Shown: positions 1 through 64,000 of the stretch, piece by piece
Layout: every line of letters starts with the position of its first letter
Position numbering within the stretch: position 1 is the first letter of the stretch
Source: Solobacterium moorei
Lineage (GTDB): Bacteria > Bacillota_I > Bacilli_A > Erysipelotrichales > Erysipelotrichaceae
Length of the DNA: 64,000 bases
NCBI RefSeq assembly: GCF_036323475.1
Contig: NZ_AP028934.1
Coordinates: forward strand, 1,798,001 to 1,862,000
Reading direction: 5' to 3'
Program-made: the position numbers and the translations under genes
Notes under the pieces: generated by a model
What the model saw: the letters and a program-made list of their open reading frames with translations, nothing else
The model's database searches: none
What the model was told of the DNA's origin: nothing

Positions 1-2
1 CT

Positions 3-371
3 GAGATGCAGGTTACTCCTTCGATGATTTCAAACTATGCAAAACAAAAGCTCTTTGACCGCGTAAATAAGAAAACTTATACACGTGATCAAATCTCCAT
101 CTTATTATTTATTGTTTGTGCAAAGACTGTATTATCAATTGAAAACATTCGTTTAGCACTGCATGAATTCCAACAAGGAAATGATACAACTGAGGAACTA
201 CATCAATATTGCAGTAAATCCCTTATGAATACGCTATCCTCTTTCTATCATCATGAACAAAGTGAAACACCTTCCGTTCATGATGACAAGCATCCAATGC
301 TAAATAACATCATTACTGCTGTTGCACATAAGATGTATCTCGAAAGATACTTCGCATCGCTAAAGAATTGA
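3..371 (+). CDS. DUF1836 domain protein, 5' end cut by window
   Basis: This frame is open to the left edge, so the visible 122 codons are the C-terminal part of a longer gene and the first ATG at 6 is probably internal. The segment TPSMISNYAKQKLF followed by a Tyr-Thr-Arg-Asp-Gln stretch resembles the MerR-like helix-turn-helix of DUF1836 proteins, which are small cytoplasmic proteins of unknown role in Bacillota. The C-terminal half is polar and His-rich with no recognisable motif. Family assignment comes from memory of the domain pattern. A DNA-binding role is inference. Confidence 0.6.
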   Translation, partial: EMQVTPSMISNYAKQKLFDRVNKKTYTRDQISILLFIVCAKTVLSIENIRLALHEFQQGNDTTEELHQYCSKSLMNTLSSFYHHEQSETPSVHDDKHPMLNNIITAVAHKMYLERYFASLKN

Positions 372-391
372 TGATTTACTATATTTAAAAC

Positions 392-1978
392 TCATTTTGC
401 CTGTATGATGCCATTTTCAAAATCAATGATATGATCAAAACAATTTATTATATTATTGTCTACATGATGAGCTATAAATATAACTGTTTGGTTTAGGGAT
501 GTTAAGTATTTTATCATCTCTAAATTCTTTGCTTTATCTAATGCATTTGTAGATTCATCAAATAAAATGATTTTATGACCATGGATAATCTCTCTGGCAA
601 TTGCTATCCTTTGATTTTGACCGCCAGATAAATTATTTCCGTTTTTTTCAATCATCTGGTCATCGTCAATTATAAATTCGTTAACCTGGCTATTTTCAAT
701 TGCTTTCTTATATTGTATCTCAGAGTGTCCATTATCAAATAATGTAATATTATCTTTTAGACTAGCATTAAATATATGTGTTTTTTGAGTTACATATCCA
801 ATTAACTTATGTATAGTATACGCATTTAAATTTTTATAGTTATGGTCACCTAAATAAATCTCTCCTGAATAATTTTCTATGCTTTTAGTCAATAGATTAA
901 ATAATGTTGTCTTTCCCGTCCCTGATGGACCGGTTATGATATATTTTTTACCAAACTTAAATTCTAGATTAATATTGTTTAATACCTTTTTTTCTCCATA
1001 TGAAAAACTAAGGTTTTTTATTTTGATATCATAATTTTCTATTTCTTTTAAGCTTTCATCAATTTTCTCAAATAGAACACAATTATCTTTTACTAATCTG
1101 TTTATCCCTTTAACTTTTACTATATTCTTTATGAATTTTGATAAATGAGAAAATAACATTCCCGACAAATTTCCCACTGATAATATGACACCTGGTATAA
1201 CAATCTTAAAATATATTAATACTATTGCAAAAAGCATTAGCAAGTCTTGTCCTATTAAGCTCCCAAAACTTGGGATAGTCTCAATTAGACTTGTAGTATT
1301 GTTTATCTTATTTTTCTTCTGTTCAAATATCAGATTTTCTTTATCTAACAACCCAGTTAGAATCCCTTTTTTGTTATATAAATTCCATACAGAATATCCT
1401 TCTAAAAAGTCGGTTAAGTTCCTTAAATAATTTTCTGAGTTTTGCGATCTTAACCTTTCGTTTTCTTCTGATTTTTTCTTTAATAATCTCGGTAATACAA
1501 GGTTTAAGGAAAAAATTACTAAACTTGCTATTGCAATTCCCCAATGCAATATAATTAATCCAACAAAAGCTGAAATAACATATAAAATTGCATCAATTAA
1601 ATTAAAAATTAATTCTATTGCGTTTTCAATTTGATTTCCATCGTTATTTAGCTTTGAAATATATTCGCTTTCTTTTATCTTAGATTCTGAGTTTCTTATT
1701 ATCTGTGTAATATATTCTCGATATTTTAAAGTGCCTAGCATCTTTGCTTTGTTTTTTTTGATTAAATAAATATAGTTAAAAGAATATGCAACTATATATA
1801 ATCCTAAATTTAATAAAATCATATACATTGCTTCTATATACTTTCCCTCTATTATTCTTTGTACAAATAACGTTAACGATAAAGATGCCGCAACAGAAAA
1901 TATTGCAGCGATCATATTTAGAATAATACAGTATATAACATTCTTTTTTTCAGATTTAAATATGTCAATTAGTTCCAT
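392..1978 (-). CDS. ABC exporter half-transporter (permease fused to ATPase)
   Basis: This is a type I ABC half-transporter of 528 residues. The N-terminal 290 residues hold about six membrane segments. The ATPase follows, with Walker A GPSGTGKTT near residue 350, signature LSGGQ near 450, Walker B IILFDEST near 473 and a switch His in IAHH. Such proteins homodimerise and export peptides, lipids or drugs; the substrate is not visible. I place the start at 1978 because a GAGGCGG ribosome site lies six bases upstream; an in-frame ATG at 2008 lacks one. The gene is conspicuously AT-rich compared with the pyr genes, and no peptide precursor or peptidase domain is visible, so recent acquisition is possible but unproven. 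Confidence 0.85.
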   Translation of the reverse strand: MELIDIFKSEKKNVIYCIILNMIAAIFSVAASLSLTLFVQRIIEGKYIEAMYMILLNLGLYIVAYSFNYIYLIKKNKAKMLGTLKYREYITQIIRNSESKIKESEYISKLNNDGNQIENAIELIFNLIDAILYVISAFVGLIILHWGIAIASLVIFSLNLVLPRLLKKKSEENERLRSQNSENYLRNLTDFLEGYSVWNLYNKKGILTGLLDKENLIFEQKKNKINNTTSLIETIPSFGSLIGQDLLMLFAIVLIYFKIVIPGVILSVGNLSGMLFSHLSKFIKNIVKVKGINRLVKDNCVLFEKIDESLKEIENYDIKIKNLSFSYGEKKVLNNINLEFKFGKKYIITGPSGTGKTTLFNLLTKSIENYSGEIYLGDHNYKNLNAYTIHKLIGYVTQKTHIFNASLKDNITLFDNGHSEIQYKKAIENSQVNEFIIDDDQMIEKNGNNLSGGQNQRIAIAREIIHGHKIILFDESTNALDKAKNLEMIKYLTSLNQTVIFIAHHVDNNIINCFDHIIDFENGIIQAK

Positions 1979-2163
1979 AAACTGCCGCCTCTTTAATTTT
2001 ATATCCAATGGCTAGTTACTCAATTATGTCTACTTAAAGTTAAACTAATATTGCTTTTTTTAATCCCCCATATCTTTTATTAACTGCAATACATAAGATA
2101 TTGTTATCTTTTTATCTCCCCATTAATTACTACACCACTTCAACAACATGCATGCAGATATTT

Positions 2164-3072
2164 TTATTTCTCTAATTTTTTACCACAATTTGTACAGAAG
2201 ATTGCATCTTCTTCCAAGACTTCTGCACCACATTCCTTGCATACTTTATGCGTAGGTTCTTTTACTTCTGCCGTATCATTCTCAATTGCAGTTGAGATCA
2301 CTTGTGTATATCCTTCTGTTTCTACAGGATCTACCTTCGGTGTTTCTTCAACTGTCTCAGTTGGACTTGATTCTGGTTCAGATTGTTCTTCTGTCTCAGT
2401 TGTGGCTGATTCTTCTTCAACCTTTTCTTCTGCTTCTAAAGGAGCCGTTTCTTCTGTCTTTACTTCTTCAACTGTAGATATTTCCTTTTCTACCTCAACT
2501 TCTTCACTATAGTCTTTCGCAAAGAGTGCCTTACGACGTACAAAGTAGATAATATTTAGACTAACATAGATAATACCTGCAATTAGCCATACAACCACAA
2601 ATACAAGTAATGGAATATAGGACACAAAACTTGCTGGTACTTTAATACCAAAGTTTACTAGGTATCCCATCACAACAGTAGATACAGTACTTGGTGGTAG
2701 GTACATTAATGCTCCAACCATCACACCACCACAGATGACATACATTACAACTAAGTAAAGATTCCATAATACTGTGGAAAGACCTTCCCACTTAATTAGT
2801 CCTCTTTCAATTTCAAATACCCAATAAACCAAGATAATCAATGCCAGTAAAATGGAAAGAATTGGCCAAAAAGCAGAACCTAAATGATTTGCAGCGTAGC
2901 CATAGATATTTAGAACAGGTGCTAATAAATGCGGTAACATATCTGATCCAAATAATTCCATTAAAATACTAACGAATACATAAATATAAAACAGAATCTG
3001 TATTGGTAAACTTATAAACTTTAGAAAATTTAACCACTTTAGTGGTGTTTTTTTACGTGAAGTATATTTCAT
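2164..3072 (-). CDS. Membrane protein with C-terminal zinc ribbon
   Basis: This 302-residue protein has four or five hydrophobic segments in its first 185 residues. A long Glu/Thr/Val-rich low-complexity linker (about 190-270) follows, then a short zinc ribbon at the C terminus with two Cys-x2-Cys knuckles (CKEC and CTNC). Zinc-ribbon membrane proteins of this type are common in Bacillota and mostly uncharacterised. No enzymatic motif is seen. A TATAAT box at 3093-3098 lies just upstream of the start, and the IS3 element ends only 55 bases upstream, so its promoter was nearly disrupted. Function is unknown. Confidence 0.7.
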   Translation of the reverse strand: MKYTSRKKTPLKWLNFLKFISLPIQILFYIYVFVSILMELFGSDMLPHLLAPVLNIYGYAANHLGSAFWPILSILLALIILVYWVFEIERGLIKWEGLSTVLWNLYLVVMYVICGGVMVGALMYLPPSTVSTVVMGYLVNFGIKVPASFVSYIPLLVFVVVWLIAGIIYVSLNIIYFVRRKALFAKDYSEEVEVEKEISTVEEVKTEETAPLEAEEKVEEESATTETEEQSEPESSPTETVEETPKVDPVETEGYTQVISTAIENDTAEVKEPTHKVCKECGAEVLEEDAIFCTNCGKKLEK

Positions 3073-3183
3073 ATATATTCCCCTTTTTATCTATTATACG
3101 TCAATCCAGAAAAAAAGAGAGTAGCATTGTACCGACCCCCAAAAGTTAGACCAAGAATCTAACGAATGGAGGTCGGTATTTTT

Positions 3184-3762
3184 ATGACAAAACACAGTTT
3201 TGAATTCAAGAAAAAAATAGTTTTAGAATATTTGAATGGTAAAGGAGGAATTCTATATCTTTCTAAAAAATATGGATTAGGCTCTAAATCCCAGCTACAC
3301 AAATGGGTGAAAAACTATAAAGCATTTGGAAATGATGGTTTATTGCGCTCACGAGAAAATGAAGTTTATTCTTTCGAAATGAAACTTTCTATTGTAGAGT
3401 TGTATTTAACAAGTGAAATCACATATCAAGAGTTAGCTATACAGAATGGCATTAAGAACCCAGCTACGATTGGCAACTGGGTTAATCGCTTTCGTATAGC
3501 AGGTCCTGATGCGTTAAAATCACGCCGAAAGGGTCGAGGGAAAGCTATGGATAAGACAGATAGAAAGACTCAAAACAAACTCATGGAAGAAGCTTCTGTT
3601 AATACAAGTGTAGAACATATAAAGAAATTAGAAGATGAACTTCTTCGGTTAAGAATAGAGAATGCATTTTTAAAAGAACTGAGGAGGCTGCGTTTAGAGG
3701 ACGAGGAAAAAATGAGAGAATGGCACTCGTCATCAACAGTCTCCGACAAAAGTTCAAACTAA
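3184..3762 (+). CDS. IS3-family transposase OrfA
   Basis: This 192-residue protein has two tandem helix-turn-helix units (about residues 5-55 and 60-115) and a C-terminal leucine-rich coiled coil from about 145, the normal architecture of IS150-group OrfA, which binds the inverted repeats. The start at 3184 has GGAGG 11 bases upstream; an ATG at 3166 overlaps that site. The frame overlaps OrfB by 43 bases, and OrfB is in the -1 frame. A run of six A residues at 3707-3712 is the likely slippage site for making the OrfAB fusion transposase, as known for the family. Confidence 0.88.
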   Translation: MTKHSFEFKKKIVLEYLNGKGGILYLSKKYGLGSKSQLHKWVKNYKAFGNDGLLRSRENEVYSFEMKLSIVELYLTSEITYQELAIQNGIKNPATIGNWVNRFRIAGPDALKSRRKGRGKAMDKTDRKTQNKLMEEASVNTSVEHIKKLEDELLRLRIENAFLKELRRLRLEDEEKMREWHSSSTVSDKSSN

Positions 3763-4604
3763 AAGACCTTCTCTCTTATACCGGAATGCCAAAAGCGACA
3801 TATATGTATTGGCAAAAGAGATTTGATAGAGAAAATCCTGATAAAAAGCTTGAAGAAAACATACAAGAAATTCGTATAAATAATAAGGATTATGGCTACC
3901 GTAGAATCGTTGGAGAACTTCGCAACAATGGATATACCATTAATAAAAAGAAAGTACAGAGAATCATACAAAAGCTTCACTTACAGGTAACGTCTTATAC
4001 TCGCAAAAGCAGAAAATACAGTTCTTATAGAGGAACAGTTGGAAGAGTTGCGCCTAATAGAATTCACAGACGCTTCAAGACACATATACCGCATCAGAAA
4101 ATAACAACTGATACAACTGAATTCAAGTATTATGAAGTCGATAAAAAGGGTCATATGACAATACATAAGCTTTATCTAGATCCATTTATGGATATGTGTA
4201 GTGGTGAGATACTTAGTTACGAAATTGGTAAGAGACCTTCTGCAGAAAACGTGATGAATGCCTTGGAGAAAGCTATTACAATCACTACAGACTGCCCATA
4301 TAGAAGAACATTTCATTCTGATCAAGGATGGGCATATCAGATGAACGCTTATACACGTAGATTAAAAGAAGAAAGAATCTTCCAGAGTATGTCTCGAAAA
4401 GGAAACTGCCTTGATAACTCAGTTATGGAAAATTTCTTTGGACTGATTAAACAAGAAATATACTATGGAGTCATGTACTATAGTTTCGATGAACTGAAGT
4501 TAAAAATAGAAAGATTTATAAATTATTACAATGAGCAACGAATAAAAGAAAAGTTAGGATGGATGAGTCCTGTTCAATACAGACAACATCTTCTAACTTC
4601 ATAA
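3720..4604 (+). CDS. IS3-family transposase OrfB (DDE integrase core)
   Basis: This 294-residue frame contains the retroviral-type integrase core. The DDE triad is visible as TTDTTEF, HSDQGWAY and NSVMENFFGLIKQE, with the last acidic residue in its usual spacing. An N-terminal HTH_21-like region precedes it. It should be translated mainly as a fusion to OrfA through a -1 frameshift; the ATG at 3720 is simply the first in frame. Both frames look intact, so the element may still be active. A strong hairpin follows the stop codon at once. Confidence 0.9.
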   Translation: MALVINSLRQKFKLKDLLSYTGMPKATYMYWQKRFDRENPDKKLEENIQEIRINNKDYGYRRIVGELRNNGYTINKKKVQRIIQKLHLQVTSYTRKSRKYSSYRGTVGRVAPNRIHRRFKTHIPHQKITTDTTEFKYYEVDKKGHMTIHKLYLDPFMDMCSGEILSYEIGKRPSAENVMNALEKAITITTDCPYRRTFHSDQGWAYQMNAYTRRLKEERIFQSMSRKGNCLDNSVMENFFGLIKQEIYYGVMYYSFDELKLKIERFINYYNEQRIKEKLGWMSPVQYRQHLLTS

Positions 4605-4629
4605 AAAAAGAGATGACCAAAGTCATCTC
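4603..4629 (-). terminator. Intrinsic terminator inside IS3 end, facing incoming pyr transcription
   Basis: The stem GAGATGAC/GTCATCTC (4610-4617 and 4622-4629) has a 4-base loop. On the minus strand it is followed by seven U residues, so it terminates transcription entering the element from the pyr side. On the plus strand no U tract follows. Confidence 0.8.
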
Positions 4630-4705
4630 GTAAAAAGTCTAACTTTTAGGGGTCACCTCACATTCGCTCTCTTCCTGTGTGAACTATCTTTGTTTTTTGA
4701 AACAA

Positions 4706-5131
4706 TTATTTATTCTGTTTGCTTTCTACATCGCAATACTTGCAGAGATATTTACCACTTGTTTTATCTGCTAAATAGAATACATGTGGTATCTCACGTT
4801 CTACGGATGTAATACATCTTGGGTTTTGACACTTGATTACATTTACAAGTTCTTTTGGTAGTTGTAGATGGTCTTTACTAGACAGTACACCATCCACAAC
4901 TTTATTGATTGTGATATTTGGATCAATAAAGCCAAGAATATCTAAGTCCAGATCAATCATGGAATCAATTTTAATAATATCCTTCTTGCCATATTTTTTA
5001 GATACTACGTTTTGAATAATCGCAACGGAACAATCCAACTTTTCTAATTGTAATAAGCTGTAGATTTCCATGGATTTACCAGCCTTGATATGATCTAGTA
5101 CAATTCCTGTTTTTACACCATCGATATTCAT
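4706..5131 (-). CDS. pyrI: Aspartate carbamoyltransferase regulatory subunit
   Basis: PyrI is the allosteric chain of the dodecameric aspartate transcarbamoylase; it binds CTP/ATP in the N-terminal domain and uses a structural zinc to dock on PyrB. At 141 residues it is slightly shorter than the E. coli chain (about 153). The four zinc ligands are present as CQNPRC and CKYC in the C-terminal third. The start shares one base with the pyrB stop (TAATG), implying translational coupling. It is the last gene of the pyr operon. The IS3 element lies only 45 bases downstream of its stop codon. Confidence 0.95.
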   Translation of the reverse strand: MNIDGVKTGIVLDHIKAGKSMEIYSLLQLEKLDCSVAIIQNVVSKKYGKKDIIKIDSMIDLDLDILGFIDPNITINKVVDGVLSSKDHLQLPKELVNVIKCQNPRCITSVEREIPHVFYLADKTSGKYLCKYCDVESKQNK

Positions 5132-6060
5132 TATTTGACCTCCTTGACGATATTGAGAAGATTTAGAATCAGAGCCATACGGATATATTTGCCACAGAGT
5201 GCTTGTCTAAAGTAGGCAGCACGTGGGTCATCATCAACTTCGACAGAGATCTCGTTAACTCTTGGGAGCGGGTGTAAGATAGCCATATCTTTCTTTGCAC
5301 TTGCAAGTTTGTCCATATTCAAGATATAGGTATCCTTTAAGCGAATGTAATCTTCTTCATTAAAGAATCGCTCACGCTGTACTCTTGTCATATATAAGAT
5401 ATCTAACTCAGGCATAACAGCTTCCATAGTTTCTACCTGCTTATATTCAGCCCCTGCCTTTTCAAGCATGTCAATAATATATTGCGGCACTCGTAATTCT
5501 GGTGGTGCAATCAGTACAAACTTTACATTCTCATACCGTAACATCGCTTCGATTAAGGAGTGAACTGTTCTACCAAACTTTAAGTCACCACATAAGCCTA
5601 CTGTAAGATTGTTAAGTCTTCCCTTTTCTCTTGTGATGGTAAGAAGGTCTGTTAGTGTTTGAGTTGGATGATGATGTCCACCATCACCACCATTGATGAT
5701 AGGTACTGTTGTTCGTCTTGAGGCTACGATAGGTGCGCCTTCCTTTGGATGTCTCATGGCGATGATATCCGCATAACAACCTACCGTTTGAATCGTATCA
5801 CTCACACTTTCTCCCTTCGAAGCAGAGCTAGAGGAGGCTTCAGAGAATCCTAATACAGAACCTCCAAGCTCTAACATCGCTGCTTCAAAGCTAAGTCTTG
5901 TACGTGTGCTTGGTTCAAAGAATAGCGTTGCCAGTTTCTTTCCCTTACAAATATCGATGTATTTGTCAGGGTTGGTCATGATATCCCCTGCAACTCCAAT
6001 CATTTTATCGATTTCTTCTACCGAAAAATCTGTGATGCTGATTAAATTTCTAATTTCCAT
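5131..6060 (-). CDS. pyrB: Aspartate carbamoyltransferase catalytic subunit
   Basis: PyrB condenses carbamoyl phosphate with aspartate to carbamoyl aspartate, the committed step of pyrimidine synthesis. The carbamoyl phosphate loop [13 protein letters not shown] is near residue 50, and the HPLPRVNEI segment near 262 closes the active site. The mobile 80s-loop region ([13 protein letters not shown]) is present. Length 309 is normal for the class that pairs with PyrI. It follows pyrD after about 100 bases. The PyrI partner directly downstream implies feedback control by nucleotides at the enzyme level. Confidence 0.97.
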
Positions 6061-6162
6061 TATGATTTCCTTTCATCAATGATTCATCACTACTGTTGAT
6101 TCTTGAAACTTCAATAAAACGTCTTTTCCCAATTTTGATTTATCTGTGAACGATTCTCCTTC

Positions 6163-7083
6163 CTAGTCTTTATGTGCAGTCCCTATGATTTCATCAAGTG
6201 AAGTAATTCCTAGTTTTTTCATAACTATAGGTAGCTCTTCTATGATTTCTTTACATGCCATAGGATTGATTAGATTTGCGGCTCCAATCTGTACGGCAGT
6301 AGCCCCTGCCATCATCATCTCAATGACATCTTCTGCACTTGAGATACCACCAATGCCAATGATGGGAAGATTTGTTGCCTCATATACTTCATATACCATT
6401 CTTAACGCAACTGGAAAAATTGCAGGCCCTGAGAAGCCACCTTTTTTATTGGCAATGACTGGTTTTCTACGATTGATATCAATGCGCATTCCCATCAGTG
6501 TATTGATGAGTGAAATACCATCTGCTCCACCTTCTTGTGCTGCACGTGCAATTTCTTTGATATCTGTTACGTTTGGACTAAGCTTCATATAGATAGGTTT
6601 TATTGTGACTTCTTTGATTTTCTTTGTTAGTTCTCTAACATTATCCGCATTTGTACCAAATGCCAGTCCTCCATGGTCTACATTTGGACAACTGATATTG
6701 ACCTCGATAATACCAACGTTATCAACCTTATCCATTTCTTTTGCCAGTGTTACATATTCCTCTACTGAAAAACCACTGATATTTGCAATAACTGGTTTTC
6801 GATAGATCATCTCTAAATCTTTGAGTTCTTTCTGAATTACATTTTCCATGCCTGGATTTTCAAGACCTACAGAGTTAATCAATCCAGAATAACATTCCGC
6901 GATTCTAGGTTGAGGGTTTCCCTTACGTCTTTGAACAGTAGTTCCCTTGATGGATATTGAGCCTAAGATATTGATGTCATAAAAGTCTACATATTCTTTG
7001 CCAAAGCCAAAGGTGCCACTAGCTGGAATCACTGGATTATCTAGAATTAACCCACTTAGATTCACTTTTGTATTTACTTCCAT
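6163..7083 (-). CDS. pyrD: Dihydroorotate dehydrogenase, class 1B catalytic subunit
   Basis: This 306-residue FMN-dependent TIM barrel oxidises dihydroorotate to orotate. The N-terminal NPVIPASGTFGFG, the catalytic-loop segment VNISCPNVDHGG with the class 1B Cys near residue 130, and the phosphate-binding IIGIGGISSAEDV are visible. The next upstream gene encodes the PyrK flavoprotein, which defines the NAD-linked class 1B enzyme. The two frames overlap by 10 bases, so their translation is probably coupled. The protein is cytoplasmic. Confidence 0.96.
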   Translation of the reverse strand: MEVNTKVNLSGLILDNPVIPASGTFGFGKEYVDFYDINILGSISIKGTTVQRRKGNPQPRIAECYSGLINSVGLENPGMENVIQKELKDLEMIYRKPVIANISGFSVEEYVTLAKEMDKVDNVGIIEVNISCPNVDHGGLAFGTNADNVRELTKKIKEVTIKPIYMKLSPNVTDIKEIARAAQEGGADGISLINTLMGMRIDINRRKPVIANKKGGFSGPAIFPVALRMVYEVYEATNLPIIGIGGISSAEDVIEMMMAGATAVQIGAANLINPMACKEIIEELPIVMKKLGITSLDEIIGTAHKD

Positions 7084-7799
7084 AACAACTCCTTATGTAA
7101 AAGAACTGGTCCTTCTTTACAGATACGCTTATTTCCTACAAGTGTTTCGCATGAACAACCCATACAGCCTCCAAAGCCACATGCCATGCGTGCTTCAAAG
7201 CTATATTGACCATCCTGCGCTTTACGATAAATCGCTTCTAACATACGTTCAGGTCCACAGGCACAAACATACTCTGCTTGATCAAACCCATTTGTCACAA
7301 AGCCCTTTTCTCCATAGGAACCATCTTCTGTATACACTGTGACTTCTAAACCGAGTTTTCTAAATTCTTCATCATAGAAAACTTGATTCTTCTCTCGAAA
7401 TCCAAGAATGATTCTTGGCTTCTTTCCCGTTTCAGCCAATTTTTTCGCTAAGCCATACATTGGAGGAACACCTACTCCACCACCAATCAATATCGATGAA
7501 TTAGGAATCCAAGTTAGGTTGTAGCCATTTCCCAAAGGCCAAAGAATGTCTAATGCAATTCCTGTTTCCATTTGGCTTAATGCCTTTGTGCCTTTTCCTA
7601 CTACCTTGTAGATAATGGTTAAACTTTCATCATTCCAATCTGCGATGGAGATTGGTCTTCGTAAATAGAAGCCCTCAATTTTGATATTGATAAACTGACC
7701 TGGTACTAAAGCTTTTAACTTCTCAGATTCTGGACCAGTTGGTTGTAATATCATCTTGTATGTATCCAGCGCTATTTTTGTATTCTCAATGATTCTCAC
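7074..7799 (-). CDS. pyrK: Dihydroorotate dehydrogenase electron transfer subunit
   Basis: PyrK carries FAD and a [2Fe-2S] cluster and moves electrons from PyrD to NAD. The FAD-binding RRPISIAD motif is near residue 50 and a glycine-rich NAD-binding ILIGGGVGVPP near 102. The cluster ligands are in CGFGGCMGC plus a later Cys (RICKEGP) near the C terminus. Length 241 is slightly shorter than the usual 250-260 but all motifs are present. It overlaps pyrD and follows pyrC after 20 bases. Confidence 0.95.
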   Translation of the reverse strand: MRIIENTKIALDTYKMILQPTGPESEKLKALVPGQFINIKIEGFYLRRPISIADWNDESLTIIYKVVGKGTKALSQMETGIALDILWPLGNGYNLTWIPNSSILIGGGVGVPPMYGLAKKLAETGKKPRIILGFREKNQVFYDEEFRKLGLEVTVYTEDGSYGEKGFVTNGFDQAEYVCACGPERMLEAIYRKAQDGQYSFEARMACGFGGCMGCSCETLVGNKRICKEGPVLLHKELLWK

Positions 7800-7819
7800 T
7801 CTTTTCCCTCCACAATGAT

Positions 7820-9067
7820 TTATCTTTCTTTCTCGTCTTGATAGACGAGTTTTCCATCTACGAATGTAGCGATGACTTTTCCTGTAAGATGCATACCCTC
7901 AAACGGCGTCGATCTTCCTTTGGTAAAGAATTCTTCTGGATTGACTTGCCAACTAACATCTGTATCAACAACACAGATATCTGCGATTTCTCCATTTTCG
8001 ATATATCCACCATCTAAACCAAATCGTTTTCTAGGATTGACACTCATCAGTTCAACGAGTCGTTCAAAGGAAATCACATTCTTCTTTACAAGTTCTGTAT
8101 AAGATACCGCAAAGGATGTTTCTAGTCCCACAACTCCAAAGGATGACTTATCAAAGCCTTTCGACTTTTCTTCTAAGCTATGTGGTGCATGGTCTGTCGC
8201 AATCATATCGATAGTGCCATCGACGATAGCTTCTAGGATTGCTTTTTGATCCTCTGGAGACTTGATTGGAGGATTCATTCTGAAGTTTCCTTCATGCTTG
8301 ATTGTATCGGCATTAAAGGCAATATAATGTGGTCCCGTTTCGCAAGTTACATCGATTCCTCTTGCCTTTCCTTTTCTTACCGCATCTAAAGTTTCCTTCG
8401 CGGAGACATGACAAATATGATATTTACAACCGGTTTTAGCGGATAGTTCGATATCTCTTGCGGCTTGTACGCTTTCACTTGCGGAAGTTGTACCAGTGTA
8501 TGGAATTGTATTGAGACTTTCATCTTCACAATGGGCAGAGATGATCTTGCCTAAGCTTGCGACTTTCACCATCGCATCTTCCATCGTAAAGTCTGCTTGT
8601 ACACCAACACCATCATCAGAGAAACCTGCTACATGGTCAGCCATCTCATCCATTTTGGATAACATACCACGACCTTTTTGATTTTCTGTGATAGCACCAA
8701 AAGGCACTACTTTGATTACTGCATCTTTTTCAATGATATCGAGCTGTTGTTTGAGACTTGCATAATCACAAGGAGGCGGATTTAAGTTAGGCATCGTAAA
8801 TACTGTTGTGAATCCTCCATGTGCAGCCGCCATTGAACCTGTGCCGATCGTTTCTTTATAAGAAAAACCGGGCTCACGGAAATGTACATGTACATCAACG
8901 AAACCCGGTAAAATATATTTATTGTTGAAATCAAAAACAACGTCGTCACTTTGAACAATGTCTGAAACATCAAATGGGACAAGAAGTCTATCACCAGAGA
9001 TAGCGATATCCATCTTCTCAAAACCCTTTCGCGTAAAGACTGTTGCGTTTCTTAAGATTGTTTTCAT
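7820..9067 (-). CDS. pyrC: Dihydroorotase
   Basis: This 415-residue amidohydrolase cyclises carbamoyl aspartate to dihydroorotate. The metal-binding VHVHFREPG is near residue 60 and the catalytic ATDHAPHS near 291, with His ligands in AHCEDE and CHVSA. It is a type I zinc-dependent enzyme by length and motifs. It is the first gene of the operon, with a -35/-10 pair 40-70 bases upstream and an AAGGGG ribosome site. carAB, pyrE, pyrF and pyrR are not in the window, so they must be elsewhere or replaced by salvage. Confidence 0.96.
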   Translation of the reverse strand: MKTILRNATVFTRKGFEKMDIAISGDRLLVPFDVSDIVQSDDVVFDFNNKYILPGFVDVHVHFREPGFSYKETIGTGSMAAAHGGFTTVFTMPNLNPPPCDYASLKQQLDIIEKDAVIKVVPFGAITENQKGRGMLSKMDEMADHVAGFSDDGVGVQADFTMEDAMVKVASLGKIISAHCEDESLNTIPYTGTTSASESVQAARDIELSAKTGCKYHICHVSAKETLDAVRKGKARGIDVTCETGPHYIAFNADTIKHEGNFRMNPPIKSPEDQKAILEAIVDGTIDMIATDHAPHSLEEKSKGFDKSSFGVVGLETSFAVSYTELVKKNVISFERLVELMSVNPRKRFGLDGGYIENGEIADICVVDTDVSWQVNPEEFFTKGRSTPFEGMHLTGKVIATFVDGKLVYQDEKER

Positions 9068-9106
9068 ATGAAACCCCTTCTAGAGCCAACTACTTAAATC
9101 TTCGAT

Positions 9107-9135
9107 ATTATAATTGAACTTTTTTACTTTTACAA
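9107..9135 (-). promoter_or_regulatory. Promoter of the pyr operon
   Basis: TTGTAA (9130-9135) and TATAAT (9107-9112) are separated by 17 bases on the minus strand. The predicted RNA leader before pyrC is only about 35 bases, too short for the long PyrR-type attenuator known in Bacillus. Confidence 0.75.
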
Positions 9136-9203
9136 TAGATTTTTGATTAATATTTGGAAAGACTGAGTAGATTGAGTAAGCGATTGCCTGAGCTCAAAAT
9201 ATA

Positions 9204-9230
9204 CAAAAAGAGAGCACTATTCACTCTCTT
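9204..9230 (-). terminator. Terminator after trmD
   Basis: The stem AAGAGAG/CTCTCTT (9208-9214 and 9224-9230) overlaps the trmD stop codon and is followed by a U tract on the minus strand. Confidence 0.8.
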
Positions 9231-9942
9231 GCTCGCATAGTTTCTTCCAGACTTTTTCTTCATATTCTGTAAACTGATGTTTTTCAAAAAGGTCTGGTCT
9301 TACCGTCTTTGTAAGTAGTAAGGATCGTTGTGTACGCCACTCTTGAATTTTTGCATGATGACCACTCAGTAAGATATCTGGTACCTTATCGCCCTGGTAA
9401 TCTGCAGGTTGTGTGTATTGCGGGTATTCAAGTAATCCATTTTCATGAGATTCATCATCGGTAGAGCCTTCACGGATAACACCATTTAGTAAACGAATTA
9501 CACTATCCATGATGACCATAGAAGCCATTTCCCCACCCGTTAGAATGTAGTCACCGATACTGACGAGTTCATCTACATGTTTGTTAATACGTGCATCAAA
9601 TCCTTCGTAATGGCCACACAATAGAATCAGATGATCTTTTTGGGATAACTGTCTTGCCTTGGATTGATTATAGACATTGCCCGCTGGTGACATCATCATA
9701 CTGTAGCTATTTTCACTCTTTACAGAATTGAGTGCGTCCAATACTGGTTGACACTTCATGACTTGCCCAAGTCCTCCACCAAACGGTTTATCATCCACAT
9801 GACGATAGTGATCATGGGCAAAGTCACGAATCTGTACGAAGTCTACTGTAACAAGTCCTCTTTCAATGGCACGGCCAATGATTGAAGTACTGACAAAGTC
9901 ACGATACATCTCTGGAAATAGTGTTAATACAGTAATCCTCAT
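9217..9942 (-). CDS. trmD: tRNA (guanine37-N1)-methyltransferase
   Basis: TrmD methylates G37 of tRNAs to prevent frameshifting, using S-adenosylmethionine bound in a trefoil knot. LTLFPEMYRDF at the N terminus, the CGHYEGFDARI segment near residue 113 and the knot region GDYILTGGE near 130 are typical. Length 241 is normal. The start overlaps the rimM stop by four bases. The order rpsP-khpA-rimM-trmD is a classic ribosome/tRNA operon of Bacillota. Confidence 0.97.
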   Translation of the reverse strand: MRITVLTLFPEMYRDFVSTSIIGRAIERGLVTVDFVQIRDFAHDHYRHVDDKPFGGGLGQVMKCQPVLDALNSVKSENSYSMMMSPAGNVYNQSKARQLSQKDHLILLCGHYEGFDARINKHVDELVSIGDYILTGGEMASMVIMDSVIRLLNGVIREGSTDDESHENGLLEYPQYTQPADYQGDKVPDILLSGHHAKIQEWRTQRSLLLTKTVRPDLFEKHQFTEYEEKVWKKLCEQESE

Positions 9943-10448
9943 AACAAGCCTCCCATACGATGAATCGTCATCACTTTCTTTTCTAAATCTACATTCTTTA
10001 CAATCATTGGAATATATGGAATTAGTACTTCTTTTGCGTCTTCTAATTGAAGACGTAAATTATTTTGGGCACCTAGTGTTTCTTCAACACTGATGATTTT
10101 ACCTACTGTAATACCTTCTTCATCCACAACTGTTAAACCAACAAGGTCTTTGCGATAGTATTCACCTTTTTTAAGTTGTTTACGATCTGCTTCATCGATA
10201 TAGATTTCAAATCCCTTATACTGTTCTACAAAGTTAATATTCTGCAAGTCAACAAAGGATACAAGTGGAAAGCCTTTATGCTTACGATAGGAAGCTACCG
10301 TAACTGGTAGATACTTCTCATCGACACAAATATATACTTGTTTACCCTTGGTATATCTTTCTTCGTCAAAGTCAGAGTAGCTTTCAATCTTTACTTCGCC
10401 TTTGATACCATGCGTATTGATAATCTTGCCAATACAAATATATGCCAT
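9939..10448 (-). CDS. rimM: 16S rRNA processing protein RimM
   Basis: RimM assists maturation of the 30S head near helix 33 and binds S19. The 169-residue protein has the N-terminal beta-barrel domain (ICIGKIINTHGIKGEVKI) and the C-terminal PRC-like barrel (YYRKDLVGLTVVDEEG). Length matches the family. It lies between khpA and trmD in the conserved operon, but a terminator-like hairpin sits in the 43-base gap after khpA, so it may be made at a lower level than rpsP. Confidence 0.95.
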   Translation of the reverse strand: MAYICIGKIINTHGIKGEVKIESYSDFDEERYTKGKQVYICVDEKYLPVTVASYRKHKGFPLVSFVDLQNINFVEQYKGFEIYIDEADRKQLKKGEYYRKDLVGLTVVDEEGITVGKIISVEETLGAQNNLRLQLEDAKEVLIPYIPMIVKNVDLEKKVMTIHRMGGLL

Positions 10449-10468
10449 CTTCCTTCTCCTTTGTTTTC

Positions 10469-10491
10469 AAAAAAAGGATGCCATAGCATCC
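10469..10491 (-). terminator. Intra-operon terminator or attenuator between khpA and rimM
   Basis: The stem GGATGC/GCATCC with a short loop (10476-10491) is followed by seven U residues on the minus strand. It lies right after the khpA stop, inside the rpsP operon, and would lower rimM-trmD expression relative to rpsP. Confidence 0.7.
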
Positions 10492-10740
10492 TTAAATCTG
10501 TTCGAACTTGATTGTTACTTTCTTGTTATTACTATGAGAAGCAACGGACATTACCTGACGTAATGCACTTGCCATACTGCCCTTTCTGCCAATCAGACGA
10601 GCAATATCATCATTTTTCGCATAAACATGTAACAAAACTTCTTTATCATCTAAGCTAGGCATCAGACGTACATCCAAGGATTCCTTGTCTTCAACCATTG
10701 GCTTAACTAAATTTAGAAGTACCTTATCCAGCTCTGCCAT
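10492..10740 (-). CDS. khpA: KH-domain RNA-binding protein KhpA
   Basis: KhpA is a small RNA-binding protein that pairs with KhpB/Jag and affects cell elongation in streptococci. The 82 residues form a single KH domain with the GxxG-type loop IGRKGSMASALRQV. Length and position after rpsP match the family (YlqC in Bacillus). The gap to rpsP is five bases. KhpB is not in the window. Confidence 0.92.
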   Translation of the reverse strand: MAELDKVLLNLVKPMVEDKESLDVRLMPSLDDKEVLLHVYAKNDDIARLIGRKGSMASALRQVMSVASHSNNKKVTIKFEQI

Positions 10741-10745
10741 GATGC

Positions 10746-11030
10746 TTACGCTTTCTTCTTAGCGGCTATCTTCTCATCATGGAACTTCTTCATGATACCT
10801 TGACGAGAAAGAATGTTTCTAACTGTATCAGAAGGCTGAGCACCGTTTCTTAACCAATTAAGAGCCTTTTCTTCATTTACTACTACTGTTTCAGGTTCTG
10901 TTGTTGGATTGATATGTCCGATTGTTTCAATTTCACGTCCATCTCTAGCAAAACGTGAATCTGCCGCAACGATACGATATCTTGGAGCCTTCTTGGCACC
11001 CATTCTCTTTAAACGTAATTTAACTGCCAT
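10746..11030 (-). CDS. rpsP: 30S ribosomal protein S16
   Basis: The 94-residue protein begins [20 protein letters not shown], the hallmark of S16, which binds 16S rRNA early in 30S assembly. It ends in a short Lys/Ala tail. It is the first gene of the operon and has a near-consensus promoter and a GGAGG ribosome site seven bases before the start. Confidence 0.98.
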
Positions 11031-11061
11031 GGTATAAATACCTCCTATTTCTTACATGTTT

Positions 11062-11089
11062 ATTATACTGATTCGAAATTCACTGTCAA
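11062..11089 (-). promoter_or_regulatory. Promoter of the rpsP operon
   Basis: TTGACA (11084-11089) and TATAAT (11062-11067) lie on the minus strand with a 16-base spacer. It is the best sigma-A consensus in this part of the window, fitting a ribosomal protein operon. Confidence 0.85.
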
Positions 11090-11108
11090 GTAAAAAACCT
11101 TTACACCA

Positions 11109-12524
11109 TTAAAATTTAAATGGATTTCTTCCACCAAAGCCATTTGGAAAGTTTTGACCTGCACGCTTTTGTGCATTGCCCATCATCTTTTCTAGACTTT
11201 CTTGGTTTAAGGAACCGTTTCTTTGCATGTTACCCATGGAGTCCATAAGCTTCTTCATCTTGCCGAATTGATTGATTAACTTATTGACTTCATCCACGCT
11301 ACGACCAGAACCACGTGCAACACGTTTCTTCATTGTGCCACGCATCTTTTCTGGATGTGCACGTTCTTCAAGTGTCATAGACTGGATAATTGCCTTCATA
11401 TGACGCATAGAGTCGCTCGCCTTGGCCTCATCTAACATACCAGCGTATTGGTTCATACCTGGAATCATCTTCATGATGCCTCCAAGAGGACCTAGCTTTT
11501 GAATCTGTTCAAACTGCTTTAACATGTCATCCATTGTGAATTGACCCGCAAGCATACGTTCAGCCATCTTATTGGCTTCTTCAAGGTCCAACTTCTCCTG
11601 TGCCTTTTCTACAAGTGTTACAACGTCACCCATTCCAAGAATACGGTCAGCCATACGATCAGGATGGAAGATATCCATATCTTCAATCTTTTCGCCTTCA
11701 CCGACAAATTTGATAGGAACGCCTGTGATCTTCTTAACAGAAAGAACACCACCACCTCTTGAGTCGCCATCAAACTTCGTTACAACTAAACCTGTTAGTG
11801 GTAACGCATCCTTAAAGGCTTGCGCTACGTTAACGATATCTTGACCAGTCATCGCATCGACTGTCAAGAGAATATCATTTGGATGAACGAGTTCATTGAT
11901 ATCCTTTAACTCATTCATTAACGCTTCATCGATATGTAAACGACCAGCAGTATCGATAAATACTGTATCGAAACCATTCTTTTCAGCATATTCCATACCC
12001 TGACGAACTGTTTCAACAGCTGGAGTCTCAGTACCTAAGGTAAATACCTCAGTATCGATTTCCTTACCTAATGTCTGTAACTGGTCAATCGCAGCAGGAC
12101 GAATCACGTCGGCCGCAATTAACAATACCTTCTTATTGAACTTCTCTTTACAGATACGTGCAATCTTAGCAACGCTGGTTGTCTTACCTGTACCTTGCAA
12201 GCCGACAAGCATAATTTTAGTAATGCCATCTTCTACAAAGTTAAGACCTGCTTCCTCTGTACCAAGTAATTCAATGATTTGATCATGAACAATCTTAACA
12301 AGCTGTTGTCCAGGTTCTACACTCTGTAGTACTTCTTCACCTCTGGACTTTGTACGAATCTCATCTAAAAATTCTTTTACAATTCGATAGTTTACATCTG
12401 CTTCAAGTAATGCTAAACGCACTTCTTTCAGCATGTCTTCCATGTTATTATCCGTTAACGTACCCTTACCGGCCACATTACGTAACGCTTTATTCAGTCT
12501 GTCACTTAAGGAATCAAATGCCAT
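11109..12524 (-). CDS. ffh: Signal recognition particle protein Ffh
   Basis: Ffh is the GTPase of the signal recognition particle; it binds 4.5S/scRNA and signal sequences and docks with FtsY. The 471 residues show the N domain, G1 GLQGTGKTTSVAK near 108, DTAGR near 190, TKFDGD near 247 and a Met-rich M domain after about 300 (GGIMKMIPGMNQ, MRGTMKKR). Length is typical. It lies just upstream of rpsP, an order shared by many Bacillota; ylxM is not adjacent. Confidence 0.97.
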   Translation of the reverse strand: MAFDSLSDRLNKALRNVAGKGTLTDNNMEDMLKEVRLALLEADVNYRIVKEFLDEIRTKSRGEEVLQSVEPGQQLVKIVHDQIIELLGTEEAGLNFVEDGITKIMLVGLQGTGKTTSVAKIARICKEKFNKKVLLIAADVIRPAAIDQLQTLGKEIDTEVFTLGTETPAVETVRQGMEYAEKNGFDTVFIDTAGRLHIDEALMNELKDINELVHPNDILLTVDAMTGQDIVNVAQAFKDALPLTGLVVTKFDGDSRGGGVLSVKKITGVPIKFVGEGEKIEDMDIFHPDRMADRILGMGDVVTLVEKAQEKLDLEEANKMAERMLAGQFTMDDMLKQFEQIQKLGPLGGIMKMIPGMNQYAGMLDEAKASDSMRHMKAIIQSMTLEERAHPEKMRGTMKKRVARGSGRSVDEVNKLINQFGKMKKLMDSMGNMQRNGSLNQESLEKMMGNAQKRAGQNFPNGFGGRNPFKF

Positions 12525-12607
12525 ATTTATACCTCACTTTATCAAATGCCCTTATTTTATCATAGTTATCTCTGCTTTAGATATAGCGAAGTGTTTCAAT
12601 TCTCTAC

Positions 12608-12895
12608 TTATCGGATAAATTCAACCTTTTCCGCAATCAACTCCATCGCTTTCGTCTGTAGATTCACTTCCACTCTTCCCTTAATCGCAATGACAGTTCC
12701 AATCTTACACGCAGCCTTACATGATTCCGCAATCCCACGCCACAGGCGCACAGTAAAAATGTCAGACATCACTCCATTGTCCGTAAATGCACGTTGACAC
12801 TCAATCTCTATCGTTGATTGATTCTCTGAAAGATTTGTCCCTTGTATCAAAGGTAACGAATGCACCTTCCCTAATAGCACAAATGTATTTAACAT
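12608..12895 (-). CDS. Small single-stranded DNA-binding (OB-fold) protein
   Basis: The 95-residue protein resembles the core OB fold of bacterial SSB: an N-terminal LNTFVLLGKV strand, a central TVRLWRGIAESC strand/turn and a GTVIAIKGRVEV strand near residue 65. It lacks the acidic C-terminal tail by which housekeeping SSB recruits partners, so it is more like short SSB-like or PriB-like proteins. A role in single-stranded DNA handling is inferred from fold only. No replication or competence gene is adjacent. Confidence 0.7.
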   Translation of the reverse strand: MLNTFVLLGKVHSLPLIQGTNLSENQSTIEIECQRAFTDNGVMSDIFTVRLWRGIAESCKAACKIGTVIAIKGRVEVNLQTKAMELIAEKVEFIR

Positions 12896-12941
12896 AATCC
12901 ACCCCCATTAACTATGTACACTGTTCTATTGTCTTTCCCAC

Positions 12942-12972
12942 GAAAAAAATCGTTGAATGATTCAACGATTCA
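12942..12972 (-). terminator. Terminator after the cystathionine enzyme gene
   Basis: The palindrome AATCGTTGAA/TTCAACGATT is followed on the minus strand by a run of U residues. Confidence 0.85.
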
Positions 12973-13026
12973 AAAGTTGATATTTACATCTTATCATGCA
13001 TACAAAATACTATGCATGTTTCTCCA

Positions 13027-14163
13027 TTATTCCAGTGCTTGCTTAAAGTCTTCCAGTAAATCTGTAATATCCTCGATTCCACAAGACAAGCGCAAAAGTT
13101 CATCGGTGACACCCTGCTCTAAGCGCTCTTCCACACTTAAGCAAGCATGAGACATCGTTGCAGGATGAGATAAAATTGATTCAACACCACCAAGACTGAC
13201 TGCTAGAATTGGAATCTTAACCTTCCTTGTAAAAGACATCAAATCATCTTTGCTCGCTAGAGAGAATGATAATACTGCGCCACCACACTTGGCTTGTGAC
13301 ATATGAATATCATGACCAGGATGAGAATCTAAACCTGGATAATACACTTGTTTGATCTTTGGATGGTTGTGCAAGAATTCCGCAATTGCCTGTGCATTTT
13401 CAGAGGACTGTTTCATACGTAAGCCCATCGTCTTCATACCACGCATAATTAACCAAGCATCTTGCACACCTAAGATACCACCAAAGTTCTTCCGGAATAG
13501 AACTAACTGTTTATAGTATTCTTCATTATTTGTCGCAACAACACCAGCCACTACATCACTATGACCATTGATAAACTTCGTAGCACTCTCTACAACGATA
13601 TCAACACCTAACGCAAGTGTATCTTGAAATAGCGTTGTCATAAAGGTGTTATCGGCTACCGCAATCAGTCCATTCTTTTTTGCAATGGATACGATTGCAC
13701 GAACATCACATACCTTTAGTAAAGGATTGGATGGTGTCTCAATATAAATCATGCGTGTCTTATCTGTAATCGCACTTTCTATCTCATCAAGATTTGCCAT
13801 ATCCACAAAACTAGCTGAAATTTGATAGCGCGGTAGAATCTTCGTCGCAAATTGACAAGTACCACCATACACTTCCTTTGGAAGGATGACATGTTCTCCA
13901 GCATTTAACAACATCAAAACATTCGATATTGCACTCATACCGGAACTAAAACTTAATGCATATTTGGCATTCTCAATACAACGAAGACCATCTTCTAATG
14001 CATCAATCGTCGGATTGGAGAAACGGGTGTACAAATACTTCTGTTCATCACAATACAGCTCTGTATTATGAAACGTGGATGTTTGATAGATTGGTATACT
14101 GGCAGCACCAGTATATTGATCCAATACGGTATAACCATGCAATAATTTTGTATTCTGTTTCAT
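13027..14163 (-). CDS. Cys/Met metabolism PLP enzyme (cystathionine gamma-synthase or beta/gamma-lyase)
   Basis: This 378-residue PLP enzyme belongs to the trans-sulfuration fold. The PLP lysine lies in ESATKFINGHSDVVAG near residue 195; YxR-type phosphate contacts (YTRFSNPT) are near 45; IETPSNP is near 145 and SLGGVESILSHPA near 325. The family covers cystathionine synthase, the lyases and methionine gamma-lyase, and the sequence alone does not separate them safely. No other methionine or cysteine gene is next to it, and it appears monocistronic with its own terminator. Confidence 0.9.
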   Translation of the reverse strand: MKQNTKLLHGYTVLDQYTGAASIPIYQTSTFHNTELYCDEQKYLYTRFSNPTIDALEDGLRCIENAKYALSFSSGMSAISNVLMLLNAGEHVILPKEVYGGTCQFATKILPRYQISASFVDMANLDEIESAITDKTRMIYIETPSNPLLKVCDVRAIVSIAKKNGLIAVADNTFMTTLFQDTLALGVDIVVESATKFINGHSDVVAGVVATNNEEYYKQLVLFRKNFGGILGVQDAWLIMRGMKTMGLRMKQSSENAQAIAEFLHNHPKIKQVYYPGLDSHPGHDIHMSQAKCGGAVLSFSLASKDDLMSFTRKVKIPILAVSLGGVESILSHPATMSHACLSVEERLEQGVTDELLRLSCGIEDITDLLEDFKQALE

Positions 14164-14318
14164 CTTCTACTCCGTTAATAATTATGAATCATTTTGGTTG
14201 GTGATTATTGTTGTTGAAACGCCTACTTATAGCCTACACCCATCTATGATAGCTTTCAAGAAAGCAAATAACTAGATTAACAAATAAGCAAATAGTTGAA
14301 ACCAATCAAAATTATCAT

Positions 14319-14912
14319 TTAGATACCAATAATTCCAAAAATATCTTTCACTTTATCGTAGATATTCATCTTTTCTGCGTATGTATACAACTTATTAAAA
14401 TCTTTATTACGATAACGAGCATATCTTGTTATTATTTTCGAAAATAACTCAGCCTCGACTTTATTTCTATTTTTTACAAAATCACAAACCGTTCTTTCTA
14501 AATCATAGACATTTACCTTGTTTCCATAAGTCGTTTTACATTGAGCAATACCTAGTTCATATGTATCTTTATTCACATAATGAACTCTTTTATCACGTTG
14601 AATGCGGCTTGCATTATATCCTTTGTATACTGTTACTTCTAGTTCTGATGGAATGATATCTGTAAATTGAAATAGATACAAAGCAGATACATACGAGTAG
14701 ATTGCAACTTTATACTTATTTTGAAAGAAATAATACTCGTCATAATCACCTTTTGTTGAAAGATATACTCCTCTTTCTTCGCGAACTAATTCTCCTGCTT
14801 CAACCATTCTAGTTAAATATATAGTTGGGATATTAGAATTCACTAGTTCACCACTTGTAATAAATCCACCCATTTTTTCGATCTTTTCTCGTATCTTCTT
14901 TTTATAATCCAT
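14319..14912 (-). CDS. AbiEi-type antitoxin/transcriptional regulator, orphan
   Basis: This 197-residue protein matches the AbiEi antitoxin pattern. An N-terminal winged helix (GGFITSGELVNSNIPTIYL, then LVREERGVY) is followed by an alpha/beta domain with YSYVSALYLF and the YDLERTVCDFV segment. AbiEi proteins repress their own operon by binding inverted repeats, and normally pair with an AbiEii nucleotidyltransferase toxin. No toxin gene follows; the next gene is the PLP enzyme. The start at 14912 is chosen because GGAGG lies five bases upstream; the ATG at 14924 overlaps that site. A perfect 13-bp inverted repeat covers its promoter. Confidence 0.85.
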   Translation of the reverse strand: MDYKKKIREKIEKMGGFITSGELVNSNIPTIYLTRMVEAGELVREERGVYLSTKGDYDEYYFFQNKYKVAIYSYVSALYLFQFTDIIPSELEVTVYKGYNASRIQRDKRVHYVNKDTYELGIAQCKTTYGNKVNVYDLERTVCDFVKNRNKVEAELFSKIITRYARYRNKDFNKLYTYAEKMNIYDKVKDIFGIIGI

Positions 14913-14926
14913 TTTTGCCTCCATTT

Positions 14927-14974
14927 AATGTTGTAAATACGCTTATATTATCTAGTACGCATATTTACAACATT
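14927..14974 (-). promoter_or_regulatory. Autoregulatory operator and promoter of the AbiEi-like gene
   Basis: Perfect inverted repeats of 13 bp, AATGTTGTAAATA and its complement, lie at 14927-14939 and 14962-14974. A promoter, TTGTAA (14965-14970) and TATAAG (14942-14947) with a 17-bp spacer, sits between and in them. One arm covers the -35 box and the other the start of transcription. Confidence 0.8.
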
Positions 14975-14984
14975 GATTATAAAG

Positions 14985-15006
14985 AAAAAGCCACCTTAGT
15001 GACTTA
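14985..15006 (-). terminator. Terminator after the Cys-rich membrane peptide gene
   Basis: A seven-pair stem with one G-U pair (14989-15006) and U tract on the minus strand. It shields the AbiEi promoter from upstream transcription. Confidence 0.65.
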
Positions 15007-15010
15007 TAGA

Positions 15011-15223
15011 TTACTTCGATAATCCTAACAAGGACTTAATCTTATTTTGAATACGGATATTGCGTTGTGCCTTTTTGATGTCTCCTACCCATCTACAGGA
15101 AGAATGACAGCCAGAACTACAATCTCCACTACAGGAGCTTACTCCGTTCTTCATTACATAACGAATATCGAATGCAACGATTACAACAACGACCATTAAT
15201 ACTAAGAATGTTGAAATATTCAT
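15011..15223 (-). CDS. FeoB-associated-type Cys-rich membrane peptide
   Basis: The 70-residue protein has one N-terminal membrane helix (residues 4-22) followed by four evenly spaced cysteines in CSGDCSSGCHSSC and a basic tail. This architecture matches the small Cys-rich proteins often encoded after feoB in Bacillota, thought to help ferrous iron uptake. No feoA or feoB is in the window, so the assignment rests on pattern alone. The Cys-x3-Cys spacing suggests metal binding on the cytoplasmic side if the N terminus is outside. Confidence 0.65.
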   Translation of the reverse strand: MNISTFLVLMVVVVIVAFDIRYVMKNGVSSCSGDCSSGCHSSCRWVGDIKKAQRNIRIQNKIKSLLGLSK

Positions 15224-15308
15224 ATAAACGCTCCTTTAGTTAACTATAACTAACACATTAATAGTATACTTCTTTTTTCTGATTTGAAAAGTCAAACGCA
15301 ATAAGAAA

Positions 15309-16418
15309 TTAAACGTGATGCACTAACATTGCCAAACGTATCAATTTCTCGTCTTTTTCAAAATTAATATCGAATAATTTTTCAATCTGCTGAAGACGAT
15401 ACTTAACGGTATTCAGATGAATATAGAGCCCTTCTGCAGTCTTCTGTTTTGAGTATTGTGATTTAACATACATACACAATGTCTCGTAATACTTCGTCTC
15501 ATACTTACGATCATACGCAATGAGTTTTTGTATCTTTAAGTCAACCAATGTATCTAGTGATAATTGTTTTTCTAACTGGCTATGCAAATAGGAATCAATT
15601 AGATTCTGGAAGTTTGCCTCTTTTCCCTTTGCCTTACTAGCAGCATATTCTGCCTGTCTTGCGTATCCATCAAGATGATGAAGTTTTTCAAACTGCATAC
15701 TATATCCAACATGAATATTTGGGTATTGTTTCAAATCGATATGCTTTGTGCTCGCCAATAAAAGATAACATTGTTCATTCATAATACCACCCAAAAGATT
15801 TACATCACTCGTCTGTATCTCACTTAAGAAAGAACGTAATACAGTAATACGATTTGCAATTGTAGTATCAACATATGCAAGCATGTAAGTACCTTTGACG
15901 AGATAACCAGTCTCTTGTAGTAATTGAAGTCCTAATGATTGACTCTCTTCATCCTTTTGTAGCAGTAAGGCAAATGCTTGTTCACGTTTCGATCCATGAT
16001 TTGTAAGTTGATGACGTAGATAGATTGATGAAGCATCCGCAAGCAATTTAACATCCTCTTCACTAATTTCATTCTCCACCGCAACTGTTAATTTTCCAAT
16101 CGACTTCTTTTTTGCAAAAATATCGATTACATAAACATCTCTTTGATACTCCGTATCAAATATACGCAATGGTTTTTGAATACCATTCTCATTGAGTAAT
16201 CCTCGTTCTATCAATCGATTTACAAAGCTTCGTTTTAGTTTTGTATCTTGTAAAAACGATAAATATACGTAAGCATCTGGTACCTTAGAGCAAGTTACTA
16301 ATTGATATGCATCATCCATAATCCAAATCGGATTTTGAACTAACTTCGCAGCCTTTGCCACAAATATTTCAAGTGTTGCACACTCACTAACCAAATCAAA
16401 TAATTCGTCTTTTTTCAT
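15309..16418 (-). CDS. PucR/CdaR-type transcriptional regulator
   Basis: This 369-residue regulator ends in the PucR-family helix-turn-helix (YIHLNTVKYRLQQIEKLF, about residues 330-348), where the first helix carries the typical Leu/Asn and Arg contacts. The N-terminal 290 residues form a PucR/GAF-like sensory region with no membrane segment. PucR-type proteins activate catabolic genes in response to metabolites. It lies directly downstream of the flavin reductase lipoprotein gene on the same strand, separated by a terminator, so control of that gene is a reasonable guess. No clear ribosome site precedes its ATG. Confidence 0.8.
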   Translation of the reverse strand: MKKDELFDLVSECATLEIFVAKAAKLVQNPIWIMDDAYQLVTCSKVPDAYVYLSFLQDTKLKRSFVNRLIERGLLNENGIQKPLRIFDTEYQRDVYVIDIFAKKKSIGKLTVAVENEISEEDVKLLADASSIYLRHQLTNHGSKREQAFALLLQKDEESQSLGLQLLQETGYLVKGTYMLAYVDTTIANRITVLRSFLSEIQTSDVNLLGGIMNEQCYLLLASTKHIDLKQYPNIHVGYSMQFEKLHHLDGYARQAEYAASKAKGKEANFQNLIDSYLHSQLEKQLSLDTLVDLKIQKLIAYDRKYETKYYETLCMYVKSQYSKQKTAEGLYIHLNTVKYRLQQIEKLFDINFEKDEKLIRLAMLVHHV

Positions 16419-16524
16419 AGTTTTATTTTACCATGAATAATGCAATAGTTTTTATTAGCACTGTTTTGTAGAGTTATAGATGTATTGTTTAATACTCATA
16501 TTCAATTCTAACTTCAGTCCTTCA

Positions 16525-16561
16525 TGCACCCAAAATTATGTACTTTTTGGGTGCATTTTTT
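16525..16561 (+). terminator. Plus-strand intrinsic terminator with no plus-strand gene
   Basis: The stem TGCACCCAAAA/TTTTGGGTGCA is followed by six U residues only on the plus strand. No plus-strand gene ends here, so it may close an antisense RNA of the PucR-type gene or act as a leader structure. Confidence 0.6.
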
Positions 16562-16605
16562 ACTCTAATGAGTATAAATACTTGATTTCTTTTATTCCCC
16601 ATACG

Positions 16606-16631
16606 AAAAGGAGAAATCTTACGATTTCTCC
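16606..16631 (-). terminator. Terminator after the first flavin reductase lipoprotein
   Basis: A nine-pair perfect stem GGAGAAATC/GATTTCTCC with loop of four (16610-16631) and a short U tract on the minus strand. Confidence 0.8.
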
Positions 16632-16640
16632 CGAGAGGGA

Positions 16641-18503
16641 TTATTTTGTTGCGTATTCAGCTGCAGCTTCACCACAGATTCTTCCACCTGTTAGAGCTGT
16701 CATTAATGTAACACCTTCAACGAGTGGGTATGAGTTGTTATAGATTTCCGCAATTTCATTACCAGCTGCGTATAGACCACCGATAACTGTTCCATCTTGC
16801 TTGATAACTTCTAGATTAGAGTTAACAAGTACACCACCAATACCACCTAATGATACTGGTCTTGCCTTAGCAGCATAGTATGGACCATCACCTAGAGATA
16901 ACATATACTTAGAATCTTTGCCGTATACTGCATCTGATCCATTTGCACAATCTGCGTTGTATGCACTAATTGTCTTCTTTAATGCATTGGCATCAACACC
17001 CATTGCCTTTGCAAGATCTTCCACTGTATCGCCCTTGAACACGGTACCATTTTTAACACCATCTTCTAGTGCGGATCTAAACTCTGTCCATGGTTCATTC
17101 ACACTAAATAGTGGTAATGATGGTTGGTATCCAACAGCTGTTTCTACATTCAGTTCCTTAGAACCACCCTGCTCTACTTTCTTTACCATATCATCTGACA
17201 TGATTGAGAAATAGTATTCACCTTGTGTTGCTGCGGCATTTGAAGATAGCGCTGTATCATAGTTTAAATCTTCTGGAGCAAATCTAGAACCACGTTGGTT
17301 AACCCAAATACTTGTTGCAAGATAGATAGCCTTTGCGATTTCATCCTTACCAGAACCTGGTTCGATTCCAGAATAAGATGTTACACCATGGTACTGTTGA
17401 ATTGTCTTACCCTTACCAGCACCGATTGCTTGTGACATTGTTGCGCCATCACCTGTTTGTGTACCTGTTGTAAATGTAACGAGCGGGAAACCAACTTCCT
17501 TTTCAATAACATCTGCATTAGCACCGAAACCACCTGTAGCAAGTACAGCAGCATCACATGAGATTTCATATGTAGTATCAGAAGACTTCGCTACAACACC
17601 TGTAATCTTATTGTCTTCTGACTTTAGTTCTACTGCAGGAGTTTGGTAGTAAATCTTACCACCTGCATTTTCAAACTGCTTTAATAGAGCCTGATAGTAA
17701 CCAAGCTTATTAGATTGGTCTGCATATGCATGATATGTTGGGAAACCATTTGCATGTGCTGCCTGTTCATTACCAACATATACAAGGTCCATACCATTTT
17801 CTTCTAACCAGTCAATTGTTTCACCAGAGCGGTTAGCGATGTTATAGAATAACTGTCCATCATCCATCCAACAGTTATAGGATTGCCAATGTGCAAGAAC
17901 TTCCTGTGTTGTAAATGTACCTGCTACACCAGCTTCTTTTTGTTCTTTAGAGTTAATACCCATTGGTCCACCTGCAATAACAGATACACCACCAATATTC
18001 GCAGACTTTTCAAGTAAGATAACCTTTGCACCATTTTGTTGAGCTGTTAATGCGGCAGTAATACCTGCACCACCTGCACCAATAACAACTACATCAGCAG
18101 TTAACTTCTCAGTCTTTGACTCAGATGCTTGTGCACTATCACTACCAAATGAATCAGGATCACCACCAGCAGTCTTAATTGCATTCTTAACAGCATCCTT
18201 AATCGCATCAGAAGTGATTGTCGCACCAGTTATCCCATCTACATTAGGACTGTTCTTTTCAACAATCTTCTTTGGCAACTCTGTAATTGCAGTACCAGCA
18301 ATTTCTGGTGTCTCTTCATTATCCTTTACTTCTACATTTGTGATCTTTCCAGAAGAAATTGTTGTGCTTACTGTAACCTTTCCGTTACGTCCATCAACTG
18401 TTTCCTCATAAGTACCATCTTTTACAGTAGTACTTTTCTTTGTTGAGCATCCAGTCAGTAGCATACCTACGCTTAAGCATGCCGCAAATAAACGTTTATT
18501 CAT
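16641..18503 (-). CDS. Secreted FMN/FAD-dependent fumarate reductase-like lipoprotein
   Basis: The 620-residue protein begins with a lipoprotein signal (LLTGCS) so is anchored outside the cell. Residues about 25-105 form an FMN-binding domain with DGITGATITS, the motif whose Thr receives FMN covalently from ApbE. The rest is a FAD-binding reductase: dinucleotide fold VVVIGAGGAGITAAL near residue 120, GGPMG, and a C-terminal GAAGN-like LYAAGNEIAE. This layout is that of extracellular fumarate or urocanate reductases used as anaerobic electron sinks. The start at 18503 has GGGGG six bases upstream; the longer frame to 18539 would spoil the signal peptide. The substrate is not known. Confidence 0.88.
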   Translation of the reverse strand: MNKRLFAACLSVGMLLTGCSTKKSTTVKDGTYEETVDGRNGKVTVSTTISSGKITNVEVKDNEETPEIAGTAITELPKKIVEKNSPNVDGITGATITSDAIKDAVKNAIKTAGGDPDSFGSDSAQASESKTEKLTADVVVIGAGGAGITAALTAQQNGAKVILLEKSANIGGVSVIAGGPMGINSKEQKEAGVAGTFTTQEVLAHWQSYNCWMDDGQLFYNIANRSGETIDWLEENGMDLVYVGNEQAAHANGFPTYHAYADQSNKLGYYQALLKQFENAGGKIYYQTPAVELKSEDNKITGVVAKSSDTTYEISCDAAVLATGGFGANADVIEKEVGFPLVTFTTGTQTGDGATMSQAIGAGKGKTIQQYHGVTSYSGIEPGSGKDEIAKAIYLATSIWVNQRGSRFAPEDLNYDTALSSNAAATQGEYYFSIMSDDMVKKVEQGGSKELNVETAVGYQPSLPLFSVNEPWTEFRSALEDGVKNGTVFKGDTVEDLAKAMGVDANALKKTISAYNADCANGSDAVYGKDSKYMLSLGDGPYYAAKARPVSLGGIGGVLVNSNLEVIKQDGTVIGGLYAAGNEIAEIYNNSYPLVEGVTLMTALTGGRICGEAAAEYATK

Positions 18504-18556
18504 AGTTCTCCCCCTTTGTTTACTTGATAAAAATATCACAATATGTAAATCTACTC

Positions 18557-18575
18557 TTTGTCTGTTTAAGACAAA
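18557..18575. promoter_or_regulatory. Inverted repeat upstream of flavin reductase gene, possible operator
   Basis: TTTGTCT/AGACAAA with a 5-bp spacer lies 54 bases upstream of the start codon. A second imperfect palindrome (TTTTCGT/ACGAAAA) follows at 18588-18612. These are candidate binding sites for a regulator such as the nearby PucR-type protein; no direct evidence. Confidence 0.4.
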
Positions 18576-18697
18576 TAGATAAATTAGTTTTCGTCAGAAA
18601 TGAAAACGAAAATTATTAACCTAGCTTCAATCTATACAATATTGGAAGCCTATTTAGTAAGTTACAACCAAAATATCCTTTACTATTAATACTATTT

Positions 18698-18717
18698 CTT
18701 GGGAACAGCGTAAGTTA
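18698..18717 (+). repeat. Recombination repeat R1, cassette D start
   Basis: CTTGGGAACAGCGTAAGTTA, encoding WEQRKL; an exact inverted 20-bp copy lies at 24895-24914 in hsdS. Confidence 0.9.
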
Positions 18718-19192
18718 GGAGAATTAGGCACTACATTTACTGGTTTATCTGGTAAAAAAGCTTCCGACTTCGGTCATGGAGAAGCTTCATTTATTACATA
18801 TATGAATGTTTTCTCTAATCCAGTTGCGAATCCTAATATGGTAGATAATGTAGAAATTGATCCAAAGCAAAGAGAAGTTGAAATAGGTGATGTTTTCTTT
18901 ACTACATCTTCTGAAACACCTGAAGAAGTTGGAATGTCTAGTGTTTTAAAGGAAAAACATGGTGTTACATATCTTAATAGTTTTTGCTTTGGCTTTAGAC
19001 CTACGGTTAAATTTAATTTAGATTATCTTGCGTTTATGTTTAGGTCTGAATTTGTCAGAATACAAATAATAATTTTGGCACAAGGTATTTCGAGATTTAA
19101 TATTTCAAAAATCAAGATGATGGATATTGATATTCACGTACCGAGTATTGATGAACAAATAGCTATTGGGACATACTTTATTGAACTAGACA

Positions 19193-19219
19193 ACCTTATC
19201 ACCCTTCATCAGCGTAAGC
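19193..19219 (+). repeat. Recombination repeat R2, cassette D end
   Basis: A 27-bp sequence encoding LITLHQRK; its exact inverse is at 23841-23867 at the distal end of hsdS, and 25-26 bp copies lie at 20188-20212 and 24382-24407. Confidence 0.92.
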
Positions 19220-19232
19220 ATTTGTGGCCTTT

Positions 19233-20159
19233 TTAACTCAGACTTGAAAGAGAACGCATTACAATATCAATATCTTTATTTTCTAGTTCATTTATAATAT
19301 GAAGATATGTTTTCTGTGTAGTAGTCATGCTTGAATGTCCAAGTCTTCTAGCTACACTTGCAATTGATACTCCTGCAAACAATAGTAATGATGCGTGAGT
19401 ATGTCTCAATCCGTGAATAGATACAATTGGAATATTTGCTCCTTTACAGTGACGTTCCAGAGAATCATTTATACTTGAATTAAAAACTCGACTCTTTATA
19501 AAAATTGGTTCATCTTCTGGTAATCCCTTAATTAATTCAGAAAACTGGACAATAAGCTGCCAGTCAATTTGAATTTTTCTAACAGAAGACCTATTCTTTG
19601 TAGGCAGAAAACCTGTACAGCTTTTATAATCCCAAGTTTTGCTGATAGAAAGCGATTGGTGCTGAAAGTCAAAATCTTTTGGTGTGATTGCCAGTGCTTC
19701 TGAAAATCTCATACCTGTTTTCGCCACTAGAAGAATAAACCAATCCCAACTTATTTCTGTATTTAAATTAAGATGTGATATAAGTTTATGTAATTCAAAT
19801 TGATTAAGATATTTTATCTTTTTAGGACGTGGAGTTTTGCCTTTAATAATAGCCTTTCTTGTAGGATCTCGTTCTATCAATCCTTCGTCAACAGCATCCA
19901 TTATGGCACCTTTCAACTGATGATGAAAATCCATCGTTGTTTGTCTTTCATGAACCTCTGCATAGCTATTAAGTAATTGTTGGTAAGATAGTCGGTTAAG
20001 GTCACACATTCTCATTCCCGGAGCAAGACGTTCTAACCAAGTTTGTGTTAGTAAATATTTATCCATCGTAACTTTCCGAATTGCTCCTGACTTATAAACT
20101 TTTATCCATTGTGAATAATACTCATAAAATAAATCTGTCTCTTTAATATTATTTAGCAT
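19233..20159 (-). CDS. Tyrosine recombinase of the hsdS-shuffling type
   Basis: The 308-residue protein is an integrase of the XerCD/Cre superfamily. An N-terminal SAM-like domain (about 10-95) is followed by the catalytic domain with Arg in GMRFSEAL near 150, HGLRH near 247 and HSSMTTTQKTYLH, with the nucleophile Tyr near 284. It sits between two silent hsdS cassettes of opposite orientation inside a type I restriction locus, the arrangement of recombinases that invert specificity domains (the pneumococcal ivr/CreX type). It is not accompanied by phage genes, so a prophage origin is unlikely. The start overlaps the end of cassette C by seven bases. Confidence 0.9.
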   Translation of the reverse strand: MLNNIKETDLFYEYYSQWIKVYKSGAIRKVTMDKYLLTQTWLERLAPGMRMCDLNRLSYQQLLNSYAEVHERQTTMDFHHQLKGAIMDAVDEGLIERDPTRKAIIKGKTPRPKKIKYLNQFELHKLISHLNLNTEISWDWFILLVAKTGMRFSEALAITPKDFDFQHQSLSISKTWDYKSCTGFLPTKNRSSVRKIQIDWQLIVQFSELIKGLPEDEPIFIKSRVFNSSINDSLERHCKGANIPIVSIHGLRHTHASLLLFAGVSIASVARRLGHSSMTTTQKTYLHIINELENKDIDIVMRSLSSLS

Positions 20160-20187
20160 TGAAAATCCTCCTTTTTATGAATATATG

Positions 20188-20212
20188 GCTTACGCTGATG
20201 AAGGGTGATAAG
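20188..20212 (-). repeat. Recombination repeat R2, cassette C end
   Basis: A 25-bp inverse of 19196-19219 plus one base at the inner end; encodes LITLHQRK on the minus strand. Confidence 0.88.
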
Positions 20213-20641
20213 ACTATTAATACTGGTGAAAAATAATGATAATTTATTTCTTTCTTTCTCTTGCACCGGTACTTGAATTACTATGTCGGACATCACATTA
20301 TTCATTAGTTTTGGATTTCCTACATAAGAAACATACGCTTTTGCAGTATTATTTAGTGCTTCCGCTATCATCTGATTAGCCCTTATTTCATTAGATAATA
20401 AAACCCCACAAACATTTGTACAATAGAACTTTCCCTTTCTGTAATTAACAGTTCCTGCATTCGCACCATCAGTAGTCCAAGTAATCGCATCTTCATATAG
20501 GTAGTTACTATAGTATCCCATGAGCCCATTATCTTTTGTCTGTGAAGAATAAACTGGATATGGATTTTTATCTGATTTAGTTGGAATTGTTTGTGTAGCT
20601 GGAAGCACGTAACCACGTGTAATTCTAAACATATTTGAGAC

Positions 20642-20657
20642 CTTACGCTGTTCCCAA
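20642..20657 (-). repeat. Recombination repeat R1, cassette C start
   Basis: CTTACGCTGTTCCCAA, the inverse of the repeat that starts cassette D; encodes WEQRK on the minus strand. Confidence 0.85.
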
Positions 20658-20661
20658 TCAT

Positions 20662-20688
20662 AAAAGAGAGTTAGAAATCTTCTAACTC
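20662..20688 (-). terminator. Terminator after hsdR
   Basis: A perfect nine-pair stem GAGTTAGAA/TTCTAACTC with a three-base loop (20668-20688), followed by UCUUUU on the minus strand. It separates the expressed hsdM-hsdS-hsdR unit from silent cassette C. Confidence 0.8.
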
Positions 20689-20700
20689 CCATTTATGTTA

Positions 20701-23700
20701 CTATTCAATATTAAATCCACCTTCGAAAATAAATCTCCTAAGTAATTTATCTGCCTCAATTCGAGCTTGTCTTTTTGATAGTTCAATTTTCAACCGTTTT
20801 CCCAAAAAATTTCTAGCATCATCAATATCAATAGTATTCATAAGCTCATCGTAGCGACCATATGCATTTATATTTGATTCATCGACATGTAAATTTATCA
20901 ACGCCCGTAATTTTGCTTCATCAATTCCAAGACCAGAAGCAAGCCTATGAATTTGGTCATTATGTGCATTACACATATATAAAGTAATATAATCCCTAAA
21001 TGTCTTGCCGGCTTCAACTGCAATTTTACCTGTTTCGATATCATTCAAGAATAATTTTGCTAGTTTTTGTTCTTCTTGTGTCAAAGATGCAAATGATTTA
21101 TGTAGGTCGTGAATCGCCTTTTCTTTAGCTATGGCATCCCCTTTATTTAGATTAATCATAAATAATTTAAACTTTGAGTTCATATAATCATCATCAATAG
21201 AATCAGTTTGAATCTCGATAATGTGTGTATCTATATCGTATGGTAAACCGCCTTCAATCCTAGTTCCTTTAAAGAGCTCTTTATATCTTTGAACAAGTAT
21301 CAAATAGGTTTTTTCATCAAAGAGTATTTTCTTTGAATAAAAACTTCCGTCAGTATTCTTAAATTCATAAATTGATTTATCCCATGAGAAACCTTGTATC
21401 TTAGCAGAATCAAGATATTGATTTAATTCAGAAAATAATTTTGCAAATTTTTTCTTCCATGAAATATCATCATAATTATGGTCAAAGTCATAAATACCAA
21501 CTGATTCAAATAATTCTACGATTTCTCCATATTTGAAATTCATCTGATCGATATTAATATCAAGTTTATCTACAAATATGCCAAATGGCCTATCTCCCGA
21601 ATATTCTCTAACAGCATTGTCAAGATTTTCTTTCATTGTATGAGGATATCGGTACCATATTATTGTTCCATGCGGTTTATCGCTACCATAGAGTCTATTT
21701 GTCCTTGAAATTGCTTGTATAAAATTCTTCCCTTCAAGTTTTTTATCCAAATACAAAGTATTGATCCATTTCGAGTCAAATCCAGTTAATAATTGATCCA
21801 CAACAATAATGATATTAAGTTGCTCCTCTTTCGAAAGGTTTAGATATGGTTTCTTGTGTGATAATCGCGCACAAACATCTTTTTTAAAACTTGCGTAATT
21901 ACCTATTTCATAAGATTTACCAAACATCTCTTTATAATCAATTAAGATATCTGTTATTCCCTTCATTTTCCAAATTGATTCCTGTGTATTATCATCACTT
22001 GGGTCGAAAATTGCAGTAACTTTTAGGTTATGATTTTTACATTTGAACAATTTATAATATTGCATTGCTTCAGAAATAGAACTTGTCGCAAAGATGGAAT
22101 GAAATAGTGATCCAACACTCCGCACAGTCCAGTGATTAATTATATCGTCTACTACAGCATTCTGGTGTTTTAGTGTTTCGTATTGTGCTTTTGGAATAAA
22201 GTTTTCAATTTCTGTCATCGGGCATTTCTTTTCACCCTTATTCATATAATATAAAAATATTTTTCTTGTCTCTTCTTTAGCCATTGCTCCTTCAACAGTA
22301 GAGCAATTACATTGTTTGAGTGCGACCTTTTCTCTTAGGTCATTATCTTCGAAAGTACAAACTTTATATGGGTCAAACCCAAGAACATTTTTATCTCTAA
22401 TTCCATGAACAATAGTATAGCGATGTAACTCATCACCAAAAATATCCGATGTAACACCATGAGCAGGAGTTCCTGTGAAACCAAAGAAAATTGCATTGGA
22501 AAATGTTTTTTTGATATTTTGATGCATATCCCCTTTTTGGTCTCTATGACATTCATCAATTATAAATACAATATGCTTTGACTGTATTTTTTCTAAGTCC
22601 TTTTGCTTAACATCACTATCTTCTCTAATTCTGCTCATTTTCTGAATTGATGTAACAATTAGCACATCATCAGGAGAATCACTTTTTAGTTTTCCAATCA
22701 AAACATTTGTATCCTCTGTCGCTTGTATTGATTCAGATGGATCAGCAAAATTTCTATAATTAATCAGTGACTGATCACCAAGTTCCACTCTATCAAGTAA
22801 GAAAACAACTTTATCCGCTTCCTTTGAATTTGCAATTAACTGAGCAGCTTTAAAAGATGTCATTGTCTTTCCAGAACCGGTAGTATGCCAGATGTAACCA
22901 CCATGTTGCTCACTTCTTGTCCAATTGGTTCTTAAAACTTTATCAGAAATAGCAGAAGCAGCAAAGTATTGGTAACTTCTCATTACCTTTAGAACCCCAT
23001 CCGAATCATCTGGGATAGTGTAAAATCCTACCATTTCATGTGCCATAGGTATAGATAATAATTTCTTTGTAAAAGCACTCCATTCATTTATTATATCGTT
23101 ATTATAATCTTCCCAATGAAAGTAAAAATTCGAATTAAACTTTCCATCTCTTCCAGGATTTGCATAATAAACAGCCTCCTCAGGATTCATAGCGATAAAA
23201 ATTTGTACTAGTGAAAATAATCCGCTGAAAACACCATTTTCCATGTATTTTTCAATTTGAACTTCAGCTTGAGTAATAGGTACTCCCGTTCTCTTTAATT
23301 CAATATGGAAAAGAGGCATTCCATTAATCAAGAGCATTATATCTCCACGACGTGTAGGATAAACCGTATTATTAGTCTTAAACTTTGGCTGTTCTACAAT
23401 TTGATACCTACTTTTCCCTCCTGCTATCTCTTTTCTATCATAAATTTTAAGGCTTACATTCTTTCCAAAATGTAACTCATCATCTTTGTTATCTCTTGTT
23501 ATAGATACTGTTTTACCATTGATAAAAGTATTTAAAGCTAATGGTGTTCTCAATAAATTTACTTGAGTAATAATCTGTGCCATTTCTCCATCCGTTAAAG
23601 GACAGCCATTAAGAACATCTTTTTCTTTATTGCTATCAAATAAAATATTTGCCCAGTTTTTTATTAAATCTTCCTCAGTAGGATACTTAATAACATCAGT

Positions 23701-23772
23701 TTCCCAACCGCATTCAGACCAAAGCAAATTAACAACAGCTTCTTCAAATTTTAATTCATCATTAAAAGGCAT
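20701..23772 (-). CDS. hsdR: Type I restriction enzyme, endonuclease/translocase subunit
   Basis: The 1023-residue subunit cleaves unmethylated DNA after ATP-driven translocation. The nuclease motif is seen as GDIMLLINGMPLFHIELKR near 145-162. The SF2 motor shows Walker A TGSGKTMTS near 300, DECHR near 406 and FTGTP near 432, and QAISRTNRLYG for motif VI near 690. A helical C-terminal domain follows for complex assembly. Length is normal for HsdR. It starts 15 bases after the hsdS stop codon and is followed by a terminator. The whole locus is AT-rich relative to nearby housekeeping genes, as usual for transferred restriction systems. Confidence 0.95.
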   Translation of the reverse strand: MPFNDELKFEEAVVNLLWSECGWETDVIKYPTEEDLIKNWANILFDSNKEKDVLNGCPLTDGEMAQIITQVNLLRTPLALNTFINGKTVSITRDNKDDELHFGKNVSLKIYDRKEIAGGKSRYQIVEQPKFKTNNTVYPTRRGDIMLLINGMPLFHIELKRTGVPITQAEVQIEKYMENGVFSGLFSLVQIFIAMNPEEAVYYANPGRDGKFNSNFYFHWEDYNNDIINEWSAFTKKLLSIPMAHEMVGFYTIPDDSDGVLKVMRSYQYFAASAISDKVLRTNWTRSEQHGGYIWHTTGSGKTMTSFKAAQLIANSKEADKVVFLLDRVELGDQSLINYRNFADPSESIQATEDTNVLIGKLKSDSPDDVLIVTSIQKMSRIREDSDVKQKDLEKIQSKHIVFIIDECHRDQKGDMHQNIKKTFSNAIFFGFTGTPAHGVTSDIFGDELHRYTIVHGIRDKNVLGFDPYKVCTFEDNDLREKVALKQCNCSTVEGAMAKEETRKIFLYYMNKGEKKCPMTEIENFIPKAQYETLKHQNAVVDDIINHWTVRSVGSLFHSIFATSSISEAMQYYKLFKCKNHNLKVTAIFDPSDDNTQESIWKMKGITDILIDYKEMFGKSYEIGNYASFKKDVCARLSHKKPYLNLSKEEQLNIIIVVDQLLTGFDSKWINTLYLDKKLEGKNFIQAISRTNRLYGSDKPHGTIIWYRYPHTMKENLDNAVREYSGDRPFGIFVDKLDINIDQMNFKYGEIVELFESVGIYDFDHNYDDISWKKKFAKLFSELNQYLDSAKIQGFSWDKSIYEFKNTDGSFYSKKILFDEKTYLILVQRYKELFKGTRIEGGLPYDIDTHIIEIQTDSIDDDYMNSKFKLFMINLNKGDAIAKEKAIHDLHKSFASLTQEEQKLAKLFLNDIETGKIAVEAGKTFRDYITLYMCNAHNDQIHRLASGLGIDEAKLRALINLHVDESNINAYGRYDELMNTIDIDDARNFLGKRLKIELSKRQARIEADKLLRRFIFEGGFNIE

Positions 23773-23787
23773 ATTCTTTCCACCTCT

Positions 23788-24966
23788 CTATATGAACATC
23801 TTGTTCAACATGGATTTCTTTATATTTTGCAGCTTTTCTAGCTTACGCTGATGAAGGGTGATAAGGTGGTCCATATACCAGAAGAAAAAACCTATCTGCT
23901 TCTGCTCGCTGACATTATATGTTGTAATGCAGTTGGCTTCTGCTAAAATACTAAAATATCTTTTATACCCTTCGTTCTGTGGCTTGTACTTTTCTAACAA
24001 CGATAGTAAATAATATCCATCGGTATATTGCTGTCCCTTAACTATGCGAACACCGTCCGTTGCAACAAAAAATGGACGATGTGGTTTATATAGCGACAAA
24101 GTATGGTCACCAAAAATCACTACATCTTTATAATCACCACAAGGTGTTCCATTGGCTAAACCAATGACAGGTTCATTGCCTTGTTGAATAATTTCGTATT
24201 TACCATCCGCTTCCGGCACTTTAAGAAATTGTTTAAACGGAAGTGTTTGGAGTAACTCCCCCAACTTACACTGTTCCCAAGGGTCAGTGAAACCTGAAAA
24301 ACGGATTTCAGGAACGAGTTTGCCATTTTTAGGGAACATCTTATCTAACATCGCTTTTTTAAAAGTTTTTAGCTTTTCTAACTTACGCTGATGAAGGGTG
24401 ATAAGGTGGTCGATGCTTTCAAAAAACTCCCCTATCTTCTCATGTTCAGCTTTTTGAGGCAGCACAACAGGGAAATTCACGAGTATATTTTGATTAAGAT
24501 GTTTTATAGTTCCACCAGTAGCTTTCTGCCCAACATAATCCATCAAAAAAGGTGCCTTCAAGTACTGGAATAAGTATTTACCATCGACATAATCTTCATC
24601 TATTATCTCAACATTAAACACACCTGCATTAAGCGTTGCTGGCAACTCCAAACCTTGAACAAAAGCGACTTTTCCTAATGTTCCGTCCTTGGTAATAAGT
24701 ATACTTCCATTCTGTATTTGTATATGAGGATCCTGATTATATCTTTCCTTTTCGACATAATGACAGGTAGAGTAGTTTATTCTCCCATCATCGAAATCTG
24801 TTCCAGTGATAAGCATATAATCTCCCTGGTCTAAAAACTCTGATGTACGAAGATTTTGCCAACCGATCCTTGCATGCATTGTTGCTATCTCGGATAACTT
24901 ACGCTGTTCCCAAGGGTCAGTAAAACCTGAAAAACGGATTTCAGGAACCATCTTTCTATTCTCCAT
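23788..24966 (-). CDS. hsdS: Type I restriction specificity subunit, expressed copy
   Basis: HsdS sets the bipartite DNA target for both methylation and cleavage. The 392-residue protein is two homologous halves, each opening with VPEIRFSGFTDPWEQ(R/C)KL and closing with HLITLHQRKLEKL, separating target recognition domain 1 (about 22-165) from 2 (about 215-360). The central and terminal HQRKLEKL helices form the spacer coiled coil. The ATG at 24966 follows AAGAGG by nine bases; a GTG at 24975 is an alternative. It overlaps the end of hsdM. All four edges coincide with repeats shared with the silent cassettes, so its sequence is expected to vary between cells. Confidence 0.93.
   Translation of the reverse strand: MENRKMVPEIRFSGFTDPWEQRKLSEIATMHARIGWQNLRTSEFLDQGDYMLITGTDFDDGRINYSTCHYVEKERYNQDPHIQIQNGSILITKDGTLGKVAFVQGLELPATLNAGVFNVEIIDEDYVDGKYLFQYLKAPFLMDYVGQKATGGTIKHLNQNILVNFPVVLPQKAEHEKIGEFFESIDHLITLHQRKLEKLKTFKKAMLDKMFPKNGKLVPEIRFSGFTDPWEQCKLGELLQTLPFKQFLKVPEADGKYEIIQQGNEPVIGLANGTPCGDYKDVVIFGDHTLSLYKPHRPFFVATDGVRIVKGQQYTDGYYLLSLLEKYKPQNEGYKRYFSILAEANCITTYNVSEQKQIGFFFWYMDHLITLHQRKLEKLQNIKKSMLNKMFI
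23841..23867 (-). repeat. Recombination repeat R2, hsdS distal
   Basis: 27-bp exact inverse of 19193-19219, at the end of target domain 2. Confidence 0.92.
24262..24281 (-). repeat. Recombination repeat R1, hsdS central
   Basis: A near copy of R1 with an Arg-to-Cys codon difference (WEQCKL), at the start of target domain 2. Confidence 0.85.
24382..24407 (-). repeat. Recombination repeat R2, hsdS central
   Basis: 26-bp inverse of 19193-19218, at the end of target domain 1. Confidence 0.9.
24895..24914 (-). repeat. Recombination repeat R1, hsdS proximal
   Basis: 20-bp exact inverse of 18698-18717, at the start of target domain 1. Confidence 0.92.
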
Positions 24967-27547
24967 CTTCTTCACCTCTTAGGAGTTTTTTAAATTCTAA
25001 TATACCCTTGATATCATAGTCATTCCCGGTAAGGTTTGAAAGCATTTCAGATAAAGCATTTTCTGATTCATCAATCTGTCGAGATATATCATGCATTGTA
25101 ATTTCGTATTTTTTAGTTAAATATTCAAGTTTCTTTAAATACTGGTTTATAACTTCTTTACCAAGTCCAATAAGTGATTGACACAATGGATCAATCCACT
25201 TTTTCTGTAGTAATTCTCTAACTTCTGTGTCGGAAAGGTTCTCAATCTTTGATATTGTCTCAGACTCGAGGTTCTCCTCCAAATCTTTGATATCCTTTTT
25301 GAGTTTCTTCATTCTATTATTAATATCATCAATTTTTATAATGATACTTTCATAGGAACCATCCTCAAAAATTGCACCATTTTTTTGTTCTTTTTTCAAT
25401 TTTGAGAAAACAACATTAAGTTTTTTAGACACTACTTCTCCATCATCATCTACGAGTTCTGCTTTATCATTAGGATCGATTGCATCAAATAATTCATCCT
25501 TTTCATTCTTTTCAGAATCCAAATTTGAAATCAGATTTTCAAGTTTACTTTTTTCTTCTTTAAAATAAATTGCCTGAATTAGTTCGAATGGTAATATTCT
25601 GCCAATCCAACCTTCCTGTTTTTCATATAATTCATTTGTTTTACTATTTTTCTTTATTACCATCTTTGGATCAACTGCTCTAGCAGCCAATATGCCATCT
25701 TTTTGAAGAATCTCTAAATCTAAAGATATTGTTGTCCAATTATCATCAAAAATCTGATATGCACTATAATAATCTACCAATGGTATTTTACGTATAATCT
25801 TCTTCAGTTCTTCTGCTATTACAGACTCTTCCCTAGCAATTATTACTTTAGAATAATTATCAATTAACCTACTTGAAAGATACGATGGAAATGTATTAAA
25901 TGCTGTTTTACATTCATCTAAATAAAACTTAACCTCTTTATTTTTTAACGTAACCTTTCTAATATCATCAGTAATAATTTGTGAGTATGGAATTTCACTG
26001 TCTGCAAATAACTCTGATTTCAAAGAAGGGAATGAACTCCACAATTGGTTTAATTCCACTAATTCATTGTTAGGTATTCCACCGAACATTGTTGCATAAA
26101 TATCCCACTTCTCTTGTGATTCGCTTGAATCCACGTAGCGAGGAATATTTAGATTATAATCATTTTCTTCTATCTCTTTTTTCTCAACTAATCTTGAGTA
26201 ACCATCTATAGTTTCCCTGTTAATAGCAGTATCAACTATTTTTCGAACATCTTGTGCTCTTAATTTATTCTTATTTCCATCTTTAGCAAATCCTTTTGAA
26301 GCATCAATAAATAACACGTCGTTTGTATTTCTTTGCTTCTTAAGAATAATTATTATTGTAGGAATTCCTGTACCAAAGAACATATTTGCAGGAAGACCAA
26401 TTATAGTTTCTATATTGCTTCTTTCAATTAAATTTTTTCTTATAATTCCTTCATCACCGCCTCTAAACAAAACACCATGAGGCATAACAATTGCCATAAT
26501 ACCATCTGACTTGAGATGATATAAGTTATGAAGTAGAAAAGCATAATCCGCTTTTGATTTCGGTGCAATGCCATAGTCATCGAATCTTTTATCATTATCA
26601 GCATCATCATTCTTCCATGATTGTGAATAAGGTGGATTTGAGCAGCAACCATCAACAAAAACAGGATAGTATGTACGTTCCTTATCATTCTCATCAAAAA
26701 ATGGCCAATCATTAACAAGTGTATCTCCATTTCTAACAATAACATTATCAGGTAATATATCATGCATAATTAGATTCATTCTTGTAAGGTTATACGTCTC
26801 TAGTATTAATTCTTGTGCATAGTATTTTATTTTATTAGGATTATCAACATATCTAGCTACTGATTTACCAATGTTAATAAGTAATGAACCTGAACCAGAA
26901 GTTGGATCGTATATACTAATCTCATTTCTATCCTTTAAATGATTAGCTATTATTTCACTCATTATGATAGATGCTTCATGTGGTGTATAAAACTCTCCAG
27001 CTTTTCCCGCATTAGCCGCAAAATTCTTTAAAAGAAATTCATAAACAAAACCTAATACATCATAATCTTGACTTCCATCAACCGGAATTTGTTGAATTAG
27101 ATTAAGAAGTTTTCTTATAGCTTTTGTTCTTTCTGAATCACCAGTACCAAAATCATTTAGTCCACTATTAAGTGCATCAAAAATTGAATCATAAACTTTC
27201 CTATAATTAGATCCAATGTGTCTATTAAATGCTGACAATGCTGTTCGAACATCTGCAATTGTAAAATCAGATCCCTGATTAATCCAATATGAGAACAAAT
27301 TCTTATTTTCAATAAAATAACCTATATTATCCTCACAGTTTTTTACAGTATCTTCATCATCTTCTGTTAATTCACTAAAACCTTCATCAAAATATAGTTT
27401 TTCTTTTAAGTACCTTTCTTCTTTTTCAGATAAATACTTATAGAAAATCAAGCCAAGCATATAGTCCTTATATGAACTTGCTGAAACCTTTCCTCTTAAT
27501 TCATTTGCACCTGCCCAAATTTTTGATGCTAATTCTTGCTTATTCAT
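24956..27547 (-). CDS. hsdM: Type I restriction system methyltransferase subunit, extended form
   Basis: HsdM methylates adenine in the target set by HsdS. The N-terminal helical domain (about 1-130), the SAM-binding motif in YDPTSGSGSLL near 220 and the catalytic NPPY near 304 are present. At 863 residues it is much longer than classic HsdM (about 500-550): the methylase core ends near residue 480 and a further 380 residues follow, rich in Lys/Glu coiled coil (NNRMKKLKKDIKDLEENL near 760). The start overlaps the stop of the upstream XRE gene by four bases, and hsdS overlaps its end, so the set is one operon. Confidence 0.94.
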   Translation of the reverse strand: MNKQELASKIWAGANELRGKVSASSYKDYMLGLIFYKYLSEKEERYLKEKLYFDEGFSELTEDDEDTVKNCEDNIGYFIENKNLFSYWINQGSDFTIADVRTALSAFNRHIGSNYRKVYDSIFDALNSGLNDFGTGDSERTKAIRKLLNLIQQIPVDGSQDYDVLGFVYEFLLKNFAANAGKAGEFYTPHEASIIMSEIIANHLKDRNEISIYDPTSGSGSLLINIGKSVARYVDNPNKIKYYAQELILETYNLTRMNLIMHDILPDNVIVRNGDTLVNDWPFFDENDKERTYYPVFVDGCCSNPPYSQSWKNDDADNDKRFDDYGIAPKSKADYAFLLHNLYHLKSDGIMAIVMPHGVLFRGGDEGIIRKNLIERSNIETIIGLPANMFFGTGIPTIIIILKKQRNTNDVLFIDASKGFAKDGNKNKLRAQDVRKIVDTAINRETIDGYSRLVEKKEIEENDYNLNIPRYVDSSESQEKWDIYATMFGGIPNNELVELNQLWSSFPSLKSELFADSEIPYSQIITDDIRKVTLKNKEVKFYLDECKTAFNTFPSYLSSRLIDNYSKVIIAREESVIAEELKKIIRKIPLVDYYSAYQIFDDNWTTISLDLEILQKDGILAARAVDPKMVIKKNSKTNELYEKQEGWIGRILPFELIQAIYFKEEKSKLENLISNLDSEKNEKDELFDAIDPNDKAELVDDDGEVVSKKLNVVFSKLKKEQKNGAIFEDGSYESIIIKIDDINNRMKKLKKDIKDLEENLESETISKIENLSDTEVRELLQKKWIDPLCQSLIGLGKEVINQYLKKLEYLTKKYEITMHDISRQIDESENALSEMLSNLTGNDYDIKGILEFKKLLRGEEDGE

Positions 27548-27768
27548 ACCTCTTTATCCTCCTTATTATTTTTCACAACTTCCATGATGTCTGAAACATC
27601 ACAATCTAAAGCTTTACAAATCTTGACTAAAATATCAGTAGTAACATTACCGTTCTTTCCAAGCTTAGCTAAAGTCCCCGTACTTAAGCCAGCTGATTCT
27701 AACAAGTCCATCTTACTCATATTTTTATCAATTAGAAGTTTCCAAAGCTTTTTGTATGAAACACTCAT
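27544..27768 (-). CDS. XRE-family control protein of the restriction operon
   Basis: This 74-residue protein is almost entirely a Cro/CI helix-turn-helix (MSKMDLLESAGLSTGTLAKL as helices 2-3; ILVKICKALDCDVSDIMEV as the terminal helices). Its stop overlaps the hsdM start, so it leads the restriction operon. Small XRE proteins in this position act as autoregulators that time methylase and nuclease expression. The GGGGTG ribosome site precedes the ATG by six bases. A TTTCATGAAA palindrome at 27844-27853 upstream could be its operator. Confidence 0.88.
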   Translation of the reverse strand: MSVSYKKLWKLLIDKNMSKMDLLESAGLSTGTLAKLGKNGNVTTDILVKICKALDCDVSDIMEVVKNNKEDKEV

Positions 27769-28006
27769 ATTTCACCCCCGAAATAATCTTTCTACTGATG
27801 AAAGAATAGCACTTTTATATATGAAATACCAATATATTTTTATTTTCATGAAAGTTTACTCTACAATATGAAAAATACTTAAATTATAAATCTTGCAAAA
27901 ATTTATATTATAAATTAAACATTAATTACTATATTAAGAATCTTATACATGCATGCATAAAATAGTTAAACCACCATCTTGAAATCTTCAAAATATATTT
28001 AGTCTT
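27769..28006. other. Intergenic region upstream of the restriction operon
   Basis: This AT-rich stretch (with the adjoining terminator, 307 bases between genes) holds a possible minus-strand promoter for the XRE gene (TTGGTA, 17 bases, CTATTC, around 27800-27830) and the TTTCATGAAA palindrome at 27844-27853. I see no gene or structured RNA in the rest. Confidence 0.5.
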
Positions 28007-28039
28007 AAAATTAAAACAGCAAAGATCACCTCTCTGCTG
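28007..28039 (-). terminator. Terminator after the Trp-type ABC importer operon
   Basis: An AGCA/TGCT-based stem with internal A-U pairs (28018-28038) followed by UUUUAAUUUU on the minus strand. Confidence 0.65.
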
Positions 28040-28075
28040 TCTTTTCTCTATTGAGTTTTTATTTTACTTATATAC

Positions 28076-28876
28076 TTATTTTGCAAGTAAGATACGATCA
28101 TCAGCCAGATTACTTCCTGTATTTGCATGGAAGCGTTCCATTAGGTCATATACTGACATGTTCGCTCTTTGCTCACCTTTGATGTCTATTACGATATGTC
28201 CGTCATTCATCATGATTGTTCGATCACCAACTTCGAGGGCTTGTTGCATCTGATGGGTTACCATCAAACATGTAATATGATGCTTTTTAACAATCTCTTG
28301 GGTAAGCTTCATAATTTTTGCGGCTGCCTTTGGATCTAGTGCTGCTGTATGTTCATCTAGTAATAATAACTTCGGTGGTACAATCGTTGCCATTAACAGT
28401 GTTAAAGCTTGGCGTTGACCACCAGATAGATTACCGACTAGCGTATGCATGCGATCTTCAAGTCCCATATCAAGCAATTTTAACTGTTCTTTGAATAGTT
28501 CGCGTTCTTTGTTTGTAATCCAAGAAAATGGTGATTTCTTTTCCTTTGCACTTAAGCATGCAAGTGCTAGATTTTCTTCAATTGTCATATTTGGTGCACT
28601 TCCCTTTAGTGGATCTTGAAATAAACGTCCAATATAACTTGCCCGTTGATACTCTTTTACATAAGTGATATCAGTATTATCCAAAATGATTTTTCCTTTA
28701 TCTGGGATAATACTGCCGGCAATAGTATTTAAAATGGTAGATTTACCTGCTCCATTCGAACCAATGATACAAATGAATTCACCTGTTTCCACATGTAAAT
28801 TTAAATCATGGAGTACATTTTTTTCGTCAATACTTCCTGAATTAAATGTAACTGAAAGATTTTGTATATCTAACAT
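28076..28876 (-). CDS. ABC importer ATPase, tryptophan-type (TrpZ-like)
   Basis: The 266-residue ATPase energises the adjacent permease. Walker A GSNGAGKST is near residue 42, signature LSGGQRQ near 150 and Walker B LLLLDEH near 172, with the unusual His after the catalytic Glu region also seen in this importer family. It follows the permease gene after three bases. The three-gene set (lipoprotein, permease, ATPase) under a T-box is the layout of TrpXYZ-like amino acid importers in Bacillota. Confidence 0.88.
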   Translation of the reverse strand: MLDIQNLSVTFNSGSIDEKNVLHDLNLHVETGEFICIIGSNGAGKSTILNTIAGSIIPDKGKIILDNTDITYVKEYQRASYIGRLFQDPLKGSAPNMTIEENLALACLSAKEKKSPFSWITNKERELFKEQLKLLDMGLEDRMHTLVGNLSGGQRQALTLLMATIVPPKLLLLDEHTAALDPKAAAKIMKLTQEIVKKHHITCLMVTHQMQQALEVGDRTIMMNDGHIVIDIKGEQRANMSVYDLMERFHANTGSNLADDRILLAK

Positions 28877-28879
28877 TTG

Positions 28880-29770
28880 TTATTTCCCCTTTCTCATTTG
28901 AAAAGAAAGTTCTTTTTTGATTGTTGGTGCTGCTACTGCAAGTGCTACAATCAAAGCCGTCACTAGTTTTAATGATTGCACGTTGATAATCTTTGTCTGC
29001 AAAATAACCGCATAAATCATTCGATATACAACATTACCAACAAAACAAGCTGTTAAATTACGTGATAATGACTTTCTACCTTGTATCAATGATTCACCAA
29101 TGATTAAACAAGCTAAACCAACCACTACAATCCCAGTACCAGCATTAATATCACTTGTTTTATTGAACTGTCCAACGAGTGCTCCACTTAGACCAACAAG
29201 CATGTTAGCCATAACGAGTCCAAGTGTAATCATATTCTTAACATTTACACTAGATGCTGTTACCATCGCACGATTATCTCCTGTTGCACGTAGTGATAGT
29301 CCTAGTCTAGTTGATAAAAATAGACGTAATAGAATCATACAGAGAACTAATACTACAATTACGAATATGCTAGCATACCAACTGCCACCAATATTTGTTT
29401 TCTTTAGGATTGTAAATATTGTTGCTTGTTTTAAAAGTGATATTTGGCTTGACCATCCCATGACGAAGAGATTGATCGTATATAATCCTGTACTTGTAAT
29501 AATTCCTGAAATAATGGAAGGAACACCCATACGAGTTTGTAAGAAGGCAGTTACATAACCAGCAATACCACCTGCAAGCATACCTAATAGAATTCCTAAT
29601 ATTGGGTGACCAGCATATGCACAAGATACAGAGATTGCCATACCGAGCACGAAGCTTCCATCTGTTGTTAAATCAGCGATATCTAACAGACGGTAACTAA
29701 TAAATAAAGCAATTGATACAAATGCATATAAAGTACCTAGTTCTAAAGTAGTTTGAAAAATACTTAGCAT
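28880..29770 (-). CDS. ABC importer permease, tryptophan-type (TrpY-like)
   Basis: The 296-residue membrane protein has about eight hydrophobic helices and the BPD_transp_2-type core (LGLSLRATGDNRAMV near 175 as the ATPase-coupling loop). It belongs to the branched-chain amino acid/sugar permease superfamily and would form a homodimer with the ATPase. Its start is eight bases after the lipoprotein stop codon. Substrate is inferred from the T-box and the binding protein, not from the permease itself. Confidence 0.85.
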   Translation of the reverse strand: MLSIFQTTLELGTLYAFVSIALFISYRLLDIADLTTDGSFVLGMAISVSCAYAGHPILGILLGMLAGGIAGYVTAFLQTRMGVPSIISGIITSTGLYTINLFVMGWSSQISLLKQATIFTILKKTNIGGSWYASIFVIVVLVLCMILLRLFLSTRLGLSLRATGDNRAMVTASSVNVKNMITLGLVMANMLVGLSGALVGQFNKTSDINAGTGIVVVGLACLIIGESLIQGRKSLSRNLTACFVGNVVYRMIYAVILQTKIINVQSLKLVTALIVALAVAAPTIKKELSFQMRKGK

Positions 29771-29778
29771 AGTATCCC

Positions 29779-30747
29779 TTACTTTCCAGTTGTTTCAACT
29801 GTCATTACTTGGCCAAAATCTGCGAAGATTTCTGGATTTACAGCTAACTTTTCCGCTACTTCTGTATTTACAGTGATAATTCCACCATCTAGTGTGATAA
29901 ATTCTTCTGCCTTTTTAAATCCTGGCTGTAATACCTCATAGGCAAGCTTAGCTGTCTTAATACCAGCATCTGTATAATTCACTCCACAAGTCGCAAATGC
30001 ACCTGATCGAACAAAGGAATCTGCTCCTGCATAATGTGGAACATTTGCATTCATGAATGCCTCATAGATAGCAAGTTCAGAAGACATAATCACGTTATCT
30101 GTTGGTGTAAATACTGCATCCACCTTACTTGCGATAAGAGATGATGCAGCAGCGATTACTTCTTGGCTTGTATTTGCTGTCGCTTCAATATATTTAATTT
30201 TCTTTTCATCTAAAATCTTTTTCACTTCTGCAATTGGCTTTTGTGAGTTTGCTTCTGAATTTGAATAGAGTAAACCTACTGTCTGTAAGTTTGGATTTTG
30301 TTTTAACATCATATCAACAAACTGCTTTGTATTGAGTGCATCAGAAGTACCTGTTACTCTATCAATTCCTGTTAGTGAAGCTGCTTCTGGATCACTAATC
30401 GTAGCGTAGACCACTGGTATCTCTGTATCCTCACTTGCCACAACCATTGTTTGTGCTGCAAGTGTACCAATTGGAATAATAACATCTGCTCCATCTGTTA
30501 CTGCTTGCTTACCAACTTGCATTAGTGTAGATTGTTCATTTTGACCAGAATAGATTTCTACTTCTGCTGTTTTGTCTAACTCTTTTAATTCGTTTTCAAT
30601 TGCGACTGCAATCTCATCAATGGATGCGTGATCTAATTGCTTTACGATAACATACTTTTTCGCATCCTTTTTTGATGCAGAGGGTAAAGAACATCCAATC
30701 ATCATACTGCATAATAAAACACAAATTACCTGTACTAACTTTTTCAT
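29779..30747 (-). CDS. ABC importer substrate-binding lipoprotein, tryptophan-type (TrpX-like)
   Basis: The 322-residue mature-type lipoprotein starts MKKLVQVICVLLCSMMIGCS, with the lipobox Cys at residue 20. The rest is the ABC_sub_bind fold (KLDKTAEVEIYSGQNEQS, IPIGTLAAQTMV, TPTDNVIMSSELAI). This family includes TrpX-like tryptophan-binding proteins. The start at 30747 has AAGGAGG nine bases upstream; upstream codons back to 30816 are the T-box terminator and are not translated. The T-box in its leader ties expression to charged tRNA. Confidence 0.88.
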   Translation of the reverse strand: MKKLVQVICVLLCSMMIGCSLPSASKKDAKKYVIVKQLDHASIDEIAVAIENELKELDKTAEVEIYSGQNEQSTLMQVGKQAVTDGADVIIPIGTLAAQTMVVASEDTEIPVVYATISDPEAASLTGIDRVTGTSDALNTKQFVDMMLKQNPNLQTVGLLYSNSEANSQKPIAEVKKILDEKKIKYIEATANTSQEVIAAASSLIASKVDAVFTPTDNVIMSSELAIYEAFMNANVPHYAGADSFVRSGAFATCGVNYTDAGIKTAKLAYEVLQPGFKKAEEFITLDGGIITVNTEVAEKLAVNPEIFADFGQVMTVETTGK

Positions 30748-30790
30748 GTGATATATCCTCCTTCTCTCTGCATTTTCAGTCATAACATAC

Positions 30791-31047
30791 AAAAACGCCT
30801 GCCCATAAAAGGACAAGCGTTAACCTGCGGTACCACCTTTTTTAATAGTCTTTTGACTATTCTCTCTTTGAAAATGCAATCACATTCTCTGTCCTTTAAC
30901 GCTGACATTGCGTCTTAAATACTTGCATAAGCTTTCATTAAGCCCTCATGGGTCCATTTGCATACCGCATGCCTGCAGGTTTCCACCATCCCCGCTCTCT
31001 AGAAGTTGCTTCTGTATGTTTGATCTCCCAATCATCGGTTTGTTATG
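30791..31047 (-). ncRNA. T-box riboswitch, probable tryptophan specifier
   Basis: The leader carries the conserved T-box sequence GGTGGTACCGC (30827-30837 on the minus strand), a terminator with stem AACGCTTGTCC/GGGCAGGCGTT (30791-30822) and a long Stem I with the AGAGAGC-type conserved segment near 30996. On the 3' side of the Stem I internal loop a UGG codon followed by a purine (30954-30956) is the likely specifier, i.e. Trp. Uncharged tRNA would bind and stabilise antitermination, turning on the importer. AUG or GAC readings one or two bases away are less likely given the downstream genes. Confidence 0.88.
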
Positions 31048-31052
31048 TTGAA

Positions 31053-31081
31053 ATAGTATGATAGTCAGTAGCTTTTGTCAA
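31053..31081 (-). promoter_or_regulatory. Promoter of the T-box transcript
   Basis: TTGACA (31076-31081) and TACTAT (31053-31058), 17-bp spacer, minus strand. Confidence 0.78.
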
Positions 31082-31095
31082 TTATTTTTATTCAT

Positions 31096-31749
31096 TCAAA
31101 ACTCTCTTCTTGTATATAACTTGTTGGAAAGTTGTAATGATATACCTATGATTATGACGAAAATAATACAGATACCTGCCATTGCCATAAATGGATTCAT
31201 CACTAGAAACTGTAATATAGATTTTAGTGATTCATGAAAGTAAGTAGAACATACTGCACCAATTGCAAGTAATAACATTGGTACTGCTGTTAATGTTTTT
31301 CCCTTTTTATATCCATATTTAAAATAGATTGGATACTCGATAAAAATAATGATTAATGAGATCAACCCTATACATGGTGCCGCTAGTAATAAGCTATAGA
31401 ATAAGTCTTCCATAGGATATGCAATTCCTATCAGCATTGCCATAACAACACCAACCACAAGCATGATTATCACAGATACTGTTGCTAGTAAGTATCTACC
31501 TTTTACTACATCTTTTGAAGAGATACTGAACAGTTTATATAAAGGATCAATTCCAGATTCTTCACCTACCATGAAAGGGTACCCCGAGAATAATATTGCG
31601 AACATTTGTACTGTAGCTAAAACGAACGCTGGATTTTTTGATAATGCGCCATAGAGGGTTCCAAGTCCTATCAGAATCATCAAATTCTTAATCGTTAAAT
31701 ATGGTTTAATGGATAATAAATCCAACTTAAATACTTTTATCGCATTCAT
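31096..31749 (-). CDS. ABC-2-type membrane permease
   Basis: The 217-residue protein has six predicted membrane helices and the general look of ABC-2 transporter permeases (short loops, GLGTLYGALSKNP after helix 1, final helix before a basic tail). It starts at the last base of the ATPase stop codon and would partner with it. With a YtrA-like GntR regulator at the head of the operon, the set resembles ytr-type transporters that respond to cell wall-active compounds. The role here is inference. Confidence 0.75.
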   Translation of the reverse strand: MNAIKVFKLDLLSIKPYLTIKNLMILIGLGTLYGALSKNPAFVLATVQMFAILFSGYPFMVGEESGIDPLYKLFSISSKDVVKGRYLLATVSVIIMLVVGVVMAMLIGIAYPMEDLFYSLLLAAPCIGLISLIIIFIEYPIYFKYGYKKGKTLTAVPMLLLAIGAVCSTYFHESLKSILQFLVMNPFMAMAGICIIFVIIIGISLQLSNKLYTRREF

Positions 31750-32588
31750 TATTTTTCCCTCCCATATAAAATCATAATCTTATCAATTGTAATTTCATCC
31801 TCTACATATTCATCTGGTATCTCATGAATCGCATCGCGCTCTACTAAGTATTCAATATTATATTTTGTTTTCTTTTGTCCTAATATTGCGGATGAATCAA
31901 GCGTATTTTGATTTTCTAAACCGCATTTCAAAATCATGAAATGGTGTATGAATTCTTCTTTTTCCAAAGCTAGTACAATTTCTCCATTGTCAATAAATAC
32001 GATGTAGTCAGCAATTGTTTCAAGATCTTGTGTAATATGTGTAGAGAATAATACTGTGTGCCTATCATCTTGCATATAGTCAGAGATAACTTCCACAAAT
32101 TCTTCACGCATACTCGGATCTAATCCGCTCGTTGGCTCATCTAGGATTAAGAGTTCTGCGTTGTGAGATAAAGCAATTGATAACATCAACTTAATCTTCA
32201 TCCCACGTGACAATTCTTTTACTTTCAGTTTCTTATCGATATTGAATTTTTCTAGAAACTTCCAATATGCATTCTCTTCCCACTCATCATATCCAACCTT
32301 CATTGCTTGATTGACAAGTTCCATATTCCAATCTTTTGCTAAAAAGGAATCATCCATAATCACGCCAATTTTTTGATTATTCAGATTTGCTTTCTCATCA
32401 CCATGTATGGATAAAATATCTCCTTGATACTAAATCAAAGATAATATTGATTTGATCGTTGTCGTTTTCCCCATACCATTTCTACCAATAAATCCTGTAA
32501 CGTATCCTTCAGGAATAGAAAAATTTACATTCTTTAATGCGAAGTTGTGATAGTCTTTATTTAAGTTTTTGATCTCAATTTTATTCAT
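31749..32588 (-). pseudogene. ABC transporter ATPase with in-frame amber codon
   Basis: Read from the ATG at 32588 the gene encodes MNKIEIKNL, Walker [11 protein letters not shown] near residue 42 and, 50 codons in, an in-frame TAG (32430-32432); the frame then continues with YQGDIL to the signature LSRGM, Walker B ELLILDEPTSGLD and the usual end at 31749. The full length of 279 codons is right for a YtrB-like ATPase, and the start overlaps the GntR stop by eight bases. With the stop honoured, only a 204-residue piece from 32363 lacking Walker A could be made, which cannot hydrolyse ATP. It is therefore a young pseudogene, unless the amber codon is suppressed or is a sequence error. Confidence 0.85.
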
Positions 32589-32967
32589 CTTCTGTACCTT
32601 CTTCATAAATATAATTGAATAGTTCTGTTAATTCAGATTTACTGAGATTAATTGTTTTCGCAATCTTGCATGCTTCAAGTAAATGGGACTCGATGTCTTT
32701 TTGTTTTTCATCTTTTAATATATCTTGGTTCATTGTCGCAACAAATGTACCTAAGCCTTGTCTGATGACAATAAACCCTTCTCGTTCTAGTTCGTCATAT
32801 GCTTTTTTGACGGTTAATATACTTACGCCTAATTCTTTGGATAATTGTCGTACAGATGGTAGTTGTGAATCTGATGATACTGTGTTTCCAATGATGTTTT
32901 CTTTAATTGCATTTTTAATCTGCTCATATAATGGCGTACTACTTCTGTTTATTAGAATGATTTTCAT
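32581..32967 (-). CDS. GntR-family regulator, YtrA subfamily
   Basis: The 128-residue regulator has the GntR winged helix ([44 protein letters not shown], about residues 12-65) and a short C-terminal dimerisation tail typical of YtrA rather than a ligand domain. YtrA proteins repress the ABC operon they lead. AAGGAG lies five bases before the ATG. Immediately upstream are three tandem TATATAAC repeats that are likely its own binding site. Confidence 0.9.
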
Positions 32968-32979
32968 TATGTCTCCTTA

Positions 32980-33007
32980 TATATAACACTATATAACAGT
33001 ATATAAC
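32980..33007. promoter_or_regulatory. Triple TATATAAC repeat, likely GntR operator
   Basis: TATATAAC occurs at 32980-32987, 32990-32997 and 33000-33007, an exact 10-bp period that places the copies on one face of the helix. They cover the only space available for the GntR operon promoter, just upstream of the ribosome site. Confidence 0.65.
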
Positions 33008-33025
33008 TATTTGCAATCCATAAAG

Positions 33026-33045
33026 AAAAGACACCAACTGGTGTC
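33026..33045 (-). terminator. Terminator after ftsK
   Basis: Perfect stem GACACCA/TGGTGTC region (33030-33045) followed by UUUUC on the minus strand, overlapping the last codons' end region. Confidence 0.8.
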
Positions 33046-33046
33046 T

Positions 33047-35548
33047 TCACTCTTTGATATATACTTCTCTAGGTTTACTACCTTGTGCTGGACCAATGAT
33101 GCCATGTTCTTCGAGGGCATCAATCATTCTTGCGGCACGGTTATAACCGATGCCGAAGCGTCTTTGTAGTAAGGATGTAGAAGCTTTTTGTGCTTCAATG
33201 ACATACTCTTTAATCTCCTTGAAGAGTGGATCATCGCTGATTTCCGTCACAATACCACCTTCTCCTGATTCAATTCCATCTAACTGTACGAAGGAATCAT
33301 CATAGACTGGAGATGCTTCTGAGGATACAAAGCTTGTAATTCTTTGTACTTCATCATCTGTCACAAATACACCCTGTACACGCGTTGAACCTGTTTGTCC
33401 AATTGGCATGTAAAGCATGTCACCATAACCAAGTAATCGTTCTGCACCTACGTGATCTAAGATTGTACGTGAGTCCATACCACTGGATACCGCAAATGCA
33501 ATACGGCTTGGGATGTTTGCCTTAATAATACCTGTAATAACATCAACGGATGGTCTTTGTGTTGCGACGATTAAGTGAATACCTGCAGCACGAGCTAACT
33601 GTGTAATACGTTGAATGGATTGTTCAACTTCTTTACCAGCGACTGCCATTAAGTCTGCTAACTCATCGATAATAACAACAATATATGGAATCTTCTTGGG
33701 TGCTGGAGACCCATCTGGATTTGGTCTACCACCCTGTTGTTCGACCATGTTGTTGTAAACTTCAATGTTTCTTACACCTGCTGCTGCAAACATGTTATAA
33801 CGTTCATCCATGATACGTACAATGACCTTCAGGGCATTGCTTGCCTTGTTTGGATCATTGATAACTGGTCCAATCAAGTGTGGAATATTACGATATGGTG
33901 TAAATTCTACCTTCTTTGGATCAATAAGCAACATCTTTACTGCATCTGGTTTTGTACGTAGTAATAGTGAACAGATAATAGAGTTCATACATACCGATTT
34001 ACCTGAACCTGTCGCTCCGGCAATCAACATGTGTGGCATCTTATCTAAACGACATGTTACGGTACGTCCTAATAAGTCTTTACCAAGGAAGAACAGTAAT
34101 GGTTGTGATTTATCGCTACCTACATCGTTGATAATCTCGCGCATCTTAACTGGTGTACTCTTCACGTTTGGTATTTCAATACCTACCGCATTGCGGCCTG
34201 GAATTGGTGCTTCAATACGTATGTCTCTAGCAGCTAGTTGCATCTTTATGTTATCTGTTAAGCCAAGGATCTTGGATACCTTAACATTAACATCTGGACG
34301 AATTTCAAACTGCGTAACAGATGGCCCAATGTGTGTATTTAATAACTGTGCTTCGATATCGAAGTTATGGAGAATCTGTAGTAATAATTGTGATTTCTCT
34401 CTTGCGGCGACTTCATTTTCTGGGTTACTACCCTTTGGCGGAAGTGGATCTAAGAGTGAAATCTTTGGTAATTGGTATGGACGTGTACGTTTCCTTGGCT
34501 TTGGAGCTTTAGATGGCGGATAGATATTGCTTTCTTGATCAGGATGTTCTTCCACAACTGTTTCATATTCTTCTGTTGCGGATAGGTCTTCCTCTTCTGT
34601 ATCTACTGTCATTGGTGTAAAACGTGATGACTCCGTTTGACGTAAAACTGTATCTTGCATTAACGTTGTCTTCTCTTCCATGCGAGCATGGTCATCGCTT
34701 AGATCATCCACATCAATGAATACCGAATCCTTTTGCGAGATTGTCTCACCTGGAAGTACGATGATTGGTACTTCTTGGGTTGGATCATCTGGATGAATAC
34801 GATTAATAACTCTAGCTGTTCTTGGTTGTTCTTCTTGCACAACTGGTAAACTTTCTGTCTTACCATCTGCCTTGATATTCTGAAACAGTGAACCAGTTTT
34901 CTCTTTTCCTTTATCAATCATCTTCCAAAGGTTTGCCGGTTCTTTTGGCTCCTCTGGTTCTTCCTTCCGCTTACTTTCTTCTACTTCTGGCATTTTAAAG
35001 AATGCGATGATAGAACGGAATGCCCTCTTATAGACTTCCATATCTACAAGTAATAACATCGCTATCATAAAGAGTACGATGATGACTAACACTGTACCAA
35101 TACGATTAAACATCATCGAAGAAATCGCATATAAGAAGATACCGTAGATTCCTCCACTGAATTTTAGAGTTGAATCTGGCATAAAGTAATCTACAGTATG
35201 ATTGATATAGTCATACAAGGCATCCATACCTGTTACATTTGGTACTGCAACATATGCCTCTAAGAGTAATAGTGCAGAGATTAACAGGATAATTGGTATC
35301 CAACTAATTTCTTCTTCACCCTGTTTTCTTCTGATGATATTGATTAGTAGAACAATGATTACCATGGCTATCACTAACCAGTAAAGGTTACCTGCTAGGT
35401 AACCCAATAAGTTATAGATAAATAGCCCAACAATGCCGGCTTTAGTAAAGCCTAAAATAACAAAAGCAAAGAGGATCACAATCGTGATCACTCTAAAAAT
35501 GAGCTGGTTTTGTTCTGCTTGTTGTTGTGCTTTTGTCTTTCTTGCCAC
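33047..35548 (-). CDS. ftsK: DNA translocase FtsK/SpoIIIE
   Basis: This 833-residue translocase pumps DNA through the division septum. The N-terminal 180 residues hold four to five membrane helices. An acidic/proline linker follows (about 190-370). The motor has Walker A GATGSGKSVCMNS near 497 and Walker B VVIIDELADLM near 610. The C-terminal gamma winged helix (ASTSLLQRRFGIGYNRAARMID near 790) reads polar DNA motifs. Length is typical for Bacillota. The downstream terminator shows it ends its own transcript. Whether it serves division (FtsK/SftA) or sporulation (SpoIIIE) cannot be told here. Confidence 0.95.
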   Translation of the reverse strand: MARKTKAQQQAEQNQLIFRVITIVILFAFVILGFTKAGIVGLFIYNLLGYLAGNLYWLVIAMVIIVLLINIIRRKQGEEEISWIPIILLISALLLLEAYVAVPNVTGMDALYDYINHTVDYFMPDSTLKFSGGIYGIFLYAISSMMFNRIGTVLVIIVLFMIAMLLLVDMEVYKRAFRSIIAFFKMPEVEESKRKEEPEEPKEPANLWKMIDKGKEKTGSLFQNIKADGKTESLPVVQEEQPRTARVINRIHPDDPTQEVPIIVLPGETISQKDSVFIDVDDLSDDHARMEEKTTLMQDTVLRQTESSRFTPMTVDTEEEDLSATEEYETVVEEHPDQESNIYPPSKAPKPRKRTRPYQLPKISLLDPLPPKGSNPENEVAAREKSQLLLQILHNFDIEAQLLNTHIGPSVTQFEIRPDVNVKVSKILGLTDNIKMQLAARDIRIEAPIPGRNAVGIEIPNVKSTPVKMREIINDVGSDKSQPLLFFLGKDLLGRTVTCRLDKMPHMLIAGATGSGKSVCMNSIICSLLLRTKPDAVKMLLIDPKKVEFTPYRNIPHLIGPVINDPNKASNALKVIVRIMDERYNMFAAAGVRNIEVYNNMVEQQGGRPNPDGSPAPKKIPYIVVIIDELADLMAVAGKEVEQSIQRITQLARAAGIHLIVATQRPSVDVITGIIKANIPSRIAFAVSSGMDSRTILDHVGAERLLGYGDMLYMPIGQTGSTRVQGVFVTDDEVQRITSFVSSEASPVYDDSFVQLDGIESGEGGIVTEISDDPLFKEIKEYVIEAQKASTSLLQRRFGIGYNRAARMIDALEEHGIIGPAQGSKPREVYIKE

Positions 35549-35559
35549 GTATTCCCTCG

Positions 35560-37227
35560 CTAATCCTTTGTGTTAATTTCGATAATCGCTGGAAGTATCA
35601 TAGGTCGTTTGCCTGTTTCTTTCAAGACATAACGACTAATCTTCTCACGCGCTTCGCTACGGCAAGACATATTGTCATAGCGCTTTTCTTTGACCGCATC
35701 ATTAATAGTCTTCTCCATGATGTTGCCAACTTCTTTAATAATGTACTCTGCATCCTTAAGGTAGATTACACCACGACTTTGTACATCTGGCCCACCGATG
35801 ATTTCCTTTGTGACGTGATTCATCACGACACCAATAATAATTGTACCATCTGTGCTTAGGATTTCTCTATCCTTTAAGACCATACCGCTAGCATCTAAGC
35901 TATCGTTACCATCTACCATGACATCATCTACATCAACCTTGTCAAATGACTTCACCATCACACCATCGTTTAATACAGCCACTTGACCATTATCCATAAC
36001 GATAATCTTATCTGCGTTATATCCCATGTTTAATGCGATATTCGCATTGGCAATGAGTTGACGATATTCACCCTTGACTGGTACATAGTACTTTGGCTTC
36101 ATCAAGTAGATCATCATCTTAAGATCTTCAATACTTGCATGCATGCTATAAGCACGACGTGAGTCAATCATGAGTACACGACCTGCTTCTTTGTAGAGGT
36201 CATCTTCCATGGATGCCTCTTCTCTTTCCGTACCAGGTACTGCAGGAGAAGCAATAATTACTGTATCCGTTGGACGTAACTCAATTCTGTCATTTTCTTT
36301 TGTTGCCATCTTATGAATCTTACGGAAAATGGACTTACCAGTACCTGAAACAATCACCAAGATATTTTCCATGTCATTGCTGAAAGCAGATGGTGCCACC
36401 TCTAATCCTGCTGGAATATGATAGTATCCAAGCTTTGCCATATCTGCCATTAAACTCTTTAGTTCTTCATCGAAGATGACAACCTTACGGTTAAACTTCG
36501 TCGCTAATTCGATAATTTCAATGACACGATATAGGTTTTGATTAAATACAGTAATAAACATACGATTCTTCGTATCTTCAAAATACTGTTCAATTTGTTC
36601 TGTGATGCGATGGTGGGGGCTACTGTTGCCAGTACGGGTAGAACCTACTGATTCACTTAATAAAGCAAGTACCCCTTCACTACCTAAATCGGTAATGTTA
36701 GTAATATCAAATTTGAACGCTGCATTCTTTGTATCGTAGTCAACGATAAACTCTGATGAATATACAACATATCCATCTTCTGTCTTAATTGCGACACCAA
36801 AGCCGTCTGCGATAGACTGCATTGTACCAAAGGTACGAATCTCAGTACTGCCAATCTTAAACTTCGCATTACGACGAATGCGATGTAAGTTTAATTCTTT
36901 AATACCTGCCTTCTTTAGTTTACGCTCTAGCATCATCGCTGTTAATGGTGCTGTATACACCGGAATATCCGGAATTTCTCTTAATAGGTTTGGTAGTGCT
37001 GCCATGACATCTTCATGACCATGGGTAATAAAGATTGCTTTAATGCGTGATTGATTTTCACGTAAATAGCGGAAGTCAGGAATGATCATTTCAATTCCTA
37101 ACTGATCACCATCCGGATATTTCAATCCGCATTCCATGACAAATATATCTTCGTTGTTTTCAACGACATACATGTTTTTGCCGTCTTCATCAAGGCCGCC
37201 GAGTGCAAATATGCGTATCTTACTCAT
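35560..37227 (-). CDS. RNase J-like protein lacking metal ligands (RNase J2 type)
   Basis: The 555-residue protein has the RNase J order: beta-lactamase domain, beta-CASP and C-terminal domain. Key catalytic residues are changed. The HxHxDH motif reads HGHEDV near residue 69, the NHS motif reads MQS near 125, TGD reads SSE, the SGHA loop is missing, and PVHGEYR reads PVKGEYR near 384. RNase J normally uses these to bind two zinc ions for 5'-exo and endonuclease activity. Bacillus RNase J2 has similar but milder losses and works as a partner of J1. This one is likely inactive and structural. It lies 11 bases upstream of ftsK; no J1 is in the window. Confidence 0.85.
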   Translation of the reverse strand: MSKIRIFALGGLDEDGKNMYVVENNEDIFVMECGLKYPDGDQLGIEMIIPDFRYLRENQSRIKAIFITHGHEDVMAALPNLLREIPDIPVYTAPLTAMMLERKLKKAGIKELNLHRIRRNAKFKIGSTEIRTFGTMQSIADGFGVAIKTEDGYVVYSSEFIVDYDTKNAAFKFDITNITDLGSEGVLALLSESVGSTRTGNSSPHHRITEQIEQYFEDTKNRMFITVFNQNLYRVIEIIELATKFNRKVVIFDEELKSLMADMAKLGYYHIPAGLEVAPSAFSNDMENILVIVSGTGKSIFRKIHKMATKENDRIELRPTDTVIIASPAVPGTEREEASMEDDLYKEAGRVLMIDSRRAYSMHASIEDLKMMIYLMKPKYYVPVKGEYRQLIANANIALNMGYNADKIIVMDNGQVAVLNDGVMVKSFDKVDVDDVMVDGNDSLDASGMVLKDREILSTDGTIIIGVVMNHVTKEIIGGPDVQSRGVIYLKDAEYIIKEVGNIMEKTINDAVKEKRYDNMSCRSEAREKISRYVLKETGKRPMILPAIIEINTKD

Positions 37228-37288
37228 AAATTATACCCTCCAGTAATACTTTTAATTCAAGTTTATTATAGAACAAACACTGGCGATT

Positions 37289-38722
37289 TTACAGAGCTTT
37301 ACCCTCAAGATAGTAGCTATGTGTTGCGGTAATTTCGACATTTACGATTTGATTGATACAATCTTTTTCACTTGTGAAGTTTACAAGTTTATTATCTTTG
37401 CTATATCCGCTATAGACTTCGCTATTTCTCTTGGATGTGCCAATACATAAAACACTGACTGTTTCTCCTAAGAAGCGACGGTTATTTTCTTCCGCTATCT
37501 CAGTCAGTAAGTCGTTGAGTCTTGCTAGTCTTTCCTTCTTTACTTCGAGCGGAATATTATCTTCCATATTTGCTGCCGGTGTGCCTGCTCTTGGGGAATA
37601 GATAAATGCATATGCCATATCAAATCGACAATAACGCACAAGATCTAATGTAGCTTCAAATTCTTCATCGGTTTCATTTGGGAAACCGACAATCAAGTCT
37701 GTTGTAAATGCAATATGTGGTACTTTCTTCTTCAAATTATCGTATAACTGCTTGTATCTTTCGACTGTATATCCACGGGCCATACGACGTAATACTTCAT
37801 CTGATCCTGATTGAACAGGTAGATGTAAGAATGGCATAATGTTTGGATAATCACGCATCGCATCGATGGTTGTTTCGCTGTAATCTCTTGGATGACTTGT
37901 GTAGAAACTAATACGTTCAATACCTGTTTTAGCAACTGCTACAAGCAGTTGTGTAAAGCCATCTTCCATCTTTAAGTCTTTGCCATAGGCATTGACATTT
38001 TGTCCAAGTAAAACAACTTCTTTACGTCCACTGGCTTTGAGTTCTTCGACTTCTCTTAGGATATCTTCCTTGCGGCGTGAGCGCTCTCTACCACGTGTAT
38101 AAGGGACGATACAATACGTACAGAACTTATCACAGCCATACATGATATTCACAAAGCCCTTGGAGTCCATTGAACGTTTTACCGGTACATCTTCGACGAC
38201 ATCTCCTTCTTGGGAGAATACTTCCACCTTACGCTGGTTACTTTCAATCACCTCTGCTAAAAGATTTGGCATACGGTGAATGTTATGAGTACCAAAGATT
38301 AAATCTACATGTGGTGATACAGATAGAATATGTTTAACAGTCTCTTCTTCTTGGGCCATACAACCACAGATACAGAATACCGTCGTTGGACGCTGTTCCT
38401 TTAGGTAACGTAATTTATTCACATCGGATAATACACGGTCTTCTGCCGCTTTGCGGATAGCACAGGTATTGAAGAATAATACATCCGCATCATCTGGAAC
38501 GTTGGTACTTGTATAGCCCATCATTTCCATCATGCCTGCGAGTGCTTCTCCATCACGTACATTAGCTTGACAGCCATAGGTATGTATAAAGTACTTCTTG
38601 CCATAACCTAGATTTACGATATCATCGCTAATCTTAAAGTTACTAAAAGTACTCTCTGTATTTTTCTTTGTTCGTTTTCTTTCTTCCGCATGAACCGGAA
38701 GGATAAAATCTTCTCTTTTCAT
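37289..38722 (-). CDS. miaB: tRNA-2-methylthio-N6-dimethylallyladenosine synthase
   Basis: MiaB is a radical-SAM enzyme that thiomethylates i6A37 in tRNAs. The 477 residues show the UPF0004 domain with three Cys (TYGCQANVRD, NTCAIRKAAEDR, CICGCMAQEE), the radical-SAM CDKFCTYCIVPYTRGRE near residue 197 and a C-terminal TRAM domain. All six cluster cysteines are present. It is preceded by a terminator after nanE and is probably transcribed alone or with the RNase J-like gene, which follows after 61 bases. Confidence 0.96.
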   Translation of the reverse strand: MKREDFILPVHAEERKRTKKNTESTFSNFKISDDIVNLGYGKKYFIHTYGCQANVRDGEALAGMMEMMGYTSTNVPDDADVLFFNTCAIRKAAEDRVLSDVNKLRYLKEQRPTTVFCICGCMAQEEETVKHILSVSPHVDLIFGTHNIHRMPNLLAEVIESNQRKVEVFSQEGDVVEDVPVKRSMDSKGFVNIMYGCDKFCTYCIVPYTRGRERSRRKEDILREVEELKASGRKEVVLLGQNVNAYGKDLKMEDGFTQLLVAVAKTGIERISFYTSHPRDYSETTIDAMRDYPNIMPFLHLPVQSGSDEVLRRMARGYTVERYKQLYDNLKKKVPHIAFTTDLIVGFPNETDEEFEATLDLVRYCRFDMAYAFIYSPRAGTPAANMEDNIPLEVKKERLARLNDLLTEIAEENNRRFLGETVSVLCIGTSKRNSEVYSGYSKDNKLVNFTSEKDCINQIVNVEITATHSYYLEGKAL

Positions 38723-38772
38723 CTTTAACCTCTATCGGTACTATTATACAGAATACTGACCTCTTATGCACA

Positions 38773-38799
38773 AGAAAAGGACCGCAATTAGCGGTCCTT
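38773..38799 (-). terminator. Terminator after nanE
   Basis: Stem AAGGACCGC/GCGGTCCTT (38777-38799) with U tract on the minus strand; it overlaps the nanE stop codon and ends the PTS operon. Confidence 0.85.
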
Positions 38800-39486
38800 G
38801 TTGATTTCTTTGATAAATCTTGACGCAATTTCAAGTGGACGTGTAATTGCTCCACCAACCACTACCGCAAAGGCTCCAAGTTCTAGCATTTTGCGGGCTT
38901 GTGATGGTTCATGGATTCTACCTTCCGCAATACAACGACAGTCTAATTCTTTGACGATCCTAGATACCAAATCAAAGTTTGGACCTTCTGTCTTTTCATC
39001 GCCAACATAACCATTCAGTGTTGTACCAACAAAGTCAAAGCCAATTTCTACTGCAGCTTTCGCTTCTTCAAAGTTTGAGATATCTGCCATGAGTAGTTGA
39101 TTTGGATATGCTTGTTTAATTTGATGGAATAATTCTTCGCGCTTGACGTTATTTGGATGGATGCGATCTGTGTAGTCTAAGGCAATAATCTCTGTGCCTG
39201 TTTGTACAAGTGTACTCACCTCTTCAAATGTAGGGGTTATATAAATTGGTGAGTCCAAATAATCTTGCTTGATAATTCCAATCGTTGGAAGTTTTACTTT
39301 TGCACGAATTTCGTTAATATCTCGTACTGAGTTACAACGGATTCCACTCGCACCTGCTAGCTCTGCTGCATATGCCATTAATGGCATAATTCCACCCGCT
39401 TCTGTATAGAGCGGCTCTCCTGGCAGTGCTTGACAAGAGATGACAAGTTTACCCTTTAAGGCAGCGATAACTTCTTGATTATTCAT
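38788..39486 (-). CDS. nanE: N-acetylmannosamine-6-phosphate 2-epimerase
   Basis: NanE converts ManNAc-6-phosphate to GlcNAc-6-phosphate in sialic acid/amino sugar use. The 232-residue TIM barrel shows KLVISCQALPGEPLY at the start, IIALDYTDR near 117 and CRCIAEGRIHEP near 180, with the catalytic Lys/Glu region intact. It overlaps the end of the EIICB gene by eight bases, so it is translated from the PTS operon. nanA and nanK are not in the window. Confidence 0.93.
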   Translation of the reverse strand: MNNQEVIAALKGKLVISCQALPGEPLYTEAGGIMPLMAYAAELAGASGIRCNSVRDINEIRAKVKLPTIGIIKQDYLDSPIYITPTFEEVSTLVQTGTEIIALDYTDRIHPNNVKREELFHQIKQAYPNQLLMADISNFEEAKAAVEIGFDFVGTTLNGYVGDEKTEGPNFDLVSRIVKELDCRCIAEGRIHEPSQARKMLELGAFAVVVGGAITRPLEIASRFIKEINKDR

Positions 39487-40978
39487 CGATACCTAAGATT
39501 TCTACGATGTTGTTCTTGTAGAGGATAGCCTTCGCACCATAGATAGCTTGGATTCCTCCACCAACTTCAAGAACGTCTGTAGCACCTAACTTCTTCAGTG
39601 CATCCTTATCAACCTTCTTAACGTCCTTCACACTTACGCGTAAGCGTGTAATGCATGCGTCAACGTCTTCAATATTTTCTTTACCACCTAAAGCAGCGAT
39701 AATCTTATGACTATCTTCCTTGAGTGTAGACTTTGTCTCTACCACTGGCTCAGCATCATCACTTTCTTCGCCACGACCAGGAGTCATAACATTGAACTTT
39801 GTAATGTACCATCTAAAGAATGTGTAGTATAGACATGCCCATACTAAACCAAATGGAATTTCTAAAATCCAGTTTGTCTTTGCGTTTCCTTGTAGGATAC
39901 CAAAGAGTGTAAAGTCAATCACACCACCAGAGAATGTATTACCGATAGAGATATTGAGAATATCTGCGATAAAGAAACTTACGCCATCAAAGAATGAGTG
40001 AATGACATAAAGAATTGGGTTTACGAACAAGAACATGAATTCGATTGGTTCTGTAATACCTGTGATAAAGGATGTTAAGGCAACACTTAAGAATAAGCCC
40101 TTGTACTTGCCTCTTCTTTCCTTCGGTACACAGTGGTACATCGCAAGACATGCGGCTGGTAAGCCGAACATCATTGTTGAGAAACGACCAGCGAAGAAAC
40201 GTGTTCCTTCTGTGTATAGACCTACATGATTTGGATCTGCTAACTGTGCAAAGAAGATCTTCTGTGCACCTGCTACAGCGACACCTGCAACAGTTTCAAC
40301 ACCACCAAGCTCTGTGTACCAGAACATTGGATAAATCATGTGATGTAAACCAACAGCTCCACATAGGCGCATTAAGAATCCATAGAAGAATGTTCCAACC
40401 GGACCTGCCTGTGCAATGAATGCACCTGTAGATACTAATAACTGTTGGAATGGTGGCCATACCAAGAAGAACACTGCACCAATGAAGATACTTGCAAATG
40501 AAGTAACGATTGGTACGAAACGTGAACCGCCAAAGAATCCAAGTACCTGTGGAAGTTCGATATTTTGATATTTGTTGTGTAATGTTACAGCAACTAAACC
40601 AACAACGATTGCACCAACAACACCGGTGTCAATGGCAGCACCATCTGGATTAAAAATACCTAATAAAGAAGTGATTGTAGCGTTCATTACTAAGAAACCA
40701 ACAACACCCGCTAAGGCAGCAGTTCCCTTGTCACGCTTTGCAAGTCCAATACATAGACCTACGCACAATAACATTGCTAGATTTGCGAAAACAACTGTTC
40801 CCGCAGCACTCATAATTGTGAAGACACCCTGTAATACTGGATTATTTAATACAGGATAAGTCGCCACTGTTGTAGGGTTAGATAAAGCACCACCAATACC
40901 TAACAATAAACCAGCAGCTGGTAAAATTGCGATAGGTAACATAAATGCTTTACCAATCTTTTGAAGCATCTTAAACAT
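39479..40978 (-). CDS. PTS permease, EIICB of the glucose/GlcNAc family
   Basis: The 499-residue fusion joins a membrane EIIC domain of about ten helices (residues 10-390, with LRLCGAVGLHHMIYP-like region and GRFSTMMFGLPAACL) to an EIIB domain whose phosphorylated Cys is in DACITRLRVSVKD near 450. The start at 40978 has AAGGAGG six bases upstream; the longer frame to 41002 lacks one. EIIA, the antiterminator and nanE are in the same operon, suggesting an amino sugar such as GlcNAc or ManNAc as substrate; this is inference from neighbours. Glucose or maltose is possible. Confidence 0.9.
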   Translation of the reverse strand: MFKMLQKIGKAFMLPIAILPAAGLLLGIGGALSNPTTVATYPVLNNPVLQGVFTIMSAAGTVVFANLAMLLCVGLCIGLAKRDKGTAALAGVVGFLVMNATITSLLGIFNPDGAAIDTGVVGAIVVGLVAVTLHNKYQNIELPQVLGFFGGSRFVPIVTSFASIFIGAVFFLVWPPFQQLLVSTGAFIAQAGPVGTFFYGFLMRLCGAVGLHHMIYPMFWYTELGGVETVAGVAVAGAQKIFFAQLADPNHVGLYTEGTRFFAGRFSTMMFGLPAACLAMYHCVPKERRGKYKGLFLSVALTSFITGITEPIEFMFLFVNPILYVIHSFFDGVSFFIADILNISIGNTFSGGVIDFTLFGILQGNAKTNWILEIPFGLVWACLYYTFFRWYITKFNVMTPGRGEESDDAEPVVETKSTLKEDSHKIIAALGGKENIEDVDACITRLRVSVKDVKKVDKDALKKLGATDVLEVGGGIQAIYGAKAILYKNNIVEILGIDE

Positions 40979-41035
40979 AAATATCCTCCTTATATTCCAC
41001 ATGTGTAATACCCCTTACTACACATGTACGAACCA

Positions 41036-41872
41036 TTATTTGCGATACATTACAATATTCTGTAAATGTATTGTTAGATAGCATCTTTCTCCTTCGCCGA
41101 TATTGATGCCATATGTATTTTCAATGTGATCTCCTATCATGCATGCAATCTGATACGACTTACGATACTTATCATGAACAAGATCACCAATTAAGTTGTT
41201 AATTTCAACTCCATCTAATGAGCGTTTGATGGCAAACTTCAAGTGTGTTATCAAACGCTGCTTCGCCACTTCATAATCGTTGAGATTGATTTGCATTTCT
41301 CTTTCGATGATTGTGATTGTCTCTGTTAATATCTGTGCAATCATCGTAGAAAGACTGGCACTTTCACCCTGTAAGGCAGCGTGAATATGCATGCATATAA
41401 ACCCAATCTCGCTATTATCCAAGTGAATACCCAAACACTCGTTAATCTTCGCTAGCACTTCCTTTGCAAATTGAAATTCCTTTGGATATAAGAATTGAAT
41501 TTCATCCGTGAATACATTTTTGACTGTAATCTTTTCACGGTAACGCTTTACACTAAACTGAATATGATCGAGTAATGCCAGGTGGATACGCTTATCGTAT
41601 GCACCAAAGCTATTTGTCATCTCACTGATCACTTCTTCTGTAACTTCTACTACTTCATCATCTGTGTTATGAACTAACTCTTCATAGCGTCTACGATCTT
41701 TTAAATCAACAAGCTCGTATACGTTTTGAATCTGTTTACTAGGAACAATATCATTTTCTTTCTTTTGGAAACCGATACCTTTTCCAAAGACAATATACTC
41801 TCTAGAATCTTCATCGCCACGACATACAACGACGTTGTGATTTAGTATTTTTGCAATATTATATGTTTTCAC
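41036..41872 (-). CDS. BglG/LicT-family transcription antiterminator
   Basis: The 278-residue protein has the N-terminal RNA-binding CAT domain (about 1-58: KILNHNVVVCRGDEDSREYIVFGKGIGFQKK) and two PTS regulation domains whose His residues are phosphorylated (HLALLDHIQFSVKR; EIGFICMHIHAA; LITHLKFAIKR; ERCYLTIHLQNI). It binds the RAT hairpin upstream of the EIIA gene to allow transcription when sugar is present. Its start overlaps the EIIA stop by 14 bases. Confidence 0.93.
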   Translation of the reverse strand: MKTYNIAKILNHNVVVCRGDEDSREYIVFGKGIGFQKKENDIVPSKQIQNVYELVDLKDRRRYEELVHNTDDEVVEVTEEVISEMTNSFGAYDKRIHLALLDHIQFSVKRYREKITVKNVFTDEIQFLYPKEFQFAKEVLAKINECLGIHLDNSEIGFICMHIHAALQGESASLSTMIAQILTETITIIEREMQINLNDYEVAKQRLITHLKFAIKRSLDGVEINNLIGDLVHDKYRKSYQIACMIGDHIENTYGINIGEGERCYLTIHLQNIVMYRK

Positions 41873-42323
41873 AATATGCTATCTCTTCCTTTACTTTTAG
41901 GTTACCTGCTTGTTTGATGCGTACATCCTTATGATTTGTGACGATCACAAGAACATCTGTTTGATAGCCTGCTTGTTTTAGTATAGCTAAATCACAGTTT
42001 ACAAGTAAGTCTCCAGCTTTAACGCTGTCCCCTTCTTGTACGCATACATTAAAGCCTGCCCCTTTTAACTGTACAGTATCGATACCAATATGCAAAATAT
42101 ATTCAATATTGTTTCTATCTGTGATACCAATCGCATGTTTGGTTGGAAATACCATTGTGACCTTACCATCGACTGGAGAGTGAATATCTCCATTTATCGG
42201 TACAACCGCAAAGCCCTTTCCCATTAGTTCTTTAGAAAATACTTCATCCTTTACTTCACTTAATGGTTTGAATGTACCATCACATGGTGAATAAATCATT
42301 GATTTTTTATGAAATAAGAACAT
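41859..42323 (-). CDS. PTS EIIA component, glucose type
   Basis: The 154-residue EIIA domain carries the active-site His in YILHIGIDTVQLKG near residue 84 and the upstream INGDIHSPVDGKV region. It relays phosphate from HPr to the EIIB domain encoded three genes down. Usually this domain is fused to EIICB; here it is separate and is the first gene of the operon, directly after the RAT/terminator switch. Confidence 0.93.
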   Translation of the reverse strand: MFLFHKKSMIYSPCDGTFKPLSEVKDEVFSKELMGKGFAVVPINGDIHSPVDGKVTMVFPTKHAIGITDRNNIEYILHIGIDTVQLKGAGFNVCVQEGDSVKAGDLLVNCDLAILKQAGYQTDVLVIVTNHKDVRIKQAGNLKVKEEIAYCENI

Positions 42324-42337
42324 AAGAACCTCCCACG

Positions 42338-42399
42338 AAAAAAGCCCATCAGAAAAAATGTTTTTCCAATGAGCTAATGCCTGCTTTCCAGTAACACGC
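42338..42399 (-). promoter_or_regulatory. RAT antiterminator site and terminator of the PTS operon
   Basis: On the minus strand GTTACTGGAAAGCAGGCA (within 42378-42396) matches the ribonucleic antiterminator consensus of the LicT/SacY/GlcT family. It overlaps the 5' arm of a strong terminator (stem AGCTCATTGGAAAAAC with its complement, U tract at 42338-42343). The two folds exclude each other, so the antiterminator protein encoded downstream decides. Confidence 0.88.
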
Positions 42400-42412
42400 T
42401 TTTGTTATACAT

Positions 42413-42440
42413 ATCATAGCAAAGCAGAACAACTTGTCAA
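42413..42440 (-). promoter_or_regulatory. Promoter of the PTS operon
   Basis: TTGACA (42435-42440) and TATGAT (42413-42418) with a 16-bp spacer, minus strand, just upstream of the RAT site. Confidence 0.8.
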
Positions 42441-42453
42441 TCACCTATAGATA

Positions 42454-42484
42454 TAAAAAAATCGGTGGGCACCGATTTTTTTAT
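42454..42484 (-). terminator. Terminator after the ferredoxin gene
   Basis: Perfect stem AATCGGTG/CACCGATT (about 42460-42477) with U tracts on both strands. Confidence 0.85.
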
Positions 42485-42486
42485 AT

Positions 42487-42666
42487 CTAGTTCTTTTCTG
42501 TGATAGCTGAAACTGGGCAAACTGGAATGCATGAGAAGCATGAAATACATGTGTCTTCATCGCATCCGGACTTTCCATTTTCATCTAAAGCGAGTGCTGC
42601 AACTGGGCAAACTCCTACGCAAGCACCACAACCGATACAAGTATCCTTATCAACTGTAACTGGCAT
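42487..42666 (-). CDS. Small 2[4Fe-4S] ferredoxin
   Basis: This 59-residue protein has two classic cluster motifs, CIGCGACVGVCP and CISCFSCIPVCP, each with four cysteines in C-x2-C-x2/3-C-x3-C-P spacing. It carries electrons at low potential in the cytoplasm, as in clostridial-type metabolism. AAAGGAGG lies nine bases before the ATG. It is followed by its own terminator, and its neighbours give no hint of a dedicated partner. It supports an anaerobic lifestyle. Confidence 0.95.
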   Translation of the reverse strand: MPVTVDKDTCIGCGACVGVCPVAALALDENGKSGCDEDTCISCFSCIPVCPVSAITEKN

Positions 42667-42727
42667 TATTCGAGTCCTCCTTTATGAACATCTAAAGTAT
42701 AGCACCCCACTATTTTGTTAGTAAATG

Positions 42728-43504
42728 CTAACCTTTCGGACGAATTTGAATCCTTTCAATTCGATTTGCTCGGTTTGTTTTTTCATCGATATCGATGACG
42801 ACACCAGAGATGACTGCTGGGCCTTGTGCGGGTGTGTAACGCGTGGATTTATTGTAAATACTTCTAGCGATAACTTCCTCTGTATCTCTTCCTAATATTG
42901 ATGCATATACCCCACACATTCCTGCATCTGTGATATATGCACAACCGTTAATAATTTGTTCATCAGCAGTTTGAACATGCGTATGTGTACCGATGACAGC
43001 AGTCACTCTTGGCGCAAAGTAATTTGCGAAGGTCATCTTTTCAGCAGTCGCTTCTGCATGTAGATCAACGAAAATCATATCTGCATCAATTTCTTTTAAG
43101 AGTTTTTCCATCGTGACGACAGGGTCTTCACGACAAACATCCATAAATACTTTACCGACTAGATTTACAACTGCAACACGCTTTCCATTCACTTCTTTGA
43201 TAACATAGCTTTTCCCAATATGGAAAGGTTCCATATTGGCAGGTCGTATCGCACTGTTCATTGATGGAAGATGATTTAGAATCTCTGTTTTGGAGAAGGC
43301 ATGATTGCCAAGTGTAATAACATCGACACCTGCTAGGAGTAATTGATTATAGATTTTAAACGTAATCCCTTTACCATGTGCAGAATTCTCTGCATTTGCA
43401 ATGACAAAATCTGGTTGATATTGTTCTTTTAATACGTTTAGTTTAGCTAGAACTGCATCCCGTCCACTTTTTGCGACGATATCTCCTAGAAATAGTACTC
43501 TCAT
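42728..43504 (-). CDS. ymdB: YmdB-family metallophosphoesterase
   Basis: The 258-residue protein belongs to the YmdB/TIGR00282 family: RVLFLGDIVAKSGRDAV at the N terminus, NAENSAHGKG near 37, ITLGNHAF near 63 and IGTHTHVQTADEQ near 171 supply the two-metal site. In Bacillus YmdB is a 2',3'- and 3',5'-cyclic nucleotide phosphodiesterase affecting biofilm and sporulation decisions, and its gene also follows rny. A terminator after rny separates the two partly here. Confidence 0.93.
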   Translation of the reverse strand: MRVLFLGDIVAKSGRDAVLAKLNVLKEQYQPDFVIANAENSAHGKGITFKIYNQLLLAGVDVITLGNHAFSKTEILNHLPSMNSAIRPANMEPFHIGKSYVIKEVNGKRVAVVNLVGKVFMDVCREDPVVTMEKLLKEIDADMIFVDLHAEATAEKMTFANYFAPRVTAVIGTHTHVQTADEQIINGCAYITDAGMCGVYASILGRDTEEVIARSIYNKSTRYTPAQGPAVISGVVIDIDEKTNRANRIERIQIRPKG

Positions 43505-43525
43505 TTTACTTTCCCCTTCTTTTCA

Positions 43526-43551
43526 GAAAAAAGAACCGTGAACCGGTTCTT
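43526..43551 (-). terminator. Terminator after rny
   Basis: Stem AAGAACCG/CGGTTCTT with U tract on the minus strand; overlaps the rny stop codon and lies before ymdB. Confidence 0.8.
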
Positions 43552-45118
43552 ATTTCGCTAATTCTTGCGCACGTACTTCACGAATCAATGTTACTTTGAT
43601 TTGTCCTGGGTAAGTCATCTCATTTTCAATTCGTTCACGAATATCATGAGCTACCTTCACCATACGTACATCATCAATCTTCTCAGGCTGTACCATAACA
43701 CGTAGTTCACGTCCAGCTTGGATTGCGAATGCTTTTTCAACTCCTTCAAAGTCTAATGCAATCTTTTCAAGATTTTCTAGACGTTGAATGTAGCCTTCCA
43801 TAGATTCATAACGAGCCCCAGGTCTAGCAGCACTGATAGTATCGGCTGCAGCGACTAATACAGAAATAATATCTGTTGGAGCTGTATCGCCATGGTGAGC
43901 TTCAATCGCGTTAATAACGATAGGATTTTCACCATACTTCTTAGCAACCTTAGACCCTAACTCAACGTGAGTTCCTTCTGTTTCAAAGTCTAGTGCCTTA
44001 CCAATATCGTGTAATAACCCTGCACGCTTTGCGAGTGCTTGGTTTAGTCCTAATTCAGCAGCCATCATACCAGCGAAGTGTGCAACTTCTACGGAGTGTG
44101 ATAAACCGTTTTGACCATAGCTATAACGGAATCTCATACGTCCTACCAGCTTGATGAGTTCACGATTCATCTTACCGATACCAAGTTTGAATACTGCTTC
44201 ATTACCAATCTTGAAAATTGTCTCTTCAAGTTCATCTGTAACCTTCTGAACAACTTCCTCAATGCGTCCTGGTTGAATACGTCCATCCTTCATCAGAATT
44301 TCTAATGACTGACGAGCAATTTCACGACGAATTGGGTTAAAGCAAGAAACAGTAATAATATCTGGTGTGTCATCGATAATTAAATCAACACCTGTAGCCT
44401 GTTCGATTGCTTTGATATTTCTTCCCTCACGACCGATGATTCGTCCCTTCATCTCTTCACTTGGAAGCGTTACTGTACTAACGGTACGTTCGATTGTTTC
44501 TTCTTGTGAGTAGCGATGAATCGCTAAAGAAATAATATTACGTGCTACGGAAGAGGCTTCCGCTTCTGCCTCCTCTTGTTTATCACGTAAATAAGTAGCG
44601 ATTTCAGCTTCGGTCTTCTTCTCGACAGCCTCCATCAATTCTACCTTTGCGTCTGCCTGTGACATATTTGCCACACGCTCTAGTTCAACTAATTGCTGAT
44701 CAATCTTAGCCTGCAAGTCTTCTTCCATTTTAGTGATATTTGCAAGTTTCCCAGTAATCTGCTGATCTTTTTCGTCAATTTTCTTTTCTTTTCGGGCAAG
44801 ATTCTCCTCACGGAAATTCAAACTATCCTGCTGGCGCATGAGCTTATTCTCAACTTGTAATAATTTATTTTGTTGATTCTTAATCTCTTTTTCTGCCTGT
44901 AGTTTTAATTCGTAAGTTTGTTGTTTCGCGTCTAATGTAGCTTGGCGCGTAATTGTTTCTGCTTTTGAATTTGCTTCTTCAAGAATATCTTGCGATTTTG
45001 TAATCGCACGATCAAGACCGTGTTTGCCAGCAACCTTCATAATACCGATGCCAACAAAAATACCTACAATAAGAACTAAAATGGTAGGAATTACAGGGTC
45101 ATGAATGATATACCCCAT
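43550..45118 (-). CDS. rny: Ribonuclease Y
   Basis: RNase Y is the membrane-anchored endonuclease that starts mRNA decay in many Bacillota. The 522-residue protein has one N-terminal membrane helix (about 7-27), a long coiled coil (30-200), a KH domain (GRIIGREGRNIKAIEQ near 235) and an HD domain with GLLHDIGKALD near 370 and IEAHHGD near 408. All motifs are intact. The promoter at 45159-45187 abuts the mobile element inserted upstream. Confidence 0.97.
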   Translation of the reverse strand: MGYIIHDPVIPTILVLIVGIFVGIGIMKVAGKHGLDRAITKSQDILEEANSKAETITRQATLDAKQQTYELKLQAEKEIKNQQNKLLQVENKLMRQQDSLNFREENLARKEKKIDEKDQQITGKLANITKMEEDLQAKIDQQLVELERVANMSQADAKVELMEAVEKKTEAEIATYLRDKQEEAEAEASSVARNIISLAIHRYSQEETIERTVSTVTLPSEEMKGRIIGREGRNIKAIEQATGVDLIIDDTPDIITVSCFNPIRREIARQSLEILMKDGRIQPGRIEEVVQKVTDELEETIFKIGNEAVFKLGIGKMNRELIKLVGRMRFRYSYGQNGLSHSVEVAHFAGMMAAELGLNQALAKRAGLLHDIGKALDFETEGTHVELGSKVAKKYGENPIVINAIEAHHGDTAPTDIISVLVAAADTISAARPGARYESMEGYIQRLENLEKIALDFEGVEKAFAIQAGRELRVMVQPEKIDDVRMVKVAHDIRERIENEMTYPGQIKVTLIREVRAQELAK

Positions 45119-45158
45119 TTTTAATCCTCCATTATTCTTAGAGATTTCTCTCTTTAGT

Positions 45159-45187
45159 ATTATACGTTTTTTTTCACATTTTCACAA
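45159..45187 (-). promoter_or_regulatory. Promoter of rny
   Basis: TTGTGA (45182-45187) and TATAAT (45159-45164), 17-bp spacer, minus strand. The outer base of the -35 box is the first base of the direct repeat flanking the IS1202-like element. Confidence 0.78.
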
Positions 45188-45214
45188 TAGACACGCAAAA
45201 CAATGAAAGCGTTT
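45187..45214 (+). repeat. Target duplication, left copy
   Basis: 28 bp identical in direct orientation to 46743-46770; ATAGACACGCAAAACAATGA begins both copies. Long duplications of about 27 bp are known for IS1202-type elements. Confidence 0.9.
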
Positions 45215-46742
45215 CTGAATCGAAGTTGATATTGTCTTAATGAACCGAAAGGGAAAATGCCCCATTTATAGAAAGGAATTGTTATGATTCATTCCATTAG
45301 ATTGGATTGAATATGAAAAAGATTATATTAACCCCTATGGAAGAAAACAAATACAACATTATTAAAGAACTGGTTGATCATTCTGGCAATAAACGCCGTG
45401 CGGCATTAAAACTAAATTGTTCTATTCGTACTATCAACCGCCTGATTACACGTTATAAGTCTGAAGGCAAATCCTCATTTTCACATGGTAATCGTGGACG
45501 ATTACCATCAAACACATTCTCACTGGAAACGAAAAACAAAATCATTGAACTCTATCTTAACGAGTATCTTGATGCCAACATCACTCATTTCAGTGAAATC
45601 GTCCAGATGGACCTCGGCATCTCCATCAGTGACACCACTATTAGAAACTGGTTATCAGAACACGATGTCTTGTCCCCAAAGGCCCATCGAAAAACCAAGA
45701 AACAATTAAAGGAACGTTTGACAAAACGATTAGACCAAACAACATCTACAAAGGCCAGAAACGCAATCAATGAACAAATCGAATCAATTGAAGATGATAC
45801 GCCTCATTCACGAAGATCTAGATCCAAATATATGGGAGAGATGATTCAAATGGACGCTTCAAGCTACGAATGGATTCCTGGCGAGATATGGCATCTACAC
45901 CTAGCTGTAGATGATGCGACCGGTACTGCTGTTGGAGCCCACTTTGATATACAGGAGACCCTACGTGGCTATTACAACGTTTTCCATCAGATACTAGTCG
46001 ACTATGGCATACCCGCTCTATTCTATACGGATAAACGAACCGTATTTGAATACAGAAAGAAAACCAAGGCCTTCGACGACGAGGATACCTTCACACAGTT
46101 CTCCTACGCCTGCCATAACCTTGGTGTCGAAATCAAAACAACGAGCATCGCACAAGCCAAAGGACGCATCGAACGTCTCAACCAGACTTTCCAATCACGT
46201 TTGCCAGTTGAACTTAGACGTGCTCGTATTACTTGTATGGCGGACGCGAATAAGTTCCTAAAATCCTACCTAAAGGAATTCAATGCAAGGTTCGCCCTAC
46301 ACTTGAATAGTACCAATTCTGTATTTGAAGTACAACCAGATATAGAAACAATCAATCAAACATTGGCAATCATTTCATCGAGAATAGTCGATCAAGGCAA
46401 CTGTATCAAGTTCAAAAACAAGTATTGGATGGCCTATGACAAGGAACACAATAGAATTCCACTAAGACCTAAGATGGAGGTATTGGTTATTGAATCATTT
46501 GATCAAAAGATCTTTGTCAATGCGATGGATACACTATACATCTTAGAAGAAGTACAAGTGTTTGAAGAAAATTCGGGTGAGTTCGATAATATCATTGAAA
46601 CTCCTGAGAAAAAGAAAGTATATATTCCGCCGATATCTCACCCTTGGAGGAAGTATTCATATCAATTATTTACAAAAAAGCAGAACTATTATAGCTCCGC
46701 TAATGTTCGTTAATTTTTAAGACATTTTCATTTTTGGTTGAC
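45215..46742 (+). mobile_element. IS1202-like insertion sequence
   Basis: About 1528 bp between the 28-bp direct repeats. The ends show imperfect inverted repeats over about 26 bp, converging on TGTCTTAA at 45233-45240 and its complement near 46715-46722. One intact transposase gene is inside. The very long target duplication argues for the IS1202 group. Confidence 0.85.
45307..46713 (+). CDS. DDE transposase of IS1202/ISNCY type
   Basis: The 468-residue protein has an N-terminal helix-turn-helix (RRAALKLNCSIRTINRLITR, about 32-51) then SFSHGNRGRLPS, a second HTH-like region (ISISDTTIRNWL) and an integrase core. The DDE candidates are IQMDASSYEWIP near 179, LFYTDKRTVFEY near 240 and KGRIERLNQTF near 287. 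It ends in a beta-rich C-terminal domain. The frame is complete with a start at the first in-frame ATG; an alternative ATG is two codons later (45313). Family naming rests on the sequence style and the long target duplication. Confidence 0.85.
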   Translation: MNMKKIILTPMEENKYNIIKELVDHSGNKRRAALKLNCSIRTINRLITRYKSEGKSSFSHGNRGRLPSNTFSLETKNKIIELYLNEYLDANITHFSEIVQMDLGISISDTTIRNWLSEHDVLSPKAHRKTKKQLKERLTKRLDQTTSTKARNAINEQIESIEDDTPHSRRSRSKYMGEMIQMDASSYEWIPGEIWHLHLAVDDATGTAVGAHFDIQETLRGYYNVFHQILVDYGIPALFYTDKRTVFEYRKKTKAFDDEDTFTQFSYACHNLGVEIKTTSIAQAKGRIERLNQTFQSRLPVELRRARITCMADANKFLKSYLKEFNARFALHLNSTNSVFEVQPDIETINQTLAIISSRIVDQGNCIKFKNKYWMAYDKEHNRIPLRPKMEVLVIESFDQKIFVNAMDTLYILEEVQVFEENSGEFDNIIETPEKKKVYIPPISHPWRKYSYQLFTKKQNYYSSANVR

Positions 46743-46770
46743 ATAGACACGCAAAACAATGAAAGCGTTT
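46743..46770 (+). repeat. Target duplication, right copy
   Basis: Second copy of the 28-bp direct repeat; its last base overlaps the ABC-F stop codon. Confidence 0.9.
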
Positions 46771-48317
46771 TACTGGGATTCTATCGTATAACGATGTAAT
46801 CCCGTTGAATTTAACAAATAGATATCATCAAAAACTTCCTGAATGAACTTTCGATCATGAGATATAGCGATGATTGCTCCACCAAAGTTCTTTAACTCTT
46901 CTCTTACAACCGGAGCCGATAATGGTGAGAAGTTACGCGTCGGCTCATCAAGCAGTAAGACGTTGGCACCCTCTAGATGCATCTTTAACATGAACACCTT
47001 GGTACGCTGCCCACCTGATAGCTCTGTTAAAGAATGTTCCATCTCATCAGATGTAAACTTCATTGAACCAAGATGCTGACGGATACGTGTAATATCCTCT
47101 TTATCCCCTACGGTTGTCAAGAAATCAATTGGCGAATCATACATATATAGGATTTCGTTATAGTTTTGTGGCATATATCCAATACGGATATCTTCTCTTT
47201 CAGTTAAAGATTCATGTATCTTATGTAATAGCGTTGTTTTGCCACAACCATTATCGCCAATGATACACACCTTTTGATTTCCAAATACTTGTAATGCAAT
47301 ATTATCCGCTAATATTTTCGATTCATCCTTTGTCATTAACCGATCTAATTGATAGTCCAGAATCTGTTTGTCACTGGCAAAGGGTTCGACATCAAAGTGA
47401 AAGAATATCGCATCCTCGCGTAGTGGAATCTCGGTCATATTCTCACGTTCTCTTTCAAAGCGTTTTCCCATCGCCTTGACACTTCTCATCTTTTTCTTGA
47501 GATTTGCGGCTGTCTGTGGCGCTTGACGTGATACGACGCGCAGTTCATGTTGGACGCGTTCATAAACCTGTTGGTATTTTTCCATACGTAGCTTGTCTTG
47601 ACGACGCTCACTCTGTGCATCAATCATCTGTTTTTCAAATTGTTTATTACGTAATTCTTTATATGCGTCATAGCCAATATTCATGATTGTATGACGTGCT
47701 TCTGTTTTTCGCTTGACGAATTCTAAATGAACAATACAATTCGCAGTATTCGCTAGTAATGTTTCGTCATGTGAGATATAGATGATTGGAATCTTAGACT
47801 CTTTGATAAAATTCTCTAACCATGCAAGTGTTCGAATATCTAAATCATTGGATGGCTCATCTAACAGTAAAATACTAGGCTGTTCTAGAAGTATCGCTGC
47901 GAGTTGATACTTGATCTTCTCTCCCCCAGAAAGTGAAGACATTGTCTGTGTTTGATAATACATCTCCACGCCACTTCTTAATCCTTGTGCAATGTCATGT
48001 AATTGTGATGGCGTTGCAAGTAAAAACGCATCGCTTTCGCAGAAGTATTCGTATACAGTTTTCTCTGCATACTTATGTTCAAGCTCTTGGGGTAAATAAC
48101 CTATTCTTTCGTTCTTCGAACGTATTGTTCCTTGAACTTCACAATAATTATCAATAAGTTTTTGATCTACAATACATTTGAGTAATGTAGATTTCCCATT
48201 TCCCTCTTCGCCAATGATGGCAATTTTATCTGTTGGTTTAACTGTAAGTGTAAAGTCATCGACAATCTTACGTAGATCATATCGATGACATATTGTTAAA
48301 TTATGAATTTCTATCAT
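46770..48317 (-). CDS. ABC-F family ATPase, probable antibiotic resistance/ribosome protection type
   Basis: The 515-residue protein has two ATPase domains and no membrane segment: Walker A GEEGNGKST near 36 and GDNGCGKTT near 361, signatures LSGGE near 130 and LSGGQ near 437, Walker B LLLDEPS near 152 and LLLDEPT near 455. A charged helical linker (about 210-300, ERVQHELRVVSRQAPQTAAN) joins them; it is the part that reaches the ribosome's peptidyl centre in resistance ABC-F proteins. It fits the Lsa/Vga/Vml style more than EttA or Uup, mainly because of the attenuator leader. The 3' end abuts the IS1202-like element. Confidence 0.85.
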   Translation of the reverse strand: MIEIHNLTICHRYDLRKIVDDFTLTVKPTDKIAIIGEEGNGKSTLLKCIVDQKLIDNYCEVQGTIRSKNERIGYLPQELEHKYAEKTVYEYFCESDAFLLATPSQLHDIAQGLRSGVEMYYQTQTMSSLSGGEKIKYQLAAILLEQPSILLLDEPSNDLDIRTLAWLENFIKESKIPIIYISHDETLLANTANCIVHLEFVKRKTEARHTIMNIGYDAYKELRNKQFEKQMIDAQSERRQDKLRMEKYQQVYERVQHELRVVSRQAPQTAANLKKKMRSVKAMGKRFERERENMTEIPLREDAIFFHFDVEPFASDKQILDYQLDRLMTKDESKILADNIALQVFGNQKVCIIGDNGCGKTTLLHKIHESLTEREDIRIGYMPQNYNEILYMYDSPIDFLTTVGDKEDITRIRQHLGSMKFTSDEMEHSLTELSGGQRTKVFMLKMHLEGANVLLLDEPTRNFSPLSAPVVREELKNFGGAIIAISHDRKFIQEVFDDIYLLNSTGLHRYTIESQ

Positions 48318-48331
48318 TTGATTCCTCCTAC

Positions 48332-48489
48332 AAAAAATCTGCTCTTTTCATGCGAAAAAAGCAGACAAAAATTCTCTGTATAGAGGTTTTAATCCGTTTC
48401 CACGCATGAAAAGATGTTTTTTAAATTCTCTTTTCATATGTTTAAATTCGGATTAAAGGCGCATGTTCTTCTCAATCACCACACATCAT
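48332..48489 (-). promoter_or_regulatory. Attenuator leader of the ABC-F gene with short upstream ORFs
   Basis: On the minus strand a terminator (TCTGCT/AGCAGA outer stem 48338-48365, six U residues) lies just before the ABC-F ribosome site. CTTTTCATGCG upstream (around 48403-48413) is fully complementary to the CGCATGAAAAG arm of that terminator, giving an antiterminator. A third stem TTTAATCCG/CGGATTAAA would sequester the antiterminator region. A four-codon ORF Met-Arg-Leu-stop (48453-48464) overlaps the 5' arm of that stem; a Met-Met-Cys-Gly-Asp ORF (48472-48489) precedes it and a 29-codon frame (48348-48437) overlaps the terminator. Confidence 0.8.
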
Positions 48490-48542
48490 ACAATGTGACC
48501 TTTCTAATAAGTTATATCATAGAATTAAAAAAACACAAACTT

Positions 48543-49034
48543 TTATAGAATGAATAGTCCAAATAATACTCCTAGAAGATATCCAATGATTACATCCAAT
48601 GGATAATGTACTCCCCCTACTACACGGATGTATCCTTCTAGTGCAGCTAGCACCAATAGTATGCATGCAAATAGTGGAGAAATTGTAAAGCACATCATCG
48701 CAATGATTGAAGCCGAGAATACGTGTCGACTTGGCATTGCGTTATGTTGAGTTTCTTTTTCTAGGATTTGATCAATGGGATATTCCTCGTAAGGACGAGG
48801 ACGTGCTAAAACTTTACGTAGTAATGTTACTCCAACAATTGAAAGTAATGGAATTAGAATTGCCGGTAATAACTTCTCACTTTGTTTTACAAATAGATAT
48901 AACAACAGTAATGGATATACAACGTAATATGTATTTGTCACAATTTTATTACACAGACGTAATTGATTTCGCTTTGCGTCTGTCTGATAGTTTTTTGTAA
49001 GTTCTTCATAGAACCTTAGGTAATTCGTTTTCAT
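48543..49034 (-). CDS. PAP2-family membrane phosphatase
   Basis: The 163-residue protein has five membrane helices and the three phosphatase motifs: KVLARPRPYE near 75, PSRHVFS near 101 (family usually PSGH) and RVVGGVHYPLDV near 140. Such enzymes dephosphorylate undecaprenyl pyrophosphate or phosphatidic acid/PGP at the outer membrane face. The closeness to pgsA would fit lipid phosphate metabolism, but recA lies between, so this is weak. Confidence 0.87.
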   Translation of the reverse strand: MKTNYLRFYEELTKNYQTDAKRNQLRLCNKIVTNTYYVVYPLLLLYLFVKQSEKLLPAILIPLLSIVGVTLLRKVLARPRPYEEYPIDQILEKETQHNAMPSRHVFSASIIAMMCFTISPLFACILLVLAALEGYIRVVGGVHYPLDVIIGYLLGVLFGLFIL

Positions 49035-49088
49035 ATAGTAACATCATACAACAAATTCAATTTCTTTTCTGTATCATGCTTATTCGTT

Positions 49089-49121
49089 AAAAAGATACCC
49101 TTACGTTTCAGTAAGAGTACC
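49089..49121 (-). terminator. Terminator after recA
   Basis: Eleven-pair stem with two mismatched/wobble pairs (49094-49104 and 49111-49121), U tract on the minus strand. Confidence 0.8.
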
Positions 49122-49126
49122 TTTGA

Positions 49127-50179
49127 TTATTCTGCTGTTGCTTCTGCGGAAACAGATTCTGTCGTAGGGAATAACTTCGCTTTTACAAGTTCTGTAATCT
49201 CTGCATCAAACTCTGGATGATTCTTCATATATTCACGTACAGAGTTAAAACCTTGTCCAAGTTTTTCTCCCTTGTAAGAGAACCAAGCACCTGCTTTTTC
49301 AATGATGTCGTTTTCTACTGCTAAACTGACAACTTCATCGATATGAGAGATTCCTTGACCAAAGATCATATTTACAACTGCTACCTTGAATGGAGGAGCC
49401 ACCTTATTCTTAACAACTTTTACCTTTGTGGCAGAACCGATTACTTCGCTACCTTCCTTGAGTGCTTCACCCTTACGTACATCTAAACGTACAGATGAGT
49501 AGAACTTAAGCGCACGACCACCTGGTGTTGTTTCCGGATTGCCAAACATGATACCAACCTTTTCACGCAACTGATTGATGAAGATTGCTGTTGTATTAGA
49601 ACGGTTCATAACACCCGCTAACTTACGCATTGCCTTTGACATCAAGCGTGCCTGTAAACCTACAGATGCGTCTCCCATTTCACCATTTAATTCTGCCTGC
49701 GGAACAAGTGCAGCTACAGAGTCAATAACCACTAAATCAATTGCGCCTGATTTAATCAATACTTCTGTAATCTCTAATGCCTGCTCTCCAGAGTCTGGTT
49801 GCGATAAGATAAGTTCATCAATATCAACACCTAACTTTTTAGCATAGAGTGGATCGATTGCGTTTTCTGCATCGATAAATGCACATCTACCACCTTGTTT
49901 TTGACATTCTGCGATTGCATGTAATGCAAGTGTTGTCTTACCCGAAGATTCTGGTCCATAAATTTCAATGATTCTTCCTTTTGGATAACCACCGATACCC
50001 AATGCACTATCAAGTGCTAAAGAACCGGATGGAATTGCGTCTACTGATACATCAGCACGGTCTCCCAAACGCATGATACTGCCTTTTCCATATTCTTTTT
50101 CAATTGCCTTGAGTGCATCCGCAAGTAGTTGATCTCGCTTATCTGCGGTAACTGTCTTTTCTTTTTTTTCTGCCGCCAT
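49127..50179 (-). CDS. recA: Recombinase A
   Basis: RecA drives homologous strand exchange and SOS induction. The 350-residue protein shows Walker [10 protein letters not shown] near 72, the L1/L2 loops (region 160-215, including [20 protein letters not shown]) and the C-terminal domain. Length is normal. GGAGGAG precedes the start. It is followed by its own terminator and preceded by pgsA after 49 bases, the usual pgsA-recA order of Bacillota, with cinA missing. Confidence 0.98.
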
Positions 50180-50228
50180 AATAACTCCTCCTGATTATAT
50201 GTTTGTTTCTTTTCAAATAATTCCACGA

Positions 50229-50822
50229 TTATTTTGATTCTAAAATATCGTCTTTCATCTGCATGAAGTACTGTACACCAGAAATAAAACTTACTAGTGC
50301 TGAGAACCACAACATGATCATACTTATTGGTAATCCTAACAATTCAAATGGAAGATTGTTTAATAGAATTAACGCAACTGTAACCATCTGTAATACTGTC
50401 TTTAACTTGCCCATCATACCAGCCGCAACAACCTTACCATTGGCACTTGCCATCATACGACAACCATCAACAACAGTATCGCGTGCAATCATGATAATAA
50501 CTGGGATAACCGGAATAATGCCTCTAGAGATAAACAATAGGAACATTGTCGTTGTTAATAGCTTATCTGCGATAGGATCTGCAAACTTACCGAATGTTGT
50601 AATCATATTTCTACTACGAGCGATATGACCATCAATCGCATCTGTAATTGCCGCAAGAATATAGATTAATAAGGCTGCGATATCAATTATACAGATAGAT
50701 ACATGTTGTATATAGAAACTTGTTGGTGTAATTCCAAAAGCACTATAAGGAAATAAGTAAACCAGAATAATAACTGGAATCAATACAATTCTAAATAATG
50801 TTAATCGATTTGGAAGATTCAT
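50229..50822 (-). CDS. pgsA: Phosphatidylglycerophosphate synthase
   Basis: PgsA joins CDP-diacylglycerol and glycerol 3-phosphate, the first step to phosphatidylglycerol. The signature D-G-x2-A-R-x8-G-x3-D-x3-D is present as DAIDGHIARSRN followed by FGKFADPIADKL (about 63-88). The 197-residue protein has five to six membrane helices (NRLTLFRIVLIPVIILVYLF first). It probably shares a transcript with recA. Confidence 0.95.
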   Translation of the reverse strand: MNLPNRLTLFRIVLIPVIILVYLFPYSAFGITPTSFYIQHVSICIIDIAALLIYILAAITDAIDGHIARSRNMITTFGKFADPIADKLLTTTMFLLFISRGIIPVIPVIIMIARDTVVDGCRMMASANGKVVAAGMMGKLKTVLQMVTVALILLNNLPFELLGLPISMIMLWFSALVSFISGVQYFMQMKDDILESK

Positions 50823-51021
50823 GATTTCCCCTCACTTTACCGCTCTTTAGTATACCATATTCTATCATTTGTTTATATCTGCATGAGCGCAAGAAAAAAC
50901 TTGATAACTTAAGTCAAGAAGAAATTTCTAATCTTTAGTGATTTCTTCTTTTTCGTTTTGTGCATTATTAAAACAAGAGAAATTATATCTCCCATTTTGC
51001 TAGATTAGGTTTATACTGTTG

Positions 51022-52242
51022 CTAAGAATGATATAGAGTACCATTCTTACATAGGCTATAGATTATGACCAGTAATTTATGAGCACTAGCAGTATAGGCA
51101 GCTTTAGACGACAATGGGCATTGGGTCTGCTGTCTTTTCTTTTTGGTGAATTCATATAGTGGATCTTCTTTGCGCAATCGATAATTACATTGTGCACCAA
51201 GGTATAAAAGGCATCGCAAATGCTTATTGCCTTTCTTTGATATCTTGAAATGCAGTCCATCAATATCTCCGGATTGTTGTATCTTTGGATTCAAGCCTGC
51301 ATATGCCACGATAGCCGCTCTGTTATCAAATCGGCTTACATCTCCAAGCTCTGCTATGATACGGGCTGCCAGATTCTCTCCGATTCCAACAATACTAACA
51401 ACAGATGCAAAATAAGGACATGTTCGTGCTATCTCTATCATTTCCTTCAATAGTGAATCGCATTTTTTCTTCTGTTCCTGCACGTTCTCTATCAAGCTTG
51501 GCAATTTGACTACTTCTATATCATCGATATCACATCCTGAATAGCACTCCTTTGCCTTCTCGTAGATCTTATGTACGATTCTTTCTGTATATCCTTTTAA
51601 ATGACCTGTACGATGCCCAACGGTCTTAACGATGGTATCCTCTCTATGGCCCAATAGTAAGGATGGATGAGGATATCTTTTTAATATCTCCATTGGGAGT
51701 GGATCATACAGATTTTGATTCCCTTTAAAGGTCTTATCAATCCTTGGATATATGATATCCAGCATGGATCTCAAACTCACTTTGCGTTTCCGAAGATGAA
51801 CCAACTCACTTTCATATATACGGCTCAATTGATAGAGTCTTTTGTACTCTTGTGGTTGTGCTTGATATTGTCTTAGTTCCTTCTCACAATAGTACGCTTT
51901 TGCGATATGTGCACAGTCTAATGCGTCTGTCTTATTACTATGTAGGGAGGTCTTGCGATAGGTCGCAGATAATAATGGAGAAATGATGTAGTACCTTATC
52001 TTGTGGTCTTCAAGATATTTTTGTAGTGGTCGATGATAGACACCTGTAGCCTCAAAGATAACTGGTATATCTTCTCGTTCTGTCTTAGCTTCAAGGTCTT
52101 TGATAGTTTGCCCTAATTTCTGGAAACCATCGATCGTAGCTGAAAGCTGCTTTGGTTTTCGCATTGGATGTCCATTCTCTATGAAGGGCTGGTAGTGACA
52201 GGAACCCTTTGATACATCCACTGTAATGATTGGTCCTTCCAT
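51022..52242 (-). CDS. IS110-family transposase
   Basis: The 406-residue protein has the N-terminal RuvC-like DEDD domain (ITVDVSKGS; IFEATGVYHRPL; SNKTDALDCAHIAK) and the C-terminal Tnp_20 domain (SIVGIGENLAARIIAELGD, FDNRAAIVAYAGLNPKIQQSG) with its catalytic Ser region. IS110 elements insert without long inverted repeats, guided by a bridge RNA from their non-coding end. The ATG at 52242 is chosen because AAGGAG lies nine bases upstream; the frame extends to 52302 without support. Element ends cannot be placed from sequence alone. Confidence 0.92.
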   Translation of the reverse strand: MEGPIITVDVSKGSCHYQPFIENGHPMRKPKQLSATIDGFQKLGQTIKDLEAKTEREDIPVIFEATGVYHRPLQKYLEDHKIRYYIISPLLSATYRKTSLHSNKTDALDCAHIAKAYYCEKELRQYQAQPQEYKRLYQLSRIYESELVHLRKRKVSLRSMLDIIYPRIDKTFKGNQNLYDPLPMEILKRYPHPSLLLGHREDTIVKTVGHRTGHLKGYTERIVHKIYEKAKECYSGCDIDDIEVVKLPSLIENVQEQKKKCDSLLKEMIEIARTCPYFASVVSIVGIGENLAARIIAELGDVSRFDNRAAIVAYAGLNPKIQQSGDIDGLHFKISKKGNKHLRCLLYLGAQCNYRLRKEDPLYEFTKKKRQQTQCPLSSKAAYTASAHKLLVIIYSLCKNGTLYHS

Positions 52243-52590
52243 GATGGAATACTCCTTTCTTTCTGATATGCATAATGTCTTGGTAAACTTCCCCATCCCC
52301 ACATCCGACTATTTTTCTGGCTTATATACGACATATCTAACTGTTTCCTGGATTGTCATCTTGATAAAGCAGCCTAAGAATATAGGAGGGAAGCAGAACG
52401 CTTTTTATTACGGACTCAATGATATCACTGGTCTAAAAGAAGGTACGTTCTCACTTTACCCAGACCAATTCCCATACATGCCTGTACGAGAAAGGCCAGA
52501 AACATTCTAGTGTCCCTGACCTCTATATCATATTCTTCTTCTGAAGTTTTTTCTCTATGATCAGGACTAGATTATTCCTGATTTCATAAT
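52243..52590. other. Non-coding flank of the IS110 element with a possible gene remnant
   Basis: About 350 bases lie between the IS110 start codon and the rnpB terminator. The proximal part could encode the IS110 bridge RNA. Between about 52365 and 52510 the plus strand reads a protein-like tail (GGKQNAFYYGLNDITGLKEG and onward to ERPETF-stop) with no start, possibly the 3' remnant of a gene cut by the insertion. I do not recognise it. Confidence 0.35.
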
Positions 52591-52614
52591 AGAAAAGGAG
52601 GAAATTTATCCTCC
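52591..52614 (-). terminator. Terminator after rnpB
   Basis: GGAGGA/TCCTCC stem with U tract on the minus strand, 52597-52614. Confidence 0.8.
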
Positions 52615-52616
52615 AT

Positions 52617-52972
52617 AAATGCGTACAATTGTAAGCCATGTTCTGTCCTGTTTCCAGGGGCAGCCATTTATCTGTGCTTTCACACCTGCATCACGCTTCA
52701 GTTCGCCTTCTGCAGTTCCTCTACCAAATTTGAGTTTCTCGCTTGCGGGGTTTATCTCGTTCCACCCGATAGGTTTCCCTATCGGCTACGTCACTGTGAC
52801 ACCTTAAGGGCTTAAACCATGACCGAAGTTTTAGGCTCTCGCTCCGCCGTTATCTTTCGATACCCGGTCTTATTAATTGGGCCGGCACAAACACTACCAT
52901 CATCGCAGATGGTGCGAGCATGGACTTTCCTCTAACACCATAGGTGCCAGCGACTGCCTCATGTACGTATAC
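52617..52972 (-). ncRNA. rnpB: RNase P RNA, bacterial type B likely
   Basis: On the minus strand the conserved P4 5' strand GAGGAAAGTCCATGCTCGCA is near 52915-52936 and its 3' partner ACAGAACATGGCTTACA near 52629-52648. GGCGGAGCGAGAG and the CR-type segments lie between in order. It is the catalytic RNA that removes tRNA 5' leaders. It follows gpsB directly, as in Bacillus. The ends are approximate. Confidence 0.96.
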
Positions 52973-52979
52973 CATTTTC

Positions 52980-53312
52980 TTATTCGTTATTGTTTGAGAA
53001 TACTTGTCTTTCAAGACGGCTCAGACGTTTCAGAATATCAACATTAGAAGCACCTTGTGAGATTGGATCTAGGTCTTCTTGTGCCTTGATCTTACCTTCA
53101 ACTTCGATAAGCTTTGCACGTAGTGATGCGTTTGTACGTTCCAACTCTTCAGCCTTCTTTGTCAAATCTGCAATCATATTTTCATATGTCTGATAGTCTT
53201 GAATAATTTCATCTAATAGATGGTCAACCTGATCAGGATTATATCCCTTAAAATCGATATCAAGCTCTTTATCAACAATTTTCTGCGGATCTAGATTTAA
53301 TTTACCAGCCAT
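52980..53312 (-). CDS. gpsB: DivIVA-domain cell division protein GpsB
   Basis: GpsB is a small coiled-coil adaptor that links penicillin-binding proteins to division. The 110-residue protein has the DivIVA lipid-binding motif (IVDKELDIDFKGYNPDQVDHLLDEI, cited here in part as FKGYNPDQVDHLLD, residues 20-34), then a coiled coil and a short C-terminal helix (NVDILKRLSRLERQVF) that forms the trimer. Length is typical. It diverges from recU-pbp1A, whose product is a known kind of GpsB client. Confidence 0.92.
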   Translation of the reverse strand: MAGKLNLDPQKIVDKELDIDFKGYNPDQVDHLLDEIIQDYQTYENMIADLTKKAEELERTNASLRAKLIEVEGKIKAQEDLDPISQGASNVDILKRLSRLERQVFSNNNE

Positions 53313-53420
53313 AACTACCCTCCTATGAATGCTTATTCATTATCTCATTTCACTATCCTAAAAGCAATAAAACTTCCTTATTTATGTGAACATCTGTATA
53401 ATATAAACGGGAATTTTTGT

Positions 53421-54011
53421 ATGGTCAATTATCCAAATGGAAAGAAAAAAGCATATACATCAGAACCTACTTCTGCCGGTGGTAGAGGTATGGCACTTGA
53501 AAAGGATATTAACGTAACAAATATGTTTTATCTCAGTATAGATAAAGCGGTCATCCATAAGAAACCAACACCAGTTACGATAGTAAAAGTAGATTATCCA
53601 GCACGCAGTGCTGCTAAAATTACGGAAGCCTATTTTAAACTTCCTTCTACAACTGACTACAATGGCATCTATCGTGGAAAATACGTTGATTTCGAGGCCA
53701 AGGAATGTGCTTCGCATACCTCCTTCCCTTTAAAATCATTACATCCCCACCAAGTTCAGCATTTACAAAATGTAATCAACCATGGTGCAATTGCTTTTTT
53801 AATTGTAAAATGGACAGTGTTTGACGAAACCTATTATGTAAAGGCAGAGGATATGATTCGCTTCATAAAAGAAAGCAATCGTCATTCCATTCCGTATCAA
53901 TGGTTTCAAGATACCGGGTATATGATTCCCAATACATATGTAACCCCGATTGATTATTTAAAGATTATCGATCAGTTATACTTCAACTTAGGAGGAAACA
54001 ATGACAAATAA
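53421..54011 (+). CDS. recU: Holliday junction resolvase RecU
   Basis: RecU cuts Holliday junctions in Bacillota. The 196-residue protein from the ATG at 53421 begins VNYPNGKKK and shows GGRGMALEKDIN near 25, the metal-binding YRGKYVDFEAKE near 100 and FPLKSLHPHQVQHL near 117. The longer frame to 53325 runs through the gpsB promoter region and is not expected to be translated. It overlaps the start of the PBP gene by 11 bases, the conserved recU-ponA pair. Confidence 0.94.
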   Translation: MVNYPNGKKKAYTSEPTSAGGRGMALEKDINVTNMFYLSIDKAVIHKKPTPVTIVKVDYPARSAAKITEAYFKLPSTTDYNGIYRGKYVDFEAKECASHTSFPLKSLHPHQVQHLQNVINHGAIAFLIVKWTVFDETYYVKAEDMIRFIKESNRHSIPYQWFQDTGYMIPNTYVTPIDYLKIIDQLYFNLGGNNDK

Positions 54012-56673
54012 ACAAACTAAAAAACCTGGCGTAAAGCGTAAGATACATGGGTTTAGAATTCTAACGTTATTTATGGCTATCATCGTTGGCTTTGAATTCG
54101 TTGGAGCTGCCGTTGGAGCTATCGCAATTAGTACACTCTTAAAAGGAACTCCACAGTTTAAGTTGGATGACTTTACAAACTTCCAATCCACAATTGTATT
54201 AGATGCAAATGGCACAAAGATTGCGGACGTTGGACAGACATTGCGTGAAAACGTTGTTTATAATCAGATCCCTGAAGCGATGGTCGATGCCTTCTTATCT
54301 ATTGAAGACTCACGTTACTTTAGTCATAACGGATTCGATATCCCACGTTTTACGAAGTCCATTATTGAAACTGTCCTGCGCGGTTACATGCAAGGTGGTT
54401 CTACATTTACGATGCAGTTGGTTAAGTTAACTTACTTCGAAGACGATCAAGCAGGAACTTCTAAAACGAAGAACATCCAATATAAGGTACAGCAGATTGC
54501 TTTAGCGATGGAACTTGAAAAGAATTCCTCCAAAGAAGAAATCTTTACAATGTATCTAAATAAGATGAACTTCGGTGGTGTTGGTAATATCCGTGGTGTA
54601 CAGAAAGCATCCTTACAATACTTTGGTAAGAATGTTTGGGAGCTAAATCTTGCAGAATGCGCACTGCTAGCAGGTGTTATTAACTCACCATATACATTTG
54701 ACCCACATAACTACCTCGATAAAGCAACTGCTCGTCGTAATACCGTATTGGATATGATGCTTTACCACGGCTACATTACCCAAGAAGAATGTGACCTTGC
54801 GAAATCCATCAAAGTTGAAGACTTATTGATTGATGCAAAATCAACAATCAATACTGATTATACTTATCAGGCATATATTGATGCGGCACTCAAGGAGGCT
54901 CGTGAAGTGACTGGCCTTGATCCAATGAACGTTTCAATGGAAATCCATACAAACATGAACCCTACTGTACAAGCACAGCTTGAAAGTATTCAGGCTGGTA
55001 CAGGTGGTATCGATTTCCCTGATGACTTATATGAATTAGGCTCTATCGTTATCAACAACCAAACAGGTGAAGTCGTTGGTATCATGGGTGGTAGAAACTG
55101 GGCAAGCGGAGGATCGATGTTATTGGATCACGCTACCGAACAGTTCAACCAACCAGGTTCCACAATCAAACCAGTACTCGATTACGCATTAGCGTTTGAA
55201 GATCTAGGCTGGGCAACTTCCCATACTGTTCTTGATAAGCCTGTTACGTATGGTAACTGGACATTCAATAACTTCGACAATACAAAATGGGGTGTTGTAG
55301 ATTTATCTAAGGCTGTTGGTCTTTCCCTAAATACTGTCGCAATTAACACATTACAAGCTGTTATCGATAAATCAGGTGCACAGCGTGTCACAAACTACTT
55401 AACTTCTCTAGGACTTAGTCAGTTTAAACCAGAGTTATTTGACATTAGTTTCGCTATTGGTGGTGGTAATATGCGTGTATCTGCACAAGAACTCGCAGCT
55501 GCTACAGGTGTGCTCATAAATGGTGGTAACTATATCAAGCCTCATACAATCAACACAATCTTCTACCGTAACGGTCAGAAGGAACCCTATGTCGCTCCAA
55601 CAACAGGAACGTCTGTTCTATCACCACAAGCTGCTTACCTCGCCTCTTACTTGATGCGCAACGCAGTTGAGCAAGACTGGGGTAACTACATGTATGCAAT
55701 CCGTAAAGGTTATCCAGTATATGGTAAGACAGGTACAACCGACTGGGGTGATGCCGGTCTTGAGTATGGCATTCCAGTTGGTGCTGCTAAGGATGAGTGG
55801 ATGGTTGGTCAAACAACAAAATTCACAATTGCGGTATGGTCTGGTTATGAAAAGGCCATCGCTGGTGCAGATACATACTTCTCAAGATGGAAGTTGAATA
55901 TGAATATTCCTGGTGTCATTATCAGTAATGTTCTGGATACACTGGAAGGTATCTATGGTACACCTGGTGAACTTGCAATGCCTGAAGGTATTAGTAAGAT
56001 TACACACATTAAAGGTCTATATCCATATGTCGCACCTGATGATACAATTCCATCTGATTATGTTTCTACTGGTCTTGTAAAGACAGAGTACGCAAAACTT
56101 GGTACATATACAAACCTTATTACTACTCCACAAAATCTAGCTTCCTTTACAGCATCCTATGATGAGAATAACGATACTGTAAGCTTTGCTTGGACACCAT
56201 ATCCTGACCCAGCGAAACTCGTTGAAGAAAGTCACGATGATAAGACCTTCGATATCTCATGGATTACTGGTCCAATCACGTACAAGGCACGTATCGTACA
56301 GAATAGTGCTGTAGTCGCAACAATCAACTACACAGGTGATAAGTTATCGAAAGTCATCGATGGTCTACAGCCTGATACAGATACACAGGTATGTGGTTAC
56401 TATGGATACGAAAAGAATGATACAGTCGCTTCTAACGAAGTCTGCGTAAGCTTCCGTACTCCAGAAGCAAAAGTCACCGTACCAAATTACAGTGACCCTC
56501 GCCAATACGTTGAATGGGGTAACGCAAATGGTATCACAATCAACCGTGCTGTCGGAGATACAATCGCATCCATGAGTGGTAGGGTACAAGATGTATGTGA
56601 TAGTAATGGTAATAGCGTTATCGGCAAAAAAGTTAAGAAAGGCTCTACTGTTACAGTCTACATTTACTTCTAA
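54001..56673 (+). CDS. Class A penicillin-binding protein (PBP1A type)
   Basis: The 890-residue bifunctional peptidoglycan synthase has an N-terminal cytoplasmic basic tail and one membrane helix (about 18-42). The GT51 domain shows IEDSRYFSHNGFD near 102 and GGSTFTMQLVKL near 134. The transpeptidase has S-x2-K in GSTIKPVLDYAL near 386, SLN near 441 and YGKTGTTDWG near 574. A fibronectin-III-like region (about 710-810) and a PASTA-like C-terminal module (VTVPNYSDPRQYVEWGN and onward) complete it. It sits in an operon with recU. Confidence 0.96.
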   Translation: MTNKQTKKPGVKRKIHGFRILTLFMAIIVGFEFVGAAVGAIAISTLLKGTPQFKLDDFTNFQSTIVLDANGTKIADVGQTLRENVVYNQIPEAMVDAFLSIEDSRYFSHNGFDIPRFTKSIIETVLRGYMQGGSTFTMQLVKLTYFEDDQAGTSKTKNIQYKVQQIALAMELEKNSSKEEIFTMYLNKMNFGGVGNIRGVQKASLQYFGKNVWELNLAECALLAGVINSPYTFDPHNYLDKATARRNTVLDMMLYHGYITQEECDLAKSIKVEDLLIDAKSTINTDYTYQAYIDAALKEAREVTGLDPMNVSMEIHTNMNPTVQAQLESIQAGTGGIDFPDDLYELGSIVINNQTGEVVGIMGGRNWASGGSMLLDHATEQFNQPGSTIKPVLDYALAFEDLGWATSHTVLDKPVTYGNWTFNNFDNTKWGVVDLSKAVGLSLNTVAINTLQAVIDKSGAQRVTNYLTSLGLSQFKPELFDISFAIGGGNMRVSAQELAAATGVLINGGNYIKPHTINTIFYRNGQKEPYVAPTTGTSVLSPQAAYLASYLMRNAVEQDWGNYMYAIRKGYPVYGKTGTTDWGDAGLEYGIPVGAAKDEWMVGQTTKFTIAVWSGYEKAIAGADTYFSRWKLNMNIPGVIISNVLDTLEGIYGTPGELAMPEGISKITHIKGLYPYVAPDDTIPSDYVSTGLVKTEYAKLGTYTNLITTPQNLASFTASYDENNDTVSFAWTPYPDPAKLVEESHDDKTFDISWITGPITYKARIVQNSAVVATINYTGDKLSKVIDGLQPDTDTQVCGYYGYEKNDTVASNEVCVSFRTPEAKVTVPNYSDPRQYVEWGNANGITINRAVGDTIASMSGRVQDVCDSNGNSVIGKKVKKGSTVTVYIYF

Positions 56674-56696
56674 AAGTCTTCTTCGGAAGACTTTTT
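56673..56696 (+). terminator. Terminator after the PBP gene
   Basis: Perfect nine-pair stem AAAGTCTTC/GAAGACTTT with a TTCG tetraloop and U tract. Its 3' half is duplicated beyond the IS30-like element. Confidence 0.88.
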
Positions 56697-56698
56697 CT
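56685..56698 (+). repeat. 14-bp direct repeat at the left edge of the IS30-like element
   Basis: GGAAGACTTTTTCT, identical to 58335-58348; likely target duplication. Confidence 0.8.
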
Positions 56699-58334
56699 GC
56701 TCAATTTTCAACGAAAGTTCCTTTTCAACGAAAGTTCCCCATTTTTAGGGCTAAAGAGAAGAAACATTTTACTGTAATAGTGTACTTATAAGATATTTTG
56801 TGATATTGAATATGTATAGACAGGCGATTTGGGCATACGAAAGCTCGGCTTTCAATGATGGTTTAAATTTTTTCTCATCGAAAGTTCCTTTTTGTAGGTT
56901 AGGGATATGTGCCAAATCGGCTAGTGGATGATAGGTGTAAGCTTAACTTGTTTGATGTTGAGGTGAGTCAACTTGTTAAGACTTAACACCTTTTTGTTTA
57001 GTGATAGAGCGGCGATATCGATAGGTGAATTGTAGTTTAAGGATCTACGAGGATAATTGTTTACCATGTCAGACACATAGTTGATGTCCTTCTGGGTCAA
57101 TGCATTCATACTCTTTCCCTTTGGAACACATTCTCTAAAGTGTTCATGGTTCTTCTCACATTTACCTTTCTGATCACTTCTTCCGGCCTTGCAGTAGTAG
57201 ATGGATATTAGTTTTTCTCCTGTATATGCATCGGTCTCTAGACTTAGAGGATCGTGGAACTCAGAGCCATTGTCAGTAAGAATGATTGGAAAGGTCATAG
57301 AAAATAGTTCAGGTCCCAGTACATCCTTGATGATTTCGAATGCACGCTGGACAGCCAACATGCTTTTTTCCTTTAACAGAAAATATAACTGTAGATTCGA
57401 TCTTGTATGCAGGAGTGAAAGGACACATTTCTCTTCATCGCCTTGCTTGCCGAGTATTGTATCCATTTGCCATATATTGATGGAAACATCTTCATTCTCG
57501 ATACGTTCGAGATAGTCTTCATATCTTCTGCCTTCAAGCCAATCATAGTTGATTGGTATCACGACATGTTTGCTGGAAGAGCGTGTTTTATATTTGACCT
57601 GACGCTTGAGGTCTACATTGATGATGGTGCCCATATGACGAAAATGAATATAACGATATGCGGTAGATACTGATATGTCCAACTGATTGTTGTGTATGAT
57701 GATGTCTGGTGAAAGGTTCTGTTTGACGCCTTTCTCAAAGGCATCGACAATCATCTTCATTTGTGCTTCTGATTTCTTTGGTCCTTCCTTCCAACTACTG
57801 ACATTGTCATCCCTCTGTTTTTGGGCAACATCGGCCATATAGAATACCTTTGGCAACTTGCAGGTTTTGGCATCTGGGCAATTGTTGCAGACATAGGGGA
57901 AACGAGATGTATGTTTGCATATTGGTGAAGAGATGAAATCGGAACATAGATCATTGCAGTTATCATGTTTACAGAACTTACAACGACCTTGTAGACAGTG
58001 AGTACATAACCTTGTGCGATTACATTGATTTTGTCTACCACACTTATTATGAGTATTGGCACGGACGACAATTCTAAGATGGTGTGTTATCTCATAGCGA
58101 ATGGCCTTGGGACTCCTGTTAAGAGTAAGGGCAATCATCTTGAGCGTGATGTTAGGATCAGACAACAGATTTTGAATAATGAGTCGTTCGTCAAAAGAAA
58201 GCTGTTTGTATGTGCTAGTCATAAAATATTCCTCCTTTTCTCCACTTTCCTGGCACATATCCCTTGTGCCATTATCATAAAAGGGAACTTTCACTAAGAA
58301 AATAGTGCAAAGAGGAACTTTTAAAAATAATTGA
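56699..58334 (-). mobile_element. IS30-family insertion sequence
   Basis: About 1636 bp between the 14-bp direct repeats. The ends share TCAATT, four to ten bases, AAAGTTCCT. GAAAGTTCC occurs three times at the left (56713, 56730, 56880) and the complement twice at the right (58284, 58314). An inner AGGGATATGTGCC and its complement form a second inverted repeat. One intact transposase gene is inside. Confidence 0.85.
56921..58222 (-). CDS. IS30-family transposase
   Basis: The 433-residue protein starts with the IS30 helix-turn-helix (YKQLSFDERLIIQNLL, then LKMIALTLNRSPKAIRYEI). A Cys-rich insert (about 60-115, with Cys pairs that look like zinc ligands) follows. The DDE core is visible as WQMDTILGKQ, ILTDNGSEFHDP and GKCEKNHEHFRE. 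AAGGAGG lies eight bases before the chosen ATG at 58222; the open frame to 58354 crosses the inverted repeat and is not supported. Confidence 0.93.
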   Translation of the reverse strand: MTSTYKQLSFDERLIIQNLLSDPNITLKMIALTLNRSPKAIRYEITHHLRIVVRANTHNKCGRQNQCNRTRLCTHCLQGRCKFCKHDNCNDLCSDFISSPICKHTSRFPYVCNNCPDAKTCKLPKVFYMADVAQKQRDDNVSSWKEGPKKSEAQMKMIVDAFEKGVKQNLSPDIIIHNNQLDISVSTAYRYIHFRHMGTIINVDLKRQVKYKTRSSSKHVVIPINYDWLEGRRYEDYLERIENEDVSINIWQMDTILGKQGDEEKCVLSLLHTRSNLQLYFLLKEKSMLAVQRAFEIIKDVLGPELFSMTFPIILTDNGSEFHDPLSLETDAYTGEKLISIYYCKAGRSDQKGKCEKNHEHFRECVPKGKSMNALTQKDINYVSDMVNNYPRRSLNYNSPIDIAALSLNKKVLSLNKLTHLNIKQVKLTPIIH

Positions 58335-58348
58335 GGAAGACTTTTTCT
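58335..58348 (+). repeat. 14-bp direct repeat at the right edge of the IS30-like element
   Basis: Second copy of GGAAGACTTTTTCT. Confidence 0.8.
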
Positions 58349-58359
58349 ATGCATTCTAT

Positions 58360-58388
58360 TTGCAAAATATTTTCTTGTGCCCTATAAT
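58360..58388 (+). promoter_or_regulatory. Promoter of the 53-residue gene
   Basis: TTGCAA (58360-58365) and TATAAT (58383-58388) with a 17-bp spacer on the plus strand. Confidence 0.8.
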
Positions 58389-58456
58389 CTTTTCAAGATA
58401 AGGAAGTTGTAATAATACATTTCATTTATCCTAGTAAGAAAAGGAGGTTTTTCATA

Positions 58457-58618
58457 TTGAACTATAGAATTGAATACACAGCTATCAGCAACGGTAGTAC
58501 AGTCATTGAATACGCAGATGCCAGCAGACAAGCTGAACTAGTACGTGAAGCTGAATCCGGTACAATCAATATTATTAACGAGTACCGCTATGAATCTTAT
58601 GCAGAAGTTTCTGCATAA
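58457..58618 (+). CDS. Small protein of 53 residues, unknown function
   Basis: A TTG start at 58457 lies nine bases after a perfect AAGGAGG, and the frame runs 53 codons to TAA. The protein (begins NYRIEYTAISNGSTVIEYAD, ends YESYAEVSA) is acidic and predicted alpha/beta with no membrane segment or Cys. It has its own good promoter and a bidirectional terminator, so it is a complete single-gene unit. I do not recognise the family. It lies just beyond the IS30-like element. Confidence 0.75.
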   Translation: MNYRIEYTAISNGSTVIEYADASRQAELVREAESGTINIINEYRYESYAEVSA

Positions 58619-58659
58619 TTAACCCAAACAAACACTCTAACAAAGAGAAAAATATAAAA

Positions 58660-58696
58660 AGCGATTCTTCATCACTTCAGTATGAAGAATCGTTTT
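58660..58696. terminator. Bidirectional terminator
   Basis: Stem CGATTCTTCAT/ATGAAGAATCG (58662-58672 and 58682-58692) with U tracts on both strands; serves the small gene and the ZIP transporter gene that converge here. Confidence 0.85.
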
Positions 58697-58700
58697 CATT

Positions 58701-59483
58701 TTATCCAAGTGCTACATCTAAAATCATCATTGTCACAAAGCCTAACGAGAATAACACTGTTCCAATGTTTGTGTGTTTTCCTTCTGACATTTCAGGAATC
58801 AACTCTTCCACAACGACGTACATCATCGCACCTGCCGCAAAGCTCAAGAAGTATGGAAGTAGTGGTACGACCTGTGTCGCAAATAAGATGGTGATGATAG
58901 AACCAATTGGTTCTACTAAACCAGATAATACTCCATATACAAAGGTTTTCCACTTTGGTATCCCCTCTGCTCTAAGTGGCATAGACACAATTGCACCTTC
59001 AGGAAAGTTTTGGATTGCAATACCAAGTGCTAAGGCAAGTGCACCAAAGTATGTAATGGAACTATTCCCATTTAACCAACCTGCATAGACAACACCGACT
59101 GCCATTCCTTCTGGAATATTATGTAGTGTTATCGCAAGAATCAACTTCATAGAACGTGATAGACGATTCTCTTTTGGACCTTCTTCAGTATTATCCAAAT
59201 GCATATGTGGTGTTACTTCATCTAAAAATAACAAGAAACCTACACCCACCAAAAAGCCTATAGCTGCAGGAATAAAGGACAGCTTTCCAAGTGAAGAAGA
59301 TTGTTCTAAGGCAGGAACTAATAAACTCCAAAACGATGCGGCTACCATGACACCCGCCGCAAATCCAGTTAATCCCTTCTGTAGTTTCTCACTCATCTTA
59401 TCTTTTAAGACAAATACCATTGCGGCACCCAAAGATGTGCCGATAAATGGTATTAATATACCGATTGTTGTACGCAATAACAT
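58701..59483 (-). CDS. ZIP-family metal transporter
   Basis: The 260-residue protein has eight membrane helices and the ZIP metal-binding motifs: helix IV LHNIPEGMAVGVVYAG near 122 and helix V IQNFPEGAIVSMPL near 157. A short charged loop with His (EVTPHMHLDNTEEG near 90) replaces the usual His-rich loop. It should import zinc, iron or manganese. No metal regulator is adjacent. Confidence 0.92.
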   Translation of the reverse strand: MLLRTTIGILIPFIGTSLGAAMVFVLKDKMSEKLQKGLTGFAAGVMVAASFWSLLVPALEQSSSLGKLSFIPAAIGFLVGVGFLLFLDEVTPHMHLDNTEEGPKENRLSRSMKLILAITLHNIPEGMAVGVVYAGWLNGNSSITYFGALALALGIAIQNFPEGAIVSMPLRAEGIPKWKTFVYGVLSGLVEPIGSIITILFATQVVPLLPYFLSFAAGAMMYVVVEELIPEMSEGKHTNIGTVLFSLGFVTMMILDVALG

Positions 59484-59559
59484 ATAATTCTTCTTTCCCT
59501 CAAATTACATGGGATTATAACACCAATCAATATTCCTCGTTATTCATTTGCCCAATTGC

Positions 59560-60483
59560 TCAATTGATTGTTTCTAGATAACTATGTCCTCGATAGATAA
59601 ACTTACGACAATTTTGATCGATGTTTTCAAATAAAGTTATAGGTAATTCTGTCGATGATAATCCTGTATTTTCCAAACAACGAGCATAGATTCCTTCATA
59701 GTCTAAGCCATAGGAAAGATCATTCCATATTTCATGAAGAAGTTTGTCAACTTCCTCTTCCTTTAAATCCGTTAATTCTAATATTGTTTTCAATCGTTGT
59801 ATGCCTTCTTGTTGGATATCATAGTCATATTCAAACAACATCTTTATTTCTTCTACCGTAGGAAGATAGTAGTCAAAGCGTTTTTGAGACTCGCGATATT
59901 CCTTCAACATGGTGGAATTTGGAAGTGAGCGCCAATAAACTTGGTTCTCCTTTATTGTAATCTGCACCTCTCCTACTGGAAGCTGTTGTAGAAGAGTTTG
60001 GATATCAGCATCTTCCACAAAGCAATCCTTTAATAAGAGTAACTTTTTGAACTGTTCAATTGAACACTCTCCCCAATAGTGTGTCAATACCTGTTGGCAC
60101 TGTAATAACCACACCTTCTGCAAACGCTGTTGTTGAAAAGATAGATCTTTTTCACAACGTGAAAAGATTTCTTTTACCTCCTCTACGACAAAGAGTTCAT
60201 CTCCTTCAAATGCGATCAAATCATAATCCAATAAGCGCTCTAAATGCAGATTATCTTCTTCCCTAATTTCTTCATCTGAAAGTACCTGCATGAATACTCG
60301 ATACGTCTCATCATCCAGTATAGAAAGCCGATTTTCGATATGCTGATTCGAAAGAATGATTTCGGCCATCTTTTCATACAGCTCTTCGATTGCGATTTCT
60401 TTCGCAGCTCGAATTCCTAGATCTCTAGCGTAAAAATATAATGATTGTTCGTCGTACTGACGTAATACATCTTTTAGTTTCAT
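59560..60483 (-). CDS. Uncharacterised protein, 307 residues
   Basis: I do not recognise this protein. It is soluble, acidic and mostly helical, with repeated Leu/Glu/Tyr patterns (IEELYEKMAEIIL, LDDETYRVFMQVL, VDKLLHEIWNDLSYG). The N-terminal region could be a Rho-N or SAP-like helical hairpin (LKDVLRQYDEQSLYFYARDL) but this is weak. It has no signal peptide, membrane segment or Cys cluster. It lies alone between a terminator and the ZIP gene. Confidence 0.75.
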   Translation of the reverse strand: MKLKDVLRQYDEQSLYFYARDLGIRAAKEIAIEELYEKMAEIILSNQHIENRLSILDDETYRVFMQVLSDEEIREEDNLHLERLLDYDLIAFEGDELFVVEEVKEIFSRCEKDLSFQQQRLQKVWLLQCQQVLTHYWGECSIEQFKKLLLLKDCFVEDADIQTLLQQLPVGEVQITIKENQVYWRSLPNSTMLKEYRESQKRFDYYLPTVEEIKMLFEYDYDIQQEGIQRLKTILELTDLKEEEVDKLLHEIWNDLSYGLDYEGIYARCLENTGLSSTELPITLFENIDQNCRKFIYRGHSYLETIN

Positions 60484-60501
60484 ATGTTCTCCAGTGTATG
60501 C

Positions 60502-60528
60502 AAAAAGGATACCTCATTGATATCCTTT
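60502..60528 (-). terminator. Terminator after the second flavin reductase lipoprotein
   Basis: Stem AAAGGATA/TATCCTTT (60504-60528) with one bulge, U tract on the minus strand. Confidence 0.75.
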
Positions 60529-60540
60529 ATGTAAATGTGA

Positions 60541-62415
60541 TTATTTAGCGTTGTCTGCTGCGCTTTGTCCAGAAATTCTACCGAATACTACAAAGTCAGC
60601 TACTGCATTACCACCTAAACGGTTAGCACCATGAACACCACCAGTTACTTCACCAGCAGCGTATAATCCAGAGATAGCTTCTCCCTTTTCGTTTAATACT
60701 TCTGCCTTAGGATTGATTACAATACCACCCATTGTATGGTGAACAGCTGGTGTAATCTTAATCGCATAGTATGGAGCTGTAACCAATGGATTTGCGAAGC
60801 TTGTACGACCAAATTCTGTGTCACTCTTAGTTTCTACTGCTTGGTTCCAAGTATTCATTGTGCTTGTGAATGTAGCTTCATCAACACCCATAGCCTTTGC
60901 GAGTTCTTCATATGTAGCACCTGTTACTGTGTAACCAGACTTGATATAACCTGCAATAACTGCTGACTTATCAACCATTGACTGGTCAACAACTAACCAA
61001 GCACTCTTTTCTGGCTGTGCGATGATTGCAGCAGATACCTTATCACGTGTAGAAACTTCATCGTAGAATCTCTTACCTTCAGCGTTAACTAAGATAGCGC
61101 CGTCTCCACGAAGACCTTCTGTGATTAAGTGTGCATTGCCATCTTCTTCAATATGTACTGTTGGATGAATCTGGATCTGATCCATATCCACTGTTGCAGC
61201 ACCTGCTGCTGTAGCCATATCGATACCTTGACCCTGTGCACCTTCTGCATTTGTTGTCGCAAAGCCCTTTAATTCTGGCTTGTACTTTTCGACCATTTCA
61301 GCGTTCGCGCCAAATCCACCAGTTGCGATAACAACTGACTTCGCATTGATTGTCACCTTATGACCATCCTTACCTGTACCCTTAATACCAACTGCCTTAC
61401 CATCCTTCATGATGATTTCGTTCGCTGTTGTATCAAATAAGAACTGAACGTTACGATCCTGTAAATTCTTTTCTAAAATAGGAACAATGTATGCACCAAC
61501 AGCAGTTACCTTGCCATCAGCGTTTACTGGACGGTGAATTCTCTTAACAGATGCACCACCGAATGCGCCAACGTTCTTAACTTCAGCACCAATAGATGCT
61601 AACCACTCGATAGCGTCTGCAGAATTTTCCGCAAGAGCCTTAACGAGTTCTGGGTTGTTCTTACCCTTACCACCAATCATTGTATCTAATTCCATTAATT
61701 CAACAGAATCGAAATATCCCTGTGGATTTGCTTGATATGCATCCCATTGAGCCTTAACAGTAGCTACTAAAGCTGTGATTGTTGCGTTATCTGCGAACTT
61801 TTCTGCTGCTGTCTTTAATGTCTTTTCAACACCTGCAGATTCAGCGAACTCATTCTTATCTTGATATGGAGTCTTAGCGGCATTCATACCACCTGTTGAA
61901 CGTACAGAGTTACCACCTGCGATTGGTTGACTTTCTACTACGATAACCTTCTTTCCTGCATCTGTTGCAGTAATGGCAGCTGTCATACCAGCTCCACCTG
62001 CACCAACAATTACAACATCTACTGTTTCTTCAATATCCTTTGCCTTTGTCGTGCTTGTATTCTTACTTACTAAGTCTGATGGCTCAAGTCCTGCTTGTTT
62101 CAAAGCTGCTGTAGCTGCTTCAATAATAGCCTTAGATGTCTGTGTAGCCCCTGATACACCATCAACATCTAAAGAGTTTGCAGACACGATCTGTTCAGGT
62201 AATGCATCAGCAGCCTTTGAACCAATACCTGCTGTTTCATGAGACGCATCAACTTCTACCTTCGTGATTGTCTTGTCCTTGATTGTTAAAGTAACTTTAA
62301 CTGGATTTTCCTTGTCATGTCCATATGCTTCACCAGTGTATGTCTTAGCTGTTGAGCATCCTACAAGTGACAAAGCCATTGTTGCACTAGCTAATAATGC
62401 TGTTAACTTTTTCAT
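60541..62415 (-). CDS. Secreted FMN/FAD-dependent fumarate reductase-like lipoprotein, second copy
   Basis: The 624-residue lipoprotein (SLVGCS lipobox) has the same two-domain plan as the gene ending at 16641: an FMN domain with DGVSGATQTSKAI, whose Thr is the flavinylation site, then a FAD reductase domain (VDVVIVGAGGAGMTAA near 133; HRPVNADGKVTAVG near 320; HPTVHIEEDGNAHLITEGLR near 425; GGVHGANRLGGNAVADFV near the end). The HRP, HPTV and GANRLGGNA segments closely follow fumarate reductase/succinate dehydrogenase flavoproteins, so fumarate is the more likely acceptor here than for the first copy. GGGAGG precedes the start by four bases. Confidence 0.92.
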   Translation of the reverse strand: MKKLTALLASATMALSLVGCSTAKTYTGEAYGHDKENPVKVTLTIKDKTITKVEVDASHETAGIGSKAADALPEQIVSANSLDVDGVSGATQTSKAIIEAATAALKQAGLEPSDLVSKNTSTTKAKDIEETVDVVIVGAGGAGMTAAITATDAGKKVIVVESQPIAGGNSVRSTGGMNAAKTPYQDKNEFAESAGVEKTLKTAAEKFADNATITALVATVKAQWDAYQANPQGYFDSVELMELDTMIGGKGKNNPELVKALAENSADAIEWLASIGAEVKNVGAFGGASVKRIHRPVNADGKVTAVGAYIVPILEKNLQDRNVQFLFDTTANEIIMKDGKAVGIKGTGKDGHKVTINAKSVVIATGGFGANAEMVEKYKPELKGFATTNAEGAQGQGIDMATAAGAATVDMDQIQIHPTVHIEEDGNAHLITEGLRGDGAILVNAEGKRFYDEVSTRDKVSAAIIAQPEKSAWLVVDQSMVDKSAVIAGYIKSGYTVTGATYEELAKAMGVDEATFTSTMNTWNQAVETKSDTEFGRTSFANPLVTAPYYAIKITPAVHHTMGGIVINPKAEVLNEKGEAISGLYAAGEVTGGVHGANRLGGNAVADFVVFGRISGQSAADNAK

Positions 62416-62427
62416 TTTCCCTCCCTG

Positions 62428-62447
62428 TTATGAGTTATCCCTCATAA
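62428..62447. promoter_or_regulatory. Inverted repeat in the leader of the second flavin reductase gene
   Basis: TTATGAG/CTCATAA with a 6-bp spacer, close to the ribosome site; a possible operator or leader hairpin. A weak minus-strand promoter (TTGTAT, 17 bases, TACGAT) lies just upstream. Confidence 0.4.
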
Positions 62448-62555
62448 GCCATATTATCGTAACACTTTGGGTTTTATGATACAACCCATCACGATTGTCT
62501 AAATACAAAGTTTTATCACTAAAAATGATAGGTTTCCTTATTATCAAAATATGTA

Positions 62556-63461
62556 TTATGCGTTTTTTTCAATCTCTGCACGATTTTTACCCCAGAAGAA
62601 TAATGTAACTGTTCCAGGTCCTGTATGTGCACCAATAACTGGTCCGATATTGAAGATTGTAATCTTCCCTTTTGTATTTGGAAACTTCTCTTCAACTAAC
62701 GCTTTTACCGCATCAGCGTCCTCTAAACAATTACTATGAGAGATAAATATTTTCCAATTATAGTCATACCCATTCTCAGCGTATTCTTCCATTTTTTCTA
62801 CCATGGCACGAATCACTTTACGCTTGCCGTGAACTTTCTGGCGTACAACGAGTTTTCCTTCTGAATCCACCTGCATTAAAGGACAGATTCGCAACATACT
62901 GCCAATAGTTCCTGCAGTCTTTGAGATTCTTCCACCACGGATAAAGAAAGTTAAATCGCCTGAGAAAAACCATGCATGACATTCTAACTTGTGTGCTTCA
63001 ATCCACTCATGAAGTGTATCAATATCCATGCCAGATTCCTGTAGTTCCTTCGCCCTTTCAACAAGTAGTCCAAAGCCAGAAGAAGCATTCTTAGAATCCA
63101 CAACATAAATTTTGCGTTCCGGATATTTTTCGCGCATTACTTCCGCCGCCATGCGTGCAGAGTTATAGGTACCAGAGATTCCAGAAGATAATGTAAAGTG
63201 CAATAAGTCGTTTCCTTCTTGTAAGATACTCTCAAAAAATTCTTCATAACCAATCTGTTTCATCTGTGAAGTACGTGTCATTGCACCATCTACCATTGCC
63301 TGATAAAAGTTGCTTGCGGATACAGATTCAAATAGGTCATCTGTATAGGTTGTATCTGCTAGTTCATATTCAAAACATAAATATGGAATATTTCTTTCTT
63401 CAAAATATTTTTTATTTAAATCAGCTGGTGAACAAGTTGATATAACGTATGGTTTCATCAT
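62556..63461 (-). CDS. DegV-family fatty acid-binding protein
   Basis: The 301-residue protein matches DegV/FakB proteins, which hold a fatty acid for phosphorylation by FakA. The lipid head-group contacts are suggested by RTSQ near 62, FTLSSGISGTYNSA near 88 and the second domain GRISKTAGTIGSMLRICPL near 175. AAGGAGG lies seven bases before the first of two adjacent ATG codons. No fakA is nearby. Confidence 0.92.
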   Translation of the reverse strand: MMKPYVISTCSPADLNKKYFEERNIPYLCFEYELADTTYTDDLFESVSASNFYQAMVDGAMTRTSQMKQIGYEEFFESILQEGNDLLHFTLSSGISGTYNSARMAAEVMREKYPERKIYVVDSKNASSGFGLLVERAKELQESGMDIDTLHEWIEAHKLECHAWFFSGDLTFFIRGGRISKTAGTIGSMLRICPLMQVDSEGKLVVRQKVHGKRKVIRAMVEKMEEYAENGYDYNWKIFISHSNCLEDADAVKALVEEKFPNTKGKITIFNIGPVIGAHTGPGTVTLFFWGKNRAEIEKNA

Positions 63462-63494
63462 GTATGGTCCTCCTTTTAAAATAGAAATTTAAGG

Positions 63495-64000
63495 TCATTT
63501 TGTTTTAGGTGGTATTAAATTCTTTTGTTTTTCATGACATCCATTCACGAATGGACAACGATAACATTCTGGATTACGTGCATGGCAGAGATAACGACCA
63601 AAGAATATCATCTGATGATGGGTTTTGATCCAACAATCACGTGGAATTTTCCGCATCAGTTTACGTTCAATCTTTTCAACATCATCCTTCTGATAACAAA
63701 GACCAAGCCTTCTCGAAATCCTTGCAACGTGTGTGTCCACTGCAATACTTGGAATGTTGAAACATTCAGCCATAATGACATTAGCACACTTTCTACCAAT
63801 ACCCGGTAGAGTCGTTAACTCCTCCATCGTATGTGGCACTTCGCCATGAAACTGCTCTACAACACCTTGCGCAAACCCAACAATTTGTTTTGCCTTATTA
63901 CGATATAACCCTAAGGATGCGATATACTTTTCAATATCTTTGGTTGGTGCTTTGGCTAAGTCATATGGAGATGGATAAGCCTTAAATAACGCAGGTGTCA
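63495..64000 (-). CDS. nth: Endonuclease III, 5' end beyond window
   Basis: The frame is open to the right edge, so about 168 C-terminal codons are visible and the ATG at 63839 is internal. The helix-hairpin-helix TLPGIGRKCANVIM with the catalytic Lys, the following VDTHVARISRRLG with the catalytic Asp, and the [4Fe-4S] ligands CHARNPECYRCPFVNGC (C-x6-C-x2-C-x5-C) identify Nth, which excises oxidised pyrimidines. The active site is complete; only the N-terminal part is missing. Confidence 0.95.
   Translation of the reverse strand, partial: TPALFKAYPSPYDLAKAPTKDIEKYIASLGLYRNKAKQIVGFAQGVVEQFHGEVPHTMEELTTLPGIGRKCANVIMAECFNIPSIAVDTHVARISRRLGLCYQKDDVEKIERKLMRKIPRDCWIKTHHQMIFFGRYLCHARNPECYRCPFVNGCHEKQKNLIPPKTK

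Follow-up and report, generated by a model that had tools for sequence, protein, structure and literature searches.

The type I restriction-modification locus of the window (the whole stretch of 64,000 nucleotides of Solobacterium moorei DNA analysed) is very probably a working, recombinase-driven specificity shufflon of the pneumococcal ivr/tvr kind. Four mutually distinct target domains (TRDs), two in the expressed hsdS and one in each of the silent cassettes C and D, are bracketed by the same repeats, R1 and R2, and a tyrosine recombinase is encoded between the cassettes. Reassortment of the domains would provide up to 12 ordered two-domain HsdS subunits, switching methylation together with restriction specificity.

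Organization of the hsd locus

Gene families were assigned via curated Pfam and NCBIfam models, and the locus displays the following features.

24956–27547, minus strand: hsdM, type I N6-adenine methyltransferase subunit, 863 aa (TIGR00497, 319 bits, over the cut-off; PF02384; PADLOC MTase_I, 1092 bits; NPPY motif)
23788–24975, minus strand: hsdS, expressed specificity subunit with TRD1 and TRD2, 395 aa (PF01420; PADLOC Specificity_I, 359 bits)
20701–23772, minus strand: hsdR, restriction subunit, 1023 aa (TIGR00348, 328 bits, over the cut-off; PF18766, PF22679, PF12008, PF04313)
20666–20690, minus strand: terminator-like hairpin directly 3' of hsdR (fold z-score −4.4)
20189–20657, minus strand: silent cassette C, consisting of R1, target domain and R2 (PF01420, 57 bits)
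19233–20159, minus strand: tyrosine recombinase of the Phage_integrase family, 308 aa (PF00589, 75 bits; Shine-Dalgarno AAGGAGG upstream)
18699–19236, plus strand: silent cassette D, consisting of R1, target domain and R2 (PF01420, 27 bits; domain reading frame)

The genes hsdM and hsdR and the expressed hsdS constitute a complete type I system, arranged in the order hsdM-hsdS-hsdR on the minus strand and followed by the hairpin, cassette C and the recombinase, with cassette D located beyond them on the opposite strand. hsdR therefore sits between hsdS and D, inside the interval that an inversion between hsdS and D would flip. The reading frames of hsdM, hsdR, the recombinase and all four target domains are open, and the catalytic motifs R, HxxR, H and Y can all be read from the recombinase sequence. 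The hairpin at 20666–20690 would stop operon transcription ahead of the recombinase, and a scan for a recombinase promoter gave promoter-like matches no commoner than in shuffled sequences.

The second hsdS sequences are considered silent because D, which is inverted relative to hsdS, begins at R1 without a start codon, while the only ATG of C, which is in direct orientation relative to hsdS, is buried in the terminator hairpin. The apparent open reading frame of C was evaluated as an expressed half-HsdS and rejected, since its ATG lies in the hairpin and no ribosome-binding site was found ahead of it. Comparison of the locus flanks revealed that the ABC permease past hsdM is widespread in the genus, with 18 of 30 having it. 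The flavoprotein next to D was present in only 2 of 30. Elsewhere in the window an AbiEi-type antitoxin is encoded at 14319–14924 on the minus strand (PADLOC, 222 bits; PF13338), and the gaps on either side of it hold no ORF of at least 80 aa as a toxin partner.

Repeats R1 and R2 bracket every target domain

R2 is the 24-bp sequence CTTATCACCCTTCATCAGCGTAAG, of which the window contains four exact copies and no further copy at up to 3 mismatches (0 in shuffles). R1 has the 16-bp core TTGGGAACAGCGTAAG, found as three exact copies and one with a single mismatch, the chance expectation in the window being 0.03. The copies are positioned as follows.

24898–24913, minus strand: R1 of TRD1, exact
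24382–24405, minus strand: R2 of TRD1, exact
24265–24280, minus strand: R1 of TRD2, 1 mismatch
23842–23865, minus strand: R2 of TRD2, exact
20642–20657, minus strand: R1 of C, exact
20189–20212, minus strand: R2 of C, exact, lying 29 bases 5' of the start codon of the recombinase
18699–18714, plus strand: R1 of D, exact
19195–19218, plus strand: R2 of D, exact

R1 encodes WEQRK at the start of the domain and R2 encodes LITLHQRK at its end. Both are read in an identical phase across all four domains, and therefore any domain may replace any other in frame. In addition, R1 and R2 keep identical codons at synonymous, highly degenerate positions in approximately 60 related loci from several phyla. 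The repeat pairs formed by D with hsdS are inverted and extend over 31 nt (97% identity), 30 nt (97%) and 20 nt (100%; 18698–18717 with 24895–24914), complemented by the R1 of TRD2, which carries mismatches; the R2 of D matches those of TRD1 and TRD2 exactly, over 24 nt and in inverted orientation. The pairs formed by C with hsdS are direct.

Repeat mapping and the PF01420 matches agree with the initial annotation, which had described four target domains bounded by R1 and R2, with C silent on the same strand as hsdS and D silent on the opposite one, and the tyrosine recombinase that it placed between the two is confirmed by PF00589 and is intact. Its description of the D–hsdS pairs as inverted and exact holds for the orientation, but exactness is limited to the cores of most pairs, given the 97% matches and the mismatched R1 of TRD2. 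Similarly, the cassettes and repeats do lie within the proposed span of 18698–24966, but the system is larger, with hsdM running to 27547. C carries the same repeats in the same orientation, as had been stated, but its position just past the terminator had been missed, as had the consequence of its direct repeats, which would call for excision-reintegration or a prior inversion.

Association of the recombinase with R2

Relatives of the recombinase at 70–80% identity occur in many phyla, while it was found in none of 59 other sampled species of the genus. In a phylum sample of 392 genomes, with R2 counted at up to 2 mismatches, the repeat was present in 18 of the 39 recombinase-bearing genomes and in 9 of the 353 others (odds ratio 33, p = 4e-14). 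The corresponding count for genomes that possess hsdS but lack the recombinase was 6 of approximately 178 (p = 5e-11 against the recombinase-bearing set). The peptide ITLHQRK, in any codons, was detected in 1 of 80 hsdS-positive, recombinase-negative genomes. In most relatives, R2-like inverted repeats, often decayed, lie on either side of the recombinase gene. Integrases of temperate Listeria phages (H45–H51) are 46–51% identical to the recombinase over nearly its full length, a likeness that may offer a hint at its origin. Exact copies of R2 were present in only 4 viral contigs.

Model of domain shuffling

In the proposed mechanism the recombinase (19233–20159) would act on the in-frame R1 and R2 that bracket every target domain; its activity and its use of these sites in this strain are predicted, as are any effects on phage or gene expression. 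Inverted pairs (D with hsdS and D with C) would lead to inversion, and direct pairs (C with hsdS and TRD1 with TRD2) to excision and reintegration. The inverting segment includes hsdR, so that a clean domain swap between D and hsdS needs two inversions, and one at R1 combined with one at R2 would trade a whole domain between D and an hsdS slot while restoring the orientation of hsdR. C would enter hsdS through a prior exchange with D or through excision-reintegration. A single inversion between hsdS and D would instead turn hsdR away from the operon and alter the HsdS tail, so that restriction would be off.

A breadth-first enumeration, in which matching sites of opposed orientation could invert the DNA between them, yielded 288 arrangements, among which all 12 ordered two-domain HsdS were reached and HsdS was single-domain in 192. 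hsdR is reversed in half of the arrangements, exactly those in which HsdS has a non-native tail, a short tail beside the recombinase replacing the HsdS C-terminal helix. With hsdR placed in this way, the on/off state of restriction would be tied to the HsdS tail, and the model suggests that the single-inversion intermediates are OFF states. Cells in odd-inversion states are thus predicted to be without restriction and to carry an altered HsdS. The enumeration reproduces the twelve ordered combinations anticipated in the initial annotation. The accompanying proposal that inversion swaps domains stands insofar as two inversions suffice, but a single one flips hsdR and changes the HsdS tail, which had been overlooked.

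Domain exchange and locus layout in relatives

The claimed capacity for shuffling is supported by exchange in strains that possess related recombinases. In Enterococcus raffinosus, whose recombinase is 65% identical to that of the window, TRD1 has been traded between the active and the silent hsdS when strains Er676 and F162_2 are compared, with one breakpoint at R1, the recombinase and hsdRM in place and the middle segment uninverted. Two inversions in succession, or else conversion, would give this outcome. Plasmids of Ligilactobacillus salivarius S35 and S40 (L137/L138) are 100% identical over 18.9 kb except for an exact 2115-bp inversion (6796–8910), which is bounded by 29-bp inverted repeats, adjoins a 55%-identical recombinase and swaps the 5' parts of two head-to-head adhesin/surface-protein genes (GbpC/Spa domain). 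Since the cargo here consists of adhesin genes, the recombinase family also accompanies genes other than hsdS. In Rodentibacter (L055/L073) the block containing the recombinase is reversed against the sequence on either side of it, and one of its ends falls at R1; as L073 has no detectable hsdM, the pair is at best suggestive.

The orientation of the recombinase relative to hsdM varies (30 same, 19 opposite), and hsdR points in the same direction as hsdM in 48 of the 49 non-redundant loci having all three genes. Past hsdR, ten loci have a cassette in the orientation opposite to that of hsdM; hsdR is flipped in none of them. hsdR is therefore almost never flipped in relatives, and odd-inversion states must be rare, short-lived or selected against. 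The lone opposed locus, L084, follows another plan (hsdM T <rec <T <hsdR, with T a target domain and < a reversed element), in which hsdR is convergent to hsdM and hsdS is a single-domain gene of 193 aa. It was considered as a natural hsdR-inverted state and rejected; it is read as a separate fixed layout because its 95% relative L076 displays ordinary chromosome, with no hsdS remnants, upstream of hsdR. A single-domain hsdS adjoining hsdM is also present in L105, with 624 bp between hsdR and hsdM.

The arrangement observed in the window (hsdM T T hsdR T rec <T) is recurrent, as it is found in L028 and L087 and, with the recombinase reversed, in L112. TRD families are common to slot 1, slot 2 and the silent positions: TRD1 of the window is 79% identical to the slot-2 TRD of L110, and cassette C is 71% identical to the active TRD of L107.

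Alternative explanations

Among relatives, 18 TRD pairs are 100% identical within one locus (L122, L121, L103, L102, L075, L050, L046, L039, L020, L016 and L049), and in L039, L049 and L121 the identical TRDs occupy both slots of the active hsdS. Pure inversion is unable to generate such identical pairs. Either another process contributes or some of the assemblies are wrong, and we consider that inversion is probably not all that operates. Excision-reintegration would, by analogy, explain both these pairs and the arrays of 3–5 domains all in one direction that many relatives display, and would give C direct access to hsdS. Exchange might even proceed mainly by excision and reintegration through circular intermediates, as in tvr, or by conversion, with D as an occasional inverted insertion. 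The one-way arrays, the identical pairs and the direct orientation of C, with its tvr precedent (PMC6265443), favour this possibility, as does the uninverted middle segment of E. raffinosus, which conversion would also give. We nevertheless regard it as rather unlikely, in view of the clean L. salivarius inversion beside a member of the recombinase family, the occurrence of the recombinase block in both orientations and the inverted placement of D between inverted repeats of 20–31 bp. Domains also seem, from sequence matches, to travel as units between distant loci. In at least six such pairs (L016/L038, L019/L037, L024/L058, L028/L053, L030/L061 and L033/L058) DNA-level similarity (80–93%) is confined to a single TRD and in most cases stops no more than a few bases from R1 and R2, while hsdM, hsdR and the recombinase show no match of this degree. 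A tentative and somewhat doubtful extension is that R1-TRD-R2 units are the mobile cassettes of a specificity 'integron', whose recombinase would capture, duplicate and reorder domains, some from other genera, and in which the placement of hsdR seen here would couple restriction on/off to the HsdS tail.

The shufflon could also be frozen, formerly active and now with a fixed hsdS, its sites and recombinase persisting in this strain while the enzyme is unexpressed or inactive. A recombinase gene preceded by a terminator-like hairpin and by a silent cassette, with no clear promoter, is what such a state would look like, but the open frames of the recombinase, hsdM, hsdR and the four domains, and the four R2 copies still 100% identical where several relatives have only decayed remnants around the recombinase, make it improbable. 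Far less credible is that the repeats are mere conserved HsdS coding motifs and the recombinase an unrelated integrase nearby by chance. R1 and R2 do encode the conserved motifs WEQRK and LITLHQRK, but they are conserved at synonymous sites, R2 follows the recombinase rather than hsdS itself, most relatives have R2-like repeats around the recombinase gene and strain-level exchange occurs beside members of its family, so that this explanation is already largely refuted.

Comparison with known systems

The recombinase-driven shufflon proposed here adds to a known kind of epigenetic switch, an assignment well supported by comparative sequence evidence, and would extend recombinase-driven shuffling of type I specificity to the Erysipelotrichaceae, for which a literature search combining the family with hsdS returned nothing relevant. 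Type I systems in organisms ranging from mycoplasmas to Actinobacteria and Proteobacteria are repeatedly accompanied by one recombinase family and a 24-bp site that hardly varies, and the two together are usable as a marker for such switches. In the hsd loci of Mycoplasma pulmonis, HvsR reportedly drives site-specific inversion of hsdS, with restriction and modification genes located within the inverting segment; as here, inversion is said to affect restriction as well.

The pneumococcal cod/ivr locus (SpnD39III/Spn556II) combines an expressed hsdS with an inverted silent hsdS, a 15-bp IR1 and the tyrosine recombinase PsrA (PMC7096588, PMC4948785). The locus of the window resembles it in its type I system, inverted silent hsdS sequence, short in-gene inverted repeats and resident tyrosine recombinase, a likeness of locus anatomy. 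In contrast to cod/ivr, the cassettes here are single-domain, R2 measures 24 bp where IR2 and IR3 of ivr measure 298 and 85 bp, and hsdR stands between hsdS and the cassettes, inside the inverting interval. By gene order, therefore, this is not an ivr locus. The pneumococcal tvr locus (SpnIV, with TvrR) employs single-TRD elements in direct orientation, two repeat types and circular intermediates, and an attenuator limits transcription of its recombinase (PMC6265443). Single-domain cassettes, two types of repeat, the direct orientation of C and a hairpin between hsdR and the C/recombinase segment are shared with tvr, whereas D is inverted here and tvr relies on direct repeats and circular intermediates; the interval from hsdR to the recombinase contains no TvrA- or TvrT-like genes. 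The order hsdM-hsdS-hsdR-C-recombinase-D is not described in the consulted sections of the REBASE survey of Atack et al. 2020 (PMC7394358). The survey recognizes invertible type I systems by a 100% identical inverted repeat, 20 bp or longer, that links hsdS to a second hsdS sequence within 30 kb, and the S. moorei locus belongs to the class so defined.

Follow-up and report, generated by a model that had tools for sequence, protein, structure and literature searches.

The window analysed here is a 64,000-nucleotide stretch of the Solobacterium moorei contig NZ_AP028934.1. The gene of interest, on the minus strand, encodes an ABC-F ATPase of 515 residues (46770–48317, with its start at 48317) and is preceded by a Shine-Dalgarno sequence, TAGGAGG (48324–48330), and by a structured leader. 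Elsewhere the window holds a T-box leader (30806–31044) and a class B RNase P RNA (52627–52965), both on the minus strand, as well as ORFs that read as transposases of mobile elements at 45307–46713 (plus strand) and 51022–52302 (minus strand).

All elements of the leader lie on the minus strand and are described here in the direction of transcription. An extended −10 promoter element, TGATATAAC, can be read at 48511–48519; it is absent from the consensus scan, which also demands a −35 element. Close to where the transcript is predicted to begin lies AGAAAGG (48499–48505), picked out by complementarity to the 16S tail as the putative 5′ half of a split Shine-Dalgarno sequence whose 3′ half, GGTGAT, occupies 48475–48480. 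Between the two halves a hairpin, CACATT-GTAT-GATGTG (48482–48497), is predicted. There follows a mini-ORF, ATG CGC CTT TAA (48453–48464), spelling Met-Arg-Leu-stop, so that a short upstream ORF (uORF) with a ribosome site of its own (GGTGAT, pairing −9.7) precedes the ABC-F gene. The outer 5′ arm of stem 1, the anti-antiterminator, overlaps this mini-ORF (48449–48457) and matches the outer 3′ arm, CGGATTAAA (48388–48396), in 9 of 9 pairs; the inner arms are TATGAAAAGA (48429–48438) and the segment 48405–48414. The antiterminator arm, CTTTTCATGCG (48403–48413), is complementary at 11 of 11 positions to 48344–48354 in the intrinsic terminator (48332–48366), which the consensus scan recognizes as a hairpin from 48366 to 48337 and a U run to 48332. 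Ahead of the terminator, CCTCTATACA (48377–48386) pairs in the folding model with the ABC-F gene's own Shine-Dalgarno sequence in read-through RNA. A preliminary description of this DNA had reported a terminator, an 11-base antiterminator and an earlier stem over a Met-Arg-Leu-stop ORF, and all of these were found where it had placed them, on the minus strand. It had not mentioned the −10 element, the pairing of CCTCTATACA or the two-part Shine-Dalgarno sequence.

The folding energy of the 158-base stretch is −46.3 kcal/mol (z = −5.25), matched by 0 of 200 dinucleotide shuffles. Three terminator-like sites were returned by the consensus scan on the two strands of 46500–49300, versus 1.0 ± 1.0 in shuffles. 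No Rfam family reached its gathering score over the leader. Reading from an in-frame GTG extends the mini-ORF to eight codons, MIEKNMRL* (48453–48479, minus strand; MIEKYMRL* in the letters of the sister species); this GTG sits inside the 3′ Shine-Dalgarno half. A 29-codon open frame, MKREFKKHLF... (48348–48437, minus strand), runs through stem 1 and the terminator and, with a three-base insertion, stays open in the sister species; on inspection it is without a clear ribosome site and was taken as a chance frame.

In the protein a helical linker connects two ABC domains: Pfam ABC_tran matches two stretches, and the AlphaFold2 model (pLDDT 91.4) shows linker helices at residues 216–261 and 267–292. 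This layout is common to housekeeping ABC-F proteins too. The best NCBIfam model is that of ribosomal protection-like ABC-F proteins (NF000355, 288.4 bits), with EttA (234.1 bits) and Vga (214.5 bits) behind it, and all 48 aligned members, the window protein among them, match the ribosomal-protection model at E ≤ 1e-40. The earlier statement that the gene is not annotated as a resistance gene holds in so far as the score of 288.4 bits does not reach the curated cut-off of 380 bits; it is weakened in that NF000355 is still the best NCBIfam model. Foldseek placed VmlR2 on the ribosome (8buu, 25% identity) first and PoxtA and Sal(B) next, and 8buu, 6ha8 and 7p48 were the top structures of a profile search. 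EttA, Uup, YheS and human ABCF1 rank close behind the resistance ABC-Fs, and Uup came first, by a hair, in a single-sequence search. A plasmid search gave four records, 25–28% identical. According to the sections available of the VmlR2 report, its expression brings resistance to pleuromutilins, lincosamides, streptogramin A and nucleosides, with no detectable macrolide resistance (PMC10201436). It is probable that the ABC-F protein of the window likewise confers resistance.

The mini-ORF is a recurrent feature. ABC-F matches were found in 26 of 70 genomes of the genus (E ≤ 1e-100) and in 104 of 315 genomes of the order (E ≤ 1e-95), the latter figure counting the genome of the window. In the sister species (locus L023; L029 is apparently the same contig, from Erysipelotrichaceae bacterium SUG162) the ABC-F protein is 95% identical over the part available, and the mini-ORF is the same letter for letter. 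From 114 gene starts, one of them unplaced (L111), 113 leaders were obtained, a few of which are duplicates. In an unguided scan, 68 of the 113 proved to have an ORF of 2–10 codons preceded by a strong ribosome site; the opposite strand gave 2 of 113 and five shuffled sets 1–8 of 113. In the remaining 45 leaders the scan showed no such ORF. The 65 distinct ORFs, which include no duplicates, comprise 30 of three codons and 17 of four (47 together), the remainder having 5–10. Residue 2 is Lys or Arg in 42 and Tyr in 14, hence basic or Tyr in 56 of 65, in comparison with Lys or Arg in second place in 4 of 28 window genes picked by a like rule. The codons AAG, AAA, AGA, CGC and CGT are all in use at this position, and residue 2 therefore looks to have been kept as a residue. 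Residue 3 varies (MKL, MRN, MKK, MRK, MYR, MKTA and others); MRN, MRK, MKN, MKK, MKKN, MYR, MRL and MKL are frequent peptides. In L002, L014 and other divergent leaders, stem 1, the antiterminator and the terminator persist in different letters. The preliminary description had proposed conservation as a test of its reading, and the small ORF and the stems do recur in related genomes. The scan of 113 leaders used no hand-set positions; a separate leader survey did so for 10 loci and showed another ORF for L017, L018, L020 and L074, of which L017 and L018 were reset for the split-site comparison described below.

Growing transcripts were folded with ViennaRNA, and the switch was scored by pairing probabilities. 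With the mini-ORF free, the antiterminator probability in the growing window leader is at most 0.03. With a ribosome on the mini-ORF it is 1.00 once the transcript reaches 12–14 bases beyond the point where the terminator loop begins, and down to 0.08 at 18 bases; for L002 and L014, every later length tested has the antiterminator winning. Just short of the complete hairpin, the ribosome lowers the terminator probability of the window leader from 0.75 to 0.05. At full hairpin length and at equilibrium, the terminator is retained at 0.89 despite the ribosome. Because the finished terminator wins at equilibrium, the head start of the antiterminator would have to hold kinetically in this leader. 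The antiterminator, the anti-antiterminator over the uORF and the terminator are mutually exclusive, in the window leader only kinetically. A single ribosome's footprint does not extend to the inner half of stem 1.

The modelled effect is centred on the mini-ORF. When a 34-base block was slid along 15 leaders, its placement at the mini-ORF lowered the terminator in 13 of them (the drop ranging from 0.09 for L024 to 0.82 for L002), and placements well downstream were mostly without effect. The response is strong in the window leader, L002, L014, L012, L022, L030 and L034 and weak in L024 and L020. No terminator change was seen on blocking the mini-ORF of the other two leaders, L032 and L009, which were left out of the P-site and spacer-shuffle tests (L032 because another hairpin had been picked, L009 because there was no effect). 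A block from −8 to +21 of the mini-ORF gives a terminator drop of 0.70 in the window leader, matched by 0 of 100 dinucleotide-preserving spacer shuffles; over 13 leaders, the shuffles per 100 that reach the leader's own drop number 0 in nine, 1 in L006, 2 in L031, 7 in L034 and 13 in L020. In the window leader the effect is the same whether the P site holds AUG, codon 2 or codon 3, so that no particular peptide arrest would be needed there. L006 responds to codon 3 in the P site only, AUG having no effect; AUG in the P site is also without effect in L020 and has little in L024, both of which hardly respond at all. In read-through RNA, the AGGAGG of the ABC-F gene has a mean unpaired probability of 0.05 with the mini-ORF free and 0.04 with a ribosome on it, and rises to 0.37 only when the antiterminator is forced. 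A second, translational layer of control over the ABC-F gene seems possible from these models. The earlier proposal that a stalled ribosome frees the antiterminator and turns the ABC-F gene on is supported both by the folding model and by the comparison with relatives.

Close parallels exist among known leaders. As set out in the available portion of PMC9226507, the vmlR leader of Bacillus subtilis has a three-codon uORF inside an anti-antiterminator, an antiterminator, an intrinsic terminator, a hairpin that hides the gene's Shine-Dalgarno sequence, and an ABC-F gene downstream. It differs in that its uORF reads MIN and the Shine-Dalgarno sequence of the uORF is single-stranded before SL-1, whereas here two halves surround a hairpin. 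Control by the vmlR tripeptide uORF was shown by experiment, with lincomycin as the inducer, and in the same portion of that paper the uORF variants MDN and MDK are described as working as well and MRK less well (PMC9226507). The cplR leader, as presented in excerpts of PMC10201436, shares a tripeptide uORF with a basic second residue, MR[I/M], and a 5′ hairpin over the uORF plus a terminator hiding the gene's ribosome site; control by its uORF (MRI) was shown by experiment, the inducers being retapamulin and lincomycin. For VmlR2 the same excerpts give a predicted uORF, MK[L/Q], again with a basic second residue, and the comparison is by uORF consensus alone (PMC10201436). Both cplR and VmlR2 belong to other lineages. 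The authors of the two papers, in the parts available, think that such uORFs stall on drugs acting right after initiation, with little context dependence (PMC9226507, PMC10201436). By analogy, the window leader matches this tripeptide-uORF group of vmlR, cplR and VmlR2. The leaders ErmDL, ErmK, Mef(E)L and HflXr, from partial accounts, are also attenuators with a small ORF in which the letters MRL or RL occur, but they carry RLR within a longer peptide, and here a stop follows Leu. MsrDL resembles the window leader in its ABC-F gene, short ORF and intrinsic terminator and stalls at the stop codon, but it is a six-residue peptide, MYLIFM, in which Leu3 and Ile4 are needed for sensing, and these are unmatched here (PMC10314930, in part).

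We consider it quite likely that a ribosome controls attenuation of transcription at this locus, that the gene so regulated is a VmlR-like ABC-F ribosome-protection gene, and that a second layer of control probably acts on translation. In the absence of drug, a ribosome would read the three codons and depart; stem 1 would then close over the mini-ORF, the terminator would form, and transcription would end before the ABC-F gene. If a drug prevented the earliest peptide bonds from being made, the ribosome would be held on the mini-ORF and stem 1 could not form fully. As the terminator emerges, its loop and 3′ arm would instead be captured by the 3′ arm of stem 1; RNA polymerase would read through, and the ABC-F gene's own ribosome site would open more. 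Instead of macrolides that read Met-Arg-Leu, the inducers are likely to be pleuromutilins, lincosamides, streptogramin A or similar drugs.

The preliminary description had taken Met-Arg-Leu for a macrolide arrest core. Were the leader a macrolide sensor, erythromycin-type drugs would arrest the ribosome on Met-Arg-Leu, for example at the stop codon, and the ABC-F protein would protect against macrolides. The peptide MRL is indeed present in both the window leader and the sister species, and two relatives, L140 (MRLR*) and L137 (MRMRK*), have an R-x-R motif; their uORFs each lie at −143 from the ABC-F start and are a better place to test the macrolide idea. In the window leader and L023, codon 4 is TAA and no Arg follows Leu as in MRLR or R-x-R, and the third residue is unconserved among the mini-ORFs of relatives. 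Moreover, a three-residue chain hardly reaches the drug site in the tunnel, which counts against macrolide sensing. Published leaders bear on both sides. Erythromycin stalls the ribosome at the UAA stop codon of MsrDL (MYLIFM) by blocking release (available part of PMC10314930), and its arrest on ErmDL tolerates the loss of either Arg, the second Arg being critical for telithromycin arrest and of little role in erythromycin arrest (PMC8298421, from excerpts). On the other hand, the erm and mef leaders are described as stalling at MRLR, and the Mef(E) leader truncated to MTASMRL-stop nearly lost macrolide induction (16.6 versus 80.0 units), the same deletion having also changed the RNA structure (PMC4335068, in the sections available). 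VmlR2, the closest solved relative, gave undetectable macrolide resistance (PMC10201436, in part), and the VmlR paper, in its available portion, lists erythromycin as a non-cognate drug (PMC9226507). Since residue 3 varies and a stop follows, the Met-Arg-Leu arrest motif was rejected as the main reading; the earlier claim thus finds no support, and a macrolide sensor is decidedly unlikely.

It is also improbable that the leader is a plain terminator with 5′ UTR structure in which the MRL ORF begins at an ATG present by chance, even where relatives do use their mini-ORFs. The ribosome-site spacing of the window leader is long, as such a reading would have it, but 68 of 113 leaders have a tiny ORF with a strong Shine-Dalgarno sequence at the matching place (antisense, 2 of 113), the mini-ORF is unchanged in the sister species, and the modelled switch centres on it. 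A nutrient attenuator, in which the mini-ORF would sense scarce charged Arg, Lys or Leu tRNA instead of a drug, would use the same folding logic and would suit the Arg or Lys at codon 2 of 42 of the 65 distinct ORFs. However, the three-codon ORFs offer at most two Arg, Lys or Leu codons, the amino acid shifts among Lys, Arg, Tyr, Asn and others, and the gene downstream encodes a translation-factor-like ABC-F protein and not an amino-acid gene product. This alternative seems very improbable. The drug-responsive attenuator proposed above is a known kind of system, a tripeptide-uORF attenuator, in another lineage and with one unusual part.

The unusual part is the ribosome site of the mini-ORF. 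The 16S 3′ end, GGATCACCTCCTTTCT (from one of three 16S genes in the genome), has the full complement AGAAAGGAGGTGATCC. Nineteen leaders were chosen by a visible mini-ORF, with L004, L008, L010, L011, L021, L025, L026, L028 and L075 omitted (L075 is a contig end; L013 is without a start and L029 is the L023 contig). The putative split site occurs in 13 of the 19, the window's included, with 11 distinct inserts. Its order is AGAAAGG, 0–1 base, a predicted hairpin of 5–8 pairs, 1–3 bases, and (G/C)TGAT beside the mini-ORF, and AGAAAGG is invariant in 11 of 11 aligned modules. Folding predicts the hairpin at all 13 split loci; its letters vary and the pairing holds, pair 1 being CG, GC or TA, pair 4 AT, GC or CG, and pair 6 GC, CG, TG or TA. 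Since MAFFT columns did not track the hairpin, pairs were counted per sequence, without a covariance model. When the inserts were shuffled by single letters, the p values for folding as well ranged from 0.000 to 0.068 (at most 0.032 in 12 of 13). Within the genus, L015, L020 and L024 are without AAAGG, L006 and L022 have the halves three bases apart, and L012 has an unpaired 12-base insert. In the outgroup leaders L104 and L098 the site is contiguous (AGAAAGGGTGAGAAG-ATG or like), a form that favours an interrupted ribosome site. Against the 16S tail, the two halves of the window leader pair at −19.3 kcal/mol when joined and at −9.8 and −7.2 kcal/mol apart. The gap from GTGAT to ATG is 10 bases in the window leader and its sister versus 3–4 in relatives; as the 3′ half is 7 bases further from the ATG than in most other leaders, the case for a split site is weaker just there, and initiation at these two mini-ORFs may, to judge from the spacing, be weaker.

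In a protein tree of 67 of 108 full-length proteins (L012, L023 and L027, being partial, are absent), all 11 split rows present fall in one 17-row clade (support 84/85), which mixes them with rows without a split site or a visible leader. No leader is recognizable at the ABC-F genes of the clade members L004, L021, L025 and L026, which would suit constitutive expression or expression from further upstream. In L003, L005, L016, L017, L018, L019, L027 and L007, the split site and mini-ORF lie about 84–100 bases before the gene; these eight short leaders have no strong terminator, and control is perhaps at translation.

We regard it as possible, leaning slightly against, that in one clade of the genus the two halves pair jointly with the 16S tail, with the hairpin looped out as a three-way junction with the ribosome. 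The hairpin could instead serve as a 5′-end stabilizer or as a pause hairpin. Alternatively, AGAAAGG might serve an ORF that starts inside the hairpin, MMCGD* in the window leader. An ATG, GTG or TTG is present in 8 of 13 inserts, which slightly lowered our confidence in the split site; five of the 13 (L003, L005, L016, L019 and L007) have no start codon, so an internal ORF is not general but may apply to the window leader. As judged from search records, no hairpin-split ribosome site was found in the literature searched. A ‘discontinuous’ ribosome site has reportedly been proposed for E. coli rpsA.

The pattern GAAAGGN{10,30}GTGATAGGATG occurs at 7 places in the 315 genomes of the order; six are ABC-F leaders and the seventh is L150, from another genus. 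There (1500–1951) GAAAGG, a hairpin, GTGATAGG and ATG-TTG-ATA-TGA (MLI*) form a split-site motif outside an ABC-F leader. The insert hairpin folds at −7.7 kcal/mol, with 0 of 500 shuffles as good, and MLI* overlaps the start of a 135-residue ORF without a Pfam family. A looser search for GTGATAGGATGARRCTNTRA, with up to two mismatches, gave 25 places in 21 of the 70 genus genomes; ten of these places coincide with the positions of the ABC-F matches. Of the other 15 places, which were inspected, two (L055 and L068) are ABC-F leaders and 13 appear to be ordinary gene starts, coding sequence or nothing, with the exception of L051. At 1500–1560 of L051, ATGAAACTGTAA (MKL*) stands a few bases before an ORF of 491 residues that reads as transporter-like; this may be chance.

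If the split site is real, initiation at the drug sensor could be strong yet tied to early folding of the RNA, so that ribosome loading would be timed to RNA polymerase, and these leaders would offer a natural test of Shine-Dalgarno halves that are distant in sequence and close in space. The reading of the mini-ORF as a tripeptide uORF makes early-stalling drugs, in place of macrolides, the expected inducers. It also suggests that tripeptide-uORF control of ABC-F genes extends across one bacterial order, in which an ABC-F gene of this kind is found in 104 of the 315 genomes searched.
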